From Brucella tritici (GTDB lineage: Bacteria > Pseudomonadota > Alphaproteobacteria > Rhizobiales > Rhizobiaceae), in assembly GCF_902825325.1 (NCBI RefSeq), contig NZ_CADEAR010000009.1, positions 1-64,000 on the forward strand: DNA of 64,000 bases. Reading direction: 5' to 3'. The notes below the pieces were generated by a model. That model searched no databases. It was not told where the DNA came from and saw nothing but the letters and a program-made list of their open reading frames with translations. This document shows, piece by piece, positions 1-64,000 of this stretch. Each line of letters begins with the position of its first letter. Position 1 is the stretch's first letter. A program made the position numbers and the translations under genes.

Positions 1-1
1 C

Positions 2-124
2 ATCGAATGCACCTTCTGCCGCCTCAAGGATTGGAGGCGCGTCGCGACACGATATGACAAGCTCATGATTAACTTCGTGGCGACCTGCTACATCGCCGCC
101 ATCGTCACATGGTGGATCAATTGA
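2..124 (+). pseudogene. C-terminal end of an IS5-type transposase (cut by window edge)
   Basis: Reading from base 2, the frame gives a 40-residue tail that includes the stretch FCRLKDWRRVATRYDK and ends in WWIN before TGA at 122-124. The R-x-K-x-x-R-R-x-A-T-R-Y-D pattern is the familiar C-terminal DDE region of IS5-family (IS427 group) transposases. The gene runs off the left edge, so it cannot be judged intact or broken. A terminal inverted repeat should lie just after the stop, but it cannot be recognised without the other end of the element. Confidence 0.75.
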
Positions 125-710
125 GTCTGGAGCCTAGGGCGCGCGCAAATCCACTCAGGTTGGGGGAATGTTTCCGAAAGCCGAATGGGCACTGTTGCGT
201 GCTGTTTCAGGTGTTTTTTATCCTTGGTTGGATAATCCTGACTTACAGTATAATCATACTATTTTTCTGTAATTATGGTCATTTTTATTCCGAATTATAC
301 TAATTCGGATGATGTCGCAGCTGATTGCATATTTGTCGCAGCCCGTTCCTGTAATTGACTGGAACGGGACTACTATTGTCTTCAGGCTGGTCGATTGTCT
401 CCTTCTTCAAGCAGTGTCGGACAGCTTTCCGAGTTTGTCGTGCAGCCCTTCAAAAAAATCATTCAGGGGGACGGTTGCTGGACGGACGATTGAGATGAAT
501 TCACGGCTGTGGGTGGACATGTCGGGAAATGACCTATATAGAATCAAGAAATCTATCGATAATCATTCCATGCGGACCGTTTGCGGAACGCAGATCGCGT
601 GCGAGCACTTTGCGCTGGAATGAAGTTCTGTCAATGTTAAAAAGGAGATTAAGTCCGCCAGCACAGCGGGGTTAAACTTAATGCATGGTATTTTATACAA
701 GGAAGAAAGT
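125..710. other. AT-rich non-coding stretch with two inverted repeats
   Basis: No convincing gene lies here. The 200-310 part is much more AT-rich than the rest of the window. It contains a perfect inverted repeat, CCGAATTA/TAATTCGG, at 290-308 with a 3-base spacer. A second hairpin, CCCGTTCC/GGAACGGG, spans 342-368 with an 11-base loop. An open frame at 309-623 has no recognisable domain and unusual composition, so it is not called. The stretch separates the IS remnant from the transporter operon and probably holds that operon's promoter, though no clear -35/-10 pair stands out. Confidence 0.5.
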
Positions 711-1895
711 ATGAAGTCGCCGGCTGAGACGAAAATAAGCTTGAAGAGCGTTTTTAAAGTCTTCGGCGATGATCCGGAGCGTGCAATGCAGGAATTGCGC
801 GCAGGTAAATCAAAAACCCAGATTCACAGCGAACTCGGCGCAACAATCGGCGTCGATGATGCGACCTTCGACATCTATGAAGGCGAAGTATTCGTTATTA
901 TGGGCCTCTCCGGCTCAGGAAAATCTACGCTTCTGCGTCTGCTCAATCGCTTGATCGAACCAACTGCGGGTTCCATCGAAGTGGATGGCCGCGATATCGT
1001 CAAAATGACGAAGCGTGAGCTGATCGATCTTCGCCGTCGCGACATGAGCATGGTATTCCAATCTTTCGCGCTCCTGCCCAATCGTTCGGTCCTGAATAAT
1101 GCATCCTTCGGTCTTGAAGTGGCCGGAATGGGTGAGGCGGAACGTCACCAGAAGGCGCTAAAAGCACTCGCTGCCGTCGGGCTCGAGCCTTATGCCAACA
1201 GCATGCCGGATCAGCTTTCGGGCGGCATGAAACAGCGTGTCGGACTGGCGCGTGCTCTAGCGAGCGAGCCGACCATTCTCTTGATGGACGAGGCTTTTTC
1301 CGCCCTTGATCCGCTGATCCGCACCGAAATGCAGGACGAATTGAAGCGGCTTCAGGCAGAACACAGCCGGACGATTATTTTCGTCAGCCATGATCTGGAC
1401 GAAGCGATGCGGATCGGTGACCGTATCTGCATCATGCAGCACGGCAAGGTTGTGCAGGTGGGGACACCGAACGAAATCGTGTCCGCACCGGCCAATGATT
1501 ATGTCCGTTCCTTCTTCCGCAATGTCGATGTGTCCCGCGTTTTCAAGGCCGCCGATGTGGCGCGCGAGGACGAGCTGATCGTCTTCGAACCCGAACAGCT
1601 GGCAACAGCGCTCGAACGTTTTGATGCGAGCGGGAAGACATTCGGTGTGTTGATCGATGCAGATCGCACATATCGCGGCATGGTCAGTCGTGACGCCCTG
1701 GCAAAGGGTATCGCAGTGCAGGGCGGCGAGAGACTGGATAATGTCTCTGCTATCGAAGCCGGAGCGCCGCTTTCCGGATTGCTGACGCAGGTGGCGGAAA
1801 GCCCCTGGCCGGTTCCGGTCACTGATCGCCAGAACCGTTATGTCGGTGCTATCAGCAAATCGGCCTTGCTTGAAACGCTTGGTCGCGCGGGTTGA
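711..1895 (+). CDS. choV: Glycine betaine/choline ABC transporter ATP-binding protein (ProV/ChoV type)
   Basis: This is the ATPase of an osmoprotectant (quaternary amine) importer. It has 394 residues. Walker A GLSGSGKST lies near residues 65-73, then the LSGGMKQR signature and Walker B LLMDEAFSALD. The C-terminal third (about 290-394) is a CBS-like regulatory region, typical of ProV/OpuAA/ChoV and absent from most other ABC ATPases. I chose the ATG at 711 because AAGGAAG (699-705) sits correctly before it; an in-frame ATG at 681 has no ribosome site. The permease and binding-protein genes follow on the same strand. The V-W-X order matches proVWX. Choline versus betaine specificity cannot be settled from sequence alone. 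Confidence 0.9.
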   Translation: MKSPAETKISLKSVFKVFGDDPERAMQELRAGKSKTQIHSELGATIGVDDATFDIYEGEVFVIMGLSGSGKSTLLRLLNRLIEPTAGSIEVDGRDIVKMTKRELIDLRRRDMSMVFQSFALLPNRSVLNNASFGLEVAGMGEAERHQKALKALAAVGLEPYANSMPDQLSGGMKQRVGLARALASEPTILLMDEAFSALDPLIRTEMQDELKRLQAEHSRTIIFVSHDLDEAMRIGDRICIMQHGKVVQVGTPNEIVSAPANDYVRSFFRNVDVSRVFKAADVAREDELIVFEPEQLATALERFDASGKTFGVLIDADRTYRGMVSRDALAKGIAVQGGERLDNVSAIEAGAPLSGLLTQVAESPWPVPVTDRQNRYVGAISKSALLETLGRAG

Positions 1896-1976
1896 GACCT
1901 GCGCGCCAACGGCCTTTTGCCTGATGAAGGCAGAATTGGTCCAATCCAGAAGAAATACGGAAATGGACGGTAAAAC

Positions 1977-2882
1977 ATGGATTTGAATTTCAGTGTCGGC
2001 GGATGGGCGGATGTTGTGGTCAACTACATTCTCGACCACTTTACGCCCGCGCTTGATATGATCGCGGCCGCTATCGGTTTTGTGACCGACGGTATTCAGA
2101 ATGCTCTTCTCGCTGTCCCGCCGTTAGGCGGGGTTGCAATTCTCACGCTGCTCGCGCTTTGGCGTGTGGGGTGGAAGTTCGCGATATTCACGGCTCTCGC
2201 ATTGGGACTCATCATCCACATGGAATTGTGGACGGGCACGATGGAAAGCCTCTCTCTGGTGCTTGCATCAACGGTTATTGCTGTTGTGATCGGTATTCCG
2301 CTCGGCATCGCCATGGCCCGTAGCGATACGGTGGCTTCGATCGTGCGTCCTGTGCTCGATCTCATGCAAACGATGCCTGCGTTCGTCTATCTTATTCCGG
2401 CAGCAATGTTTTTTGGCCTCGGTGCCGTGCCCGGAACGATTGCGACGGTGATTTTTGCGATGCCCCCAGTCGTGCGTCTGACCAATCTCGGTATCCGGCA
2501 GGTGCATGCGGAGTTCGTTGAAGCGGGGCTCGCCTTCGGCTGCACATCCCGGCAGCTTCTGTTCAAGGTGCAGCTTCCAAACGCCATGCCATCGATCATG
2601 GCCGGCATCAACCAGACGATCATGCTGTCGCTTTCTATGGTGGTGATCGCGTCGATGATCGGTGCAGGTGGCCTCGGCAATACTGTGTTGACCGGCATCC
2701 AGCGCCTCAATGTGGGCCTCGGCTTTGAGGGTGGTCTCGCAGTAGTCATTCTGGCGGTCATTCTCGACCGCATTACCCAGAGCTTCGGCAAAAGCGGGGC
2801 CGGATTTTTCAAGCGGCTCGCATCTCTAAGGAAGGCGGCGGACGCTCAGTCCGCCTCATCCTTTCGCAAGCAGGAAGCATGA
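1977..2882 (+). CDS. choW: Glycine betaine/choline ABC transporter permease (ProW/ChoW type)
   Basis: A 301-residue inner-membrane protein with several hydrophobic segments and a BPD_transp_1 core at about residues 85-270. The EAA-like loop is visible around EAGLAFGCTSRQLLFKVQLP, the surface that contacts the ATPase. It lies 81 bases after the ATPase gene and 63 bases before the binding-protein gene, so the three form one operon. Length and topology fit ProW/OpuAB-type permeases of quaternary-amine importers. The symbol is given by position and family; the substrate is inferred. Confidence 0.88.
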   Translation: MDLNFSVGGWADVVVNYILDHFTPALDMIAAAIGFVTDGIQNALLAVPPLGGVAILTLLALWRVGWKFAIFTALALGLIIHMELWTGTMESLSLVLASTVIAVVIGIPLGIAMARSDTVASIVRPVLDLMQTMPAFVYLIPAAMFFGLGAVPGTIATVIFAMPPVVRLTNLGIRQVHAEFVEAGLAFGCTSRQLLFKVQLPNAMPSIMAGINQTIMLSLSMVVIASMIGAGGLGNTVLTGIQRLNVGLGFEGGLAVVILAVILDRITQSFGKSGAGFFKRLASLRKAADAQSASSFRKQEA

Positions 2883-2945
2883 AGAAAGCAGAAACAATAA
2901 CCAAGAATAACAATGGGAACTGATACCAATCGAAAAGGAGAAGCT

Positions 2946-3812
2946 ATGTTAGGCAAACTAACCAAATTCGGTCTGGCGGCAGTTGTGGCGGGAACGATGA
3001 CCATGGGCGCAGCATTTGCGCAGGACGGCAAGCCGGTGAAAATCGGCTGGGCACCCTGGTCGGATGCCGAATTCGTCACCAAACTCGCCAAGAAGCTGAT
3101 CGAAGACAATCTCGGCCAGAAGGTTGAGCTGGTTCAGACGGACGTGGCCCCACTTTATCAGGGCGTGAGCCGTGGCGATATCGACGCCATGATGATGGCC
3201 TGGCTGCCGGAAACGCATGCCGACTATTACAAGCGCATTGAAGGCAAAGTCGAGAACCTTGGCCCGCTCTATGAAGGGGCCAAGCTTGGCTGGATCGTTC
3301 CGGCTTACATTCCGGAGAGCGAAATCAGCTCTATCGAAGATCTGAAGAAGCCGGAAGTCCGCGAGAAGCTGAAGGGCGAAATTCAGGGGATCGATCCGGG
3401 CGCAGGCCTCACTCGTCTATCACAGGAAGCGATCAAGAAATATGGGCTGGACTACAAGCTCAACATTTCGAGTGAAGCGGCCATGTTGACGACGGTTGAT
3501 CGTGCCACGCGTTCTGATGGCTGGTTCGTGGCAACGTCGTGGAGCCCACATTGGATGTTCGGCAAGTACAAGCTGCGTTACATTGCCGATCCTGAAGGCG
3601 CACTCGGCGGTGCCGAACATATCGACGCCATCGCGCGCAAGGGCTTCAAGGAAGACAATCCGAAGGTTGCTTCGCTGCTGACCAAGATGAGCATTCCGAT
3701 CAGCGAGCTCGAAGCTGCGATGTTCGATGCGCAGGAAACGTCCTATGAGAAGGCCGTCGATAAATATATCGCGGACCACCCGGACCGCATAAAGGAATGG
3801 CTGGCTGAGTAA
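2946..3812 (+). CDS. choX: Glycine betaine/choline-binding periplasmic protein (OpuAC family)
   Basis: Solute receptor of the importer. It has 288 residues with a Sec signal peptide ending near AAFA/QDG at about residue 24. The mature part matches the OpuAC family: KIGWAPWSDAEF near the start, TDVAPLYQGVSRGDIDAMM, and WFVATSWSPHWMF. These Trp and Tyr residues are the type that form the aromatic box gripping a trimethylammonium group. The ATG at 2946 is preceded by AAGGAG (2935-2940); an earlier in-frame ATG at 2913 lacks a good ribosome site. It is last in the operon and is followed directly by a strong terminator. Confidence 0.88.
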   Translation: MLGKLTKFGLAAVVAGTMTMGAAFAQDGKPVKIGWAPWSDAEFVTKLAKKLIEDNLGQKVELVQTDVAPLYQGVSRGDIDAMMMAWLPETHADYYKRIEGKVENLGPLYEGAKLGWIVPAYIPESEISSIEDLKKPEVREKLKGEIQGIDPGAGLTRLSQEAIKKYGLDYKLNISSEAAMLTTVDRATRSDGWFVATSWSPHWMFGKYKLRYIADPEGALGGAEHIDAIARKGFKEDNPKVASLLTKMSIPISELEAAMFDAQETSYEKAVDKYIADHPDRIKEWLAE

Positions 3813-3825
3813 TCAGCTCGGTAAG

Positions 3826-3851
3826 AAAGCCCCGGTTTTCCGGGGCTTTTT
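3826..3851 (+). terminator. Rho-independent terminator of the choVWX operon
   Basis: A perfect 10-bp stem, AAAGCCCCGG (3826-3835) with CCGGGGCTTT (3840-3849), closes on a TTTT loop and is followed by further T residues. It lies 14 bases after the binding-protein stop codon. The A-run on the 5' side means it can also act on transcripts from the convergent EamA gene. Confidence 0.92.
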
Positions 3852-3857
3852 CATATC

Positions 3858-4757
3858 CTATCCTCTTCGAGCAATCAGAATCCCCGATATCACGATGATA
3901 CCGCCCAGAGCCTGCAACATGCCGATGGGTTCCGACAGGATAGTCCAGGCAAGAAACGCCGCGACGACCGGTTGTAGAAGCAGGGTGAGTGACGAAAATG
4001 ATGCCGGAAGATAGGCGAGGGCATAAGCGATCATGCTCTGGCCTGCGGCATGGGTTACCCATGCGAGGCCTGCGAGAATAAGCCAGCCATAGAGCGTAGC
4101 AGGCAGTATCTGACCTTCCGTGAAATACGCAACCGGCAGCGAAAAGACGGCGGCAATTGCGCTGCTCCACAGCATGATGCGCATGGTGGAAAAGCGGCTG
4201 CGCAAGCGGCCAACCGAAAGGATGTAACCGGCATAGAAGACTGCGGCCAGAAGCGCCATCGCATCGCCGGATGATTGGGACTGGAGAAGCTCGCCCGGTC
4301 CACCCTTTAGCACGACGACGCCAATGACAGCGACGGCAAGGCCGATCATGAAGGACGTGTTCACGCGCGATTTGAAAAGCAGCCATGCGCCGAGTGTCAC
4401 GAAAATTGGTGCCATATTGGCAAGCAGCGTGGCATTGGCAACGGATGTCATGTGCAGCGACAAGTGCCAGGCACCCAGATCGAAAGCGATGAACAGACCG
4501 GGCAGGGCGAGGCGTAGGCAGTCTGACAAAGTGAGTGGCGCTGCATCCTTCTCGTCGCGCCGCTCGCGGCCATCCATGAGCACCAGCGGTAAAACTGCCA
4601 GTGCAAGACGCCAGAAGCCTGTTGCGAGCGGACCCACCTCGGAAAGCCGGACAAAGATCGGCGAACTGCCGATAGCGATTCCGCCAACGATCAGAGCGGT
4701 CATCGCCAGACGTTGCGCATTGGTAGGAGCGGGGCTTGTGGCAGTGGTATGCGACAT
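3858..4757 (-). CDS. EamA/DMT-family transporter
   Basis: A 299-residue integral membrane protein with about ten hydrophobic helices in two EamA repeats (roughly residues 15-145 and 155-295). Repeat 1 contains GSSPIFVRLSEVGPLATGFWR. Repeat 2 contains LPASFSSLTLLLQPVVAAFLAWTILSEP, the usual end of DMT exporters (read here as a motif region, not a substrate signature). These proteins export amino acids or other metabolites, but the substrate cannot be told. I chose the ATG at 4757 because the protein from there matches the family N-terminus; an upstream frame extension to 4802 adds unsupported residues. It is a single gene, convergent with the choVWX operon. Confidence 0.82.
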   Translation of the reverse strand: MSHTTATSPAPTNAQRLAMTALIVGGIAIGSSPIFVRLSEVGPLATGFWRLALAVLPLVLMDGRERRDEKDAAPLTLSDCLRLALPGLFIAFDLGAWHLSLHMTSVANATLLANMAPIFVTLGAWLLFKSRVNTSFMIGLAVAVIGVVVLKGGPGELLQSQSSGDAMALLAAVFYAGYILSVGRLRSRFSTMRIMLWSSAIAAVFSLPVAYFTEGQILPATLYGWLILAGLAWVTHAAGQSMIAYALAYLPASFSSLTLLLQPVVAAFLAWTILSEPIGMLQALGGIIVISGILIARRG

Positions 4758-5054
4758 TTTCAAACTCAAGGTTACGCCGAAAATGTTCCGCTGCCCGCGC
4801 AATGCACGCAGCTAAAAAACGACTGTCGGCTTTGGACTGAACTGGCCATGGAGAATGTCGAGCACACTTCTTCCACTATCCGCGTTCCGAATATTGTTCT
4901 TCATGTCGCAAAAGAATGGGAATAGAGAAAATTTTACCCGCGACATTGATATGACGCGGGCTTGCTTATTCCTCTTTGAGGGAGGCGTCCAGCATTGGGT
5001 TATGGCAGAAACCGGAAATTTCATCACGTTCTGTTCAATAGATCGCAAGTTCTA
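4758..5054. other. Intergenic stretch without recognised gene
   Basis: About 300 bases lie between the EamA gene start and the BA14K gene terminator. Short open frames on both strands show no domain and no ribosome site. It presumably holds the promoter of the minus-strand EamA gene. I see no tRNA-like fold or repeat. Confidence 0.4.
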
Positions 5055-5085
5055 TGAAAAAGCGCCCTGGAGGGGCGCTTTCCAA
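5055..5085 (-). terminator. Rho-independent terminator of the BA14K gene
   Basis: On the minus strand, AAAGCGCCC (5081-5073) pairs with GGGCGCTTT (5067-5059) around a five-base loop, followed by T residues. It begins 8 bases after the stop codon of the BA14K-family gene. Confidence 0.88.
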
Positions 5086-5088
5086 TTA

Positions 5089-5544
5089 TCAGCGAGAATA
5101 GGGCGAATAGCACTGTCTGCGCGGCCCATTATAGGGCTGGAATGTATTGTCGGACGAGCGATAGGACCGGTAGCGGTTATAGCACCATTGTACATGCGCA
5201 TTTGACATCCGCGGTGCGCGATAAACAGGGCGAGGCTGGCTTATTGCGCCGCCAATGATCGCCCCTGCACCGAACGCGGCCAGTGGATACCACCACCCAT
5301 CGCTATGGCGACGATAGCCGTGGCGATAATGCCGATAGCCACGATGTCCGTTCCAATGTCCCGGCCGGCTGGGCCTGTGGCCATCATAGTGACGCGGCGG
5401 GCGGCGATGGTCGCGCACCTGCTCGACATTCTGGTTGATGGCCGGGCGGTCCAGATTCATAGGGGCAGCCATCGTCGGCGCGATGGACGTTGCTCCAAAA
5501 ATTACGGCGAACGCCCCGACACAGGTTTTTTTGAAGATATTCAC
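5089..5544 (-). CDS. BA14K-family secreted protein
   Basis: A 151-residue protein with a signal peptide (residues 1 to about 28, ending near TMAAP), an Arg/His/Tyr/Gly-rich middle, and a hydrophobic segment at about 90-105 ([11 protein letters not shown]). The C-terminal domain carries [18 protein letters not shown] and then the [10 protein letters not shown] pattern, diagnostic of the BA14K family. The founding Brucella member is a 14-kDa immunoreactive protein with lectin-like properties. A GTG start at 5544 is preferred because GGAGGG (5556-5551) lies six bases upstream; a TTG at 5550 would touch that site. The role here is likely envelope-associated but is not shown by sequence. Confidence 0.85.
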
Positions 5545-5670
5545 GTGCAACCCTCCGTCTTAGATGATGAGGGTAAACGCTTGAAATATCGATTTGTTCC
5601 CGCTTTTCTATGAACCCAAAAGCCGGGCTTGCACAGTTCCGGGCGGGGTTAGACAATTCGCAAAATGAAA

Positions 5671-5737
5671 GGGAGCAGGCTCCTCCCCAAGAACCTGCTC
5701 CCCAATGCATCGCCCCCCGCCATAGGTGGTGCGATGC
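5671..5737. other. Two tandem hairpins, first with a CTCCTCCCC loop
   Basis: On the plus strand, GGGAGCAGG (5671-5679) pairs with CCTGCTCCC (5694-5702), exposing the loop CTCCTCCCCAAGAA. A second stem, GCATCGC (5707-5713) with GCGATGC (5731-5737), follows. Read on the minus strand, the pair lies downstream of the Fe-alcohol dehydrogenase and could terminate that long operon. Read on the plus strand, the loop resembles the pyrimidine-rich loops of cuckoo RNAs. No clear terminator tract decides between these. Confidence 0.45.
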
Positions 5738-5776
5738 TTACCTCTCGTGGCTTTTGCCATGTCTGAATTCAGCGTG

Positions 5777-6949
5777 TCAGACCTTATCTTCGAGTGCAGC
5801 ATTTAGCAACTTCAACGCGCGTTCTTTTGTCAATTCAATCGGATTGCCGCCAGCAGTTGGATCGACGATGGCCATCTCGGCAATCAGGTCCTTCCGGGCG
5901 TCGTCCATTTCGAGACCCTTGATGAATTCAGGGAGTGTGTTGGGGACCCCCAGATCGCTCCGTAATTTCATGATGGCGGCCAAAAACCCATCAAAACCGC
6001 CCTTGATGCCGAGATAATCGGCAAGCCGTTCTATACGCTTTTCGATGGCAGATCGGTTCTGAAGCAGGACATAGGGCATGAAAACCGCATTCGTCATGCC
6101 ATGATGGGTATCGTAGAGGGCGCCGATGGGATGCGACAGCGAATGAATCGCGCCGAGCCCTTTTTGGAAGGCTGTTGCACCCATCGCGGCTGCCGCCATC
6201 ATGTTTGCCCGCGCTTCAATATTCTTGCCATCGGCATAGGCGGTGGGAAGGTTTTCAAAAACCAGACGGATACCTTCCACCGCGATGCCATCAGCCATCG
6301 GATGAAATCCCGGAGCGCAATAGGCTTCAAGGCAGTGCGCCAGCGCATCCATGCCTGTACCTGCGGTGATGAAAGGCGGCATTCCGGTGGAAAGCTCGGG
6401 ATCGGCAATGACTGTGACCGGTAGCATCTTCGGGTGGAAAATGACCTTCTTGGTATGGGTCGCTTCGTTGGTTAAAACGCCTGCGCGGCCAACTTCCGAT
6501 CCGGTGCCAGCGGTGGTGGGTACGGCAATGATCGGCGCAATTGCTTTGCTGTCGGCGCGGGTCCACCAGTCACCAATGTCTTCGAAATCCCAGACCGGTC
6601 GCGTCTGTCCTGCCTGGAAGGCGATCAGCTTGCCAAGATCCAGCGCCGAGCCGCCGCCGAAGGCGATGACGCCGTCATGCTTGCCGCTTTTGAAGACCTC
6701 AACGCCCGCATAGAGATTGCTTTCGACCGGGTTCGGCTTCACGTCGGAGAAAACCCCATGTTTCACACCGGCTTCGTTCAGAATAGCAAGCGTGGACGCC
6801 ACCACAGGAAGTTTCGCCAAGCCGGGGTCAGTCACAAAGAGCGGGTTCTGAATGCCGGCGGCCTTGAGGACAGCAGGCAATTCCTTGATGCGGCCTGGGC
6901 CAAAAAGCACGGTGGTGGGGAAATTCCATTTGGCAGTCAAAGTGGTCAT
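5777..6949 (-). CDS. Iron-containing (group III) alcohol dehydrogenase
   Basis: NAD(P)-dependent oxidation of an alcohol to an aldehyde in the cytoplasm. It has 390 residues. The N-terminal dinucleotide domain contains GGGSALDLGK. The metal-binding domain has the family signature around DALAHCLEAYCAPGFHP and then AIHSLSHPIGALYDTHHG, supplying the Asp and three His iron/zinc ligands. The ATG at 6949 follows GGAAAG; a longer TTG-started form to 6973 is less likely. It is the last gene of a minus-strand operon, 30 bases after the aldehyde dehydrogenase gene. In context it would convert a hydroxyl-bearing intermediate to the aldehyde used by that enzyme. Substrate unknown. Confidence 0.88.
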   Translation of the reverse strand: MTTLTAKWNFPTTVLFGPGRIKELPAVLKAAGIQNPLFVTDPGLAKLPVVASTLAILNEAGVKHGVFSDVKPNPVESNLYAGVEVFKSGKHDGVIAFGGGSALDLGKLIAFQAGQTRPVWDFEDIGDWWTRADSKAIAPIIAVPTTAGTGSEVGRAGVLTNEATHTKKVIFHPKMLPVTVIADPELSTGMPPFITAGTGMDALAHCLEAYCAPGFHPMADGIAVEGIRLVFENLPTAYADGKNIEARANMMAAAAMGATAFQKGLGAIHSLSHPIGALYDTHHGMTNAVFMPYVLLQNRSAIEKRIERLADYLGIKGGFDGFLAAIMKLRSDLGVPNTLPEFIKGLEMDDARKDLIAEMAIVDPTAGGNPIELTKERALKLLNAALEDKV

Positions 6950-6979
6950 GTCGATTGCTTTCCAGAAATTCAATTCAGA

Positions 6980-8371
6980 TCAGATTTTCTCACGCAGGTG
7001 GAAGGATTTCGGCCGCGTGAGATTGCCGTAGCCGATGGATGACAGGGCAGCGCCCTTGCCAGTGTCTTTCACCCCGGTCCAAACAAGTGCGGGATCGAGA
7101 TAATCACAACGGTTCATGAAAACCGTGCCCGTTTCGATACGGTCGCCGAGAGTAGCGGCGTGGTCCGTGTCTGCCGTCCAGAGCGAAGCTGTCAGGCCAT
7201 AGATACTGTCGTTCATCAGCGCGAGGGCTTCCTCGTCGTTGCGCACTTTCATGATACCGACGATGGGGCCAAAGCTTTCTTCACGCATGACACTCATCTG
7301 GTGATCGACATTGGTGAGCACTTCCGGCGCGACATAGGGAGAACCTGCGCGATCATCCTCGACACTCATACTGACGTGAGCTTTCGCACCCTTGCGCAAG
7401 GCTTCCGCTTTCTGCTCGCGGATAAGATCGGCAAAGCGCGCCTGTGCCATTGGGCCGAGCGTCGTTGAACTATCCAGCGGATTGCCGACCACATATTGCT
7501 TCGTCAGGTCGATGAATCCGTCGACGAAGCGGTCATAGACTGCTTCATGAACATAGATGCGCTCGATCCCGCAGCAGCACTGGCCGGAATTGAAAAAAGC
7601 ACCATCGACCAGATTGGCGACGGCATGGTCCAGATTGACATCAGGAAGCACATAGGCTGGGTCCTTGCCGCCGAGCTCCAGCCCGAGTGTCATGAAGGTG
7701 CCTGCAGCAGCCTTTTCGATGGCGCGGCCCCCGCCGACCGAGCCGGTGAAATTCACGTGGTCGATCGTGCCGGATGCGAGCAGCTTTTCCGTCGATGCGT
7801 GATCGAGAACGATGTTCTGGAAAACACCCCTTGGCAGCCCGGCCTTCTCGAACGCGTTTGCAAAGCGTTCACCGGCCAGAAGCGTCTGGGTTGCGTGCTT
7901 GAGGATCACGGTGTTCCCGGCCATAAGTGCGGGAATGATCGTGTTCACCGCCGTGAGATAAGGATAATTCCACGGCGCAATCACCAAAACAACGCCGAGC
8001 GGCACGTGCTTCACATACCGACGGAAACCATCCTTCTGTGTGGGCACATAAGGTTTCAGCGCCTCTTCGGCGATGTCGATCATATATTGACCGCGTTCCT
8101 GCACGCCGCCGTTCTCGCCGCCATAACGCGTTGGTCGTCCCATCTGCCATGCGATTTCGGGGATAATTTCGTCCTGCATTCCGGCGAGCGCATCCAGCGC
8201 GGCCCGGCAATAGCTTGCGCGCTCATTGATACTCAGCTGAGCCCAACCGATTTGCGCGTCGCGTGCAGCCGCCACCACTGAGGCGATTGCAGCCTCGCTT
8301 AAAAAAGGACGCTCGGCATAAACCGAGCCGTCTATCGGAGAGATGATCTTGGCCGTGCCGCTCATCTGCAA
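6980..8371 (-). CDS. NAD(P)-dependent aldehyde dehydrogenase
   Basis: A 463-residue ALDH-superfamily enzyme oxidising an aldehyde to a carboxylate. It has the APWNYPYLT substrate-channel motif near residue 135, the catalytic Glu in LELGGKDPAYVLPD, and the catalytic Cys in the run NSGQCCCGIERIYVH. The closing region, EESFGPIVGIMKVRND, is typical of the family. It sits between a glutamine-synthetase-like ligase and an Fe-alcohol dehydrogenase. That arrangement resembles gamma-glutamylated amine or amino-alcohol pathways, where the aldehyde on a gamma-glutamyl intermediate is oxidised. That placement is inference. Confidence 0.9.
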   Translation of the reverse strand: MQMSGTAKIISPIDGSVYAERPFLSEAAIASVVAAARDAQIGWAQLSINERASYCRAALDALAGMQDEIIPEIAWQMGRPTRYGGENGGVQERGQYMIDIAEEALKPYVPTQKDGFRRYVKHVPLGVVLVIAPWNYPYLTAVNTIIPALMAGNTVILKHATQTLLAGERFANAFEKAGLPRGVFQNIVLDHASTEKLLASGTIDHVNFTGSVGGGRAIEKAAAGTFMTLGLELGGKDPAYVLPDVNLDHAVANLVDGAFFNSGQCCCGIERIYVHEAVYDRFVDGFIDLTKQYVVGNPLDSSTTLGPMAQARFADLIREQKAEALRKGAKAHVSMSVEDDRAGSPYVAPEVLTNVDHQMSVMREESFGPIVGIMKVRNDEEALALMNDSIYGLTASLWTADTDHAATLGDRIETGTVFMNRCDYLDPALVWTGVKDTGKGAALSSIGYGNLTRPKSFHLREKI

Positions 8372-8423
8372 TTTCCTTTGAAGTCTGGCATTGCGTTATT
8401 CATTTCGGGATCGGTCGCGCGGG

Positions 8424-9794
8424 TCAATAGCGCTCGAACCCGCGATGCAGCTCCCAGTCGGTTACGCGCCGATCATATTCGATCTGTTCCCAATGGGCGG
8501 TATGGACGTAGTGGTTGACGACCGCTTCCCCGAGAGCCTCCTTGAGGAACGCGGAGTTTTTGAGCGCCTGTGCGGCTTCGCGCAGCGTGTACGGAATTTC
8601 CTTCAGTTTTACCGCACTATAGGCATCGCCGACGAAGGGCTCGTCGAGTTCCAGTTGTTCATCGATTCCCTGCAGGCCCGATGCGATGAGCGCTGCAAAA
8701 GCCAGATATGGATTGAGGTCAGCGCCGCCGATGCGGCATTCGATGCGAATGCCTTTCGTGCCTTCTCCACAAAGGCGAAAGCCCGCTGTGCGATTATCCT
8801 GACTCCACATGATTTTCGTCGGTGCAAAGGTGCCTGCCTGAAAGCGCTTGTAGGAATTGATATAGGGCGCCAGGAAATAGGTATAGTCGGTGGCGTATTT
8901 GAGCTGTCCGGCCACCCAGGAACGCATAAGCGGCGTCATGGTATAGGGCGCTTTCGGATCGAAAAAGAGCGGCTCCTTGCCGTCGGCGCTCCAGATGGAA
9001 TTGTGCACATGGCTGGAGCTTCCAGCCTTGCCGTAATCATACTTGGCCATGAAGGTGATGCATTTCCCGTGCGCTTCAGCGATTTCCTTCATTGCGTTCT
9101 TCATGATGACATGGCGATCCGCCATTTCGAGAGCTTCGGCATAGCGCACATTCAGCTCTTCCTGTCCCGGACCCCATTCGCCCTTGGAGTTTTCTACCGG
9201 AATGCCTGCTGCTGCGAGCTGGTTGCGCATTGCACGCAGGACCGGCTCCTCCTTGGTGGTCAGGTGGATGACATAATCCTGCACATAAGGCGAAGCCGTT
9301 TCCATATCCTGCCAGTGCTTGGCGCGGGCCGTCTTGTAAGTCTCGTCGAAGAGGTAGAATTCAAGCTCGGACGCGAAATAAGCGCGATAGCCGCGCTCGT
9401 GCAGGCGTGCGAGCTGCTTCTTGAGGATAGCACGCGGGGAATGCGCCAGATCCTGATGATCGTGGTGATCGAGCACGTCGCAAAGCACGATGGCGGTCTT
9501 TTCCAGCCATGTGGCGACGCGCAGGGTCGAAAGGTCTGGTTTGATGACAAAATCACCATAACCCTTGTCCCATCCGGCGGCCTCATAGCCCGGCACCGGC
9601 TCCATATCGATATCGTCGGCAAGGAGATAGTTGCAGCCATGGGTCTCGTCGTAACCAGATTCCACGAAGAACTGTCCGTAGAAGCGTTTGCCGATCAGGC
9701 GTCCCTGCATGTCCACAAAACATGCGAGCACCGTATCGATTTCATCGTTTGCAACGGCTCGTTTCAATGCATCGAAAGTCAACTGTTCGGCCAT
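8424..9794 (-). CDS. Glutamine-synthetase-family ligase (gamma-glutamylamide synthetase type)
   Basis: A 456-residue ATP-dependent ligase with the glutamine synthetase fold. The N-terminal beta-grasp part is at about 15-110. The catalytic domain has ASELEFYLFD (metal-binding Glu), GPGQEELNVRY, GSSSHVHNSIW and a later RIECRIGGADLNPYLA. Housekeeping GlnA features such as the adenylylation tyrosine loop are not apparent. Relatives (PuuA, IpuC, GlnA3/4-like) join glutamate to polyamines, isopropylamine, ethanolamine or amino-alcohols rather than ammonia. Its place beside a TRAP importer, two dehydrogenases and an amidohydrolase supports a catabolic gamma-glutamylation role. The exact amine is unknown. 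Confidence 0.82.
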   Translation of the reverse strand: MAEQLTFDALKRAVANDEIDTVLACFVDMQGRLIGKRFYGQFFVESGYDETHGCNYLLADDIDMEPVPGYEAAGWDKGYGDFVIKPDLSTLRVATWLEKTAIVLCDVLDHHDHQDLAHSPRAILKKQLARLHERGYRAYFASELEFYLFDETYKTARAKHWQDMETASPYVQDYVIHLTTKEEPVLRAMRNQLAAAGIPVENSKGEWGPGQEELNVRYAEALEMADRHVIMKNAMKEIAEAHGKCITFMAKYDYGKAGSSSHVHNSIWSADGKEPLFFDPKAPYTMTPLMRSWVAGQLKYATDYTYFLAPYINSYKRFQAGTFAPTKIMWSQDNRTAGFRLCGEGTKGIRIECRIGGADLNPYLAFAALIASGLQGIDEQLELDEPFVGDAYSAVKLKEIPYTLREAAQALKNSAFLKEALGEAVVNHYVHTAHWEQIEYDRRVTDWELHRGFERY

Positions 9795-9857
9795 TTATGC
9801 TCGCTCCAGAACGGAAAAAAGTGATGGACGCGGCACAGTGTGCCGCGTCCAAAATTC

Positions 9858-10925
9858 TCATGCGTAGCGGTAAGGTGCGCCCGCACCTCGCATGGTTTCT
9901 TGATATTTTTTCAGGATCGCGACGACTTTGGCGTTGCGTTCGCTCTTCTGCGCGATGTCGTCCCAGAATTCCTGTGCAGCATCTTCGATCTGGTTCCATT
10001 CCGATTCCGGAATAGTCGTCAGTTCCAGCTTTCCGCCGGTGGTGCGATAATGAGCCTCGCCCCACCAGTACCAGTGCTGGCGGTAATAGTGCGACGAATC
10101 CATCGCCAGCTTGAACAGGGTCTTCAGGTGATCGGGCACGGCTTCCCATTTCTCGGTATTCGCGAAGTAGGAACCAGCCCATGCACCGTTGATGTTGTTG
10201 GTCAGATAGTACTTGTTGATGTCTGCCCAGCCGACCGTATAGGCCTCGGTCGCGCCACACCACGCAACGCCGTCGAGCTCGCCGGTCTGGATTGCGACTT
10301 CGATATCCTCCCATGGCAGCGTGACTGGCACGACGCCGAATTTGGTCAGGAAGCGCCCGCCGGTCGGGAAGGTGAAGACCCGAAGCCCCTGCAGGTCAGC
10401 GACGCTGCGGATCGGTTTGGTGGTCACGAAATTGCAGGGGTCCCAGGAACCGGCGCTGAGCCAGGTAACCCCCGGAATTTCCTTATAGGCTTCTTCCCAG
10501 ATTTCATTGAGCCCATACCAGTTGAACAAGGCTGGTACATCGAGGCTGTAGCGTGATGCGAAGGGGAAGTAAGCCCCGAACACTGCGACATCGACGGGAG
10601 ACGCCATGGAGTCGTCGTCGCTTTGCGCAGCGTCGATTGTGCCGGACTGAACGGCACGGAACAGCTCGCCCTGCGGCACGAGCTGGTCGGCAGTATAAAG
10701 TTCAATCACCATATCGCCATTGGCAGCCTTGTTGAAGGCGTCGATAGACGGCTTGATGACGTGCTCTGCAAGTGCCGGACCTGCATAGGTCTGGAGCCGC
10801 CATTTGATCGGGCTTTGTGCCCTGACATACGGCGTTGCAAGTGTGCTTGCACCCAGCGCGCCGACGGTCGTCAGCCCGGCCTTCTTGAGAAAATCGCGTT
10901 TGTTAAGCTTGCTATTCTCACTCAT
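9858..10925 (-). CDS. TRAP transporter periplasmic solute receptor (DctP type)
   Basis: A 355-residue DctP-family receptor capturing a small organic solute for a sodium-driven TRAP importer. The N-terminus, KRDFLKKAGLTTVGALGAST, looks like a Tat-type signal with Lys-Arg in place of the usual twin Arg. Cleavage is probably after VRAQ near residue 37. The mature part has PQGELFRAVQSGTIDAAQ and a typical LQGLRVFTFPTGGRFL region. The conserved Arg here (LQGLRV) normally binds a carboxylate, so the ligand may carry one. The start at 10925 has GGGAG seven bases upstream. Genes for both membrane subunits lie just upstream on the same strand. Confidence 0.87.
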   Translation of the reverse strand: MSENSKLNKRDFLKKAGLTTVGALGASTLATPYVRAQSPIKWRLQTYAGPALAEHVIKPSIDAFNKAANGDMVIELYTADQLVPQGELFRAVQSGTIDAAQSDDDSMASPVDVAVFGAYFPFASRYSLDVPALFNWYGLNEIWEEAYKEIPGVTWLSAGSWDPCNFVTTKPIRSVADLQGLRVFTFPTGGRFLTKFGVVPVTLPWEDIEVAIQTGELDGVAWCGATEAYTVGWADINKYYLTNNINGAWAGSYFANTEKWEAVPDHLKTLFKLAMDSSHYYRQHWYWWGEAHYRTTGGKLELTTIPESEWNQIEDAAQEFWDDIAQKSERNAKVVAILKKYQETMRGAGAPYRYA

Positions 10926-11025
10926 GCCCATTCTCCCACTCTTGTTTGAGTTCACCCTTTATTTGTCCCGGTCTGGCCCTTCGAGCTCTTGTCACCGGCG
11001 TATGCGCATTCTCCCGTAATTATCG

Positions 11026-12351
11026 TCATCGTCCTGTGTACCAGTTGGGCAACCACATCGCGATCTGTGGAAAGATCATCAAGATGATGATGGTCAGCAC
11101 CATGAGGAAGAAGAACGGCACGATTGAACGATAGATATCTATCAATGTGACTTCCTTTGGTGCCAAGGCTCGCATCATGAACAGATTGTACCCGAAAGGC
11201 GGCGTGATATATGCGATCTGGCAGGTGATCGTGTAGAGCACGCCGAACCAGATGGCGTTAAAGCCAAGGCTCTTGACCAGCGGTATGTAAAGCGGCGCCA
11301 CAATGACCAGCATTGCTGTGTCATCAAGGAACATGCCCAAGATGATAAACGAAAACAGCATCAACACGAGGATCGTCCATGGCGACAGATCGAAAGTATG
11401 GAGCAATATGCTTTCGATGGCTTTCACCGCCCCGAGACCGTCATAGACCGACGAGAAGCAAAGCGCGGCCAGAATGATCCAGAGGAACATGCAAGTGACC
11501 GTGAGGCTGTTCCGTGTCGTGGTTTCCCAGACAGTCTTGTTGAGGCGCCCGGTGAAAAGTGCGGCAAGTGTCGCGAGCAACGCGCCGACGGCGGAGCTTT
11601 CCACAAGGCTGGTAACGCCCGAGAGGAACAAGCCCATCATTGCGCCAAACACGACGAGCGGCAGAATGCCTGCGCGCAGCGTGACAAAACGATCGTGCCA
11701 AGTGATTTTGTCCAGTTCTTCTTTCGGCAGTGTCGGCCCGAGTTCAGGCTGGAAACGGCAGCGTATATAGATATAAATCGCAAAGAGTGCGGCCATGAGA
11801 AGACCGGGGCCTATGCCCGCGAGCCAGAGCTGCAAGACCGGCTGCCGGGCAATCATCGCATAGAGAACGAGCACCACGCTTGGCGGAATGAGAATGCCGA
11901 GCGAGCTGCCAGCCTGAATGACGCCCGTTACCATAACCTTGTTGTAGCCACGCTTGAGAAGCTCCGGCAGGGCTACGGTCGCGCCGATGGCCATGCCCGC
12001 AACACTCAGGCCGTTCATGCAGGAAATGATGACCATCAGGCCGATCGTACCCAGTGCCAGACCGCCGCGAATGCCGCCGAACCACACGTGGAACATGCGA
12101 TAGAGATTGCTGGCAATGCCCGATTCCGAGAGCATGTAACCCATGAAGACGAAGAAGGGTACCGTGATAAGCGGATACCAGTTCAATACCGCAAAAGTGG
12201 CATTATACGGCATCTCGAACGAGCCTTTGCCCCAAAGCAGGAGAGCGGCGAGCGAGCCGACAAAACCGATCACGCCAAATACGCGCTGCCCGGTCATGAG
12301 CAGCACCATCATGGTTGCAAACATGAAGAGCGTTATGAATTCCGAACTCAT
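11026..12351 (-). CDS. TRAP transporter large permease subunit (DctM type)
   Basis: A 441-residue inner-membrane protein of about twelve helices, the transport channel of the tripartite importer. It includes GLSVAGMAIGATVALPELLKRGYN and GSSLGILIPPSVVLVLYAM, the conserved PPS hairpin region of DctM. Its start overlaps the stop of the small-subunit gene by four bases (ATGA), implying translational coupling and fixed stoichiometry. The receptor gene follows after about 100 bases. Confidence 0.92.
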   Translation of the reverse strand: MSSEFITLFMFATMMVLLMTGQRVFGVIGFVGSLAALLLWGKGSFEMPYNATFAVLNWYPLITVPFFVFMGYMLSESGIASNLYRMFHVWFGGIRGGLALGTIGLMVIISCMNGLSVAGMAIGATVALPELLKRGYNKVMVTGVIQAGSSLGILIPPSVVLVLYAMIARQPVLQLWLAGIGPGLLMAALFAIYIYIRCRFQPELGPTLPKEELDKITWHDRFVTLRAGILPLVVFGAMMGLFLSGVTSLVESSAVGALLATLAALFTGRLNKTVWETTTRNSLTVTCMFLWIILAALCFSSVYDGLGAVKAIESILLHTFDLSPWTILVLMLFSFIILGMFLDDTAMLVIVAPLYIPLVKSLGFNAIWFGVLYTITCQIAYITPPFGYNLFMMRALAPKEVTLIDIYRSIVPFFFLMVLTIIILMIFPQIAMWLPNWYTGR

Positions 12352-12899
12352 ATGTGATGCCCTTCCTCAATGGCAGGACCCGCGATGGTGCTGATCGGCT
12401 TTCCACGCAGGGAGGCCCAGTCCTTGAAGAAATTGGAGACGCATTGCAGCAACAGCAGGAAAATACCGACAGTCATGATGAGCTTGATCGGCCATAGAAG
12501 CGGAGCCCAAGCGGTATAGTTTTTCTGGTTGTAAACGATGGCGTAGTTGGTCGATGAAATGCCACCAGCGACCATCACGCCGAGATAGAAGATGATGAAC
12601 AGGATGGTGATCATGTCGGTGATCATTTTCCTGCGCGGTGAAAGACGGTCGAAGAACAAGTCCATACGTACATGCGCGCCTTGCTGCATGGCGTAGGCGC
12701 CGCCGAGCAGATAATAGGCGGAGAGCAGAAACTGGGACATTTCCAAGACCCAGTTGACCGGCACGCCGAGAACCACGCGTGAAAAAGTCGAATATAGAAG
12801 GCAGGCGCCGAGTACGAAGAAGAGATACATCGCAAAGCGCCCGACATAGTAATTCACTGCATCAACATATTTGACGAACAGTCTGATCGGCTTCGGCAT
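12348..12899 (-). CDS. TRAP transporter small permease subunit (DctQ type)
   Basis: A 183-residue protein with four predicted membrane helices. The family pattern includes NWVLEMSQFLLSAYYLLGGAY and AMQQGAHVRMDLFFDRLSPR. DctQ subunits stabilise the DctM channel and help recruit the loaded receptor. It lies 11 bases after the N-formylglutamate-amidohydrolase-like gene and overlaps the DctM gene by four bases. Confidence 0.9.
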   Translation of the reverse strand: MPKPIRLFVKYVDAVNYYVGRFAMYLFFVLGACLLYSTFSRVVLGVPVNWVLEMSQFLLSAYYLLGGAYAMQQGAHVRMDLFFDRLSPRRKMITDMITILFIIFYLGVMVAGGISSTNYAIVYNQKNYTAWAPLLWPIKLIMTVGIFLLLLQCVSNFFKDWASLRGKPISTIAGPAIEEGHHI

Positions 12900-12910
12900 T
12901 TCCGGCTCCT

Positions 12911-13705
12911 TCAGGCTTTCTGTTCCGTGTTGTGGGGGCCAATTGCTTTCGCAATGTCCTTCAATATCGTTGCAAGTTTTTCGGCCCAGCCTGCCTGCGC
13001 CGGACCATCGGCAATCTCATTGTTGCGAAGTTCGATCATCACGCACGGCGCATTGCGCGGGCGGGCGTGCCGCTCCAGTGTGTAATAGACGCGGTCGGCT
13101 GGCGAGTAGGGTTCGTTCACGCCGACATTGAGGTTCAGGTCTTTCTGCAGCGCGGCAACAAGCGGTTTGCCAATCCGGTCATCTTCATCGTGAATGATAC
13201 CGATCTGCCAGGGGCGGGGGACGTCGCGATAAATGGGCGTAAATGAATGGATCGTCACGATCCACGATGGCAATCCACTTCGCGCGCGCTCTGCAATTAC
13301 GTGTTCGACAGCAGTGTGGAATGGACGATGTGAAAGATCGATGCGCGCCAGACGTTCCATGGAATCGAGAGCGTGGTTTCCGGGAACCACGGTTGTCTCG
13401 CTGATTTCCGGAATGAGATCGTGAGCGTCGAGAGGACGATTGCAATCGATCAACAGTCGCGAAAGCTGGCTTTCGACGAGAGGCGCGTTAAGAGACGTAG
13501 CGAGATGCCTTGCGACTTCCACCGCGCCGGGGTCCCAGGCGATATGTGCCCGCAATGCATCGGCGTTCAGTCCGAGCCCGTCGAAAGTCTCGGGAATGAA
13601 ATTGGATGCGTGTTCGCAGACAAAGAGATAGGGACTTTCCCCATCCTTGTTAAAGACAGAAACAGGCTCGCACGAAGCCGTGCGATGTTCTCGCTCGTCC
13701 GTCAT
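12911..13705 (-). CDS. N-formylglutamate amidohydrolase-family protein
   Basis: A 264-residue cytoplasmic hydrolase of the FGase family (HutG type 2 related). Visible family features are FVCEHASNFIP near residue 29, AWDPGAVEVARHLA, SRLLIDCNRPL, IVTIHSFTPIY and a late MIELRNNEI. Family members release glutamate from N-formylglutamate in histidine degradation, but no hut genes are present here. As first gene of an operon with a glutamine-synthetase-like ligase, it may instead cleave the glutamyl amide at the end of the pathway, regenerating glutamate. That reassignment is inference. Confidence 0.8.
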   Translation of the reverse strand: MTDEREHRTASCEPVSVFNKDGESPYLFVCEHASNFIPETFDGLGLNADALRAHIAWDPGAVEVARHLATSLNAPLVESQLSRLLIDCNRPLDAHDLIPEISETTVVPGNHALDSMERLARIDLSHRPFHTAVEHVIAERARSGLPSWIVTIHSFTPIYRDVPRPWQIGIIHDEDDRIGKPLVAALQKDLNLNVGVNEPYSPADRVYYTLERHARPRNAPCVMIELRNNEIADGPAQAGWAEKLATILKDIAKAIGPHNTEQKA

Positions 13706-13845
13706 TCTGTTTGTTCCCCGCGCTGTAACTTATGTTACGTTTTTCCAATTATGCGCTATTGCGGATTATTTGATACGTCCTATGATTATTTGTCAAACAC
13801 AATTTCGCCCAAATTCAAAAAGGGCGTTCGGGAACGGAAAGTGCT
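13706..13845. promoter_or_regulatory. Divergent promoter region with GTAAC-TTAT-GTTAC inverted repeat
   Basis: The 140-base gap between the minus-strand catabolic operon and the plus-strand RpiR regulator is AT-rich. It carries the inverted repeat GTAAC (13725-13729), TTAT, GTTAC (13734-13738), within TGTAACTTATGTTACG. RpiR-family regulators such as HexR use comparable TGTA-type inverted repeats, so this is the best candidate operator. It lies about 20 bases from the operon's first start codon. Assignment is by position and symmetry only. Confidence 0.45.
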
Positions 13846-14676
13846 GTGCCGGTGCATGCAAGCGTTGCGGAACTGATCAATGAACGGATCGATACGATGC
13901 CAGCGGGCGAGCGCAGTGCCGCCCAGACGCTGATCGCCAATTACCCGATGCTGGGACTAAAAACTGTCGCGGAGTTTTCCGGCTTGGCCGGTGTCAGCTC
14001 CCCAACAATATTGCGCTTTGTGAACAGGCTCGGGTTTCAGAGCTATCCTGATTTTCAAGCGCGCTTGCAGGATGAACTCGCGGCTCAACTGCAATCACCG
14101 CACCACCGCAACGAACAGCCGGGAACCGGGCGAGACACAGCCTATCCGGCGGTGGAACATACGCTTGAGAATATTCGTGAAAGTTTCCGGCATTTGGGTG
14201 CAAAGCAGTTGCGGCAGGCCGTGTCGGCTTTGAGTGACGCCAAGGGCAATGTCTATCTGATTGGCGGGCGCTTCACTGACCCCATTGCGCAATATATGGC
14301 GGCGCATATGACGGTCATTCGCCCGCATGTCTTTCACTTGGGCGGACAGGAGAGCGTGTGGCGTGACCGTCTTCTCGATATGGGAAAGCGTGATGTTCTG
14401 GTGGTTTTCGATATTCGTCGTTATCAGGACAGTCTTTTGAAACTGGCTGAGACGGCAAGGTCACGAGGCGTGGAAGTCATCCTCGTGACCGACCAGTGGC
14501 TTTCACCGATTGCACGCGTGGCGCGCCATGTTCTGGCGGGACGTACGGCCGTACCGTCAGCCTGGGATTCTTCGGCAGCGCTCTTTGTGCTGGCGGAAAC
14601 GGTCATTCGCGAAATGACCAGAATGCTTGAAAAAGACAGTGCCGCCCGCATCGCGGAACTTGAAGGATTACGCTGA
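13846..14676 (+). CDS. RpiR/MurR-family transcriptional regulator
   Basis: A 276-residue regulator. The N-terminal RpiR helix-turn-helix (about residues 1-77) includes LKTVAEFSGLAGVSSPTILR. The SIS sugar-phosphate-binding-type domain (about 120-260) has NVYLIGGRFTDPIAQYMAAH. It is divergent from the catabolic operon at 5777-13705 and is its likely local regulator. The ligand of this SIS domain need not be a sugar phosphate. The start is a GTG at 13846 with a GGAACGGA stretch upstream; GTG at 13852 is an alternative. Confidence 0.85.
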   Translation: MPVHASVAELINERIDTMPAGERSAAQTLIANYPMLGLKTVAEFSGLAGVSSPTILRFVNRLGFQSYPDFQARLQDELAAQLQSPHHRNEQPGTGRDTAYPAVEHTLENIRESFRHLGAKQLRQAVSALSDAKGNVYLIGGRFTDPIAQYMAAHMTVIRPHVFHLGGQESVWRDRLLDMGKRDVLVVFDIRRYQDSLLKLAETARSRGVEVILVTDQWLSPIARVARHVLAGRTAVPSAWDSSAALFVLAETVIREMTRMLEKDSAARIAELEGLR

Positions 14677-14696
14677 AAGGGTTGTCGGTACGCGTT

Positions 14697-15350
14697 TTAT
14701 TCCAACCCACAGGCCCGCAGAAATAGCGCCGAAACCTCTTTCTCGATTCGTTCAAGGTCGAGCGGTTCGTCCTTGTTGAGTTCCATCATGCTGCGAACCT
14801 GCGTTTCAAAGTCGGCATAATGCTGGGTGACGGCCCAGATATGCATCTGAAACAGTAGGGGATCGACAGGTTTGATCCGACCATCATCCACCCACGACTG
14901 GATGAGTTTCACTGCATTATGGGTCGCTGCGACGTGCTTTTTCCAATGGCGGCTCAGATATGGAGCACCATTGGCAATTTCGGTGGTGAAAAGGCGCGAG
15001 GCTTTGGGGTTTTTCTGGCTATATTCGAGCTTGGCGCGGATATATTGGCGGATCACCTTGGCAGGGTCGTCTTCGGTACTGGCCCCGAGGAATATGTCTT
15101 CCCATTCTTCGAGGATGTAGACGATGATATCCTCGTAAAGCTCTTCCTTGCTCGAAATATAGTAGTGCAGTTGCGGCTTGGTGAGACCGGCGCGGTGCGC
15201 AATGCCTTGCGTGGATGCCCCCGCAAGGCCTTTTTCGGCAAATTCATCGATCGCGGCAGCCCGTATTGCACCGAGAATGCGCCGCCTGCGTCCGAGAACC
15301 TTGTCCCGTCCGGTCAGTTCGGTGTCGTCATTCTCGTCGCCGTTGTTCAT
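14697..15350 (-). CDS. TetR-family regulator, RutR-like
   Basis: A 217-residue protein. The TetR helix-turn-helix at about residues 24-70 includes AGASTQGIAHRAGLTKPQLH and YYISSKEELYEDI. The C-terminal half, with KNPKASRLFTTEIANGAPYL and WAVTQHYADFETQV, matches the C-terminal type found in RutR, the pyrimidine-responsive regulator. It is the last gene of the minus-strand operon, 26 bases after the binding-protein gene. A perfect palindrome resembling RutR sites lies at the operon head (21552-21565), so autoregulation of the whole unit is likely. The ligand is not known. Confidence 0.82.
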   Translation of the reverse strand: MNNGDENDDTELTGRDKVLGRRRRILGAIRAAAIDEFAEKGLAGASTQGIAHRAGLTKPQLHYYISSKEELYEDIIVYILEEWEDIFLGASTEDDPAKVIRQYIRAKLEYSQKNPKASRLFTTEIANGAPYLSRHWKKHVAATHNAVKLIQSWVDDGRIKPVDPLLFQMHIWAVTQHYADFETQVRSMMELNKDEPLDLERIEKEVSALFLRACGLE

Positions 15351-15376
15351 TCATGCCTGCCGCGATTGAGGAGGGG

Positions 15377-16387
15377 TTATTGCCCCAGCTTTTTCTTGAT
15401 GTCGAGCCCCACGCCCTTGTTTACGAAGGCATCGGTCGCGACCTTGCTCATGTCGAGTTCGTCGCCGCTGACAATCCCTGCCTTGCGGGCGAGTTCGTAG
15501 AACGCCTTGACGCGATCCATCGAGATTGCCCCAATTCCCTTTTCGAGCGTATCGCCACTGTCGATAAGCTGAAGGTTCTTGATCCGCTCCAGTTCCGCAT
15601 CGAGCGTTTCCTTGCTCATATCCGGATTGTCTTTCAGGATCAGTTCATAGGCTTTACTGCGGTCGCCGTAGAGGAAATTGGTCCAGCCTTCCACGGAAGC
15701 GCTGACGAAGCGCTGTACCAGATCAGGGTTCTTTTCGATCAGATCCTGACGGGTTTCGATTGTATTGCCGTAAGTGCTGTAACCGTAGTCGGCGAGGAGA
15801 TAGGTCGTAACCTTAGCGCCTTCCTTTTCTGCATAGATCGGCTCGGCGGTCGCATAGGCCTGCTGGACAACTTTCTTGTCGTTGAGGAACTGGGCGAGGC
15901 TATAGCCATAAGGGCGCAGCTGTTCGTCCTTGAAGCCAAAGTCCTTGACGAGCCATGGCCAGAACGAGAACTGGCCATCCTTCGAAATCAGGATCGTTTC
16001 GGCATTGGTCAGATCCTTGAAATCCTTGTACGCACCTTCGTGTGCCATCAATGCCTGCGGGTCTTTCTGGTAGAACGCGGCAACAACCGTCGTCGGCACA
16101 CCGTTGGCGACGTTGTTGAACGACAGAAGCAGGTTTCCGGTCAGCAGGAAGTCGAGGCGGCCTGCCGCAAGCATTGGGCGATTGTTGACCTGGGGTCCGC
16201 CCATTTCGATTTGCACGTCGAGGCCGTATTTCTCATAGGTGCCGTCGGCAAGGGCTTGATAGAATCCGCCGTGACCTGCTTGAGCGAGCCAGTTGGTGCC
16301 GAGCGTCACCTTGTCGAGTGCATAGGCCATCTGTGCGGAAAGGCCCATGGAAAGTGCGGCTAGCGCCGCAACCAGTGTCTTTTTCAT
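15377..16387 (-). CDS. ABC transporter substrate-binding protein (NMT1/THI5-like, NitT/TauT class)
   Basis: A 336-residue periplasmic protein with a Sec signal peptide (cleavage near AYA/LDK, residue 24). The NMT1/THI5-like fold is seen in LGTNWLAQAGHGGFYQALAD, then YEKYGLDVQIEMGGPQVNNR. Relatives bind pyrimidine-type compounds, aromatic sulfonates, nitrate or riboflavin/thiamine precursors. With the amidohydrolase and RutR-like regulator nearby, a small nitrogen heterocycle is the most reasonable guess. It is encoded between the FAD oxidase and the TetR gene. Confidence 0.85.
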   Translation of the reverse strand: MKKTLVAALAALSMGLSAQMAYALDKVTLGTNWLAQAGHGGFYQALADGTYEKYGLDVQIEMGGPQVNNRPMLAAGRLDFLLTGNLLLSFNNVANGVPTTVVAAFYQKDPQALMAHEGAYKDFKDLTNAETILISKDGQFSFWPWLVKDFGFKDEQLRPYGYSLAQFLNDKKVVQQAYATAEPIYAEKEGAKVTTYLLADYGYSTYGNTIETRQDLIEKNPDLVQRFVSASVEGWTNFLYGDRSKAYELILKDNPDMSKETLDAELERIKNLQLIDSGDTLEKGIGAISMDRVKAFYELARKAGIVSGDELDMSKVATDAFVNKGVGLDIKKKLGQ

Positions 16388-16402
16388 TTGGTTCCCCTTG
16401 TT

Positions 16403-17782
16403 TTAATCAGTCAAAGCCATGTCAGCGGTCCAGCCGCGCGTTTTGCCCGGATTGAGCAAGCCGTACGGGTCGGCTTGCTTCTTGAATTCGATCTGCACAC
16501 TATCGATCTCCTTCATCCCGCCGTCCTCAATGGTGTAGGCATGCGGATCGTAGATATCGCAACCGTCAACCTGCTCCAGTTGCTTGATCAGGCGGTACAT
16601 CTCGTCACGGCCCTCAAAGCGAACAAGCGGAAGCGCGAAAATCTGCACTTCGCCTTCAAGACGGGCCATTTCGTGATGCATATATTGTGTTTCGCCGTAG
16701 CGCTCGATCTGGCGTGTCACGACATCGACGTCGAAAGGACGCGGATAGGCGACCTGAAGATAGGTCCAGCCTTCCTCGGCTTTCAACGCCTGCAAGGTTG
16801 TATGGTTCCAGCCACATTCATAGGCGGGTTGCAGCCCGTTTTTGTGTAACTCATCCAGCGTCATGGCGAAGGAAACCTTGCCGCCAAATTTGGTGGCGAG
16901 CGCTTCGAAACGGGCGATTTCTTCCGGGGCGATCATGGCAAAAACCGCATCCTTGTCAGATGGGAACAGATCGCCGAACTTGGTGTAAAAGCGCGAGAAA
17001 CGGCGATCAACCGTGGTCAGAAGATAGCAGTCGAGATTGTCTTCCAATGCCTTGAGACAAAAGTTGAGCGTGGCCTCGTAACTATCGAAAAGCGCTGCGG
17101 TATGTATCCAGTCGGTCGCCTTGGTAAGACCGATTTCCAGCTCCAGAATGATGCCGTTGGTGCCATAGGCATGCTGGACTTTATGAATGTCGCGTCCGGT
17201 TAGTTCGATAATTTTCGGCTCTGGTTCGACAGTCAGAACCTTGACCGAATAGACATTGCCATCGTCGCGCAACATGCCGTGACGCAGCGAGCCGATGCCG
17301 CCTGAACCGCCTGAGAAAAAGCCACCAATCGTGGCGATGCGGCGGGTCGACGGATACATCAACAATTCCTGACCGGTTTCGCGCACGGCATCGTCAAGGC
17401 GTGAAATGCGAGCACCGCCTTCGACACGAACCTTGCCGGGTTCAATGGAAATGATGCGATCAATCTTGGTCATGTCGAGAATGACGCCGCCTTCAAGCGG
17501 AACGCATTGGCCGTAATTGCCGGTACCTCCACCGCGAACAGTGATCGGAATACGCAATTTTGCGGCGGCTGCCGCCACGCGACGCACCTCATCCTGATCT
17601 TTCGGGATGACGACGAGGTCGCCGACATAATGGCCGATATCTTCGGTCAGGATCGGGCTGTACCAGAAATAATCGCGGGACCGCAGCTCGACCTGCTTTG
17701 GGTCGTCATAGATGCGGATACCTTCAATTTCGGCGCGAAACGCGGCCCAGTCATAGATGCGCTGTGGTGCGGCAGAATTCAT
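16403..17782 (-). CDS. FAD-linked oxidoreductase (FAD_binding_4/glycolate oxidase-like)
   Basis: A 459-residue flavoprotein. The PCMH-type FAD domain at about residues 50-230 includes TVRGGGTGNYGQCVPLEGG and IGGFFSGGSGGIGSLRHGM. The remainder resembles the cap domain of GlcD/LldD-type oxidases. It would oxidise a hydroxy-acid or similar substrate with FAD. It lies 12 bases downstream of the amidohydrolase gene, within the same operon. The substrate is not evident, and the family is too broad to assign a pathway step. Confidence 0.8.
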   Translation of the reverse strand: MNSAAPQRIYDWAAFRAEIEGIRIYDDPKQVELRSRDYFWYSPILTEDIGHYVGDLVVIPKDQDEVRRVAAAAAKLRIPITVRGGGTGNYGQCVPLEGGVILDMTKIDRIISIEPGKVRVEGGARISRLDDAVRETGQELLMYPSTRRIATIGGFFSGGSGGIGSLRHGMLRDDGNVYSVKVLTVEPEPKIIELTGRDIHKVQHAYGTNGIILELEIGLTKATDWIHTAALFDSYEATLNFCLKALEDNLDCYLLTTVDRRFSRFYTKFGDLFPSDKDAVFAMIAPEEIARFEALATKFGGKVSFAMTLDELHKNGLQPAYECGWNHTTLQALKAEEGWTYLQVAYPRPFDVDVVTRQIERYGETQYMHHEMARLEGEVQIFALPLVRFEGRDEMYRLIKQLEQVDGCDIYDPHAYTIEDGGMKEIDSVQIEFKKQADPYGLLNPGKTRGWTADMALTD

Positions 17783-17794
17783 GGGGTTCTCCGA

Positions 17795-18952
17795 TTAACT
17801 TTTTTTGCCATCGCGCCAGACGACGCGACGCGCCTGCGGGCGGCTGATGAGATCGTTCAGGTCTATTGCGTCGTGCCAGACAAAGCTGGCCACGCCACCT
17901 GTCTGTGGTTGCTGTACGCATTCACTGCCAATAAGGCGGGCGGGCAGGGTGGTGATGCTGTCGAGCCAGTCCTGCGGCTCGATATGGCAGACTGGCGCTG
18001 CGAGACGAAGAATGGCGAGCGGGTCGTAATCGCCATAGGGATAGAATGCATCGCGGACATTGTCGGAACCGAGCATCACATCCATGCCTGCTGCGCGCGC
18101 TTCCTTCAATGGTGCAACACCGCGCAGGCGCGGAGACTTTCCGCCGATCCGGTCTTGCAGATAGAGGTTTGTCGAGGGTAGCGAAACGAGTGCCGTGCCT
18201 GCTTCTGCGGCAGCGTCCAGGATGCGCTGCAGTTCGTCCGGCTTGCGCAGTGACAACGAGCAGGCATGACCGCACAGCACCCGACCAGCCATGCCGTGGC
18301 GTTTGGTTGCCGATACTATCATCGAAAACCCGTCTGCTTCGACATCCAGACCTTCATCGACATGGAAGTCGAGATTGAGATCATGCTGCACGGCGAGGCG
18401 GAACATCTCTTCGATTTTGGCTTCAAGATCGGCGTTGCGATAGAAGAACGCGCCGAAGACGCCGCCGTCTTTTGCAACGCGGACCACTATTTGCCTGCCT
18501 GCTTCGAGCACAAGATCACCGTGGACAAGCGCTGCAAGCTGAAGGTCGATCCGGCCTTTCCATTCCTCGCGCAATTCATTGAGAACGGGCCAGGCAGTCG
18601 GCACTTCCGGCGCTGTCCAGTCGACATGGCTGCGCATAGCGCCGACGCCCTGTTCGAATGCAGCCTCAAGCCCGTTGCTTGCGCGGGTGCGGATATCTTC
18701 CGCACCCCAGTTCTTCCGGTCCGTGCCCATCAGGTCTATGGCGTCGAACAAGCAATCCACTCTGGCGCTGCCATTTTCTGCAATGCGCTGGATCGTGAAC
18801 GTCTTGTCGAGGTGGACGTGGACATCCGCGAAAAGCGGGGTGACCAGCCCGCCGCCCACTGTCTGCGACGGCACAAGCGAGACGATGCGGTCGCTTTCGA
18901 TCTTGATGTCGTAGTGTCCGGAAAGTCCGGCTATGGCCACGCCAGTCAGCAT
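17795..18952 (-). CDS. Amidohydrolase, cytosine-deaminase-like
   Basis: A 385-residue metal-dependent hydrolase of the amidohydrolase superfamily. Ligand motifs are in the expected order: DVHVHLDK (HxH), the FHVDEG His and Glu, GHACS His, and LGSDNVRD Asp. The arrangement is that of CodA-type cytosine deaminases and related N-acyl or creatinine/isoguanine deaminases. It acts in the cytoplasm on the imported compound, probably releasing ammonia or opening a ring. The start codon is one base past the permease stop, so the two are probably translationally coupled. Specificity is uncertain. Confidence 0.82.
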   Translation of the reverse strand: MLTGVAIAGLSGHYDIKIESDRIVSLVPSQTVGGGLVTPLFADVHVHLDKTFTIQRIAENGSARVDCLFDAIDLMGTDRKNWGAEDIRTRASNGLEAAFEQGVGAMRSHVDWTAPEVPTAWPVLNELREEWKGRIDLQLAALVHGDLVLEAGRQIVVRVAKDGGVFGAFFYRNADLEAKIEEMFRLAVQHDLNLDFHVDEGLDVEADGFSMIVSATKRHGMAGRVLCGHACSLSLRKPDELQRILDAAAEAGTALVSLPSTNLYLQDRIGGKSPRLRGVAPLKEARAAGMDVMLGSDNVRDAFYPYGDYDPLAILRLAAPVCHIEPQDWLDSITTLPARLIGSECVQQPQTGGVASFVWHDAIDLNDLISRPQARRVVWRDGKKS

Positions 18953-18953
18953 C

Positions 18954-19802
18954 TTAGCGCTCGCGACGGATTTCGCTTTCGTGCCAACGCCCGAGGACGA
19001 GGCGCGACAGCCAGCTCGTGATGAGGAAGATCACAATGCCGAGCAGCGAGACGAGGAAAAGTGCCGCAAACATGCGCGGAATTTCGTTGCGGAAGCTCGA
19101 TTCCAGAATACGCGAGGCAAGACCTGTGCTCTGGCCTGCTGTACCGGCAACGAACTCAGCCACGACTGCACCGATCAGCGATAGGCCACCGGCGATTTTC
19201 AGCGCGGCCATGAAATAGGGTAGTGCGCTCGGTGCCAGCAGATAGCGCAGGCGCTGCCATGGAGAAGCGCGGTAGAGCTTGAACAGATCGCGCAGATTGT
19301 GGTCGGCGCTGCGCAATCCAATTACCGTGTTGGAGAGGATCGGGAAGAACGCCACGATCCATGCGCAGATCAACAGGGCTGAAAATGTATCGCGCACATA
19401 GATCAGGATGAGCGGTGCAATAGCGATGACCGGCGTGACCTGAAGAATAACGGCGAAGGGAAAGAACGCCATTTCTATCGGGCGTGACAAGGCGAAGATC
19501 ATGCCGAGCAGAACGCCGCCAATAATGGCACAGGCGAGCGAGATCAGGGTCAGCTTTACGGTAAACCACATGGACGCCATCAGGGACGGGCCATCTTTGA
19601 AAAGCGTTTCGGCAATGAGCGATGGCGCGGGGATCAGGTAGTGCGGCACCTGATAGTAACGGACGAAACCTTCCCATATGCCGAGCGCGATGATGATTGC
19701 CAGTGTCGGCATGACGATGCGCAAGGTGCGCTCGCGCCGGGCGAGGCGGTCCTGTTCGGAATTGAGAACGGGCAGTTCGTTTTGCATCTGGTTCATTTGC
19801 AT
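18954..19802 (-). CDS. ABC transporter permease (SsuC/TauC class)
   Basis: A 282-residue inner-membrane protein with about six helices and a BPD_transp_1 domain at about residues 85-265. The EAA loop is visible as LFKLYRASPWQRLRYLLAPSALP. It is typical of NitT/TauT-class importers. It sits directly between the ATPase gene (4 bases) and the amidohydrolase gene (1 base). Confidence 0.88.
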   Translation of the reverse strand: MQMNQMQNELPVLNSEQDRLARRERTLRIVMPTLAIIIALGIWEGFVRYYQVPHYLIPAPSLIAETLFKDGPSLMASMWFTVKLTLISLACAIIGGVLLGMIFALSRPIEMAFFPFAVILQVTPVIAIAPLILIYVRDTFSALLICAWIVAFFPILSNTVIGLRSADHNLRDLFKLYRASPWQRLRYLLAPSALPYFMAALKIAGGLSLIGAVVAEFVAGTAGQSTGLASRILESSFRNEIPRMFAALFLVSLLGIVIFLITSWLSRLVLGRWHESEIRRER

Positions 19803-19806
19803 GTCC

Positions 19807-20616
19807 TCAGTGATCTATATCTTCAGAGGAAAGCGTCGCGGTCAGTGCATCGGAAACCTTGGCGCAATATTTTGCGTAAGCATCCGTCGTGCGATAGTTT
19901 TCAGCACGGGGATATGAGCCGATGATCGGTATATCGGCAACGACGCGCCCCGGTCTTGCCGCCATGACGATGACACGGTTCGATAGATAGACCGACTCGT
20001 ACACGCTGTGGGTGACGAAGATCACCGTCAGGCCATGTTCCTGCCAAAGACGCAGCACATCGTTGTTAAGCTTGAAGCGCGTCATCTCGTCGAGCGCTGC
20101 AAAAGGTTCATCCATCAAGAGAAGACGTGGACGTGTAACCAGCGCGCGAGCGATGGAAACGCGCATTTTCATCCCGCCAGACAGCTCGCGTGGAAATGCC
20201 TGGGCAAAACGTGACAGGCCGACCTGTGCCAGAGCTTCTTCAACACGCGGGGTTGCTTCCTTGCGGGAAATTCCAGAAAGCCGCAGCGGCAAATAGACAT
20301 TGTCGAAAACGCTGGCCCACGGCATCAGCGTCGGTTCCTGAAAAACGAAACCGATATCCTGTGCGCCGACCGGACCCTTGCCAGGAGCATGGCCGTTGAC
20401 GCGGATATCACCGGCGGAAATCGATTCCAGACCGGCGATCATGCGTAGCGCCGTACTCTTGCCGCAGCCCGAAGGGCCGAGAAAACTGACGAACTGGCCT
20501 TGTTCGATCTTGAGCGACATGTCGCTCACAGCCATCACACCAGTGCCATATTGCTTGTAGACGCCGTCGATCGCGATCAGAGAGGACGGAACTTGCGAGT
20601 TGGGGGCCACGCTCAT
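19807..20616 (-). CDS. ABC transporter ATP-binding protein (SsuB/TauB class)
   Basis: A 269-residue ATPase. Walker A GPSGCGKST lies near residues 47-55, the Q-loop region in DIGFVFQEPTLMPWASVFDN, the signature ELSGGMKMRVSIARA, and Walker B LLLMDEPFAALDE. The start is uncertain: the ATG at 20616 has AAGGA only two bases upstream, while a GTG two codons in (20610) is better spaced from the same site. It energises uptake with the adjoining permease. The creatininase-family gene lies eight bases upstream. Confidence 0.88.
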   Translation of the reverse strand: MSVAPNSQVPSSLIAIDGVYKQYGTGVMAVSDMSLKIEQGQFVSFLGPSGCGKSTALRMIAGLESISAGDIRVNGHAPGKGPVGAQDIGFVFQEPTLMPWASVFDNVYLPLRLSGISRKEATPRVEEALAQVGLSRFAQAFPRELSGGMKMRVSIARALVTRPRLLLMDEPFAALDEMTRFKLNNDVLRLWQEHGLTVIFVTHSVYESVYLSNRVIVMAARPGRVVADIPIIGSYPRAENYRTTDAYAKYCAKVSDALTATLSSEDIDH

Positions 20617-20624
20617 TGTCCTTA

Positions 20625-21434
20625 TCAGGCGGGTTGCCAAGCGGGTTGATTGTCGAGCCAGGAAAGCGGGGCTCGTTCGATCTCCGCCAGCACTTCGACC
20701 AAGCGCTCGGCGGCAAAATCGATGGTCGCTCGACCTTTTTCGGCCGTCGCGAGCGTGGCGTCGCCAGCGGCGCCATAAGGATTGATATCCTGAATCTGCC
20801 AGGCAGGCTTTGCGCCGCCGCTCAGTGAAAGATGCTTGAAATCACTTGCAAAAGTTTCCGTAAGGGTACGGAAATCCTGTGCTTTCGACATGTCGACAAG
20901 ATCGGGATGCATTTCCAGCATCACCGAGGTTTCCATGTCACCGGCATGAATGCCGTGCTTGGCGTCGTGGTCGCTGTAGACGCCCTCCGGCATTCCAAGG
21001 CCGAACCAGTTGATACTCACCACCATCATATCGTGACGAATGCGAAGTTCGCGTGCCACGATATCCATGACGCTGATCTGGCCGCCATGGCTGTTGAGAA
21101 GCGCCATCTTGCGAACGCCGCTTGCTGCCACGCAACCACCGATTTCGCACCACATGCGTATGATCGTCTCTGCCGAGAACGTCAATGTGCCGGGGTAAAG
21201 ACTGTGCTCATTGCTCTTGCCGATGGCCTGCGTCGGCAGGAAAAGCGCGTGGCTTGTTTCAGGCAGGCGGGCGATTGTTTCCTTCACCATGCCGTCGACA
21301 ATGGCGGCATCGACCGCCAGCGGCAGGTGAGGTCCGTGCTGTTCAATTGCGCCGACGGGCAGAACCGCCACAAGCTTCTCGCGATCGAGGCGTGAGAATG
21401 CCTCGCTCGTATAATCGGACCAATATCGTTTCAA
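20625..21434 (-). CDS. Creatininase-family amidohydrolase
   Basis: A 269-residue member of the creatininase family, metal-dependent enzymes acting on cyclic amides. Metal-ligand motifs are visible: LPVGAIEQHGPHLPLAVD (Glu, His, Asp), LLNSHGGQ, and DMETSVMLEMHP near the end. Relatives include creatinine amidohydrolase and enzymes on formamide and mycofactocin routes, so the name does not prove creatinine as substrate. It starts at TTG (21434) with AGGAG eight bases upstream. It is the first gene of the minus-strand operon, so it is under direct control of the palindrome at 21552-21565. Confidence 0.82.
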   Translation of the reverse strand: MKRYWSDYTSEAFSRLDREKLVAVLPVGAIEQHGPHLPLAVDAAIVDGMVKETIARLPETSHALFLPTQAIGKSNEHSLYPGTLTFSAETIIRMWCEIGGCVAASGVRKMALLNSHGGQISVMDIVARELRIRHDMMVVSINWFGLGMPEGVYSDHDAKHGIHAGDMETSVMLEMHPDLVDMSKAQDFRTLTETFASDFKHLSLSGGAKPAWQIQDINPYGAAGDATLATAEKGRATIDFAAERLVEVLAEIERAPLSWLDNQPAWQPA

Positions 21435-21472
21435 GATTGCAACTCCTACACGCTCGGGCCAAGGGCGTTAGA

Positions 21473-21516
21473 GCGCATCCCGAAAAGTGTGAAACGGTTT
21501 TCGGAACAAGATGCGC
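21473..21516. repeat. Nested palindromic intergenic element
   Basis: Outer arms GCGCATC (21473-21479) and GATGCGC (21510-21516) enclose inner arms CCGAAAA (21480-21486) and TTTTCGG (21498-21504), with a five-base bulge on one side. Elements of this form are common between genes in Brucella and related Rhizobiales. It sits in the 5' leader of the creatininase operon. No second copy was recognised in this window. Confidence 0.65.
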
Positions 21517-21551
21517 GTCAAACCAGATTTGATGCATCCTACTAAACAATC

Positions 21552-21565
21552 TGACCGATCGGTCA
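21552..21565. promoter_or_regulatory. Perfect 14-bp palindrome, RutR-like operator
   Basis: TGACCGATCGGTCA is its own reverse complement. It closely resembles the RutR consensus TTGACCA-N2-TGGTCAA (TGACC and GGTCA half-sites with four central bases). It lies between the divergent creatininase operon and the FAD-reductase gene. A RutR-like TetR protein is encoded at the end of the minus-strand operon, so this is its likely operator controlling both directions. Confidence 0.75.
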
Positions 21566-21679
21566 AACTAAATGTTTTAAATATTCGAATTGCGTGCAAT
21601 TAAGGTGTGAATCCGTGGCTATTTGGCCACGTGGCGGGCCGCGACAGGTTTATGATGTGCGGAAATTTCCGGAGGTCCT

Positions 21680-22912
21680 ATGGACGACAGATGCATTATC
21701 ATTGGGGCTGGCCATGCCGGTTCGCAGGCCGCTATCAGTCTTCGGCAGGAAGGCTATGCAGGCGAAATCGTTCTCATCAACGATGAAGCCGACATTCCCT
21801 ATCATAAGCCGCCGCTCTCCAAATCTTATCTGAAAGCTCCGGAAGGCGGCGGTCTGGTGCTGCGCCCGGAAGCCACCTATCGCGATAACAATATCGAGAT
21901 GCTGTTTGGCCCTCATGTTGATGCCGTATCGATTGCCGACAAGACAGTCAGGCTTGATGACGGGCGCATCTTGAACTGGTCTGAACTGATTTTCGCGACC
22001 GGCGCACGTGCCCGCATTCCCAATGTGCCGGGTGTCGAGCTTGACGGTGTCTTTACGCTGCGCCGGATGGAAGATGCACGCCGCATCGCAGCAGCAATGC
22101 CGAATGTCGAGAACGTCGTCATTATCGGCGGCGGTTTCATTGGCCTTGAGATGGCCCATAGCGCAATCGCACTCGGCAAAAAGACGGTTCTGATCGAAGC
22201 CGCGCCGCGTGTGCTGGGTCGTTCGGTTGCAACGCATATCTCCGCGCATGTAGAAGCGCGGAGCCGTGCCGCCAATATCACACTTTTAACCGGTCTCGGT
22301 GTAGCGGCAATCGAGGGTGAGAATGGCCGTGTGACGAGCGTGAAAGCAGCGGACGGAACGATATTCCCGGCGGATATGGTCGTGATCGGCACTGGTGCGG
22401 CGCCAAACGTGGAGCTTGCAGTCGCAGCGGGGCTTGCGATCGACAACGGGATTGTTGTGAACGAGCATCTGCGCACGTCTGCCAGCCATGTCTACGCCAT
22501 TGGCGATTGCGTGAGCTATGATCATTTTCACGCCGGTCGCCGGGTGCGGCTGGAATCGGTGCAAAACGCGACCGATCAGGCAAAGCATGTGGCGCGCACC
22601 ATTGTCGGCCGCGAAGCACCGTTTCGGGAGGTCGCCTGGTTCTGGTCCGATCAGGGCGATATGAAGTTGCAGACGGCAGGCCTTTCCTTCGATGCCGACC
22701 GGCACATCCTTTCGGGAAATCCAGAAGAAAACGCATTCTCCATCTTCCACTTTGCCGGTGACAGGCTTTTGGCTGTCGATTCCATCAATCGTCCAGCGGA
22801 TCATATGATCGCGCGCCGTCTGCTGGCCGCAGGTATTAATCCGACCGAGGCCGATATTGCAGCCGGAGCCACACGACTGAAAGAAATGCTGGCTGCAGCG
22901 CCGAAATCTTGA
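21680..22912 (+). CDS. FAD-dependent ferredoxin/rubredoxin-type reductase
   Basis: A 410-residue flavoenzyme transferring electrons from NAD(P)H to a small iron-sulfur or cytochrome partner. FAD-binding IIIGAGHAGSQAA starts at residue 6, ATGARAR links the domains, the NAD site is IIGGGFIGLEMA, and the second FAD motif VYAIGDC lies near residue 275. The C-terminal reductase domain (about 320-405) resembles those feeding Rieske oxygenases or P450s. GGAGGTCCT precedes the ATG. No oxygenase or ferredoxin lies next to it, so the electron acceptor is elsewhere or unknown. It is divergent from the RutR-like operon. Confidence 0.86.
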   Translation: MDDRCIIIGAGHAGSQAAISLRQEGYAGEIVLINDEADIPYHKPPLSKSYLKAPEGGGLVLRPEATYRDNNIEMLFGPHVDAVSIADKTVRLDDGRILNWSELIFATGARARIPNVPGVELDGVFTLRRMEDARRIAAAMPNVENVVIIGGGFIGLEMAHSAIALGKKTVLIEAAPRVLGRSVATHISAHVEARSRAANITLLTGLGVAAIEGENGRVTSVKAADGTIFPADMVVIGTGAAPNVELAVAAGLAIDNGIVVNEHLRTSASHVYAIGDCVSYDHFHAGRRVRLESVQNATDQAKHVARTIVGREAPFREVAWFWSDQGDMKLQTAGLSFDADRHILSGNPEENAFSIFHFAGDRLLAVDSINRPADHMIARRLLAAGINPTEADIAAGATRLKEMLAAAPKS

Positions 22913-22921
22913 GGAATCATT

Positions 22922-23311
22922 ATGAACAGTTTGAAATATCTGCTGCCCGCTGACATGGCGGCGCCCTTTGCCGCCTACAGTCATGGCGTCAAGATAGAAG
23001 CCGGTGCTGAAATGATTTTCTGCTCCGGTCAGCTTGGCATCGCGTCCGATGCCAGCGTGCCGGAAGATGCAGGCGCTCAGGCCGAACTCTGCTTCGAGAA
23101 TATTCGCCGTATCCTGCGCGATGGCGGTATGGAGCTTTCCGATGTCGTGCGTATCAATGCCTACGTCACGGACCGGGCGTATATGCGTCCTTATATGGAC
23201 GTCCGCGACAGGCTGTTTCCGCAGCCTGCGCCAGCCTCGACGCTGATGATCGTTTCGGGTTTCACGCGTGAGGAATTCAAGGTCGAGATCGAGGTGGTTG
23301 CGGCCAAGTAA
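22922..23311 (+). CDS. Rid-family (YjgF/YER057c/UK114) protein
   Basis: A 129-residue protein of the Rid family. It has MIFCSGQLGI, CFENIRRILRDGG, DVVRINAYVTDRAYM and a closing VEIEVVAAK. In canonical RidA an Arg in the P-x-R-S segment binds the imine carboxylate. Here the equivalent stretch reads PAPASTLMIV, without that Arg, which points to a Rid subfamily with another or no imine-deaminase activity. RutC is a Rid protein too, which fits the RutR-like setting. It is coupled to the reductase gene (9-base gap). Confidence 0.82.
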   Translation: MNSLKYLLPADMAAPFAAYSHGVKIEAGAEMIFCSGQLGIASDASVPEDAGAQAELCFENIRRILRDGGMELSDVVRINAYVTDRAYMRPYMDVRDRLFPQPAPASTLMIVSGFTREEFKVEIEVVAAK

Positions 23312-23361
23312 TTTGTTATCGCCGCGCCGTCAAAGCGCCGCAACATTGCGTATCGCCATTG

Positions 23362-23408
23362 CCTGAAAGGAATGGTAGGGTTGTCCGACATCCTCCATTC
23401 CCTTCAGG
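23362..23408 (+). promoter_or_regulatory. Leader hairpin covering the ribosome site of the MFS gene
   Basis: CCTGAAAGGAATGG (23362-23375) pairs with CCATTCCCTTCAGG (23395-23408), with one mismatch, across a 19-base loop. The AGG at the end of the second arm is the only plausible ribosome site for the ATG at 23416. In the folded state that site would be hidden. There is no T-tract, so it is not a simple terminator. Confidence 0.5.
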
Positions 23409-23415
23409 CCCATTC

Positions 23416-24639
23416 ATGTCCAAAATTCAACCTTCGGCTTCATCGCCGGAAACTTCGCCGCGTTCGTCTGCACGATTGGCGGAACTGGCGCTTGCCATCG
23501 GCGGCTTCGGTATAGGCACCGGTGAATTCGCGATTATGGCGCTGTTGCCCGATATCGCTCGCGATCTTAATGTGACCATTCCGCAAGGCGGCCATCTCAT
23601 CAGTTCTTATGCGCTTGGTGTTCTGATCGGCGCGCCGGTGCTGGCCGTGATTGGCGCAAGGCTCGACCGCCGCAAACTCCTCTTCCTGCTTATGGGTCTG
23701 TTCGCTTTCGGTAATCTCGCAAGCGCATTCATGCAGGACTATGGCGGTCTTTACATGATGCGCTTCGTTGCGGGTTTTCCCCACGGAGCCTATTTCGGCG
23801 TGGCTTCGCTTGTCGCTGCATCATTGGCGGAACCGGGCAAACGTGCTCAGGCTGTAGGGCGGGTCATGATGGGGCTGACTATTGCCACATTGTGCGGGAC
23901 GCCGCTTGCGACTTCTCTCGGTCAGATCGCCGGATGGCGTGCAATGTTCGGGTCGGTTGGCTTGATTGCAATCCTGACTATGGTGCTGGTCGCGATCTAT
24001 GTGCCCAAACAACCTGCGGACGCGGGAGCGTCACCCTTGCGCGAACTGGGAGCATTTCGCCGCAAGCAGGTCTGGCTGACGCTCGGAATCGGTGCCATTG
24101 GCACTGGTGGCCTATTTTCGGTCTTTACCTATGTTGCGGCGACAGTCACCGAGGTTTCGCATGTCGATGTGAAATGGATGCCTTTCGTCTTCGCGATGTT
24201 CGGCCTCGGCATGGTGCTTGGCAATATAGTGGGGTCGCGACTGACGGATCGCTCTGTCATGGGAACGGTTGGCTTGGTGCTGCTCTATGATATGGCAGTC
24301 ATGCTGGTATTCCCCATCCTCATGCAGCATCCGGTGACAGCATTTTTGAACGTGCTTCTGGTCGGAGGTGGATTTGCGCTCGTCCCTGCCTTGCAGACGC
24401 GCCTGATGGATGTGGCGGCGGACGCACAGACGTTGGCCGCAGCCCTCAACCATTCCGCCCTTAATCTTGCCAATGCGTTGGGAGCATGGCTCGGCGGGCT
24501 GGCGGTTGCATGGGGTTATGGCTGGACATCGACGGGTACGGTCGGTGCGTTGCTCGCATTGTCCGGCCTGGTCGTCTTCGCAATCTCGGCTGCGTTCGAC
24601 AGGCGCGGTGCGGCGAGGCTCGCCTCGCAAGAAGTTTAA
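23416..24639 (+). CDS. Major facilitator (DHA1/AraJ-YdhP type) exporter
   Basis: A 407-residue membrane protein with twelve helices. The N-terminal helix region contains GGFGIGTGEFAIMALLPDIARD, the hallmark of AraJ/YdhP/PbuE-like MFS proteins. ARLDRRKLLF provides motif A between helices 2 and 3. These export arabinose-like sugars, purines or drugs by proton antiport. The ATG at 23416 gives the family N-terminus; an upstream TTG at 23359 would add 19 unsupported residues. The gene lies 104 bases after the Rid gene and may or may not belong to that transcript. Confidence 0.83.
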   Translation: MSKIQPSASSPETSPRSSARLAELALAIGGFGIGTGEFAIMALLPDIARDLNVTIPQGGHLISSYALGVLIGAPVLAVIGARLDRRKLLFLLMGLFAFGNLASAFMQDYGGLYMMRFVAGFPHGAYFGVASLVAASLAEPGKRAQAVGRVMMGLTIATLCGTPLATSLGQIAGWRAMFGSVGLIAILTMVLVAIYVPKQPADAGASPLRELGAFRRKQVWLTLGIGAIGTGGLFSVFTYVAATVTEVSHVDVKWMPFVFAMFGLGMVLGNIVGSRLTDRSVMGTVGLVLLYDMAVMLVFPILMQHPVTAFLNVLLVGGGFALVPALQTRLMDVAADAQTLAAALNHSALNLANALGAWLGGLAVAWGYGWTSTGTVGALLALSGLVVFAISAAFDRRGAARLASQEV

Positions 24640-24653
24640 ACACTCCACAAACG

Positions 24654-24770
24654 AAAACACCCGTCGCGGGAGGAGGCGACGGGTGTTTTATGGGGAAGAC
24701 CGGACTTGGGAGGAGGATATCCGGTCTTGAATCACCGAGGGAATGGGAGGAGGAGAAAACACCCCGGTGA
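24654..24770 (-). ncRNA. Three tandem cuckoo-type (CcsR-like) sRNA hairpins
   Basis: Three hairpins in a row on the minus strand each expose an exact CCTCCTCCC. Hairpin 1: TCACCG/CGGTGA arms at 24732-24737 and 24765-24770, extended by GGG/CCC. Hairpin 2: a perfect 9-bp stem, AAGACCGGA (24696-24704) with TCCGGTCTT (24720-24728). Hairpin 3: a perfect 14-bp stem, AAAACACCCGTCGC (24654-24667) with GCGACGGGTGTTTT (24676-24689), which doubles as a terminator. CCUCCUCCC loops in tandem hairpins behind a DUF1127 gene define the cuckoo/CcsR RNAs first studied in Rhodobacter, which are processed from the DUF1127 mRNA. The loop is complementary to Shine-Dalgarno-like purine runs. Confidence 0.82.
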
Positions 24771-24821
24771 TATTGGGAAAACTGTAGGACCGCGCGGTTA
24801 TAGAGATTCGCGATCCTTGAA

Positions 24822-24837
24822 GAAGGCCGATGCCTTC
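24822..24837 (-). other. Small hairpin between DUF1127 gene and sRNA array
   Basis: GAAGGC (24822-24827) pairs with GCCTTC (24832-24837) around CGAT, twelve bases after the DUF1127 stop. It may mark the end of the coding part or a processing point separating mRNA from the cuckoo-type RNAs. Confidence 0.45.
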
Positions 24838-24848
24838 CGAAGGTGCTA

Positions 24849-24995
24849 TTAGCGAGCAGCGGCCTTGCGTGCGACGAACGGGATTTCCGAAGGCAGGATG
24901 CCAAGGTCGTTCAGTTCACGTGGGCTCAGGCGGCTCAGTTCGTTTACGGTGTTACGGTAACGGCGCCAGTTGTTGTACGAGCGGATCAGGTTCAT
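24849..24995 (-). CDS. DUF1127 small arginine-rich protein
   Basis: A 48-residue protein. The DUF1127 (YjiS-like) core occupies residues 5-36: YNNWRRYRNTVNELSRLSPR then ELNDLGI. It is basic, with an Arg-rich first helix. AGGTGAG lies a few bases before the ATG. DUF1127 proteins of alphaproteobacteria bind RNA and affect sRNA maturation and phosphate or carbon metabolism. CcaF1 of Rhodobacter, the best-known case, is co-transcribed with the CcsR RNAs, exactly as the array at 24654-24770 follows this gene. It is intact and in the family's usual size range. Confidence 0.9.
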   Translation of the reverse strand: MNLIRSYNNWRRYRNTVNELSRLSPRELNDLGILPSEIPFVARKAAAR

Positions 24996-25494
24996 TTCTC
25001 TCACCTAGTAAAATCTTATCTCTTTGTTGCAAACAGCATATAGGCTCGAAGCATTTCGAATTGGAGAGACAGATTTGCATAGCTGCAATGCGTTAAAGCT
25101 TGTCAGTTGCACGGCTTCTGCGCAGCTTGGTCATCATGCGATCACAATCATCTGTCCAAGTGGGGAAATCGCCAGAATTCAGTTGCTTGGGCGGCTAACT
25201 GGTTAAAACTTCTTTAAAAATTTGCCGGTCGGAAAAATCCTCCACAAAATGTGGTGGAGAGCGGTACGGCCAACGGTTTTGGTTACCGGTTAAATGTACG
25301 GTCTCGTCTATGCTGCAATATGCTTGTATAATAGAGTATAAATCTGAACCTCCTGTCAGCTTTAGATTTTGTCGCAAAAGTCCGGGATATAGTCGGTTAG
25401 AGACAACAATTCCACATGACTTGCGCGCCGGATTGGGTTAAGGGAGTTTCGTCGGGTGTCGGGACGCCATATCATGTGACGTTCTTACACTGTC
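24996..25494. other. Intergenic stretch between DUF1127 gene and glycine riboswitch
   Basis: About 500 bases hold two divergent promoters but no gene. For the plus-strand gcv transcript a good -10, TATAAT, occurs at 25327-25332; its -35 is weak. For the minus-strand DUF1127 gene no classical promoter is clear. Short open frames here have no domain or ribosome site. Confidence 0.5.
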
Positions 25495-25670
25495 TGTCTG
25501 CGGGAGAGCGCCAACTGGTCGCCGAAGGGGAAATCGCCCGAAATCTCTCAGGTACAAGGAACCGCAGACGGGTAAGACAACTCTGGAAAGTCGGGGGAAA
25601 CCCTGCGCCGAAGGTGTAAGTGTAGCTTTCAGCTATGCGAGTCTCTCAGGCCTGAGACAGAGGGGCACGA
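25495..25670 (+). ncRNA. Tandem glycine riboswitch upstream of gcvT
   Basis: Two glycine aptamers lie back to back. Aptamer 1 (about 25498-25575) has GGGAGAG, GCCGAAGGGG and ATCTCTCAGGTACAAGGAACC. Aptamer 2 (about 25579-25668) has the conserved GCGCCGAAGGTGTAAG and GTCTCTCAGGCCTGAGACAG, followed by AGGGG. The CGCCGAAGG and CTCTCAGG cores are diagnostic. It ends about 45 bases before gcvT and would turn on the cleavage operon when glycine is abundant. Exact aptamer limits need covariance-model alignment. Confidence 0.93.
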
Positions 25671-25715
25671 AGCAACCGCATTTTGCGGAGGCACACGTGC
25701 GACTCTGGAGTTGTT

Positions 25716-26819
25716 ATGGGCGATACCGCACACTTGAATACCCTGCCATTGCAGGATTTGCATGAAGAAGCTGGCGCGCGCTTCGGCGGCTTTGCTGGCT
25801 GGAACATGCCGATCACCTATCCGCTGGGCGTGATGAAGGAACATCTTCACACGCGCCAGCATGTTGGCCTCTTCGATATTTCACATATGAAGCTGATCGA
25901 CGTTTCGGGCGCAGATGCTATCGCACTTCTGGCCGAAACCTGTCCGCTTGATCCATCGTCTCTGAAAACCGGCCAGTCGAAATACACTTTCTTCCTCAAT
26001 GACAAGGGCGGCGTTCTTGACGATCTTATCGTCACGCGTCTTGGCGAAGACCGTTTCATGGTTGTTGCCAACGCGGGCAACGCCGATGCCGATATTGAGC
26101 ATCTCAATGAAGCAGCATCTGGCAAGGATGTAACGGTCAATCCACTGGATCGCGTTTTTCTGGCTATTCAGGGTCCGGAAGCCGAAAGCGTCATTAATGA
26201 TGCAGGTTTGGCTGGCGCAGAACTCAGTTTTATGAGCGGCTTTGAGCCCAAAGCTGGTTGGTTCATGACCCGTTCGGGCTATACCGGCGAAGACGGTTTT
26301 GAAATCGGCCTGCCTGCTGATGAAGCTCGTGTACTTGCAACGAAACTGCTTGCCGACGAGCGCGTCGAATGGATTGGTCTTGCCGCTCGCGACAGTCTGC
26401 GCCTTGAAGCCGGTCTCTGCCTGCACGGTCAGGACATAACGCCGGAAACCGATCCTGTTTCGGCGGGTCTCACTTGGGCAATTGCCAAGCCTGTGCGCGA
26501 AAAGGCTGCGTTCAACGGCGCAAAGGCTGTGCTGGACGCGATCGCCAAGGGCGCATCTGCCAAGCGCGTCGGCCTGAAGCCTGAAGGCCGCCAGCCGGTC
26601 CGCGGTGGAGCTGACCTCTTTGATGAATCCGGTCGCCAGATCGGCACTGTTACTTCCGGTGGGTTCGGTCCATCGGCAGGATTCCCGGTTGCCATGGGCT
26701 ATGTCGAGGCAAGTCTCGCTACCCCCGGCACACGTGTTTTCGCTGACGTTCGCGGCAACAAGGTTCCCGTTGACGTTTCGGCGCTTCCCTTCACTCCGCA
26801 TCGCTATCGCAAAGGATGA
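25716..26819 (+). CDS. gcvT: Aminomethyltransferase, glycine cleavage T-protein
   Basis: A 367-residue enzyme passing the aminomethyl carbon from lipoyl-H-protein to tetrahydrofolate, releasing ammonia. It has the GcvT folate-binding features [32 protein letters not shown], and [12 protein letters not shown]. The C-terminal barrel ends with [14 protein letters not shown]. The ATG at 25716 follows GGAG five bases upstream. It is the first gene of gcvTHP, controlled by the riboswitch in its leader; gcvH begins five bases after its stop. Confidence 0.95.
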
Positions 26820-26824
26820 TTTCC

Positions 26825-27193
26825 ATGGCCAATATCCTGTTCACCGAAGATCACGAGTGGATCAGCGTCGAAAACGGCGTTGCCACTGTTGGCATTACGA
26901 TCCACGCACAGGAACAACTGGGTGACCTCGTTTTCGTCGAGCTGCCGGACGTCGGCCGCACGGCCACGAAAGGCGAAGGCATCGTGGTTGTGGAATCGGT
27001 CAAGGCCGCTTCCGACGTTTACGCGCCGGTTGATGGCGAAGTGGTCGAAGTCAACGAAGCCGTTGCAAGCGATCCGGCTCTTATCAATCAGGCCGCAGAA
27101 GGCGAAGGCTGGCTTTTCAAGCTGAAGCTTTCCGACGAAGGCCAGCTCTCCGGCCTGCTCGACAAGGCCGGTTACGACAAACTGGTAGGGTAA
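26825..27193 (+). CDS. gcvH: Glycine cleavage system H-protein
   Basis: A 122-residue lipoyl carrier shuttling the aminomethyl group between P- and T-proteins. The lipoylated Lys is K60 in [11 protein letters not shown]. The N-terminus [20 protein letters not shown] is characteristic. AAAGGA lies eight bases before the ATG at 26825. It lies between gcvT and gcvP with gaps of about five bases, consistent with one transcript. Confidence 0.96.
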
Positions 27194-27197
27194 ACAA

Positions 27198-30011
27198 ATG
27201 ACGCAGCAGGTTCTTCCCTTTGTTGCCCGTCATATCGGGCCAAGATTGGAAGACGAGCGCGCAATGCTTGCAGCGCTCGGCCTTCCTTCCATGGAAACCC
27301 TTATCACCCAGGCGGTTCCCGCATCTATTCGTTTGAATCTCGCGCTCGATTTGCCCGCTGCTTTGAGCGAACATGCAGCGCTTGCGGAGCTCAATGAAAT
27401 CATGGGCCGCAATGTGGTGAAGAAGAGCTTCATCGGTGCGGGCTATCATGGTGTGGAAACACCGCCTGTCATTCAGCGCAACCTGTTTGAAAATCCGGCC
27501 TGGTACACGGCCTACACGCCGTACCAGTCGGAAATCAGCCAGGGCCGCCTCGAGCTTCTTTTCCACTTCCAGACGCTGGTTGCTGAACTGACCGGCCTGC
27601 CGGTTGCTTGCGCCTCGCTTCTCGATGAAGCGACCGCAGTTGCCGAAGCTATAGGCGTTGCCTGCCGTCATCACCGCGACAAGCGCAGCCGTATCTTGCT
27701 TGCTGGCGAACTGCATCCGCAGAGTGTTGACGTGATCAACACCCGCGCCGAACCGCTTGGCTGGGAGATCGAAACTGGCAGCACTGTCGATGACAATACC
27801 GCTGCCATCGTCGTGCCGTGGCCGGATACGCGTGGCGTCTATGGCGATTTCGGCAAGGTCATCGCCGATGCGAAGGCTAAAGGCACACTGGTTATCGCAG
27901 TTGCTGATCCGTTGGCACTGACCATCATGGAAGCGCCAGCCAGTTGGGGCGCCGACATGGCTGTAGGCTCCATGCAGCGTTACGGCGTGCCGATGGGCTT
28001 CGGTGGTCCACATGCCGCATATCTGGCGGTGTCGGAACCTCTGACCCGCATCATTCCGGGCCGCATCGTCGGTCAGTCGGTCGATGCGCATGGCCGTGCA
28101 GCCTATCGTCTGGCGCTCCAGACCCGCGAACAGCATATCCGTCGCGACAAGGCGACCTCGAACATCTGTACCGCGCAGGCACTGCTCGCCAATATGGCCG
28201 CATCCTTCGCGATCTGGCACGGTCCTGCTGGTTTGCAGGCTATTGCAACGCGTGTTGCTGGTCTTGCTGCACGCTTTGCGGCTGGCCTCAAGGCTGCTGG
28301 TGTCGAGATCGCAGGCGATAGCCTGTTCGATACGGTGACGATTAAAGTTGCCGGTAAGGCTGCGAAGATTGCCGATGAAGCCGACAAGGGCGGTCGTCTG
28401 CTCCGCATCATCGATGCGGACACGGTTGGCGTGACTTTCGATGAAACCTCGACCGAAGACGATCTGGCCGCACTGGCTGTTCTTTTCGGCGCGAAGGCTG
28501 TCGAAGGCGACGCGGTTCTCGTTCCGGGCGACGCGCGCGGTGAGGGCTTCCTGACGCAGGATGTATTCCACTCGCATCGTTCCGAAACCGAGATGATGCG
28601 CTTCCTGCGTCGTCTGGCAGACAAGGATCTGGCGCTTGACCGCGCGATGATCCCGCTCGGCTCCTGCACCATGAAGCTCAATGCGGCGGCAGAAATGATG
28701 CCGGTGAGCTGGAATACGGTTGCAAACCTGCATCCGTTCGCGCCTGCGGCACAAACCGAAGGCTATGCGAAGATGACATCTGACGTCGAAGCATGGCTTT
28801 GCGAAGTCACCGGCTTTGCAGGTGTATCGTTGCAGCCAAATGCTGGCAGTCAGGGCGAATATGCTGGTCTCTTGGCCATCCGTCATTATCACCAGTCGCG
28901 TGGCGAAGGTCATCGCAACATCTGCCTGATCCCATCGTCTGCGCATGGCACCAATCCGGCCAGCGCCTCGATGGCAGGCATGAGCGTTGTCGTGGTCAAT
29001 TGCCGTCCGGATGGCGATATCGATATCGACGATCTCAAGGCCAAGGCCGAGAAGCATCGCGATAATCTCGCCGCCTTCATGATCACCTATCCGTCGACCT
29101 ATGGCGTGTTCGAAGAAGGCATCAAGGCTTTCTGTGAAATCGTCCATGACAATGGCGGTCAGGTCTATTTCGACGGAGCAAACCTCAATGCACTCGTCGG
29201 CCTTGCTCGCCCTTGCGACATTGGCGCCGATGTTTGCCACATGAACCTGCACAAGACCTTCTGCATCCCACATGGCGGCGGCGGTCCGGGTGTTGGTCCG
29301 ATTGGCGTTGCAAAGCATCTGGTGCCTTATCTGCCGGGGCATGTCGACCTCGGTTCCAAGCACGCTGTTTCGGCTGCACCGTTCGGCAGCGCGTCCATTC
29401 TGGTCATTACGTGGATGTATATCCGCATGATGGGCGGCGCGGGTCTCAAGAAGGCAACCGAGGCTGCAATCCTCAACGCCAACTATATCGCGTATCGTCT
29501 GAAGGACGCATATCCGATCCTTTATACCGGCGCGCATGATCGGGTGGCGCATGAGTGCATCGTGGATACGCGTGTTCTGAAGGATAGCGCGGGCGTAACC
29601 GTGGAAGATGTGGCCAAGCGCCTGATCGACTATGGTTTCCATGCGCCGACCATGTCCTGGCCGGTTGCGGGTACGCTGATGATCGAGCCGACGGAATCCG
29701 AGCCGAAGTCGGAAATCGACCGTCTTTGCGACGCGATGATTGCCATTGCTGGTGAGGCGAAGAAGATTGCCGATGGTGTCTGGCCGCAGGATGACAATCC
29801 TCTTGCCAACGCACCGCACACGGCAGGCGATACGCTGGCCAGTGAATGGACGCATCCTTACACGCGTGAGGAAGCGGTTTTCCCGGCGATTAGCCTCGGC
29901 GGTGAATTCGACACGACGGCAAAATATTGGCCGCCGGTCAGTCGTGTTGACAATGTCGGCGGTGACAGAAACCTCATCTGCTCTTGCCCACCAGTAGCAG
30001 CCTACGGCTGA
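27198..30011 (+). CDS. gcvP: Glycine dehydrogenase (decarboxylating), P-protein
   Basis: A 937-residue PLP enzyme that decarboxylates glycine and loads the remainder onto H-protein. It is a single-chain, homodimer type fusing both halves. The N-terminal half contains [13 protein letters not shown] and [18 protein letters not shown]. The C-terminal half has the PLP lysine, K686, in [19 protein letters not shown]. The closing [20 protein letters not shown] is typical. It is the last gene of the operon, with a strong terminator 25 bases later. A very long open frame on the opposite strand across it is a coding shadow. Confidence 0.96.
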
Positions 30012-30035
30012 AATAAAATGTAGGTCAGTCGATGG

Positions 30036-30066
30036 AAAGCGCCGCGGAAACGCGGCGCTTTTTTGT
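30036..30066 (+). terminator. Terminator of gcvTHP
   Basis: AAAGCGCCGCG (30036-30046) pairs with CGCGGCGCTTT (30051-30061) around a GAAA tetraloop, followed by a T-run. The 11-bp stem is perfect. Confidence 0.95.
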
Positions 30067-30225
30067 GTCGTACCCAAGTGTATTTTGCTGATTAACTGAA
30101 AATAAGTTAATACGCAGAAGTGCGATTTTGAAAAAGCTGAGTTTTTTGAATTAGTGTTTTTAAAACAGCGATTTGTACAAGTTGCGCATTTTTGGTGAAA
30201 AGAGGAGGGAGCCAGAAATGTGGGC

Positions 30226-30338
30226 AAAAAAAGAGCCGGACTGGGAAGTCCGGCTAAGTTATGAAGGTGCCACATTGGGCAAACCTCCAGAGGGGAACAC
30301 TTACCGCGCGCAATGGGAGGAGGCACAGCGGTAAGTGA
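30226..30338 (-). ncRNA. Free-standing cuckoo-type sRNA (single CCTCCTCCC hairpin)
   Basis: On the minus strand, a perfect 10-bp stem, CACTTACCGC with GCGGTAAGTG (30328-30337 and 30298-30307), exposes a 20-base loop containing CCTCCTCCC. Some 40 bases on, AGCCGGACT/AGTCCGGCT (30234-30255, loop of four) with seven T residues forms a clear terminator. Upstream, TTGAAG (30373-30368) and CATATC (30350-30345), 17 bases apart, resemble an RpoH-type promoter and would start transcription right at the first hairpin. No gene precedes it, unlike the tandem array at 24654-24770. Predicted length is about 112 bases. Confidence 0.7.
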
Positions 30339-30344
30339 CTGTGA

Positions 30345-30373
30345 TATGTATCACCTTGCTCCAATCTTCAACC
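30345..30373 (-). promoter_or_regulatory. RpoH-like promoter of the orphan cuckoo-type sRNA
   Basis: TTGAAG and CATATC are spaced by 17 bases, near the CTTGAA/CNATNT pattern of alphaproteobacterial RpoH promoters. The transcription start would fall at about 30338, at the base of the sRNA hairpin. Confidence 0.45.
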
Positions 30374-30628
30374 CCTGAAACACGAAATTTTTGACCATTT
30401 CGGAAAATTCTGAAACTTTTCGGGTTCCGGCTGCGTTCTCCGGCTTATTGGTCAGCATTTGTATCCTGTGGTGCCTGTGGCGTGCTCCAAATCGAAACAA
30501 TCTCCCGTTGCAAATGGCAAGTCGGTGCGACTCGCAAATCAGCCTGCAAAGTTTTGGGATGTATTCGCACTGGCTGATGGCTAGGATGTCTTCGGGAACT
30601 ACTGGCATCGCTGCGAATGGGAGATTTC

Positions 30629-31063
30629 ATGGATTTGCGGCTGCTTCTGCTTATGGTTGTCGCCGGCATAGGCCTCGGCGTTCTGTTAATTCATTTTCTG
30701 GGTGGGGGGCTGAAACGCAGCATTCTTCCCGACGACGAAAGTGTCAGAACGCGCTTTCATCTTGACTATCCCGAGATCGAAATCAGTGAGATTTGTTATA
30801 CGGATGATCGTCGCACCGCATTTTTCCCGTTGTGTGGCGCATCTGCAGGGCTCGTCCATAGTGTCGGGGACCGCTTTCTGACGCGATGCATGACCGCCGC
30901 AGATATCCTTGCTCTTGAGGATAAGGGCGATACCGAACTGATATTGCATATGAAGGATTTTACCTGGCCCAAAGCACGATTCCTTTTCAGAAACGCTGCG
31001 GATCGGGAAAGAGTGATATTCTGGCTTTCAGGTTCGTCTAGGGAGGTGAGCCCGCATGGATAG
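30629..31063 (+). CDS. Small membrane-anchored protein of unknown function
   Basis: A 144-residue protein I do not recognise. The first 22 residues form a hydrophobic helix, LLLLMVVAGIGLGVLLIHFL, then a soluble part with Cys at about 55 and 70. No catalytic motif is apparent. An ATG at 30629 follows GGGAG; an in-frame ATG at 30617 is possible. It overlaps the next gene by eight bases, so the two are probably translationally coupled. A membrane-associated partner role for the hydroxylase is a guess. Confidence 0.65.
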   Translation: MDLRLLLLMVVAGIGLGVLLIHFLGGGLKRSILPDDESVRTRFHLDYPEIEISEICYTDDRRTAFFPLCGASAGLVHSVGDRFLTRCMTAADILALEDKGDTELILHMKDFTWPKARFLFRNAADRERVIFWLSGSSREVSPHG

Positions 31064-32000
31064 CAATCCGGTATTTTTCGATGTGACGCGTGTTGCGATC
31101 CCGCTTTATGTGCTGGGAATTCTGATTGAGCTCGTGGCTATCCGCTATTGGCAGCGCAAGGGCGAATTTGAAACGAAAGACGCCTTTACAAGCCTGCTCA
31201 TGGGGGCGGGCAATGTTGCGGCAGGCTTGTTGCTCGGCTTCGTGTCCGTAACAGCTTTGTTGTGGGTCTGGCAGTTCCGCTTTTTTGATCTCGGCCTGTA
31301 TTGGTGGGTGTTCGTGATCGCCTTCATCTTCGATGATTTGCGCTATTACTGCTATCACCGGATTGCGCATCGTGTGCGCTGGGTCTGGGCGGAACACGTC
31401 AACCACCACTCCAGTCAGCACTATAATCTGACGACGGCGCTGCGTCAGTCGTGGACCGGACAGATGACGGGCATGTTCGTGTTGCAGGTGCCGATGGTAT
31501 TGCTCGGATTTCACCCTGCAGTGATCGCTTTTGTCTATGGGTTCAATCTTATCTATCAATTCTGGATTCACACGGAAGCCGTCGGCAAACTGCCGAAGCC
31601 TATCGAGTTCATCTTCAACACCCCGTCGCATCACCGCGTACACCATGCGACCAATCCGCGTTATCTTGACGCGAATTACGCAGGTACGCTGATTGTCTGG
31701 GATCGTATGTTCGGCACCTTCGTGGAGGAGTTGCCGGAAGATATGCCGCGCTATGGTATCGTGAAAAATGTTGGCACATTCAATCCGGTGCGTGTCGCAT
31801 TTCACGAATGGGTCGGTATGTTCAAGGACGTATTCTCGTCAGGTCTCACCTTGCGGCAGCGCCTGATGTATATGATCGCGCCTCCCGGCTGGAGCCATGA
31901 TGGCAGTCGTAAGACATCTGAAGATTTGAAGGCTGATTATGTCAGGCTGAATCCGTTGCAAGCCGGGAAAGCAGGTTTGCCCGAGGGATTTGAAACCTAG
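31056..32000 (+). CDS. Fatty acid hydroxylase/sterol desaturase-family membrane protein
   Basis: A 314-residue membrane di-iron enzyme of the FA_hydroxylase family. The His clusters are in order: HRIAHR near residue 105, HVNHHSSQHYN near 118, and HHRVHH near residue 195. Hydrophobic helices occupy about 8-30, 42-72 and 80-100. Bacterial members hydroxylate or desaturate lipids, carotenoids or alkylglycerols. Length and spacing fit an active enzyme. It is co-oriented and overlapping with the small membrane protein gene. The lipid substrate is not shown. Confidence 0.85.
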   Translation: MDSNPVFFDVTRVAIPLYVLGILIELVAIRYWQRKGEFETKDAFTSLLMGAGNVAAGLLLGFVSVTALLWVWQFRFFDLGLYWWVFVIAFIFDDLRYYCYHRIAHRVRWVWAEHVNHHSSQHYNLTTALRQSWTGQMTGMFVLQVPMVLLGFHPAVIAFVYGFNLIYQFWIHTEAVGKLPKPIEFIFNTPSHHRVHHATNPRYLDANYAGTLIVWDRMFGTFVEELPEDMPRYGIVKNVGTFNPVRVAFHEWVGMFKDVFSSGLTLRQRLMYMIAPPGWSHDGSRKTSEDLKADYVRLNPLQAGKAGLPEGFET

Positions 32001-32149
32001 ACCGGTTTGATTTCAGCATGCAGTCAACCGATGTTTAATCGTGTTATGACCATGTCTTCAGTGTATTTTCAATGACTTATGCAATCACCTCTGAACTTGG
32101 CAGACTATCATTCCTTACTAACTAACGGACCCATAAGCTCCTGAAATAG

Positions 32150-32164
32150 TTAGAATAATTCTAA
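32150..32164. promoter_or_regulatory. ICE-box palindrome (probable Irr site)
   Basis: TTAGAATAATTCTAA is a perfect inverted repeat about a central A and fits the Rhizobiales iron control element TTTAGAA-N3-TTCTAAA recognised by Irr. Its centre lies about 72 bases before the likely transcription start, an activator-like position. Confidence 0.72.
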
Positions 32165-32194
32165 AACATTCCCGTGCTGGTCAACTTCATTTAA

Positions 32195-32222
32195 CTTGCA
32201 GCGCCGGCTCCGCAGATATAAA
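32195..32222 (+). promoter_or_regulatory. Promoter of the efeUOB-type operon
   Basis: CTTGCA (32195-32200) and TATAAA (32217-32222) are 16 bases apart, matching alphaproteobacterial housekeeping promoters. The start point should lie near 32229. The leader then has no hairpin I can see. Confidence 0.55.
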
Positions 32223-32310
32223 AGATGACCAAATGGCGAAGGCTTCGTGCCGGGTTTGAAGAGAAGCGACCAAGGGACAGGCCGATTTCTCTGTCTTTTG
32301 GATAGTCGGA

Positions 32311-33153
32311 ATGCTCGTACCTTTTCTCATCATGTTCCGCGAAGGCGTTGAAGCAGCGCTGATCGTCGGTATTATAGCCAGTTATCTTCACCAGACCGGG
32401 CGTAGCGCATGGATGCCCGTAGTCTGGATCGGCATTTTGCTTGCTCTGGCTATGTCGCTTACCGTTGGCGCTATCCTGCAGCTTCTGAGTGCGGAATTCC
32501 CGCAGAAAGCGCAGGAGCTTTTCGAAGCCATTATTGGTCTTATTGCCGTTGTTGTACTGACCTCAATGGTGTTCTGGATGCGCAAGGCCGCACGCTCCAT
32601 CAAGTCGGAACTGCATCACTCCATCGATGCAGCCTTTCAGACATCAACGCACAAAGGCTTCGGTCTCATTCTGATGGTGTTCTTCGCCGTCGCACGTGAG
32701 GGACTGGAATCGGTCTTCTTTCTGTTAGCGGCTTTTCAGCAGAGCGAAGGGCCCGCAGCACCGCTTGGCGCGCTTCTCGGTGTTTTGCTGGCGGTCGCTG
32801 TTGGCTACGGCATCTTTAAAGGTGGCTTGAAGCTGAACCTTCGTCGCTTCTTCCGCTGGACCGGTGTTTTCATTTTGATCATCGCGGCGGGCATTCTCGC
32901 CAATTCTGTCATGGCGCTGCACGAAGCTGGTATCTGGAACCATTTCCAGACGGTTGTTTTCGATATGAGCGATGTTCTGCCACTCGACAGCACGCTTGGC
33001 TCGGTTCTGGCGGGTGTGTTCGGTTACATCGCAACGCCGACCGTCAGTGAAGTGGTCGCCTATGTCGCTTTCCTCGTTCCGGCGCTCATCCTGTTCCTGA
33101 TGCCAGCCAGTGCACCGGCAACCGCAAGCCAGGCCAAAACAAGCGCACAGTAA
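32311..33153 (+). CDS. efeU: Ferrous iron permease, FTR1/EfeU family
   Basis: A 280-residue inner-membrane protein with seven helices. Two REGxE motifs, MFREGVEAALIVGII near residue 10 and AREGLESVFFLLA near residue 130, carry iron as in yeast Ftr1 and EfeU. The C-terminal tail is short and Ala-rich. It is the first gene of the operon efeU-efeO-efeB, next to a probable Irr operator, so it is likely induced by iron shortage. The gene is unbroken, unlike the frameshifted version in some laboratory E. coli. Confidence 0.92.
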   Translation: MLVPFLIMFREGVEAALIVGIIASYLHQTGRSAWMPVVWIGILLALAMSLTVGAILQLLSAEFPQKAQELFEAIIGLIAVVVLTSMVFWMRKAARSIKSELHHSIDAAFQTSTHKGFGLILMVFFAVAREGLESVFFLLAAFQQSEGPAAPLGALLGVLLAVAVGYGIFKGGLKLNLRRFFRWTGVFILIIAAGILANSVMALHEAGIWNHFQTVVFDMSDVLPLDSTLGSVLAGVFGYIATPTVSEVVAYVAFLVPALILFLMPASAPATASQAKTSAQ

Positions 33154-33164
33154 AAGAGATTTCA

Positions 33165-34355
33165 ATGACGAATCCGAAACCCGCTGAACCCATGTCGCGC
33201 AATCTGGTCCGCATAGGACTTGCCCTCGCCGTGCTGTTGCTGCTCGCCGCTGGTGCTGCGTTTTATTATGCATCCCGAGTGTCGGACAAAGCCCGCCATG
33301 CAGAAGCCGGTGACAAAATACAGGTCGCGATCAACGCAAAAAGCTGCGAGCCGAACGAACTGACGGTTCCGGCCGGGCGGTCGGTATTTGAAATCGTCAA
33401 TAAGTCGGACCGGACGGTCGAGTGGGAAATCCTTGACGGTGTGATGGTTCTGGAAGAGCGCGAAAATATTGCGCCTGGCTTCAAGCAGACCATAACCGCC
33501 AAGCTGACACCCGGCGAATACCAGATTACCTGTGGGCTCCTTTCCAATCCGCGCGGCAAGCTGACCGTAACTGCGACTGCTGCCAGCGAGGCGGAAAAGG
33601 GCAAGCTTCCGCTTACCGCTTTCATTGGTGCGCTAGCCGAATATCAGATTTATCTGACCACAGAGGTCGCTGAATTCCAAAAAGCTGTTGCGGCACTTTC
33701 CACGGCAATAGCGAGTGGTAACCTTGAGGCCGCACAAGCGGCTTACGGTCCGGCGCGTGAAGCCTATGCGCGCATTGCTCCTGTCTCGGAGGCGTTCTCC
33801 GATCTTGATACAGCTATCAATGCTCGCGCCGATTATTTTGAAAAGCGTGAGCAGGACCCTGCGTTCGGTGGTTTGCACCGTATCGAATACGGTTTGTTCG
33901 AACAGAAATCCGTCGATGGACTGGCGCTTGTTGCTGGCAAGCTCGAGCAGGATACTACTGCATTGAAAGAGCGCATTCGCGGGCTTCGCATTTCACCGGA
34001 TCGCATGATGGCGGGCACTGCTTCCGCGTTGAACCGTTTTGCTTCGACCGCGTCTGATGCCGGTGAAGACCGTTATGCGCACACCGATCTGCAGGCTTTG
34101 TCTGGCCTCCTGGAAGGTTCCGGAAAGACTGCCGATGTCCTGCGCCCCATCGTTTCAAAGGCTGATCCGAAAGCCTTTGAAGGCATCGACAAGGATGCGG
34201 CTTCGATCAAGGCGCTGCTTGATACAGGGGCCGAAGGCAACAGCTACAAAGCGTACGATGCTCTGTCGTCTGATGAAAAGGCGAAAATGAAGGAAGGTGC
34301 GGCTCAACTCGCTGCACAGTTTACGAAACTCCGCGATCAGCTTGGGGTAGATTGA
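33165..34355 (+). CDS. efeO: EfeO-type periplasmic iron-binding protein (cupredoxin plus M75)
   Basis: A 396-residue protein with an N-terminal membrane-spanning signal (residues 16-38). The cupredoxin-like domain at about 45-130 includes INAKSCEPNELTVPAGRS and YQITCG, whose Cys residues are candidate metal ligands. The imelysin/M75 domain at about 145-390 has the HxxE motif in LHRIEYGLF. It delivers iron to EfeU in the periplasm. It starts 12 bases after efeU and overlaps efeB's start by one base (TGATG). A shorter paralogue follows at 35758. Confidence 0.9.
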   Translation: MTNPKPAEPMSRNLVRIGLALAVLLLLAAGAAFYYASRVSDKARHAEAGDKIQVAINAKSCEPNELTVPAGRSVFEIVNKSDRTVEWEILDGVMVLEERENIAPGFKQTITAKLTPGEYQITCGLLSNPRGKLTVTATAASEAEKGKLPLTAFIGALAEYQIYLTTEVAEFQKAVAALSTAIASGNLEAAQAAYGPAREAYARIAPVSEAFSDLDTAINARADYFEKREQDPAFGGLHRIEYGLFEQKSVDGLALVAGKLEQDTTALKERIRGLRISPDRMMAGTASALNRFASTASDAGEDRYAHTDLQALSGLLEGSGKTADVLRPIVSKADPKAFEGIDKDAASIKALLDTGAEGNSYKAYDALSSDEKAKMKEGAAQLAAQFTKLRDQLGVD

Positions 34356-35689
34356 TGACCAGAAAATTTTTCAAAACTGATAAGATTACCACTGAAGAAC
34401 CTGTTTCAGCTGGCCGCCGTGCACTGCTCCTCGGGGCTGGTGCAACCGGGGTTGCCGGAGCCGTCGCAGGTGTGCTTGCCCCGCAGGCGGCCCATGCTCT
34501 TTCTTCGGAAAGCGTGACCAATGCGCCGGAAAGCGAAAAGCTTCACGAAAACCAGCCTTTTTACGGAAAGCACCAGCCGGGTATTGTTACGCCGCGACCC
34601 GCCGCCGGTCTGGTCGCTTCCTTCGATGTGCTGGCGCGTGACCGCGCTGAACTCGAGCGCATGTTCAAGCTGCTGACCGAGCGGACCGAATTCTTGATGA
34701 AGGGTGGGGAGCCGCCGGAACTCGATGCGAAGTTTCCGCCATCGGATTCTGGCATTCTCGGACCTGTCGTCACGCCGGACAATCTCACGGTTACGATCGC
34801 GCTTGGCTCATCCCTGTTCGATGATCGTTTCGGTTTGAAGCCGTTGAAGCCGAAACTTCTGCAACGCATGACCGGCTTCCCCAACGACGCCTTGCAGAAG
34901 GACATCTGCCACGGGGATATCGTTATTCAGTTTTGTTCCAATACGCCGGACACGAACATCCATGCGCTGCGCGACATCATGAAGAATATGCCTGATCTTC
35001 TGATGGTTCGGTGGAAACAGGAAGGCACAGTTCCGGTGCAGCCGCCACATTCGCCTCGAGCTAAGGAAAGCGCCCGAAACTTCCTCGGCTTCCGCGACGG
35101 GTCCGCCAATCCGGATTCCGCCGACGATGCATTAATGAATCGCATCGTCTGGGTGCAGAAGCAAAATGAAGAGCCGGACTGGGCGATGAATGGCAGCTAT
35201 ATGGCTGTACGCATTATTCGCAATTTCGTCGAACGCTGGGATCGCACGCCACTTCAGGAGCAGGAAGCCATTTTCGGACGTCGCAAAGATAGCGGCGCGC
35301 CGTTCGACGGCAAGACCGAAGCCGATGTTCCCGATTATGCGAAGGATGCGGATGGCAAGGTGACGCCGCTCGACTCGCATATTCGTTTGGCGAATCCGCG
35401 CGATGCCAATGCCGAGCAGCACCTCATTCTGCGTCGGCCATTCAACTATTCCAACGGCGTCAGCAAGTCTGGCCAGCTTGATATGGGTCTCCTCTTCATC
35501 GCCTATCAGGCTGATTTGGAAAAGGGCTTCATCACGGTTCAGAACCGGCTCAACGGCGAGCCATTGGAAGAATACCTGAAACCGATTGGAGGCGGGTATT
35601 TCTTCGCGTTGCCGGGTGTTCAGGATAACAAGGACTATTACGCGCGCGCACTTTTGGAGGCAAGCGGTCCGCAAAATGCACGCGGGTGA
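34355..35689 (+). CDS. efeB: EfeB, Dyp-type heme peroxidase
   Basis: A 444-residue secreted peroxidase. A Tat signal with [15 protein letters not shown] leads to cleavage near AAHALS (about residue 50). The Dyp motif [11 protein letters not shown] supplies the catalytic Asp; a later HIRLANPRD holds the likely proximal heme His. In EfeUOB the peroxidase oxidises ferrous iron or handles heme-derived iron in the periplasm. The ATG overlaps the efeO stop by one base, so coupled translation is likely. Confidence 0.93.
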
Positions 35690-35757
35690 GGATCGCATCT
35701 CAAGTTTTTGATTTAACGCGCATTTCCCGCGATGCGCTTTATCTGGAGAGGCTAAAT

Positions 35758-36597
35758 ATGAAGTATCGTCTGCCATTGTATGTATCTGGGCTCGCATCGG
35801 CATGTGCCGTTGCCCTCACGCTCAGCTTCGGCGCAGCCAAGGCCGAAGTTTCACCGCTGGACCTCGTTCAGCCGATCGCTGACTACAAAGTCTATGTGCA
35901 GGAAAACCTCGACGTTCTGGTAAAGGACACCAAGGCTTTCACCGACGCGGTCAAGGCAGGTGATCTCGAAAAGGCCAAAGGGCTTTATCCTTCTACGCGC
36001 GTTTCGTATGAAAAGATCGAGCCTATTGCCGAGCTTTTCGCTGATCTTGACGCTTCGATCGACAGCCGTGCCGATGACCATGAAAATGGTGAGAAGTCGG
36101 AAGATTTCACCGGGTTTCACCGCATCGAATATGGCCTGTTTGCGCAGAATTCGACTGAAGGACTCGCTCCGATTGCTGACAAGCTCTATGCAGATGTGCT
36201 GGAACTCCAGAAGCGCGTAAAAGACCTGACTGTTCCGCCGGAAAAGGTCGTCGGTGGTGCCGCTGCCTTGCTGGAAGAAGTAGCTGCAACCAAGATTTCC
36301 GGCGAGGAAGACCGTTACAGTCACACCGATCTTTGGGATTTCAAGGCCAATGTCGATGGTGCCCAGAAGATTGTTGAGCTCTTCAAGCCTTTGCTGGAAA
36401 AGGAAAATCCAGACCTCGTGAAGAAGGTGGAAGCCAATTTCAAGACTGTCGATGATATTCTCGCAAAGTACAAGAAGGGTGACGGTTACGAATCCTACGA
36501 CAAGCTGTCGGATGATGATCGCAAGGCACTTGCTGGTCCTGTGACCACGCTTGCCGAAGATCTTTCTACCCTGCGCGGCACGCTCGGCCTGAACTAA
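35758..36597 (+). CDS. Second EfeO-like protein (M75 domain only, EfeM type)
   Basis: A 279-residue periplasmic protein with a Sec signal peptide (cleavage near AKA/EVS, residue 29). A single imelysin/M75 domain carries [11 protein letters not shown] (HxxE) and [20 protein letters not shown]. It lacks the cupredoxin domain of the 33165 protein but is otherwise parallel to it, including the shared HRIEYGLF segment. GGAGAGG sits correctly before the ATG at 35758. EfeM-type proteins act as iron receptors in place of or alongside EfeO. It is last in the operon, followed by a bidirectional terminator. Confidence 0.87.
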
Positions 36598-36607
36598 ATT
36601 ACGGAAA

Positions 36608-36635
36608 TAAAATGGCGGGTTAACCCGCCATTTTT
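36608..36635. terminator. Bidirectional terminator between efe operon and LacI gene
   Basis: AAATGGCGGGTT (36610-36621) and AACCCGCCATTT (36622-36633) form a nearly loopless 12-bp stem, flanked by A-run and T-run. It lies between convergent genes and serves both. Confidence 0.9.
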
Positions 36636-37674
36636 ATGCGCTCATACGCAGCTTGATTTCGGCATTAAGCAAAATGCGCTGTGTTTCCGGCAGTTCCAGT
36701 CGGTCATCCGTTGTTTCGCTCAATGTTCGAAACAAGAGCTCAATCGCCAGCCGCCCGATTTCATTATAATCCTGCGCCACTGTGGTGAGTGGCGGGCACG
36801 TATATTCCGATAGCGGATTATTGTCGTGACCGGCGACACGAACGTCGCAATCCTTGAGTCTGCCGATTTTCAGACCAGCCTGCCAGAGTGCGCTGGTTAC
36901 GCCAAAGGCGATGCGATCATTGGAGCATAGAACAGTGCTTGTCGGAAGACGTCCCTTTTCGCGCAGAATTCGCGCGGTCTGCTCGAAGGCATAACGTTCG
37001 AAATCCCAGCTTCGGCTTTGTTCGAGGTCAATGATGCGCGGCTCATAACCCAGCTTTTCCATGGCCTGTCGATAGGCATCTTGTCGTTTGATAGCGTTGT
37101 TATTGACCATCGGCATGGAAAAATAGCAGGGCTCGCTGCCCGAGCGGCACAGATAGTCGACGATCAGATGAAAGGACTTGAGATTGTCGGTGCCGACAAA
37201 GGGCGAGGTGTTGTCGAGCGGAGAGTCGACATAGACAATTGGAACGTCATCGGCGAGGCGCGCCAGTGTCGAATGTTGCGACTCTTCCCCAAGCGGCGCG
37301 ATGATGGCGCCTGCGACATTGAGCGAACGCAGAGTTTCAATTGCCTGCTTTTCCAGCTCAGGCTTGCCATCGGATGACAGAACAATCGCAAGATAGCCGC
37401 GTTGCTCTGCGAGCGACTGCAATCGCTTCGTCATCGCCATGTAGAAATGATCGAGCTGATTGGGAATAATTATACCCAAAATTGTCGTGCGACGTCGATT
37501 GAGGTTCACCGCGAAAAGATTAGGCCTAAAGCCGGATTGCTTGATCGCTGCTTCGATCAGTTCGCGAGTCTTGGGGCGGACGGATGATGGATCGCTGAAA
37601 TATTTCGAAACCGTCGGACGTGAAAGCCCAACAAACTCCGAAAAATCCTCCATGGTGCGTATTGTCTTGCGCAC
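36634..37674 (-). CDS. LacI-family repressor of the sorbitol/mannitol operon
   Basis: A 346-residue regulator. An N-terminal LacI helix-turn-helix (about residues 8-30) reads MEDFSEFVGLSRPTVSKYFS. The hinge NLNRRRTTILGIIIPN leads into a periplasmic-binding-fold effector domain (about 65-340) with LCSNDRIAFGVTSALW and VRVAGHDNNPLSEY. It is encoded divergently from the sugar-alcohol operon and faces a perfect 12-bp palindrome just after that operon's -10. The effector should be a sugar or sugar alcohol. Confidence 0.87.
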   Translation of the reverse strand: MRKTIRTMEDFSEFVGLSRPTVSKYFSDPSSVRPKTRELIEAAIKQSGFRPNLFAVNLNRRRTTILGIIIPNQLDHFYMAMTKRLQSLAEQRGYLAIVLSSDGKPELEKQAIETLRSLNVAGAIIAPLGEESQHSTLARLADDVPIVYVDSPLDNTSPFVGTDNLKSFHLIVDYLCRSGSEPCYFSMPMVNNNAIKRQDAYRQAMEKLGYEPRIIDLEQSRSWDFERYAFEQTARILREKGRLPTSTVLCSNDRIAFGVTSALWQAGLKIGRLKDCDVRVAGHDNNPLSEYTCPPLTTVAQDYNEIGRLAIELLFRTLSETTDDRLELPETQRILLNAEIKLRMSA

Positions 37675-38135
37675 GTCTTTACGTCCTGTTCGTCAGTTGT
37701 CGCGAGTTGAATGCACACGACGATGCTGTTTTTTGCGAAGCCGCCGCATAAACTGGAATGTGCTGATTTCTCAGGACAAAATCTGGCCCCGGTTGCCGCT
37801 TCTTCAACGATTTCAGGATGTTCCTCCAGCTTCGCTCGCCTTTGTTCTCCTCTAGGCGAAGTCCGGTCAAACTGTCAAAGGCGGGGCAAAACGTCAAGCA
37901 GACAAATGTGTTCGCAGAGAATGATGCGGTGAATATCCATATGTGCTAAAACATCGGTTCGTGAATTTGGCAGGTGGAAATGTCCGCGATTTCAGCCTTC
38001 AGAACTGTTCACAATGGCGGTCGTTTCTCCTCGCAACGCAAAATTGAAAACCGTCCTTGACAAGCTACGGACGCTCGCGCCATAAATTTTACATATGTAA
38101 GAATTTTGCTATGCATTCGTAAAGGAGGAGACGAA
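37675..38135. promoter_or_regulatory. Divergent promoter region of the sorbitol/mannitol operon
   Basis: No gene lies in this 460-base gap. For the plus-strand operon, TTGACA (38057-38062) pairs with a CATAAA (38081-38086) 18 bases on. Immediately after the -10, TTACATATGTAA (38089-38100) is a perfect 12-bp palindrome, placed to block transcription when bound. It is the best LacI-type operator candidate here. The long leader toward the minus-strand LacI gene shows nothing recognisable. Confidence 0.6.
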
Positions 38136-39455
38136 ATGCGGACCAAGTCTTATGTTGCAGGGCTTATTGCGTCTGCTGCAGGTGTTGCAGTTATGGCCGG
38201 GGCTGCGTGGGCGGAAGAGCTCACTATCGCGACGGTCAATAATGGTGACATGATCATCATGCAGAAACTGTCGCCGGAATGGGAAAAAGCCACCGGCAAT
38301 AAAATCAACTGGGTTGTACTTGAAGAAAACGTGTTGCGTCAGCGCGTCACGACCGATATTGCCACCAAGAGCGGCCAGTTCGATATCCTGACCATTGGCG
38401 GTTACGAGACGCCAATCTGGGGCAAGGCCGGCTGGCTTCTGTCGGTCGATGATCTCGGTGATGATTACGGTTATGACGATCTCATCAAGCCGGTTCGCGC
38501 CGGTCTGACGGTCGATGGCAAGCTCTACGCTGTGCCATTCTATGCCGAAAGCTCGTTTACACTTTATCGCAAGGACTTGTTTGACGCGGCGGGCCTCAAA
38601 ATGCCCGATGCGCCAACCTATGCGGAAATCAAGGATTTCGCGACCAAGCTGACCGACAAGTCCAAAGAACAATATGGTCTCTGCCTGCGCGGAAAGCCGG
38701 GCTGGGGCGAGAACATGGCTTATCTCGGTACGCTGATCAATACGTTCGGTGGCAGGTGGTTCGATGAAAACTGGAAGCCTCAGATCAATTCGGACGAATG
38801 GAAGAAGGCGATCAACTTCTACGTCGATCTAATGAAGGAAGCAGGCCCTCCCGGAATTACCTCGAACGGCTTCAACGAAAATCAGGCCCTGTTCTCGACC
38901 GGCCATTGCGCCATGTGGATCGACGCTACGTCTGCTGCCGGACGCATCTATGATCCAAAGCAGAGCCAGGTTGCCGACAAGGTTGCCTTTACCAAGGCTC
39001 CGGTCGAGGTGACGCCAAACGGTTCCTCATGGGCGTGGTCATGGAATCTCGCAATTCCGGCATCGAGCAAGAAGGCGGAAGCCGCGAAGTCTTTCCTGAA
39101 ATGGGCAACCTCGAAGGAATATGTCGAGCTCGTCGGCAAGTCGGAAGGTTGGGTTGCTGTTCCTCCGGGTACACGCCAGTCCACCTATGCCAATGAGGAA
39201 TATAAGAAGGCAGCCCCCTTCGCGGATACGGTACTGAAAGCCATCGAATCTGCCGATCCAACAAAGCCGACCAAGGACCCGGTCCCTTATACTGGCATCC
39301 AGTTTGTGGCCATTCCTGAATTCCAGGCCATAGGCACGCTGGTTGGACAGGCAATCTCATCGGCTGTCGCAGGTCAGCAGAGTGTAGATGCGGCGCTCGA
39401 CGGCGCGCAGCGTCAGGTCGAGCAGATCATGACGCAGGCCGGTTACATCAAGTAG
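38136..39455 (+). CDS. smoE: Sorbitol/mannitol-binding protein of ABC importer (SmoE type)
   Basis: A 439-residue family 1 extracellular solute receptor with a signal peptide ending near AWA/EEL (residue 28). It has EELTIATVNNGDMIIMQKLS near the mature start and PNGSSWAWSWNLAIP later, typical of the sugar-alcohol receptors SmoE/MtlE. The ATG at 38136 is preceded by AAAGGAGG. It is first gene of the operon. A strong stem-loop after its stop likely keeps its mRNA level above those of the membrane subunits. Confidence 0.9.
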   Translation: MRTKSYVAGLIASAAGVAVMAGAAWAEELTIATVNNGDMIIMQKLSPEWEKATGNKINWVVLEENVLRQRVTTDIATKSGQFDILTIGGYETPIWGKAGWLLSVDDLGDDYGYDDLIKPVRAGLTVDGKLYAVPFYAESSFTLYRKDLFDAAGLKMPDAPTYAEIKDFATKLTDKSKEQYGLCLRGKPGWGENMAYLGTLINTFGGRWFDENWKPQINSDEWKKAINFYVDLMKEAGPPGITSNGFNENQALFSTGHCAMWIDATSAAGRIYDPKQSQVADKVAFTKAPVEVTPNGSSWAWSWNLAIPASSKKAEAAKSFLKWATSKEYVELVGKSEGWVAVPPGTRQSTYANEEYKKAAPFADTVLKAIESADPTKPTKDPVPYTGIQFVAIPEFQAIGTLVGQAISSAVAGQQSVDAALDGAQRQVEQIMTQAGYIK

Positions 39456-39466
39456 CCGTAAAATAA

Positions 39467-39510
39467 AGGTCTGCCGCCTTCGGTAGGAGGAAGGCGGCAG
39501 ACCTGATTTT
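39467..39510 (+). terminator. Intra-operon stem-loop (partial terminator/RNA stabiliser)
   Basis: A perfect 15-bp stem, AGGTCTGCCGCCTTC (39467-39481) with GAAGGCGGCAGACCT (39490-39504), around GGTAGGAG, followed by GATTTT. It lies between the receptor and first permease genes, where such loops protect the upstream message and cut read-through. Confidence 0.85.
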
Positions 39511-39562
39511 CGTAGAGGTTCGCCGCAGCGAATCCGAAACGGGAAGGGGAGGATAAGTCCGA

Positions 39563-40480
39563 ATGCCAGCAAACCATGCGTTGGCCGCAGGCACAAAATC
39601 ACGCTTTGCAGCAAAGTCGCGTCGTAGTGTCCGCACTGGACCGCTGCTCGCTCCAGCCGTCATTCTGCTTCTGCTATGGATGATCGTTCCGCTGGCGATG
39701 ACCCTGTGGTTCTCGTTTCAGTATTACAATCTCATCAATCCGTTCATTACTGGTTTTGCCGGTTTCTCTAACTACTCCTTCCTTTTATCTGATCCCACCT
39801 TATGGTCAGCAATCGCCAAAACGCTGATCCTTGTCGTGTCGGTTCTTGTAATATCAGTTGTCTTTGGCGTGCTTTTCGCAGTCATCTTTGATCAGGATTT
39901 CTGGGGTAAGAACATAGCGCGGCTTCTGGTCATTGCGCCGTTCTTCGTCATGCCGACCGTTTCCGCGCTGATCTGGAAAAACCTGCTGATGCATCCGGTG
40001 AACGGGCTGTTCGCCTTCATTTCACGCAGTTTCGGCCTGCCGGTAATCGACTGGTTCTCGCAGTTTCCAATGGCTTCCGTCATCATAATTGTATCCTGGC
40101 AATGGGTGCCGTTTGCGACACTGATCCTGATGACGGCGATGCAGTCACTGGATCGGGAACAGATGGAGGCGGCGCGCCTGGACGGGGCCAAAGGCCCGGT
40201 AATGTTCTATTATATCGTGCTGCCGCATCTGCTGCGCCCGATCTCGGTCGTCATCATGATCGAGACGATCTTCCTTCTGTCGGTATTTGCTGAAATCCTT
40301 GTCACCACTTCGGGTGGACCGGGTATCGCCACGACAACGCTTACCTATTTCATCTATCTGAAAGCGCTCCTGCAATGGGATATAGGCGGCGCTTCCGCAG
40401 CTGGTGTTATCGCCATCATCCTCGCCAACATCGTTGCCGCGTTCCTGATCCGGACTGTCGCACGAAATCTGGATAATTAG
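39563..40480 (+). CDS. smoF: Sugar-alcohol ABC transporter permease (SmoF type)
   Basis: A 305-residue inner-membrane protein with six helices and the MalF-like fold. The EAA loop reads EQMEAARLDGAKGPVMFYYIVLPHLLRP near residue 200. The first 35 residues are cytoplasmic and basic. It pairs with the second permease 13 bases downstream. GGGAGGA precedes the start at 39563. Confidence 0.9.
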   Translation: MPANHALAAGTKSRFAAKSRRSVRTGPLLAPAVILLLLWMIVPLAMTLWFSFQYYNLINPFITGFAGFSNYSFLLSDPTLWSAIAKTLILVVSVLVISVVFGVLFAVIFDQDFWGKNIARLLVIAPFFVMPTVSALIWKNLLMHPVNGLFAFISRSFGLPVIDWFSQFPMASVIIIVSWQWVPFATLILMTAMQSLDREQMEAARLDGAKGPVMFYYIVLPHLLRPISVVIMIETIFLLSVFAEILVTTSGGPGIATTTLTYFIYLKALLQWDIGGASAAGVIAIILANIVAAFLIRTVARNLDN

Positions 40481-40492
40481 GAGGGCTGACCG

Positions 40493-41320
40493 ATGGCTGC
40501 AAAACGCAAGATCAACAAGGCTGCCGTCTCGGCTGGGATCATTGGCTGGATCGTGGCACTGCTAATGTTCTTCCCGATCCTCTGGATGCTGCTCGCCGCA
40601 TTCAAGACCGAAATCGACGCCGTGGCGCCCCCAAAACTGTTCTTTGAGCCAACGCTGGAGAATTTTGTCGCGGTCAATCAGCGTGCTGATTATTTCCGCT
40701 ATGCCATGAACAGCATCGTCGAAAGTCTGGGCGCGACTATTCTCTCACTCATTATCGCGGTGCCCGCGGCTTATGCAGCGGCGTTCTTCCCTGGCAAGCG
40801 CACCAAAGACCTGCTTCTATGGATGCTGTCCACCAAGATGCTACCTGCAGTCGGTGTGCTGGTGCCGATCTATCTTCTGGCACGTGACACCGGACTTCTT
40901 GATACACGCACCGGCCTCATCATCATCTTCACCCTGTCCAACCTGCCGATTGTGGTCTGGATGCTCTACTCCTTCTTCAAGGAAGTCCCTGGTGAAATCC
41001 TCGAAGCAAGCCGTATGGACGGTGCGAAAGTTGGCCAGCAGATACGCTACCTACTGTTACCGTTGAGTCTTCCGGGTATCGCATCGACGGCGCTACTGTC
41101 CATCATCCTGTGCTGGAACGAAGCGTTCTGGAGCCTGAACCTGACGGCTTCGCAGGCCGGTCCGCTCACTGCATTCATAGCATCCTTCTCGTCACCGGAA
41201 GGGCTGTTTTGGGCAAAACTTTCGGCAGCCTCGACGCTCGCAATCGCGCCAATTCTTGTCTTTGGATGGATCACGCAGCGCCAGTTGGTGCGCGGGCTTA
41301 CCTTTGGCGCAGTGAAATAA
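40493..41320 (+). CDS. smoG: Sugar-alcohol ABC transporter permease (SmoG type)
   Basis: A 275-residue MalG-like inner-membrane protein with six helices. The EAA loop reads [20 protein letters not shown] and then LLPLSLPGI, near residue 175. It forms the channel with SmoF and docks with the ATPase encoded ten bases downstream. Confidence 0.9.
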
Positions 41321-41330
41321 AGGGAACGAA

Positions 41331-42458
41331 ATGGCTACACTATCACTGAAAAACGCCACCAAGTCCTTCGGCAATATTGATGTTATCAAGGGCGTCGATC
41401 TCGACATTGCAGACCGCGAATTCGTGGTTTTCGTCGGGCCATCCGGTTCAGGCAAGTCAACGCTTCTGCGCATGATTGCCGGGCTTGAGGAAATTACCGG
41501 CGGTGACCTCACGATTGATGGCGAACGTATCAATGATACGCCGCCGGACGAGCGTGGTCTTGCCATGGTTTTCCAGACCTATGCGCTCTATCCGCATATG
41601 AATGTGCGCGATAATATGGGCTTTGCGCTGAAACTAGCAGGCGTTGCCAAAGCCGAACGCGATCGCAAGGTGGAAGAGGTTGCAAAAACGCTGCAGCTTG
41701 ACCAATTGCTTGACCGCAAGCCGAAACAGCTTTCTGGCGGTCAGCGTCAACGTGTTGCCATTGGGCGCGCCATGGTGCGCGAACCGAAGATTTTCCTGTT
41801 CGATGAGCCGCTTTCCAATCTCGATGCTGCTCTGCGTGTGCAGATGCGTATCGAACTGGCGCGTCTGCACGACCGGCTCAATGCGACAATGATTTATGTC
41901 ACGCATGATCAGGTGGAAGCGATGACGCTTGCACACAAGATCGTGGTTCTCCGCGACGGGAAGGTGGAGCAGGTGGGATCGCCGCTGGAGCTTTATCACC
42001 ATCCGGTCAACCGTTTTGTGGCTGGGTTTATCGGTTCACCGACCATGAACTTCATCGAGGTCAAAGCCAGTGCTGTCGATGCCGATGGGGTGACGGTTCA
42101 GCTTGCAAATGGACGTTTCGTCAAAGCGCTTGTCAAAAGCGAGGGCGTAAGCGCTGGGGCACCGCTGGTTCTCGGCATTCGTCCGGAACATCTTCATCCG
42201 GCAGCCGATGGTATCCTCGAAGGCGAGATCATGGTCGTCGAGCGTCTTGGCGGTGAGACCTATCTCTATGTGCAAAATGAAAGTGCAACCGGACTGATCG
42301 TGGCAGAGGCAGGCGGCGGAAGCGCGGCGCGTGCACACGAAGCGGCTAAGCTAGGTTTTGATCCGACTGACGCGCATTTGTTTACTCCCGATGGCAAGGC
42401 TTTGGAGCGCTTTGAACGGCATCCATTATTGCTGACGGAGAAGAAAACGCAACTGTGA
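41331..42458 (+). CDS. smoK: Sugar-alcohol ABC transporter ATPase (SmoK/MalK type)
   Basis: A 375-residue MalK-class ATPase. Walker [10 protein letters not shown] at 36-44, Q-loop in [17 protein letters not shown], signature [19 protein letters not shown], Walker [22 protein letters not shown]-terminal TOBE/MalK regulatory region (about 240-365) is present with [11 protein letters not shown]. It energises the two permeases and may also serve other sugar importers. Confidence 0.93.
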
Positions 42459-42488
42459 GAGCAGGCTGCAATATCCCGGAGTATCCCC

Positions 42489-43259
42489 ATGAGACTGAAA
42501 GACAAGGTGGCCCTCATCACTGGTGCTGCGCGCGGTATCGGACTTGGCTTCGCCGAGGCCTATGTGCGCGAGGGCGCGAAGGTTATTATTGCCGACATTA
42601 ATATCGAGCGGGCAGAAGAGGCCGCAAGTAGCATCGGTCCATCGGCCAAGGCGGTAAAGCTTGACGTGACCGACCTCAATCAGATCGACAAGGTAGTCGC
42701 GGAGATTGATGCGGAATATGGCGGCATCGATATTCTGGTCAATAATGCCGCGATCTTCGATATGGCCCCTATCAACGAATTGACCGAGGACAGCTATGAG
42801 CGTGTGCTTGGCATCAACTTGAAGGGGCCGCTTTTCATGATGAAGGCGGTTTCGAACGTGATGATTAAGCGTGGACGCGGCGGCAAGATCATCAATATGG
42901 CGAGCCAGGCGGGCCGTCGCGGCGAGGCGCTGGTGACCCTCTATTGCGCGTCCAAGGCTGCCATCATTTCTGCTACACAGTCGGCAGCTCTCGCGCTCGT
43001 CAAGCACGGGATTAATGTCAATGCGATTGCGCCGGGTGTGGTCGATGGCGAACATTGGGACGTCGTGGATGCGAATTTCGCCAAATGGGAAGGCTTGAAG
43101 CCGGGAGAGAAAAAAGCGGCGGTGGCTAAGTCCGTGCCGATTGGTCGCTTTGCGACACCAGAAGATATCACCGGCATGGCTGTTTTTCTTGCCTCATCTG
43201 ATAGTGACTACATCCTCGCTCAGACTTTCGGCGTTGACGGTGGCAACTGGATGGCTTGA
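42489..43259 (+). CDS. smoS: Sorbitol dehydrogenase (L-iditol 2-dehydrogenase), SDR type
   Basis: A 256-residue short-chain dehydrogenase oxidising sorbitol or galactitol to the ketose with NAD. It has TGAARGIGLGFAEAYVREGA for the cofactor, NNAAIFD, catalytic Ser in NMASQAGRRGEA and YCASK as the active Tyr-Lys pair. The C-terminus DGGNWMA fits SmoS/PolS. It is downstream of the importer, as in Rhodobacter smo operons, and is followed by two further dehydrogenases. Confidence 0.88.
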   Translation: MRLKDKVALITGAARGIGLGFAEAYVREGAKVIIADINIERAEEAASSIGPSAKAVKLDVTDLNQIDKVVAEIDAEYGGIDILVNNAAIFDMAPINELTEDSYERVLGINLKGPLFMMKAVSNVMIKRGRGGKIINMASQAGRRGEALVTLYCASKAAIISATQSAALALVKHGINVNAIAPGVVDGEHWDVVDANFAKWEGLKPGEKKAAVAKSVPIGRFATPEDITGMAVFLASSDSDYILAQTFGVDGGNWMA

Positions 43260-43280
43260 GTAGAGGCCGGGACATTTGCA

Positions 43281-44291
43281 ATGAAAGCGATTTATTTTAC
43301 CGGCCATGGGGAAGCAGGTCTGGCTGACTTGCCGGAACCGGCATTGCAGCCGGGACACGCGCTGATCGACGTCAAGGCATCAGGTCTCTGTCACACCGAC
43401 ATTGATGTCCTGCATGGCCGCTACGGTTCCAGTGCGTTTCCGCTGGTGCCTGGGCATGAATATGCGGGCATTGTGGTCGCCTTGGCGGAAGATGTGACCA
43501 ATATGAAGGTGGGGGACCGCGTTGCGGTCGATCCGAATATTCCCTGCGGTCATTGTCGTGCCTGCCTCAAGGGACTGACCAATCTCTGCTCCGATCTGAA
43601 AGCCTATGGTGTGACCCATAATGGTGGCTTTGCAGGCATGAGCCTTGTCAATGCCAGTCATCTCCACCCCATCGGCGATCTGCCTTTTGATGTAGCAGCA
43701 CTCGCGGAACCGCTTGCCTGTGTGTTGAACGGGCTTGGTGCGGCGGAGTTGAAGACCGGCCCGCGCGGCACCGAGAACGCGCTTGTCTTCGGTGCGGGGC
43801 CGATTGGCTTGTTGCTGGCTTTGTCTTTAAAGGCGCAAGGTGTGCGGCTGGTTTCTGTGGCGGATATCAACGAACATCGTCTGGCCTTTGTCGAGAGTCT
43901 CGGCCTCGAGCCTGTCGTATCGGGCTCCGAAATGCTGGATAAGCGCAAGCGCAGTTTCGATTTTGTTGCTGATGCGACCGGCATTGCCAAGGTTGTTGAA
44001 AGCATGGTTGGCTTTGCGGCTGACGGCGGTGCGGTTCTGGTGTTTGGCGTTTGCGCACCGGAGGCACGGATTTCGGTCACGCCTTTCGAAATTTTCCGCC
44101 GTCAAATTCGAATTGCAGGGTCACATTCGCTGAACCGCAACATTCCGCAGGCCCTGGAAATACTCAAACAGGACAAGGGCGAAATGGCACGCCTCGTTTC
44201 GCACCGGTTGCCGCTCAGCGAAATGCTGCCGTTCTTCACCAAGCACGGTGGCGATCCAGCCACGATGAAAGTCCAGTTCGTACCCGATTGA
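43281..44291 (+). CDS. Zinc-dependent medium-chain alcohol dehydrogenase
   Basis: A 336-residue MDR-family enzyme. The catalytic zinc region contains ASGLCHTDIDVLHG and GHEYAG. The structural zinc loop has four Cys in CGHCRACLKGLTNLC. The cofactor motif lies in VFGAGPIGLLLALSLKAQ. It fits polyol or threonine-like dehydrogenases (xylitol, arabitol, sorbitol), and its place in the operon suggests another sugar alcohol. It is not part of the basic smoEFGKS-mtlK order and looks like an addition. Confidence 0.85.
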   Translation: MKAIYFTGHGEAGLADLPEPALQPGHALIDVKASGLCHTDIDVLHGRYGSSAFPLVPGHEYAGIVVALAEDVTNMKVGDRVAVDPNIPCGHCRACLKGLTNLCSDLKAYGVTHNGGFAGMSLVNASHLHPIGDLPFDVAALAEPLACVLNGLGAAELKTGPRGTENALVFGAGPIGLLLALSLKAQGVRLVSVADINEHRLAFVESLGLEPVVSGSEMLDKRKRSFDFVADATGIAKVVESMVGFAADGGAVLVFGVCAPEARISVTPFEIFRRQIRIAGSHSLNRNIPQALEILKQDKGEMARLVSHRLPLSEMLPFFTKHGGDPATMKVQFVPD

Positions 44292-44307
44292 ATTGAAGGA
44301 AATCGTC

Positions 44308-45792
44308 ATGACCAAGCTGTCGCGTGCAACGCTCCAGAGCTTCGACAAGGTACACAAACCCGGCTACGATCCAACCGGTTTGAAACCGGGCATCGTGCAT
44401 TTCGGTGTCGGCAATTTTCATCGTGCCCATCAGGCTGTCTATCTGGACGATTTGTTCGGAATGGGTGAGGGGCACGACTGGGCGCTGGTTGGCGCCGGTG
44501 TGCGTGGCAGCGACGATGTCATGCGCGACACGCTCAAGGCGCAAGACTGGCTCACCACAGTTGTGGAACAAGAGGCTGGTTATACGGGAGCGAGGATCAC
44601 CGCTTCCATGGTCGATTATGTAACCATGTCGACAGAGGAAGGGCGAAAGGCTTTGATGGCCTATCTCGCATCGCCCGATACCCGCATTGTTTCCATGACG
44701 ATTACCGAAGGCGGTTATTACATCGATCCGGCCAGCCAGACTTTCGATCCTGCTCATCCCGATATTGTGGCAGATGCCACCCATCCGGATCAGCCAAAGA
44801 CTGTGTTCGGCCTGATCGTGCAGGCGCTGAAACTGCGCAAGGCGGCGAGCGTTCAGCCTTTTACCGTCATGTCCTGTGATAACATTCCGGGCAACGGGCA
44901 TGTGACGGAAGATGCCGTGACGGGATTGGCCAAGTTGAGCGACCCGACCTTTGCCGACTGGATTTCCGCCAATGTTGCTTTTCCAAATTCCATGGTGGAT
45001 CGCATCACGCCAGCCACCGGCGCGCGCGAGCGTCAAATCGCTGCGAAGGATTTCGGGGTCGATGATGGCTGGCCGGTGTTCTGCGAAGTTTTCAAGCAAT
45101 GGGTGATGGAGGATAATTTCCCGACTGGACGCCCGGCTCTGGAAAAGGTCGGTGTCACATTCACCGATCAGGTTGCCGCTTATGAACTGATGAAAATCCG
45201 TATCTTGAACGGCGGTCATGCAGCCATTGCCTATCCTGGCGGATTGCTCGACATTCATTTCGTGCATGAAGCGATGGAGCATCCGCTGATCCGGCGCTAT
45301 CTGGAAAAGCTCACCAAGGATGAAATCATCCCGGAAGTGCCGCCCGTTCCAGATACCAATCTCGAAGACTATCGCATCCTCATAGATGAACGCTTCGCAA
45401 ATCCAAGCATAGGCGACACGATCCGCCGCCTGTGCCTCGATGGCTCCAATCGTCAGCCGAAATTCATTCTGCCAACTGCTTCTGATCGGGTGGCCGAAGG
45501 CAAGTCTGTGACAGGGCTGGCGCTCGTTTCCGCGTTCTGGTGCCGCTATTGCTACGGTACGACCGATAGCGGCTCGATTATTGAGCCGAACGATCCGTCA
45601 TGGGGTCGCCTGACCAAGCAGGCGGCTCTTGCAAAAAACAATCCAGCGGCATGGCTTGCGATGGATGACATCTTCGGCTCGCTCGCGTCAAATCCAGCTT
45701 ATGTGGCGGCTTTTTCATCCGCACTTCTGCGCATCTGGCAGGATGGGACTGTCAAAACGCTCGAGCGTTATCTGGCAGGTGAGCCGCTATAA
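44308..45792 (+). CDS. mtlK: Mannitol 2-dehydrogenase (long-chain polyol dehydrogenase)
   Basis: A 494-residue enzyme oxidising D-mannitol to D-fructose, also arabitol or sorbitol to a lesser extent. It has IVHFGVGNFHRAHQAVYLDD near the N-terminus, MSCDNIPGNG, FPNSMVDRITPAT, and the catalytic KIRILNGGHAAIAYPG. The ATG at 44308 is preceded by AAGGA at a proper distance, rather than the in-frame ATG at 44293. It is the last gene of the operon and is convergent with the putR gene only seven bases away. Confidence 0.92.
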   Translation: MTKLSRATLQSFDKVHKPGYDPTGLKPGIVHFGVGNFHRAHQAVYLDDLFGMGEGHDWALVGAGVRGSDDVMRDTLKAQDWLTTVVEQEAGYTGARITASMVDYVTMSTEEGRKALMAYLASPDTRIVSMTITEGGYYIDPASQTFDPAHPDIVADATHPDQPKTVFGLIVQALKLRKAASVQPFTVMSCDNIPGNGHVTEDAVTGLAKLSDPTFADWISANVAFPNSMVDRITPATGARERQIAAKDFGVDDGWPVFCEVFKQWVMEDNFPTGRPALEKVGVTFTDQVAAYELMKIRILNGGHAAIAYPGGLLDIHFVHEAMEHPLIRRYLEKLTKDEIIPEVPPVPDTNLEDYRILIDERFANPSIGDTIRRLCLDGSNRQPKFILPTASDRVAEGKSVTGLALVSAFWCRYCYGTTDSGSIIEPNDPSWGRLTKQAALAKNNPAAWLAMDDIFGSLASNPAYVAAFSSALLRIWQDGTVKTLERYLAGEPL

Positions 45793-45799
45793 CTGAAAA

Positions 45800-46294
45800 T
45801 TACAATGCGCCCGGATAGACCCTTACCGGGCGGTTGTCCTTGACTGACTCCATCACCACAAAAGTGGATGTGCTTGCCACATTGGGCAGGCTCGAAATCT
45901 TTTCGCCCAGCACCTCGCGGTAACGCCGGATGTTGGGCGTTCGCACTTTCAGAAGGTAGTCGAAAGAGCTTGCGATCATATGGCACTCCTCGACTTCACG
46001 TATCTTGCGCACGGCTGTGTTGAATGCCTCAAGCGCGGCTTCTCGTGTGTCAGATAGCTTGACCGTCGTAAAGGCGATATGGTCGAGGCCAAGTTTTTCA
46101 GGATCAATGGCGGCGCGAAAGCCGACAATATAACCTTCATCGACCAGCCTCTTCAGCCTCGCTTGACATGGAGTCTTGGAAAGGCCGACCTTTTTCGAGA
46201 GTTCCGTTACGGGAATGCGTCCGTCTTCGCTCAAGACTTCCAGAATGCGCCTGTCGAATTGATCCAGATCGTCTACAGAATCTATCTTTCGCAT
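45800..46294 (-). CDS. putR: Lrp/AsnC-family regulator PutR
   Basis: A 164-residue protein with an N-terminal AsnC helix-turn-helix (about residues 12-60, RRILEVLSEDGRIPVTELSK then KVGLSKTPCQARLKRL). A C-terminal RAM ligand domain contains GLDHIAFTTVKL and HMIASSFDYLLKVRT. Divergent from putA, it fits PutR of Brucella and Agrobacterium, the proline-responsive activator. No terminator is visible in the seven bases separating it from the mannitol dehydrogenase gene. Confidence 0.9.
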   Translation of the reverse strand: MRKIDSVDDLDQFDRRILEVLSEDGRIPVTELSKKVGLSKTPCQARLKRLVDEGYIVGFRAAIDPEKLGLDHIAFTTVKLSDTREAALEAFNTAVRKIREVEECHMIASSFDYLLKVRTPNIRRYREVLGEKISSLPNVASTSTFVVMESVKDNRPVRVYPGAL

Positions 46295-46456
46295 CCCCTT
46301 AGCCTTTTAATGAACATATAATAAGATCGATATTCCTTCATATGGAGCAAATGAAGGCAGAATGCAATTTGCACAAATGATAGTGTGCGCCCACTTAAAG
46401 CAGAGCTAAACTGGGCAGAGACGCTCGGGGCTGTTTTCATTTGCGAGCATTGCACC
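46295..46456. promoter_or_regulatory. putR-putA divergent promoter region
   Basis: An AT-rich 162-base gap. It contains the inverted repeat ATTTG-CA-CAAAT (46367-46378), and TTCATATGGAG and related AT-rich half-sites nearby, typical of Lrp/AsnC targets. PutR is the expected binder. No strong promoter pair stands out for putA. Confidence 0.45.
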
Positions 46457-49400
46457 ATGACCGACACCATACCCGCTCCTACCAATCCGGTTTTCCAGAA
46501 TTTTGCGCCGCCGATCCGCGAGCAAAGCACACTGAGGCAAGCGATTACCGCCGCTTATCGCCGTCCTGAAGCCGAATGCGTTTCGGCGTTGGCTGCGCAG
46601 GCCGCCCTGCCGGAAGAAACGGCGAAGCAAGTCCGCTCCACTGCTCGCAAGCTGATTGAAGCGCTGCGTGCCAAGCATAAGGGTACGGGCGTCGAAGGCC
46701 TGGTGCATGAATATTCGCTGTCGAGCCAAGAGGGTGTGGCGCTTATGTGCCTTGCCGAGGCGCTGCTGCGCATTCCGGACATGGCGACGCGCGACGCGCT
46801 TATCCGGGACAAGATTTCGAATGGTGACTGGAAGTCTCACATCGGCGGCGGGCGCTCGCTCTTCGTCAATGCTGCGACCTGGGGGCTTGTCGTCACGGGC
46901 AAGCTGACAAATACGGTCAATGATCGCGGCCTGTCGGCTGCCCTGACACGCTTGATCGCCCGTTGTGGTGAACCTGTCATTCGTCGCGGCGTTGATATGG
47001 CCATGCGTATGATGGGCGAACAGTTTGTCACCGGCGAAACCATCGATGAAGCGCTGAAGCGCGCCAAGCCGCTGGAAGAACGTGGCTTCCGCTATTCCTA
47101 CGATATGCTGGGTGAGGCTGCGACCACCGCTGCCGACGCCGAGCGTTACTACCAGGATTACGAAACCGCCATTCATGCCATTGGTCGCGCGTCCGCCGGT
47201 CGCGGCATCTACGACGGCCCCGGCATTTCCATCAAGTTGTCCGCTTTGCATCCGCGCTATGTCCGTGCGCAAAGCGAACGCGTCATGGGGGAATTGCTGC
47301 CGAAGGTAAAGGCGCTGGCCGCTATCGCGAAGTCCTACAATATCGGTCTCAACATTGATGCCGAGGAAGCCGATCGTCTGGAACTGTCGCTTGATCTGCT
47401 GCAAAGCCTGATCGAAGATCCGGATCTGGCAGATTGGGAAGGCATCGGCTTCGTGGTGCAGGCCTATGGCAAGCGTTGCCCGTTCGTACTTGATTTCATC
47501 ATCGACCTGGCCCGTCAGAACAAGCGCCGCGTCATGGTTCGTCTGGTGAAGGGGGCTTATTGGGACGCCGAGATCAAGCGCGCACAGGTTGACGGTCTGG
47601 AAGACTTTCCGGTTTATACCCGCAAGGTACATACCGACGTTTCCTACATTGCATGTGCACGCAAGCTCCTTGCGGCAACAGATGCCGTTTTCCCGCAATT
47701 CGCAACGCACAATGCTCAGACGCTGGCCACCATCTATCATTTGGCTGGTCCGGATTTCAAAACCGGAAAGTTCGAGTTCCAGTGCCTGCATGGCATGGGT
47801 GAGCCGCTTTATGATGAAGTTGTCGGTGCTGAAAAGCTTGGCCGTCCAGCTCGTATTTATGCTCCGGTCGGCACACATGAAACGCTTCTCGCCTACCTTG
47901 TTCGCCGACTTCTCGAAAATGGCGCGAACTCGTCCTTCGTCAATCGCATCGGCGATGAAAGTGTTTCCGTCGATGAACTGATCGCCGATCCGGTAGAAGT
48001 CGTTCGCTCGATGGCTGTCGTTGGTGCGCGCCATGACCAGATTGCCCTTCCGGAAAATCTCTATGGCGCTCGCAAGAACTCTGACGGTTTTGACCTGTCA
48101 AACGAAGTCACGCTTGCTGAACTCAGCACGATTTTGAAGGACAGTGCTGGCCGCGTGTGGACGTCGGAACCTCAGGTTTCCGGAGCCAATGTCAAGGGAA
48201 CCAGTCGCTCTGTTTTCAACCCTGGAGACCGGAACGATGTTGTCGGTACAGTGACGGAGATCGCCGAAGCAGACGTAGCGAAAGCCATGAAGGCGGCACA
48301 GAAGGCCACGGCAAGCTGGTCTGCGGTTGCGCCAGCCCAACGTGCGGCTTGTCTTGAGCGCGCAGCGGATATCATGCAGCGCGATATGCCGGTTCTGCTG
48401 GGCCTCATCATGCGCGAAGCTGGCAAATCCATGCCGAACGCAATTGCTGAAGTTCGCGAAGCCATCGATTTCCTGCGTTATTATGCAGAACAGACCCGTC
48501 GTACACTGGGCGTCGGTCACAAGGCGCTCGGACCCATCGTATGCATCAGTCCGTGGAACTTCCCGCTGGCGATCTTTACCGGCCAGATTGCAGCAGCACT
48601 TGTCGCAGGCAATCCGGTCTTGGCGAAGCCTGCCGAAGAGACCCCGCTTATTGCAGCACAGGGTGTTCGTATCCTGCACGAGGCTGGCATTCCAGCCGAT
48701 GCGCTTCAGCTTCTGCCCGGCGACGGTCGTATCGGGGCCGCGCTTGTGGCTGCAGAAGAGACATGCGGTGTAATGTTCACCGGTTCCACCGAAGTAGCGC
48801 GCCTCATACAGGCTCAGCTTGCCTCACGTCTGCTGCCAAACGGAAAGCCGATCCCGCTGATTGCTGAAACCGGTGGTCAGAATGCAATGATTGTGGATTC
48901 ATCAGCGCTGGCGGAGCAAGTCGTGTTCGACGTTATTGCATCGGCTTTTGACAGTGCCGGTCAGCGTTGTTCGGCGCTGCGCGTTCTTTGCCTGCAGGAA
49001 GATGTCGCGGACCGCATCCTGACAATGCTCAAGGGCGCGCTGAAGGAACTGTCCATCGGTCGAACCGACAAGCTGAAGGTCGATATTGGGCCGGTTATCA
49101 CCGATGAAGCCAAGAACATCATTGAAAAGCACGTTCAGGGTATGCGCGATCTCGGTCGCAAGGTTGAGCAGCTTCCGCTCGGTCCTGAAACACAGAATGG
49201 AACTTTCGTTGCGCCGACCATCATCGAGATCAACTCGCTTCGCGATTTGAAGCGGGAAGTCTTCGGCCCGGTTCTGCATGTCGTGCGCTACAAGCGGGAT
49301 GATATGGAGCGTCTGATCGATGATATCAACGCAACCGGTTACGGGCTTACTTTCGGCCTGCATACGCGCCTGGATGAGACCATCGCCAATGTTGCCGATC

Positions 49401-50140
49401 GTATCCGCGTCGGCAATATCTATATCAATCGCAACGTTATCGGCGCGGTTGTCGGCGTGCAACCTTTCGGTGGACGCGGCCTTTCCGGCACGGGTCCCAA
49501 GGCAGGCGGTCCGCTCTACCTTGGACGTCTCGTGGAGACAGCGCCGATCCCACCGCGTCACAGCTCGGTTCACACTGATCCGGCGCTCAAGGATTTTGCG
49601 AAATGGCTTGGCCAGCGCGGCATGAACGATCTGGCACAGGCTGCACGCGATACTGGCAGCGCTTCGGCCCTTGGTCTTGATCTTGAATTGCCGGGCCCGG
49701 TCGGCGAGCGCAATCTTTATGCGTTGCATCCACGTGGAAACATCCTGCTGGTTCCACAGACTGAAACGGGCCTTTATCGACAGATGACTGCGGCACTCGC
49801 TACGGGCAACACTGTGTATGTCGATGAGGCTTCGGGTTTGCGGAATGTGCTGAAAGATATTCCGGCTTCGGTTGTGGCACGCACCATTTGGACAAATGAT
49901 TGGGAGTCCGACGCACCGTTTGCTGGAGCGTTGGTTGAGGGGAATGCTGAACGCATCGTCGAGATTAACAAGAAGCTTGCAACGCTTCCCGGACCGTTGG
50001 TTCTAACTCAGGCTGCTTCCACGGAAGAGCTGGCAATCAACCCGGATGTCTATTGCCTCAACTGGTTGCTGGAAGAGGTTTCGACGTCGATCAACACCAC
50101 GGCAGCGGGTGGTAATGCGAGCTTGATGGCAATCGGCTGA
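46457..50140 (+). CDS. putA: Bifunctional proline dehydrogenase/P5C dehydrogenase PutA
   Basis: A 1227-residue enzyme converting proline to glutamate in two steps with a tunnel between active sites. The N-terminal arm and PRODH barrel span about 1-480, with DGPGISIKLSALHPRY and VRLVKGAYWDAEIKRA. The P5CDH domain spans about 560-1020, with FTGSTEVARLIQ and catalytic C838 in GQRCSALRVLCLQ. A C-terminal ALDH-superfamily-like domain closes the protein. There is no ribbon-helix-helix head, so DNA control rests with PutR. A terminator follows. The start at 46457 matches the family; an upstream ATG at 46385 would add 24 unsupported residues. Confidence 0.95.
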   Translation: MTDTIPAPTNPVFQNFAPPIREQSTLRQAITAAYRRPEAECVSALAAQAALPEETAKQVRSTARKLIEALRAKHKGTGVEGLVHEYSLSSQEGVALMCLAEALLRIPDMATRDALIRDKISNGDWKSHIGGGRSLFVNAATWGLVVTGKLTNTVNDRGLSAALTRLIARCGEPVIRRGVDMAMRMMGEQFVTGETIDEALKRAKPLEERGFRYSYDMLGEAATTAADAERYYQDYETAIHAIGRASAGRGIYDGPGISIKLSALHPRYVRAQSERVMGELLPKVKALAAIAKSYNIGLNIDAEEADRLELSLDLLQSLIEDPDLADWEGIGFVVQAYGKRCPFVLDFIIDLARQNKRRVMVRLVKGAYWDAEIKRAQVDGLEDFPVYTRKVHTDVSYIACARKLLAATDAVFPQFATHNAQTLATIYHLAGPDFKTGKFEFQCLHGMGEPLYDEVVGAEKLGRPARIYAPVGTHETLLAYLVRRLLENGANSSFVNRIGDESVSVDELIADPVEVVRSMAVVGARHDQIALPENLYGARKNSDGFDLSNEVTLAELSTILKDSAGRVWTSEPQVSGANVKGTSRSVFNPGDRNDVVGTVTEIAEADVAKAMKAAQKATASWSAVAPAQRAACLERAADIMQRDMPVLLGLIMREAGKSMPNAIAEVREAIDFLRYYAEQTRRTLGVGHKALGPIVCISPWNFPLAIFTGQIAAALVAGNPVLAKPAEETPLIAAQGVRILHEAGIPADALQLLPGDGRIGAALVAAEETCGVMFTGSTEVARLIQAQLASRLLPNGKPIPLIAETGGQNAMIVDSSALAEQVVFDVIASAFDSAGQRCSALRVLCLQEDVADRILTMLKGALKELSIGRTDKLKVDIGPVITDEAKNIIEKHVQGMRDLGRKVEQLPLGPETQNGTFVAPTIIEINSLRDLKREVFGPVLHVVRYKRDDMERLIDDINATGYGLTFGLHTRLDETIANVADRIRVGNIYINRNVIGAVVGVQPFGGRGLSGTGPKAGGPLYLGRLVETAPIPPRHSSVHTDPALKDFAKWLGQRGMNDLAQAARDTGSASALGLDLELPGPVGERNLYALHPRGNILLVPQTETGLYRQMTAALATGNTVYVDEASGLRNVLKDIPASVVARTIWTNDWESDAPFAGALVEGNAERIVEINKKLATLPGPLVLTQAASTEELAINPDVYCLNWLLEEVSTSINTTAAGGNASLMAIG

Positions 50141-50164
50141 TCCCGTTCGGGACAGGAAAGGACA

Positions 50165-50190
50165 AAAAAGGCGGCTTCAGCCGCCTTTTT
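50165..50190 (+). terminator. Terminator of putA
   Basis: AAAAAGGCGGC (50165-50175) pairs with GCCGCCTTTTT (50180-50190) around TTCA. The 11-bp stem is perfect and lies 24 bases after the stop codon. Confidence 0.94.
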
Positions 50191-50205
50191 AATTTGTCGG
50201 TACAG

Positions 50206-50373
50206 ATTTGCATGGCTGTGCAAATGACATTCGAAAACAGAATGATTGGATTATTTTTTTGAATTTCAGAATAAAATTTACAAAGGCATTGACAGACTTT
50301 CATAAAAGGCAAACACTATGCACACGCTTGCAAAAGCGTCGGCGTGGAGGCGCCGTATAAAGGGAGGAAAACA
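50206..50373 (+). promoter_or_regulatory. Promoter region of the AfuABC/FbpABC-like operon
   Basis: It contains an inverted repeat ATTTGCA-N6-TGCAAAT (50206-50225) and a TTGACA (50289-50294) followed by an AT-rich ACACTAT at about 50313-50319. The -35 is convincing and the -10 is weak. GGGAGG lies before the receptor start. No Irr or Fur-like box was recognised here, unlike the efe operon. Confidence 0.4.
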
Positions 50374-51399
50374 ATGCGTTCGGCATTTCTGGTTGCGGCG
50401 CTGGCCGCGGGCGTATCTTCATTTGCTTTTTCTGCGCAAGCCGCAGGCAATCTCAATCTCATCTGTTCTGCGGACGTGGTTATCTGTGAGCAGATGAAGA
50501 ACATGTTTGAGAAGGACACCGGCATCAAGGTCAACATGGTGCGGCTTTCTTCGGGGGAAACCTATGCCAAGGTGCGTGCCGAAGCGCGTAATCCGAAGAC
50601 GGATATCTGGTGGGCAGGTACAGGTGATCCGCACCTGCAGGCCGCATCTGAGGGGCTGACGCTCGAATATAAATCGCCAATGCTTGATCAGTTGAATGAT
50701 TGGGCCAAGAAGCAGGCCGAAAGCTCCGGATTCCGTACGGTTGGCGTTTATGCCGGTGCGCTGGGTTGGGGATACAATACCGATATTCTTGCCAAGAAGA
50801 ACTTGAAAGAGCCGAAATGCTGGGCTGACCTGCTCGATGCGTCCTATAAGGGCGAAATCCAGATGGCCAATCCGAATTCTTCCGGTACTGCCTACACGGC
50901 ACTAGCAACGCTGGTCCAGATCATGGGTGAAGACAAAGCCTATGATTATCTGAAGAAGCTCAACGAAAATGTATCGCAGTACACCAAGTCTGGCTCGGCT
51001 CCGGTCAAGTCGGCTGCGCGTGGCGAAACTGGAATCGGCATCGTTTTCATGCACGACGCCGTGGCGATGACGGCTGAAGGTTTTCCGGTCAAGTCGGTCG
51101 CGCCGTGTGAAGGCACTGGCTACGAGATCGGCTCTATGTCGATCATCAAGGGCGCTAAGAATCTCGATAGCGCCAAGAAGTGGTATGACTGGGCGCTGAC
51201 CGCCGAAGTGCAGTCTCATATGAAGGATGCGAAATCCTTCCAATTGCCCTCGAACAAATCAGCTGAGATTCCAAAGGAGTCGCCGCGCTTCGAGGACATC
51301 AAGCTGATCGACTACGATTTCAAGACCTATGGCGAACCGGCCAAGCGCAAGGAGTTGCTCGAGCGCTGGGATAAAGAAATCGGTGCTCACGCCAACTGA
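50374..51399 (+). CDS. ABC transporter substrate-binding protein (AfuA/FbpA family)
   Basis: A 341-residue periplasmic receptor with a signal peptide (cleavage near AQA, residue 24). It has LICSADVVICEQMKNMFEKD and RNPKTDIWWAGTGDPHLQA. The family covers ferric-ion receptors (FbpA) and hexose-phosphate receptors (AfuA), and related ones for phosphonates. Paired tyrosines of the FbpA iron site are not evident near the C-terminus (YDFKTYGEPAKRK there). GGGAGGAAAACA precedes the ATG at 50374. It is first gene of the operon ending in a phosphatase gene. The substrate is left open. Confidence 0.82.
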   Translation: MRSAFLVAALAAGVSSFAFSAQAAGNLNLICSADVVICEQMKNMFEKDTGIKVNMVRLSSGETYAKVRAEARNPKTDIWWAGTGDPHLQAASEGLTLEYKSPMLDQLNDWAKKQAESSGFRTVGVYAGALGWGYNTDILAKKNLKEPKCWADLLDASYKGEIQMANPNSSGTAYTALATLVQIMGEDKAYDYLKKLNENVSQYTKSGSAPVKSAARGETGIGIVFMHDAVAMTAEGFPVKSVAPCEGTGYEIGSMSIIKGAKNLDSAKKWYDWALTAEVQSHMKDAKSFQLPSNKSAEIPKESPRFEDIKLIDYDFKTYGEPAKRKELLERWDKEIGAHAN

Positions 51400-51554
51400 T
51401 TTTTCATTGGCTTGAAATCCGGGTGCGCCGCTCTTGTTGTGCGACGCACCTGTCCCGAATGACGGAGCAAGGTAGCGGTTTTCCTGAAATATGCAGGAAC
51501 CGATTCCCCTCGTCATTCCTTGGAAATCCCCGATATGGAGGGATGCGGACATCC

Positions 51555-53780
51555 ATGAAACAGCACAATCGCAGACTGGATATCATTCTGGCACTAGCGT
51601 TCGCGGCATTTGTTTTACTGCCGTGGTATCGCGTAGAAGACGGCTTTCTGAGTTTCGGCTGGCTGGCTGGAATGTTCGGGGATGGTGCAACTGCACCCGG
51701 CCTTTGGCAGATAGTCTTTTTCGGGCGGCCTTGGCTTGGCGCTGTTGCTGTATTCATGCTGCTTTGTGCTGGTGCCCGCTTCTTATTGCCTGTTGAACGT
51801 CGGAGCGGTGTTCTGATATGGGCGAGCCTTCTTGGTGTACTTTTCCTGGCGCTGCAAGGCTTGGCCGTCGGCTTTTCCGGCTGGAACTGGACGATCAGTG
51901 AAAACCTGTTCGGTGCACTTTCTGACGGTCAGCCGGCCTTCGGTGCCGGAGCTATCCTGACGGGCTTCTGCTTTCTGCTGATTTTCTCGTTTAGTCTCGC
52001 TGAACGCGGCGTAATGAAGGGGGACGCATTCGTCGTCTCTTCCATTACCCTGCTTGTCGCATTGGTTGCCGTATTCGTCTTCTATCCTGTTATCAGCATG
52101 TTTGCGGGATCGGTTCAGGACTTCGATGGTTCATTCAAACCTGAGGGTTTCATCAGCAACATCCAGGATTCCTCAATCTGGAGTCTAGCCTGCGTTATAG
52201 GTGAGGGGCGATGTGGTGTCGCGTGGCGCACATTGTGGCTGGCGCTGATGACGGCAACCGGATCCACAGTGCTGGGGCTGGCATTTGCACTGGTTGCGAC
52301 CCGCACAGGTTTCCCTTTCAAGAAGGGCTTACGGCTTCTCACCATATTACCGATCATCACGCCGCCCTTCGTTGTCGGTCTTGCCTTGACACTGCTTTTT
52401 GGCCGCGCAGGCGTGGTGACGGAACAGATATCCAATATGTTCGGGGTGGAACCGGGCCGATGGCTTTATGGCCTCACTGGCATATGGATCGCGCAGGTCC
52501 TGTCTTTCACACCGATTTCTTTCCTCGTGCTTATCGGCGTTGTAGAAGGCGTGTCACCGTCGATGGAAGAGGCATCGCAAACTTTGCGCGCTGATCGCTG
52601 GCGCACATTCCGCAGGGTTTCTCTGCCTCTGATGGCGCCGGGCCTTGCCAATGCATTTCTCATAGCTTTCATCGAAAGCATGGCGGATTTCGGCAATCCG
52701 ATGGTGCTTGGAGGCAGCAATGGTGTGCTTTCGACCGAAATATTCTTTGCCGTGGTGGGCGCGCAGAACGATCCATCACGTGCGGCCGTTCTCGCTATCG
52801 TCCTGCTCTGCTTTACACTGACCGCATTTCTTATCCAGCGTGTATGGCTCTCGGGCAAGAACTTCGCGACCGTGACCGGCAAGGGTGATTCCGGCATGCA
52901 TGCCGGGTTGCCACGCGGGCTGAAGATCGGCGTTTATGCCCTTGTCATTCCGTGGATGATTTTCACCATTGTCGTTTATGCGATGATCCTTATCGGCGGC
53001 TTTGTGCGGCAGTGGGGGCTCGACAATACATTGACGGTTGAACACTACGCGCGCGCGTTTTCCATCAACTGGACCGAAAGCGGCATTGCGTGGACTGGTG
53101 TAGCCTGGAATTCGTTCTGGACGACCATGGAAATTTCGCTGCTCTCGGCACCGCTGACTGCGGCAGTCGGTTTGCTGACAGCCTACCTGATCGTTCGCCA
53201 GCGTTTTGTTGGACGGAATGTCTTCGAGTTTGCCCTGATGTTGAGTTTCGCTATTCCTGGAACCGTCATCGGTGTTAGCTACATCATGGCCTTCAATTTG
53301 CCACCGCTCGAAATGACGGGTACTGCGCTGATCCTGATCGCATGTTTCGTGTTCCGCAATATGCCAGTGGGTGTGCGGGGCGGGATTGCAGCCATGAGTC
53401 AGCTCGACAAGAGTCTCGACGAAGCTTCCCTGACGTTGCGGGCGAACAGTTTCCGCACGATCCGCAAGGTCATTCTACCGTTACTGCGTCCGGCAATCAC
53501 GGCAGCGCTGGTCTATTCCTTCGTACGCGCCATCACTTCCATCAGCGCGGTCATTTTTCTCGTTTCGGCGCAATATAACATGGCGACATCCTACATCGTC
53601 GGTCTGGTCGAAAACGGTGAATTCGGCGTGGCCATTGCATATTCATCGATGCTGATTGTCGTGATGATCGTAGTGATTACAGGCTTCCAGCTTCTCGTGG
53701 GTGAACGCAAGCTCAGGCGCGAGAACCGCGTTGCCGCTGTCACCCCTGTCAAAACTATTCGTCAGGAGAAAACCGCATGA
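51555..53780 (+). CDS. Fused double-domain ABC permease (AfuB/FbpB type)
   Basis: A 741-residue inner-membrane protein carrying two permease domains in one chain. The first EAA loop reads EEASQTLRADRWRTFRRVSL near residue 340, the second DEASLTLRANSFRTIRKVIL near residue 625. Extra helices precede each. AfuB/FbpB-class permeases have this duplicated form. The start is uncertain: an ATG at 51555 is chosen, with 51543 as a four-residue-longer option. It lies 155 bases after the receptor gene and overlaps the ATPase gene by four bases. Confidence 0.88.
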   Translation: MKQHNRRLDIILALAFAAFVLLPWYRVEDGFLSFGWLAGMFGDGATAPGLWQIVFFGRPWLGAVAVFMLLCAGARFLLPVERRSGVLIWASLLGVLFLALQGLAVGFSGWNWTISENLFGALSDGQPAFGAGAILTGFCFLLIFSFSLAERGVMKGDAFVVSSITLLVALVAVFVFYPVISMFAGSVQDFDGSFKPEGFISNIQDSSIWSLACVIGEGRCGVAWRTLWLALMTATGSTVLGLAFALVATRTGFPFKKGLRLLTILPIITPPFVVGLALTLLFGRAGVVTEQISNMFGVEPGRWLYGLTGIWIAQVLSFTPISFLVLIGVVEGVSPSMEEASQTLRADRWRTFRRVSLPLMAPGLANAFLIAFIESMADFGNPMVLGGSNGVLSTEIFFAVVGAQNDPSRAAVLAIVLLCFTLTAFLIQRVWLSGKNFATVTGKGDSGMHAGLPRGLKIGVYALVIPWMIFTIVVYAMILIGGFVRQWGLDNTLTVEHYARAFSINWTESGIAWTGVAWNSFWTTMEISLLSAPLTAAVGLLTAYLIVRQRFVGRNVFEFALMLSFAIPGTVIGVSYIMAFNLPPLEMTGTALILIACFVFRNMPVGVRGGIAAMSQLDKSLDEASLTLRANSFRTIRKVILPLLRPAITAALVYSFVRAITSISAVIFLVSAQYNMATSYIVGLVENGEFGVAIAYSSMLIVVMIVVITGFQLLVGERKLRRENRVAAVTPVKTIRQEKTA

Positions 53781-54838
53781 CTGCGATCCGTCCCGGCTCC
53801 GTTACATTTGAAAATGTCACCAAGAAATTTGGTAACTTCACCGCCTTGCCCGATCTATCCCTGACTGTCGAGCCGGGAACTCTGGTGACGCTCCTTGGAC
53901 CGTCCGGTTGCGGTAAGACGACGACATTGCGGTTGCTAGCGGGGCTTGAACACCCGACGGCGGGCCGCATCCTGATTGGCGGCAAGGATGTGACCAATCT
54001 GCCAGCCAATGAGCGTGATGTGTCGATGGTTTTCCAGTCCTATGCGCTCTTTCCGCATATGAACTCGCTCGACAATGTGGCTTATGGGTTGGAATCCTCG
54101 GGCTTGAAAAAGGCGGAAGCGCGGGAACGTGCTGAAGAGGGTTTGAAGCTTGTCGGTCTTGCCGGAATGGGGCATCGCCTTCCGGCTGAACTTTCAGGTG
54201 GCCAGCAACAACGCGTGGCAGTGGCCCGTGCTCTAGTACTGGAGCCCCAGGTTTTACTTCTGGATGAACCGCTTTCGAACCTCGACGCTCGTTTGCGCCG
54301 TCGGGTGCGCACTGAAATTCGCGAGCTTCAGCAGCGGCTCGGTTTTACCGCCGTCTATGTCACGCACGACCAGGACGAGGCGCTCGCTGTCTCCGACACA
54401 ATCATCGTCATGAAGGAGGGTAATATCGCACAGAAGGGAAGCCCTCGTGATCTCTATGAAACACCGGCCTCAGCCTTTATAGCGGATTTCATGGGAGAGG
54501 CGAATGTTGTGCCGTGTGAGGTGATGACGGCAGAGGGGGGCGAAGCTGTCATTCGTGTGGGCAGCCTAACCCACCGGGTTACCGCACGCAACGCCCGACC
54601 GGGACCGGCACAACTTGCGATTCGTCCGAATGCAGTGACGTTGCAGCCAAAGGCAGATGGCGGTTTTCCTGGACGTATCGCGCATTCAGCCTATCTAGGC
54701 GATCATATCGAGTATGAAATCGAGACCGAACACGGCAAACTTTTCATTGTTGACCCGGCGGTCGAAGAGGCGCTGCCACCACAAACCGATGTCTCTATCG
54801 AGTTCAAAACGCGCGGACTTGCCATCATCAATCAATAG
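53777..54838 (+). CDS. ABC transporter ATPase (AfuC/FbpC type)
   Basis: A 353-residue ATPase. Walker A GPSGCGKTT at 41-49, signature LSGGQQQRVAVARALVLEP, Walker [22 protein letters not shown]-terminal TOBE region is present. It overlaps the permease stop by four bases. The strength of the match is to the Fe3+/spermidine/putrescine/hexose-phosphate ATPase class. Confidence 0.9.
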   Translation: MTAIRPGSVTFENVTKKFGNFTALPDLSLTVEPGTLVTLLGPSGCGKTTTLRLLAGLEHPTAGRILIGGKDVTNLPANERDVSMVFQSYALFPHMNSLDNVAYGLESSGLKKAEARERAEEGLKLVGLAGMGHRLPAELSGGQQQRVAVARALVLEPQVLLLDEPLSNLDARLRRRVRTEIRELQQRLGFTAVYVTHDQDEALAVSDTIIVMKEGNIAQKGSPRDLYETPASAFIADFMGEANVVPCEVMTAEGGEAVIRVGSLTHRVTARNARPGPAQLAIRPNAVTLQPKADGGFPGRIAHSAYLGDHIEYEIETEHGKLFIVDPAVEEALPPQTDVSIEFKTRGLAIINQ

Positions 54839-54884
54839 GCGCAGAAAAGTCGTGCCTTTATTTACCTCTCATCGGAAAATCATC

Positions 54885-55685
54885 ATGACTTCCCATCCCC
54901 GACAGGAACTAGAAGCGCGGCTTGCGCTTGCTGAAAAGATCGCGCGTGAAGCGGGCGCCAAAGCTCTCGACTATTTCAAGCGGCGTGAAACGCTGATTAT
55001 CGAAACCAAGCGTGATCCGCAGGATGTGGTTTCCATTGCCGACCGCGATGTTGAGCAACTTATTCGATCCCGTGTGTCGGAAACCTTTTCTCAAGACGGA
55101 TTTCTGGGAGAGGAGTACGGGCTGAATGAAGGCACTTCAGGCTACACTTGGGTTGTAGATCCGATCGATGGTACCAGTCCTTTCGTCAATGGCATGCCGA
55201 ACTGGTGTGTTTCCATCGCGGTTCTGAAAGACGATGAGCCTGTCATCGGCGTAATTCAGGCCCCGTGCTTCGATGAACTCTATGCCTCGGCAAAAGGCCT
55301 GGGCGCAACGCTTGATGGCAAGACGCTGGTGCTCGATTCGAGCCGCACGATCCGTAATTCTGTGACGGGCATTGGTGCCAACAACTACGTTACGCCGCAG
55401 GTCGTGGCGAAAATCGTGGAAGATCTGCTTGAAGCAGGCGGAACGTTTATTCGCAATGGTTCCGGTGCGCTCATGATTGCTTATGTAGCCGCTGGCAGGC
55501 TGGTCGGCTATTATGAGCCTTATATGCATGCCTGGGATTGCATGGCGGGCTTTTGCCTCGTGCGTGAGGCGGGCGGTTATGCGCATCCTTTCCCTGTCGA
55601 TGGAGAGAAGCTGACCAAAGGCAACAAGGTTTTCGTGGCGGCGCCCGGTGCGATCGATGATCTCAAGAAGGTTGCTCGCCTATAG
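54885..55685 (+). CDS. Inositol-monophosphatase-family phosphatase
   Basis: A 266-residue Mg-dependent phosphatase. Metal-site motifs: EEYG near residue 80, DPIDGTSPFVNGMPNW near 95 and HAWDCMAGFCLVREAGG near 220. The family includes inositol-1-phosphatase, CysQ, fructose-1,6-bisphosphatase class IV and histidinol phosphatase. It follows the AfuABC-like importer by 46 bases and precedes the iol cluster (separated by a NUDIX gene). That suggests it hydrolyses an imported phosphate ester, possibly to free inositol. Specificity is not provable here. Confidence 0.87.
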   Translation: MTSHPRQELEARLALAEKIAREAGAKALDYFKRRETLIIETKRDPQDVVSIADRDVEQLIRSRVSETFSQDGFLGEEYGLNEGTSGYTWVVDPIDGTSPFVNGMPNWCVSIAVLKDDEPVIGVIQAPCFDELYASAKGLGATLDGKTLVLDSSRTIRNSVTGIGANNYVTPQVVAKIVEDLLEAGGTFIRNGSGALMIAYVAAGRLVGYYEPYMHAWDCMAGFCLVREAGGYAHPFPVDGEKLTKGNKVFVAAPGAIDDLKKVARL

Positions 55686-55710
55686 AATTGGATATGATCT
55701 TTCCGGGATT

Positions 55711-56154
55711 TCAGTTCCAGCCATATTCTGAATAGGGTTCGTTGCCAGCCGCGCAGAGGAGTGCCTGCCGGACGTAGGGAATTGTATGATCCGGCAGATT
55801 GTCCAGCCTTCTCCATTGCAGATCGGCATGCTTGTCTGGCTCACATAGGGCAGGTGTGCCGGTCCATTCATCGGCGCGGAAGAAATGACCCAGCCATTGA
55901 TTGCCAGCCGTCAAGCTGTGCAAGGTGTGGACTGGCTTTAATGCTTCCGGCGCTATGACTACGCCGGTCTCTTCAAACGCTTCACGCGCCGCTGCGGCAC
56001 GGATTGTTTCGCCCGCCTCCAGCCCTCCGGCTGGAATGCTGAACCAGCCGTCCATCCATCCGGTTGCCTTCCGCTGCAACATGCAGATTTCTGGCCCGCG
56101 TGCCAGCATGACAAAGACTGCGGACGAAAGCTGGAAGCGTACACGCTCGTTCAA
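55711..56154 (-). CDS. NUDIX hydrolase
   Basis: A 147-residue pyrophosphohydrolase. The Nudix box is exact: GGLEAGETIRAAAAREAFEE then TGV at about residues 43-65. The remainder is short and typical of MutT-like proteins handling nucleoside diphosphate derivatives. A TTG start at 56154 has GGGAGAG five bases upstream. It is co-directional with the iol genes but lies 94 bases past iolB. A metabolic link to inositol is not evident. Confidence 0.85.
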   Translation of the reverse strand: MNERVRFQLSSAVFVMLARGPEICMLQRKATGWMDGWFSIPAGGLEAGETIRAAAAREAFEETGVVIAPEALKPVHTLHSLTAGNQWLGHFFRADEWTGTPALCEPDKHADLQWRRLDNLPDHTIPYVRQALLCAAGNEPYSEYGWN

Positions 56155-56248
56155 TTGACTCTCCCAAAAAGCAAATAGGCCAGTCTTTCACAGACTTGCC
56201 GGTAGTTTACACGAGTCGATTTTGCTCCGAAGTGAGATCAGAGACGGG

Positions 56249-57058
56249 TCAGGGATTATCGCGCTTGAAAATCCAGTCGTGATCGGGATGGTTCTTGAAC
56301 CGCCATTTGCGCAAGGGGCCAGCCATTACATTGAGATAGTACATCTCGTATCCATAGGGTGCGCCACATGGATGATGCCCCTTTGGTACCAGCACGACAT
56401 CTCCGTCAGAGACCGCCATGGTTTCATCAAGGCTTCCATCTTCGGTGAAAACACGCTGGAAGCCGAAGCCCTGCGCCGGATTGAGGCGGTGATAATATGT
56501 CTCTTCCAGATAGGTCATGCCCGGAAAATTGTCTTCGTCGTGCCTATGGGGTGGATAGGACGACCAGTTTCCCTGCGGTGTAAATACTTCGGTAACAAGA
56601 AGGCTATCGGCCACATCGCGGCCTTCCATTGCGATATTATGGATGAAGCGGGTGTTGGCACCTTTTCCACGTTGTTCCAGCGTCAGGCTTTCTGGCCCAA
56701 GCTTCTGTGCCTTGCGGCCCGGCTTGCCAGGTGCGGTACAAACAGCCAGAACACAATCTGTCGTGGCAGTCGCGCGCCAGTCGCTTTCAGCTGGCACATA
56801 GAGACAGTGCGGCGGCAGTTTCTCGAACACGTTCATGCGTTCGCCCATCTCGCCAAAATTCTCGCCAGAGGCAGAAATGTTTGCCTTACCTTCCACGAGA
56901 ACGAGGATCACTTCGGTCGATCCGGTTCTTTCGGAAACACTCTCGCCGGACTTGAGACGATAGAGCCCGAACCCGACATAGCCCCAATCAGCACTTTCCG
57001 GGGTGATGTCGTGTACCTTGCCATGCGGGCCGTCGGGCTTGCGCAACAAATTGGCCAT
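56249..57058 (-). CDS. iolB: 5-deoxy-glucuronate isomerase
   Basis: A 269-residue cupin enzyme isomerising 5-deoxy-D-glucuronate to 2-deoxy-5-keto-gluconate in inositol breakdown. The metal-binding segment YPPHRHDEDNFPG and the later HHPCGAPYGYEMYYLNVMAG are clear. Length fits IolB. It is the last iol gene on this strand, three bases after iolE. Confidence 0.93.
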   Translation of the reverse strand: MANLLRKPDGPHGKVHDITPESADWGYVGFGLYRLKSGESVSERTGSTEVILVLVEGKANISASGENFGEMGERMNVFEKLPPHCLYVPAESDWRATATTDCVLAVCTAPGKPGRKAQKLGPESLTLEQRGKGANTRFIHNIAMEGRDVADSLLVTEVFTPQGNWSSYPPHRHDEDNFPGMTYLEETYYHRLNPAQGFGFQRVFTEDGSLDETMAVSDGDVVLVPKGHHPCGAPYGYEMYYLNVMAGPLRKWRFKNHPDHDWIFKRDNP

Positions 57059-57061
57059 GTC

Positions 57062-57964
57062 TCAGTCTCCTTTGTCGAGTCCTGCTTCGCGTGCGAATGA
57101 TTTCAGCGATTTCAGTCCAAGCGACTGATACTCATAGGGATTACGAATATCCGGGTCCTGTTCGGCTTCGATCACCAACCAGCCTTGATAGGCTTTGTCA
57201 ACGGCAACTTTTAGCACAGGTACGAAGTCGACACCGCCATCTGTATCGCCCGGAACAGTGAATACACCGCGGCGGACACCCTCCAGAAACGACAGGCTCT
57301 GGTCACGTACTTCAGTGGCTATCGCCGGGCGAACGTTCTTGGCGTGGATATGCCCGACTCGGCCCATATGCTTTTTCGCAACCCGTTCTGGATCGCCGCC
57401 ACCAAACAGGCAGTGACCTGTATCAAGAAGAAGTTTCGTATGCGGCCCAGTATGCTGCATCAGAAGATCTATCTCGTCTTCGCTCTGCACTACCGTTCCC
57501 ATGTGATGATGGTAGACAAGCGCAATACCCTGGGCCGCCGCATATTCTGCGAGTGCTTCTACGCCCGCGCCGAATTCTTCCCAGCGCGCTTCTTCCATCA
57601 CCGGACGCTCGGATAGTGACTTGTCGTTGTCGCCGTGAATGGCGTTCGAGGTTTCGCAAACAATGATGACCTTCGAGCCCATTGCTTTCAGGAGGTCGAG
57701 CGCAGGCTGCATTGCTTTCTTTTCTTCTTCGACCGGATTCACCAGTAGGTTGAGCGAATGCCAGCCCGATACATAGCGAAGTTTGCGCGGTTCAAGCACA
57801 GCTTTTAGTGCGGCCGGCTCATGCGGAAACTTGTGACCTTTCTCTATCCCGTCGAAACCAATCTCAGCGGTTTCATCGAGACATTGATCCAGGGTGATAT
57901 GTGCGCCGAGGCTGCGATCATCGTCGTTCGACCAGGCAATAGGATTGGTGCCATAGAGGATCAT
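57062..57964 (-). CDS. iolE: Inosose dehydratase
   Basis: A 300-residue TIM-barrel enzyme dehydrating 2-keto-myo-inositol. It has [20 protein letters not shown] near the N-terminus, [31 protein letters not shown] and HIHAKN motifs, supplying the metal ligands. It lies between iolD and iolB with gaps of three bases on each side, one transcript. Confidence 0.94.
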
Positions 57965-57967
57965 CGG

Positions 57968-59791
57968 TCAGTTTCTTTCTTTGAGCTTAGCTTCATAATC
58001 AGTACGAGCTGCACGCACCTGTTCGCGCTCCGAGACTTCCGGCACAGCGACATCCCACCACCAACCGCCAGTTTCAGGGGTAGGGTAAGGATCGGTGTCG
58101 ATAATGACGACAGTGGTGCGTGGGCTGTTGCGGGTTTCCGCCAGTGCTTCTTCCAGTTCGCGGATTGAGCCTACTTTCTTCGTATCTGCACCCATGGCTC
58201 CGGCGTGAGCAGCGAAATCGATGTGCGACGGGTTCACGTGGCTCGAATGGTCGAGCAGATTGTTGAATTCGGCGCCGCCGGTTGCCATCTGCAGCCGGTT
58301 GATACAGCCAAAACCGCGATTGTCGGTAACAACAACTGTAATCTTCTGCCCCATCATGACGGCAGTGGCGAGTTCGGAATTGGCCATCATGTAGGAACCG
58401 TCGCCAACCATTACGATGACGTCCCGATCCGGTTCGGCCATCTTGATGCCAAGGCCACCGGCGATTTCATAACCCATGCACGAAAAGCCATATTCCATGT
58501 GATAGGACATGGGACGACCAGCCTTCCAGAGTTGGTGCAACTCTCCCGGCATCGTGCCTGCCGCGCACATGACAACGGTGTTCTCTCGTGCATGACGCTG
58601 CACTGCGCCGATTACCTGCATATCAGTCGGCAAGGTATTGCCATCGCTTGGGGCAGCGGTAAACCGGTCTGCCGCCGCAAACCATTTCTCTTTCAATGCT
58701 GCGTCTACGGGGTGGCGTTTATAGCTGCCAACCGCTTTCGTGAGCGCTTCAAGACCAATCTTTGCATCGGCAACCAATGGAAGCGAACCGTGCTTTGAGC
58801 CGTCGTAGGGTTGGACGTTTAGCGAGAGAAGCTTGCGTCCGGGGTGTTTGAACAGCGCCCATGATCCCGTCGTGAAGTCCTGAAAGCGCGTGCCAACACC
58901 GATCACCAGATCGGCTTCCGCTGCGATGGCATTGGCGCTGTCTGCCCCAGTCACGCCAACCGGACCAAAATTGAGCGGGTGATCCCACGGTAGCGCCGAT
59001 TTCCCAGCCTGTGTCTCGATGACTGGAATGCCATGTGCTTCGGCAAAATTGTGCAACGCTTCGTGAGCGCCGGAGTAGTGCACTCCGCCGCCTGCAACGA
59101 TAACGGGTTTAAGCGCTGCCTTGATTGCCGCTGCTGCGGCATTCAGTTCATTCTCATCCGGCGGTGGACGGCGCCAGTGCCAGACTTTCGGTTCAAAGAA
59201 CTCTTCCGGCCAGTCATATGCTTCCGTTTGCACATCCTGACAGAAAGCAAGCGTAACCGGCCCACAATCAGCAGGATCGGTCATGGTGCGGAAGGAGCGG
59301 GGCAGGGCAGTGAGAAGCTGTTCAGGTCGGGTGATCCTGTCGAAATAGCGGCTGACCGGACGAAAACAGTCATTCACGGTCATAGTGCCGTCATTGAAAT
59401 CTTCGATTTGCTGCAAGACGGGATCAGGTCCACGATTGGCAAAGACGTCGCCGGGAATGAGGAGAACTGGTAGGCGGTTCACATGGGCAAGGGCTGCTGC
59501 CGTGACCATATTTGTTGCGCCGGGGCCGATGGAGGAGGTGACAGCACAGGCACGCTTGCGGCCAAGCTGCTTGGTATAAGCAATAGCTGCATGGGCCATG
59601 GTCTGTTCATTATGGCCGCGCCATGTAGGCAGTTCTTCGCGAATGCCATGGAGGGCCTCGCCAAGTCCGGCCACATTCCCGTGGCCGAAAATAGCCCAGA
59701 CACCTGCGATAAAGGTCTCACCATTTGGTGTCATCTGATTGGCAAGGTAGCGTACCAATGCCTGCGCAGCGGTCAATCGAACGGTTTTCAT
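57968..59791 (-). CDS. iolD: 3D-trihydroxycyclohexane-1,2-dione hydrolase
   Basis: A 607-residue ThDP-dependent enzyme hydrolysing the cyclic dione to 5-deoxy-glucuronate. It contains TSSIGPGATNMVTAAALAHV, GTRFQDFTTGSWALF, and the ThDP motif MVGDGSYMMANSELATA. The ATG at 59791 follows GGAGG; an apparent N-terminal extension to 59923 is not coding. It lies 32 bases after the iolC stop. Confidence 0.94.
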   Translation of the reverse strand: MKTVRLTAAQALVRYLANQMTPNGETFIAGVWAIFGHGNVAGLGEALHGIREELPTWRGHNEQTMAHAAIAYTKQLGRKRACAVTSSIGPGATNMVTAAALAHVNRLPVLLIPGDVFANRGPDPVLQQIEDFNDGTMTVNDCFRPVSRYFDRITRPEQLLTALPRSFRTMTDPADCGPVTLAFCQDVQTEAYDWPEEFFEPKVWHWRRPPPDENELNAAAAAIKAALKPVIVAGGGVHYSGAHEALHNFAEAHGIPVIETQAGKSALPWDHPLNFGPVGVTGADSANAIAAEADLVIGVGTRFQDFTTGSWALFKHPGRKLLSLNVQPYDGSKHGSLPLVADAKIGLEALTKAVGSYKRHPVDAALKEKWFAAADRFTAAPSDGNTLPTDMQVIGAVQRHARENTVVMCAAGTMPGELHQLWKAGRPMSYHMEYGFSCMGYEIAGGLGIKMAEPDRDVIVMVGDGSYMMANSELATAVMMGQKITVVVTDNRGFGCINRLQMATGGAEFNNLLDHSSHVNPSHIDFAAHAGAMGADTKKVGSIRELEEALAETRNSPRTTVVIIDTDPYPTPETGGWWWDVAVPEVSEREQVRAARTDYEAKLKERN

Positions 59792-59823
59792 AGCTCCTCC
59801 AGCTTCCTCCCGGCAGAACGAAT

Positions 59824-61725
59824 TCAAAATGTACGCACGCCATCCCAGACATTGCAAAGGCCACGATAGCGCGTCACCATGTCGGCGATTGCTTCGTCGT
59901 CGCTGATCAGGCCGTTCAGCCATTTGCGTGCCGCGTCACCAAAGATCGTACGCCCCACTGCAAAGCCTTTGACGAGGTCGAACTCGGCAGCAATTGCAAG
60001 GCTGGCTTCCAGTTCTTCGGCAGGTGCGTCCAGCCCCAGAACAACGATGCCGCGTGTGTGTGCATCGTTGCGTATGATCGCGTCACAGGCATTGGCCCAG
60101 GCTGCTTTGGTTTTCATGGGCTCGAGCTTCCACCAGTCGGGATAAACGCCGATTTCATAAAACCGCTCGATCACGCGTGCCGTGGTGTCATCGTCGATGG
60201 GGCCCGCTTTGGAAGGAATGATTTCTAAAAGGAATTCCAGTCGATTGCGCCGAGCGGCTGCAAAAAGACGTGAAACTGTTTCTTCCTGTTCTGCCTTGAA
60301 CTCGGCTGTGTCATCCGGGTGGTAGAAGCATAGCAACTTCACGACATTCTCTACAGGCCACTCGATCAGTCCACCGCAGTCTGGTCCGAGTTCCGGTTCC
60401 AGCTTGAGCGGACGTGAACCAGGCCACTCGGTCGGACGTCCAATCCACAAGCCCGTGCCGGCAGCCCGGTAAAGAGCATCGCGGCCCAGTCGCCCATCAC
60501 ATAATATGCCGTAACCTTCAGCGCCGTTCGCCACTTGCAAGGCTGCATTTAGGCAAAGTTGCTTGAATTCACCGATCTTGTCGGTCGAAACGCCCGCCTC
60601 AGCGACCATTTCTTCCAACTGGACGCGGTGGTCAAAGGCGAAAACGCGCATATGTGGCCAGTGACCGTTGCGATTGGTGGACCAATGGATCTGCTCCAGA
60701 GCGGTGTCCATGCGCAAAGCCTTGTTGCGAATGCCGCGCTGCAGGAAGAATTGCAGTTCCTCCCAGCTTGGATAGGCAGGCGTGCAGCCATGACGCGACA
60801 CTGCAAAAGCGCCGCAGGCATTGGCGAACTTCAGGCAGGTCGGCCAGTCTTCATCCTTCAGCCAGCCTCGCAAAAGCCCGGACATGAATCCGTCGCCTGC
60901 GCCGAGTACGTTGAAAACGTCAATCGGGAAGCCTTCGCCGGTCTGTCCTTCGTCGAGGCTTTCAGGAATTGGGCCTTCGAAAACCACTGCCCCCATGGGG
61001 CCACGTTTGCAAACCAGTGCGGCGCCTGTTACGGCCCGCACAGCTTTCAGTGCCTGAAGCGTATCTGTTGAGCCGCCTGCAATATGAAACTCTTCTTCTG
61101 TTCCGACGACAAGATCAAATAGGTGGAGCGTCGATTGCAGTTTTGTCGTGACATCTGCGGATTCGATAAAACGGTTTTCGCCATCGCCGTGTCCGGAAAG
61201 CCCCCAGAGATTGGGGCGATAATCTATATCGAGCGCCGTTCGGCTGCCATTGTTGCGCGCAAGACGGAGTGCTTTCAGGACAGCTGCTTCCGTCTTTGGA
61301 TGGGATAAGTGTGTGCCAGTAGCCAGAACACAGCCCGCTTCGGCGATGAAGGCCGGATTAATGTCGTCCTCGCACAATGCCATGTCGGCACAATTCTCGC
61401 GATAGAATATCAGCGGAAAATGCTGCTGGTCACGAATGCCGAGAATGACGAGGGCGGTCAGGCGCTCCGGGTCGGTGACGATGCCGCGCGTGTCAACGCC
61501 TTCGCGTTCCAGTTCGCGCAGGAGGAACCGCCCCATATGCTCGTCGCCGACGCGCGTAATCAACGCCGATTTGAGGCCAAGGCGCGCAGTCCCGGTTGCG
61601 ATATTGGTGGGAGAGCCGCCCACATATTTGTTGAAGGATGCCATGTCTTCCAGAAGGCCGCCAACCTGCGCGCCATACAGGTCAACCGAAGATCGGCCAA
61701 TCGTGATCAAGTCCAGCCGCTTCAC
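59824..61725 (-). CDS. iolC: 5-dehydro-2-deoxygluconokinase fused to DUF2090 aldolase-like domain
   Basis: A 633-residue two-domain protein. The PfkB kinase (about residues 1-320) includes VGGSPTNIATGTARLGLKSA and FNVLGAGDGFMSGLLRGWL. A DUF2090 domain (about 335-630) includes FAFDHRVQLEEMV and LLEIIPSKAGPIDDD. This bifunctional form is common in Rhizobiales and may provide IolJ-type aldolase function. A GTG start at 61725 has GGGAGGA five bases upstream. It heads iolCDEB, with iolR upstream on the same strand. Confidence 0.93.
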   Translation of the reverse strand: MKRLDLITIGRSSVDLYGAQVGGLLEDMASFNKYVGGSPTNIATGTARLGLKSALITRVGDEHMGRFLLRELEREGVDTRGIVTDPERLTALVILGIRDQQHFPLIFYRENCADMALCEDDINPAFIAEAGCVLATGTHLSHPKTEAAVLKALRLARNNGSRTALDIDYRPNLWGLSGHGDGENRFIESADVTTKLQSTLHLFDLVVGTEEEFHIAGGSTDTLQALKAVRAVTGAALVCKRGPMGAVVFEGPIPESLDEGQTGEGFPIDVFNVLGAGDGFMSGLLRGWLKDEDWPTCLKFANACGAFAVSRHGCTPAYPSWEELQFFLQRGIRNKALRMDTALEQIHWSTNRNGHWPHMRVFAFDHRVQLEEMVAEAGVSTDKIGEFKQLCLNAALQVANGAEGYGILCDGRLGRDALYRAAGTGLWIGRPTEWPGSRPLKLEPELGPDCGGLIEWPVENVVKLLCFYHPDDTAEFKAEQEETVSRLFAAARRNRLEFLLEIIPSKAGPIDDDTTARVIERFYEIGVYPDWWKLEPMKTKAAWANACDAIIRNDAHTRGIVVLGLDAPAEELEASLAIAAEFDLVKGFAVGRTIFGDAARKWLNGLISDDEAIADMVTRYRGLCNVWDGVRTF

Positions 61726-61861
61726 TACAATCCTCCCTCGCTACTTTCTTATTGCTGCAAGGCTGTGCATGATTGATGCGCACATAGCAGTTATTCCATT
61801 TTTGATTAAAATGGATTTATTATTCTATTTCAACTGAAAAATGGAACATGCACGGGAAGTG
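61726..61861 (-). promoter_or_regulatory. Promoter region of iolCDEB
   Basis: An AT-rich 136-base gap after iolR. It contains ATTCCATTTTT and TTATTATTCTATTTCAACTG elements with TGGAAC nearby. A partial GGAA-N6-TTCC-like half (AGAATAATAAATCC on the minus strand) is present, weaker than the site at 62751-62764. Promoter hexamers are not clear. Confidence 0.35.
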
Positions 61862-62695
61862 TCAATCGCTTTGACGCGCGGTGCCAACGGCGACAGCGAG
61901 CGCTATGGCGAGACAAAGCGTTGCGGAGAGTGAACGGAAGGCACCGAAATCCACCTCGGAAACAAGCAATATCTGCTTCGCGGATTTGCTCATCGGGCTG
62001 ACAAACGTGTCGGTTATGCCGACGACATCGATACCGCGTGCGGCGACAGTTTCGGCCATGGCGACCGTTTCCGGTGAGTAGGGCGAAAACGTAATCGCCA
62101 GAAGTACGTCGCCTTCTCGGATAGCATGCAGGTTCTCCAGTTTGCCGACAGCACTGTGCAGCATGGCAGGCACTTGCATCTTTTCCAGCGCGTAAGCCAG
62201 GTAGCTAGCGACGGGAAAAGCACGGCGGATGCCGACAATGTGGATTGTCTGTGCACCGGCCAAAAGTTGAACTGCCTTTTCGAGTGCTTCCGGATCAATG
62301 GTTTTGAGCAAGCCTTCAAGAGACGTGCGCCCTGCTTCAGCAAATTCGGCAAGGAGGGCCGGCGCGCTGCCCGTTGCGGTCTCACGCAAATGCTGCAGTC
62401 TGGTTGAATAGTCAGGCCAACCTCCCGCATAGGAATCCCGGAACAGCTTTTGCATTTCCGAAAAGCCTGAGAACCCCATGATCTGGCAGAAGCGCATGAA
62501 GGCGGAACTCTGCACCCCAGCGCCTTCAGCCATCTCGGCGACGGTCGACACTGCGATACGATCCTGGTTGGCAGCAACGAAATCGGCGCACTGTTTCAGT
62601 CTCTTCGGTAAACGGTCGGAAACCTCTAGCAGCTTCGCCTCGAATTCCTTGATATTCGTTGGAACGCTGATTGATGACGGTGTAGGGGAATCCAT
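61862..62695 (-). CDS. iolR: RpiR-family regulator IolR
   Basis: A 277-residue regulator. The RpiR helix-turn-helix (about residues 10-85) has VSTVAEMAEGAGVQSSAFMR. A SIS domain (about 115-260) includes TIHIVGIRRAFPVASYLAYA. It is encoded upstream of iolC and divergent from iolG, as expected for the S. meliloti-type IolR repressor responsive to 2-keto-5-deoxygluconate phosphate. The start is uncertain among closely spaced ATGs (62695, 62698, 62710); 62695 is best spaced from GGAGAGG. Confidence 0.88.
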   Translation of the reverse strand: MDSPTPSSISVPTNIKEFEAKLLEVSDRLPKRLKQCADFVAANQDRIAVSTVAEMAEGAGVQSSAFMRFCQIMGFSGFSEMQKLFRDSYAGGWPDYSTRLQHLRETATGSAPALLAEFAEAGRTSLEGLLKTIDPEALEKAVQLLAGAQTIHIVGIRRAFPVASYLAYALEKMQVPAMLHSAVGKLENLHAIREGDVLLAITFSPYSPETVAMAETVAARGIDVVGITDTFVSPMSKSAKQILLVSEVDFGAFRSLSATLCLAIALAVAVGTARQSD

Positions 62696-62718
62696 CATTG
62701 GCCTCTCCATATGATCTC

Positions 62719-62765
62719 TTGACAAACTTTATGTCACATTCTAGCAAAATAGAATAAATATTCTA
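62719..62765. promoter_or_regulatory. iolG promoter with overlapping AGAA-N6-TTCT operator
   Basis: TTGACA (62719-62724) is followed 17 bases on by TAGCAA (62742-62747). Two overlapping inverted repeats lie across and after it: ATTCTA-GCAAAA-TAGAAT (62738-62755) and TAGAATA-AA-TATTCTA (62750-62765). The second equals AGAA-N6-TTCT, one transition per arm from the GGAA-N6-TTCC pattern reported for S. meliloti IolR. IolR is encoded next door, so repression of iolG and iolR itself is likely. Confidence 0.6.
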
Positions 62766-62817
62766 TAACATATCTTCGGCTGACTGAAGGTGGCCAGTTT
62801 CCTGGGAGGATGAGGCA

Positions 62818-63822
62818 ATGGTGACACGTTTGGCACTGCTCGGCGCGGGCCGTATCGGCAAGGTTCATGCCGGCGCAATCGCGGCGGACAAGCGGGCTCA
62901 ACTAATCGCCGTTGCGGACGCCAACCAGGCGGCGGCAAGGGCAATCGCCGATTCTGCCGGGGCGGATGTTCGCAGCATTGATGCTATCGAGAAATCAGAT
63001 GACATCGACGCAGTGCTCATATGCACACCGACCAATACACACGCCGATCTTATCGAACGGTTTTCGCACGCCGGCAAGGCTGTTTTCTGTGAGAAGCCGA
63101 TCGATCTTGATATTGCACGTGTTCGAGCTTGTCTCGCTGTCATTCGTGATACCAGCGCGAAGGTGATGCTGGGTTTCAATCGCCGTTTCGATCCGCATTT
63201 TGCGGCAGTCCACAAGGCCATCGAAGATGGACGCATCGGCAATGTTGAAATGGTAACGATTACCAGCCGCGATCCGGGTGCGCCGCCTGCAGAATATATC
63301 AAGGTATCCGGCGGCATTTTCCGTGACATGACGATCCATGATTTTGACATGGCACGTTTCCTTCTCGGTGAGGAAGTCGAGAGTGTATCGGCCTCGGCCT
63401 CAGTGCTTGTCGATCCAAAGATCGGAGTACTCGGCGATTACGATAGCGCGAGCGTCATTTTGACGACTGCTTCCGGCCGTCAGTGCGTTATTTCCAATTC
63501 ACGGCGCGCTTCCTATGGCTACGATCAACGCATTGAAGTTCACGGATCGCTCGGTGCTGTTTCGGCGGAAAACCAGCGTCCGGTCTCGATAGAAATCGCG
63601 TCCAGAGATGGTTATAACCGCCCGCCACTGCACGATTTTTTCATGACGCGCTATACCGCTGCATACGCGGCGGAAATAGCATCGTTTATCGATGCACTTG
63701 ATACAGGCAAAGCACCGCACCCTTCGGCAGAGGATGGATTGCAAGCTTTGGCTCTGGCTGAGGCGGCTCTTCATTCGGTCAAGGAAGGACGCACTGTCAA
63801 AGTTGCGGAAGTTCTCGGATAA
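62818..63822 (+). CDS. iolG: Inositol 2-dehydrogenase
   Basis: A 334-residue Gfo/Idh/MocA-family oxidoreductase oxidising myo-inositol to 2-keto-inositol with NAD. It has LLGAGRIGKVHAGAIAADK at the start, CEKPIDLD with the conserved Lys, and MTIHDFDMARFLLGEE with the catalytic Asp-His pair. It is divergent from iolR. GGGAGGA precedes the start. With iolE, D, B and C it covers five central steps; the final iolA and iolJ-like steps are not separately encoded here. Confidence 0.94.
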   Translation: MVTRLALLGAGRIGKVHAGAIAADKRAQLIAVADANQAAARAIADSAGADVRSIDAIEKSDDIDAVLICTPTNTHADLIERFSHAGKAVFCEKPIDLDIARVRACLAVIRDTSAKVMLGFNRRFDPHFAAVHKAIEDGRIGNVEMVTITSRDPGAPPAEYIKVSGGIFRDMTIHDFDMARFLLGEEVESVSASASVLVDPKIGVLGDYDSASVILTTASGRQCVISNSRRASYGYDQRIEVHGSLGAVSAENQRPVSIEIASRDGYNRPPLHDFFMTRYTAAYAAEIASFIDALDTGKAPHPSAEDGLQALALAEAALHSVKEGRTVKVAEVLG

Positions 63823-63872
63823 GGCGGTAATTTTGTTTGCCTTTTTCCGCAATCGGCTGCGATATGCGGGGC

Positions 63873-64000
63873 ATGGCCTATAAGATCGATGATTTGCCTT
63901 TTGAAGAGTTTTTCGTACCCGTGAACAAGGCTACGGCGGCTCTGGTGCGGCTGGACGAACGGCTTTCGCGCTCGCCCATTCGCGAAGGTATGGTCGAGCG
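63873..64000 (+). CDS. N-terminus of a DUF1612/RHE_PE00001-type protein (cut by window edge)
   Basis: The first 42 residues are visible. MAYKIDDLPFEEFFVPVNKA then ATAALVRLDERLSRSPIREG match the conserved start of the DUF1612 family, which is typical of Rhizobiales accessory replicons and plasmids and carries a helix-turn-helix near its C-terminus. Function is unknown. A start at 63864 (three residues longer) is possible. The gene runs past the right edge. Confidence 0.7.
   Translation, partial: MAYKIDDLPFEEFFVPVNKATAALVRLDERLSRSPIREGMVE

What the first reader, a model, noticed from the sequence alone, without database searches (positions are those of the whole stretch)
24650..24995. DUF1127 gene followed by three tandem CCTCCTCCC hairpins: a CcsR/cuckoo RNA locus
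Directly seen: a 48-residue DUF1127 protein and, directly downstream on the same strand, three separate stem-loops, each with an exact CCTCCTCCC in the loop; the last is also a terminator. Known: in Rhodobacter sphaeroides the DUF1127 gene ccaF1 is co-transcribed with CcsR1-4, sRNAs defined by CCUCCUCCC loops, induced by stress sigma factors. Inference: this is the homologous system, with three copies here.
Basis: partly seen in the sequence, partly recalled or inferred. Interest (0 to 1): 0.78.

Follow-up and report, generated by a model that had tools for sequence, protein, structure and literature searches.

The report
Small-protein gene with sRNA tail
A tiny arginine-rich protein gene is followed on the same strand by a known three-hairpin regulatory RNA (the alpha-r14/NfeR1 family) that can mask ribosome-binding sites, and the two probably share one promoter switched on by a LysR-type regulator.

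Summary
On the minus strand a 48-aa DUF1127 gene is followed by three stem-loops, each with CCTCCTCCC. Rfam names the RNA: ar14 (RF02344, 86.2 bits, cut-off 58.8), the NfeR1/"cuckoo" family; the CcsR1 model scores 17.8 (cut-off 65.3). The genome is of the Brucella/Ochrobactrum group and has five ar14 loci: two follow DUF1127, three stand alone.

All five carry an upstream box that fits the published VtlR/LsrB box. In relatives' DUF1127 promoters a -10 starts exactly 32 nt after the box in 55 of the 56 where one was found, of 60 with box. The box lies before the ORF where DUF1127 is present (14 of 18 far-box loci) and just before the sRNA where it is absent (8 of 8 near-box loci). In 35 of 59 relatives ar14 starts within 15 nt of the stop codon, leaving no room for its own promoter.

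Best reading: one LysR-activated transcription unit, giving DUF1127 and, from its 3' end, an ar14 sRNA that masks Shine-Dalgarno sites of solute-binding-protein mRNAs. A new member of a known kind (CIN1/cuckoo). Stress-sigma induction is not supported.

The parts
25076..25092 (-). LysR-type (VtlR/LsrB-like) box CGCATTGCAGCTATGCA
   Evidence: fits published GCAT-N3-TG-N3-T on the other strand (PMC7486931, passage). Binding not tested.
25061..25066 (-). putative -35, CTCCAA
   Evidence: Position conserved as CTnCAA in 52 distinct aligned promoters of relatives. The generic sigma-70 scan listed no promoter.
25038..25043 (-). putative -10, CTATAT, 17 nt after the -35 and 32 nt after the box
24849..24995 (-). 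DUF1127 gene, 48 aa and stop codon
   Evidence: PF06568, 57.4 bits, cut-off 23.3
24776..24848 (-). spacer of 73 nt with two predicted stem-loops lacking the motif
   Evidence: similar spacers in nearest relatives
24652..24775 (-). ar14 sRNA (NfeR1/cuckoo family)
   Evidence: RF02344, 86.2 bits, cut-off 58.8
24731..24771 (-). hairpin 1, motif at 24745-24753
24696..24728 (-). hairpin 2, motif at 24708-24716
24654..24689 (-). hairpin 3, motif at 24668-24676, terminator-like
   Evidence: not listed by the terminator scan

Best explanation
The locus is one transcription unit. A LysR-type activator of the LsrB/VtlR kind binds the box at 25076-25092 and drives a housekeeping-type promoter. The transcript codes for the DUF1127 protein and ends in an ar14 (NfeR1-type) sRNA, released by processing (RNase E does this in Rhodobacter; inferred here) or acting as part of the mRNA. 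Its C-rich loops pair with Shine-Dalgarno sequences of the GGGAGGAG type, above all of mRNAs for solute-binding proteins, and block translation. The same unit without the ORF, with the box just in front of ar14, is the NfeR1-type standalone version. Shown here: anatomy, RNA family, covariation, box position with and without the ORF, linkage in relatives, solute-binding genes among complementary start sites. Inferred: regulator binding, co-transcription, processing, silencing.
For: ar14 over cut-off; five copies in the genome. 59 of 80 DUF1127 loci have ar14 behind them; in 35 of 59 it starts 15 nt or less after the stop codon and in 0 of 59 is there a box between ORF start and ar14, against 50 of 59 with a box before the ORF. 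Strict box: 10 sites in the genome, 5 of them at the 5 ar14 loci; controls 0 and 2. Near box: 8 loci without DUF1127, 0 with; far box: 14 with, 4 without; no box: 4 with, 5 without (Fisher p 0.0003; leaving out the five own loci p 0.006). Covariation: 11 of 33 pairs change on both sides (shuffle mean 5.8, 1 of 500 reaches 11). Targets: 7 of 14 ORFs behind GGGAGGAG are solute-binding proteins, 0 of 16 for the control GAAGGAGA (p 0.0017). Literature: LsrB activates NfeR1, whose three motifs silence mRNAs (PMC10746234, PMC7143759, passages); VtlR activates DUF1127 genes in Brucella and atu1667 in Agrobacterium (PMC12595884, PMC7486931, passages).
Against: No transcript data. In the window itself the gap is 73 nt, room enough for a promoter. 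The box also stands before DUF1127 genes without ar14 (10 of 21 such loci), so it is not tied to the sRNA. 9 of 59 linked loci lack the box as written. In NfeR1 the LsrB site is written TGCA-N6-GCAT at about -72 to -60 (PMC10746234), farther out than the box here would be (about -61 to -45 if the -10 starts at -12). The -10-like hexamers of some standalone copies are weak. Exact motifs erode in near relatives. The target test has one control pattern, and GGGAGGAG also fits AbcR and 16S rRNA, so strong start sites of abundant proteins could explain it. The mRNA of the box-bearing 52-aa gene on C17 has no ar14.
Confidence: 0.68

Rival explanations
1. ar14 has its own promoter in the 73-nt spacer or inside the DUF1127 ORF and is only a neighbour of the gene.
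For: NfeR1 of S. meliloti has its own sigma-70 promoter (PMC7143759, PMC10746234, passages); three standalone copies exist in this genome; a CTATAA lies 50 nt before the first motif.
Against: CTATAA is present in the spacer of 1 of 16 near relatives examined. 0 of 59 linked loci have the box between ORF start and ar14, and 35 of 59 have 15 nt or less between stop codon and ar14. The generic scan lists no promoter.
Confidence: 0.2
2. CcsR-like system under stress sigma factors (RpoH).
For: Same layout; CcaF1/CcsR is driven by an RpoHI/RpoHII promoter in Rhodobacter (PMC10253847, passages); S. meliloti AbcR2 is RpoH1-dependent (PMC8844928, passages). From recall, alphaproteobacterial RpoH -10 elements can look like CTATAT, so the -10 does not decide.
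Against: CcsR1 model 17.8 bits, cut-off 65.3; conserved LysR box at fixed spacing; -35 is CTnCAA, CTCCAA here.
Confidence: 0.07
3. The hairpins are mainly a terminator and stability tail of the DUF1127 mRNA, without action in trans.
For: Hairpin 3 is the strongest; motifs are eroded in Bartonella and some other relatives that keep hairpins.
Against: In 21 aligned sequences TCCTCCCA of hairpin 1 is invariant while stems covary; the family silences mRNAs in S. meliloti (PMC10746234, passages); tandem ar14 copies occur behind one gene.
Confidence: 0.05

Closest known systems
ar14 / NfeR1 (Smr14C2), Rfam RF02344
   Same: Three hairpins with CCUCCUCCC loops and variable stems; several copies per genome; LsrB-type box upstream (PMC7143759, PMC10746234, passages)
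   Different: Here a DUF1127 ORF lies between promoter and sRNA; box form and distance are not those written for NfeR1; NtrC site not examined
CIN1 locus / ccaF1-CcsR1-4 of Rhodobacter sphaeroides
   Same: DUF1127 gene followed by CCUCCUCCC hairpins (PMC10253847, passages)
   Different: ar14, not CcsR, by model; 48 aa instead of 71; LysR box instead of a described RpoH promoter; one three-hairpin unit instead of four sRNAs
VtlR regulon of Brucella (AbcR2 and three DUF1127 proteins)
   Same: Box of the same form before DUF1127 genes and before one of two AbcR copies
   Different: In the passages read ar14 in the DUF1127 3' region is not mentioned

Membership tests
ar14 (RF02344) | Covariance-model score over the gathering cut-off | tested here: met
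   86.2 against 58.8 bits, positions 1-123 of 123
ar14 (RF02344) | Three hairpins with the anti-SD motif unpaired | tested here: met
   in hairpin 3 one of nine bases is paired
ar14 (RF02344) | Stems vary but keep pairing | tested here: met
   11 of 33 pairs with both-side changes, 95.6% of cells paired, 21 sequences
ar14 (RF02344) | Expressed as an sRNA of about 115-120 nt | not testable with these tools
   Needs northern blot or RNA-seq
CcsR (RF02791) | Covariance-model score over the cut-off | tested here: not met
   17.8 against 65.3 bits
CcsR (RF02791) | Cluster of four homologous sRNAs | tested here: not met
   Three hairpins forming one ar14 match
CcsR (RF02791) | RpoHI/RpoHII promoter | tested here: inconclusive
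   LysR box and CTCCAA-N17-CTATAT found; no RpoH model was run
CIN1 / cuckoo locus | Short DUF1127 gene followed by CcsR-like CCUCCUCCC hairpins on the same strand | tested here: met
   The paper that defined it is not held; definition from PMC10253847, passage
CIN1 / cuckoo locus | Match to the published thermodynamic matcher | not tested
   Matcher not available
CcaF1-type RNA-binding DUF1127 protein | DUF1127 domain | tested here: met
CcaF1-type RNA-binding DUF1127 protein | Binds RNA and aids sRNA maturation | not testable with these tools
   Literature is split between RNA binding and protein binding (PMC12501420, passages)
LsrB/VtlR regulon | Binding-box sequence upstream | tested here: met
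LsrB/VtlR regulon | Binding by and dependence on the regulator | not testable with these tools
   Needs EMSA and mutant expression

The most novel reading that the evidence does not exclude
DUF1127-ar14 and NfeR1 are one unit with and without an ORF, and part of what is ascribed to VtlR/LsrB-controlled DUF1127 small proteins (for example sugar-use phenotypes) is really carried by the ar14 sRNA in their 3' ends, acting next to AbcR on the same solute-binding-protein mRNAs.
Probability: 0.3. Interest if true: 0.65.

Novelty: new member of a known kind. Interest (0 to 1): 0.42.

Why it matters
It ties three separately studied things to one architecture: NfeR1 of rhizobia (an LsrB-activated sRNA), the DUF1127 proteins under VtlR, and the CcsR/CIN1 layout of Rhodobacter. 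If the sRNA rides on the DUF1127 mRNA, mutants and overexpression constructs of these small proteins may have changed the sRNA too. That is directly testable and bears on the open dispute whether DUF1127 acts through RNA or through proteins.

Tried and rejected
CcsR membership: rejected on model score. Weak Rfam matches STnc310 and rli32: far below gathering. A promoter in the spacer: CTATAA occurs in 1 of 16 near relatives. The generic scan found no promoter and two terminator-like sites on the other strand; not used. The short box GCAT-N3-TG-N3-T was judged too unspecific for the genome, so a longer form was searched; that form misses the AbcR copy on C3 and the DUF1127 gene on C5, which fit only the short form. 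Of the other five strict-box sites one precedes a 52-aa ORF without a Pfam family (best E 0.057); the other four were looked at only for Rfam matches, the motif and printed sequence and may be chance.

Of 21 sites 19 were printed by the script; the other two have the same matched letters as a third and were not translated; 14 had ORFs of 80 aa or more. For the control 30 of 34 sites were given as loci and 16 had such ORFs; 4 of these 16 have no Pfam match. The Fisher test ran before the last control proteins were annotated; the counts used were borne out. For one search, 20 of 59 linked ar14 sequences plus the window were aligned. For one search, the 30 loci are the best-scoring ones handed out, not all its matches. 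Structure prediction of DUF1127 was not run.

Full report
What is there. On the minus strand a 48-residue DUF1127 protein (24995-24849, PF06568) is followed by three hairpins (24771-24654) that carry CCTCCTCCC. The motif occurs four times in the window against 0.38 expected. The stretch 24860-24640 folds at -84.1 kcal/mol, z -7.14. Rfam gives ar14, RF02344, 86.2 bits (cut-off 58.8), for 24652-24775. The CcsR1 model gives 17.8 bits against 65.3.

Where it lies. So the genome (4.76 Mb, 115 contigs) belongs to the Brucella/Ochrobactrum group; the species was not determined. On the other side lie a glycine riboswitch (25491-25574) and a gcvT-type gene; 16 of the 20 loci keep the riboswitch.

The family here and beyond. 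Five ar14 loci are over the cut-off in this genome, with seven DUF1127 matches, one of them marginal. Two ar14 loci (C9, the window, and C12) lie behind DUF1127; three (two on C4, one on C5) do not. In the family 60 of 61 genomes have a match at E 0.001, 56 of 61 over the cut-off; in the order 103 of 297 and 55 of 297. Of 80 named DUF1127 loci 59 have ar14 over the cut-off behind the gene (19, 18, 6 and 16 of 20). The 21 misses include the three Bartonella loci, nine Neorhizobium/Rhizobium-type loci and several Mesorhizobium-type ones. Two Nitratireductor loci (L114, L117) have three ar14 matches in a row, one Aurantimonas locus (L074) four, and four Mesorhizobium loci (L070, L087, L089, L120) two.

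Conservation. In 21 aligned ar14 sequences 95.6% of cells pair, 11 of 33 pairs change on both sides (shuffle mean 5.8; 1 of 500 reaches 11), the covariation score is 0.227 against 0.148 (0 of 500), and slid versions pair at most 47.8%. Weaker: further pair types, 30 against 26.9, reached by 16 of 500. Against the simple form of the finding, exact nine-base motifs erode: of the 16 nearest loci (L043-L058) one (L044) keeps three exact copies, and six have one or none beyond it exact, namely L043, L050, L056, L057 and L058 with one each (that is five loci with a single exact copy). In one search TCCTCCCA of hairpin 1 is invariant in 21 of 21; the loop of hairpin 3 is changed in L049, L050 and L056.

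Promoter. A box [TC]GCA-N9-TGC[AG] lies between 140 and 85 nt before the DUF1127 start in 60 of 80 loci, with 0.23 expected from mononucleotide shuffles (the loci are related, so these are not 60 independent cases). A -10-like hexamer was found by pattern in 56 of the 60 and starts exactly 32 nt after the box in 55; CTnCAA precedes it by 17 nt. In the window: box 25076-25092, CTCCAA 25061-25066, CTATAT 25038-25043. The box fits the VtlR box GCAT-N3-TG-N3-T (PMC7486931, passages) and resembles CAATGCAGCCATGCA (PMC12595884, passages). NfeR1 of S. meliloti is activated by LsrB at a promoter CTTAGAC-N17-CTATAT; its site is written TGCA-N6-GCAT at -72 to -60 (PMC10746234, passages), which differs in form and distance from the box here.

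One unit with and without ORF. The strict box TGCAT-N2-CTG-N3-TGC has 10 sites in the genome, five of them at the five ar14 loci; controls give 0 (reversed) and 2 (altered). In 35 ar14 loci (30 handed out, 5 own) a box 60-90 nt before the first motif goes with no DUF1127 (8 of 8), a farther box mostly with DUF1127 (14 of 18), and 9 have no box (4 with DUF1127, 5 without). Fisher p is 0.0003, and 0.006 without the five own loci that suggested the idea. At position +32 after the box the standalone copies have hexamers from good (CTATAT, CTATTT) to poor (GTAAAT, TTAATT). In the 59 linked loci 50 have a box before the ORF and none between ORF start and ar14; of the 21 DUF1127 loci without ar14 10 have the box too. 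In 35 of 59 linked loci ar14 begins 15 nt or less after the stop codon, in 20 more than 40 nt. I infer that ar14 is made from the DUF1127 transcript. In the window the gap is 73 nt, so the inference there rests on relatives.

Targets. GGGAGGAG-N4-9-ATG has 21 sites in the genome, the reversed pattern 1. Of 14 with an ORF of 80 aa or more, 7 are solute-binding proteins (Peripla_BP_6 twice, SBP_bac_1 twice, SBP_bac_3, Peripla_BP_4, DctP) and one an ABC ATPase. For GAAGGAGA it is 0 of 16; p 0.0017 for 7 of 14 against 0 of 16. This fits the transport targets described for NfeR1 (PMC7143759, PMC10746234, passages), but strong start sites of abundant proteins, or AbcR targeting, could give the same picture.

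AbcR and other box genes. The genome has two ar15 loci: C3 with a box of the published form, and the one in the window (30228-30336) without one in the 600 nt examined. This parallels VtlR control of AbcR2 but not AbcR1 in B. abortus (PMC7486931, passage). The DUF1127 gene on C5 has the short published form on its other strand.

What is known and what is not. ar14, its motifs, and the DUF1127/CIN1 layout are in print (PMC7143759, PMC3927594, PMC10746234, PMC10253847; passages). The paper that defined CIN1 and the main CcaF1 paper are not held. That VtlR-controlled DUF1127 genes carry ar14 in their 3' region was not seen in the passages read of PMC12595884, PMC7486931 and PMC9751625. A search for DUF1127 with CCUCCUCCC found 0 papers; one for two or more of cuckoo RNA, CIN1, DUF1127, LsrB, VtlR listed 10, of which passages of 8 were read and PMC10659215 and PMC9824665 seen in the listing only. 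This is no proof of absence, since most subscription papers are missing. Whether the window gene is the ortholog of BAB2_0512 or BAB1_0914 was not tested.

Function of the protein. DUF1127 is reported to bind RNA in Rhodobacter and to act through PhoR in Agrobacterium (PMC12501420, passages); another DUF1127 gene in S. meliloti is controlled by attenuation at an upstream ORF (PMC12218461, passages). Nothing here decides how this protein acts.

Noticed in passing
30228-30336 (minus strand): ar15 (AbcR) sRNA with one CCTCCTCCC; unlike the second AbcR copy of the genome (C3) it has no VtlR-like box in the stretch examined.
   Followed up: partly
25491-25574 (plus strand): Glycine riboswitch before a gcvT-type gene, divergent from the DUF1127 unit and kept in 16 of the 20 loci.
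   Followed up: no
L060 2676-2788, L061 2631-2743, L062 2609-2720: In two Phyllobacterium and one Paramesorhizobium locus an ar15/AbcR match lies a few hundred nt before DUF1127-ar14 on the same strand.
   Followed up: no
L031, L040, L087, L089: A second DUF1127 frame stands in tandem before the first one, which may explain missing or distant boxes there.
   Followed up: no
L114, L117, L074: Three or four ar14 units in a row behind one DUF1127 gene, so the number of hairpins grows by duplication of the unit.
   Followed up: no
L137 1262-1420 (minus strand): A 52-aa ORF behind a strict VtlR-like box, with no Pfam family at E 0.05 or better; a possible further small protein of the regulon.
   Followed up: partly
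L083, L084, L090: Bartonella loci keep the box and, in L083, three predicted hairpins, but have no exact CCTCCTCCC.
   Followed up: partly
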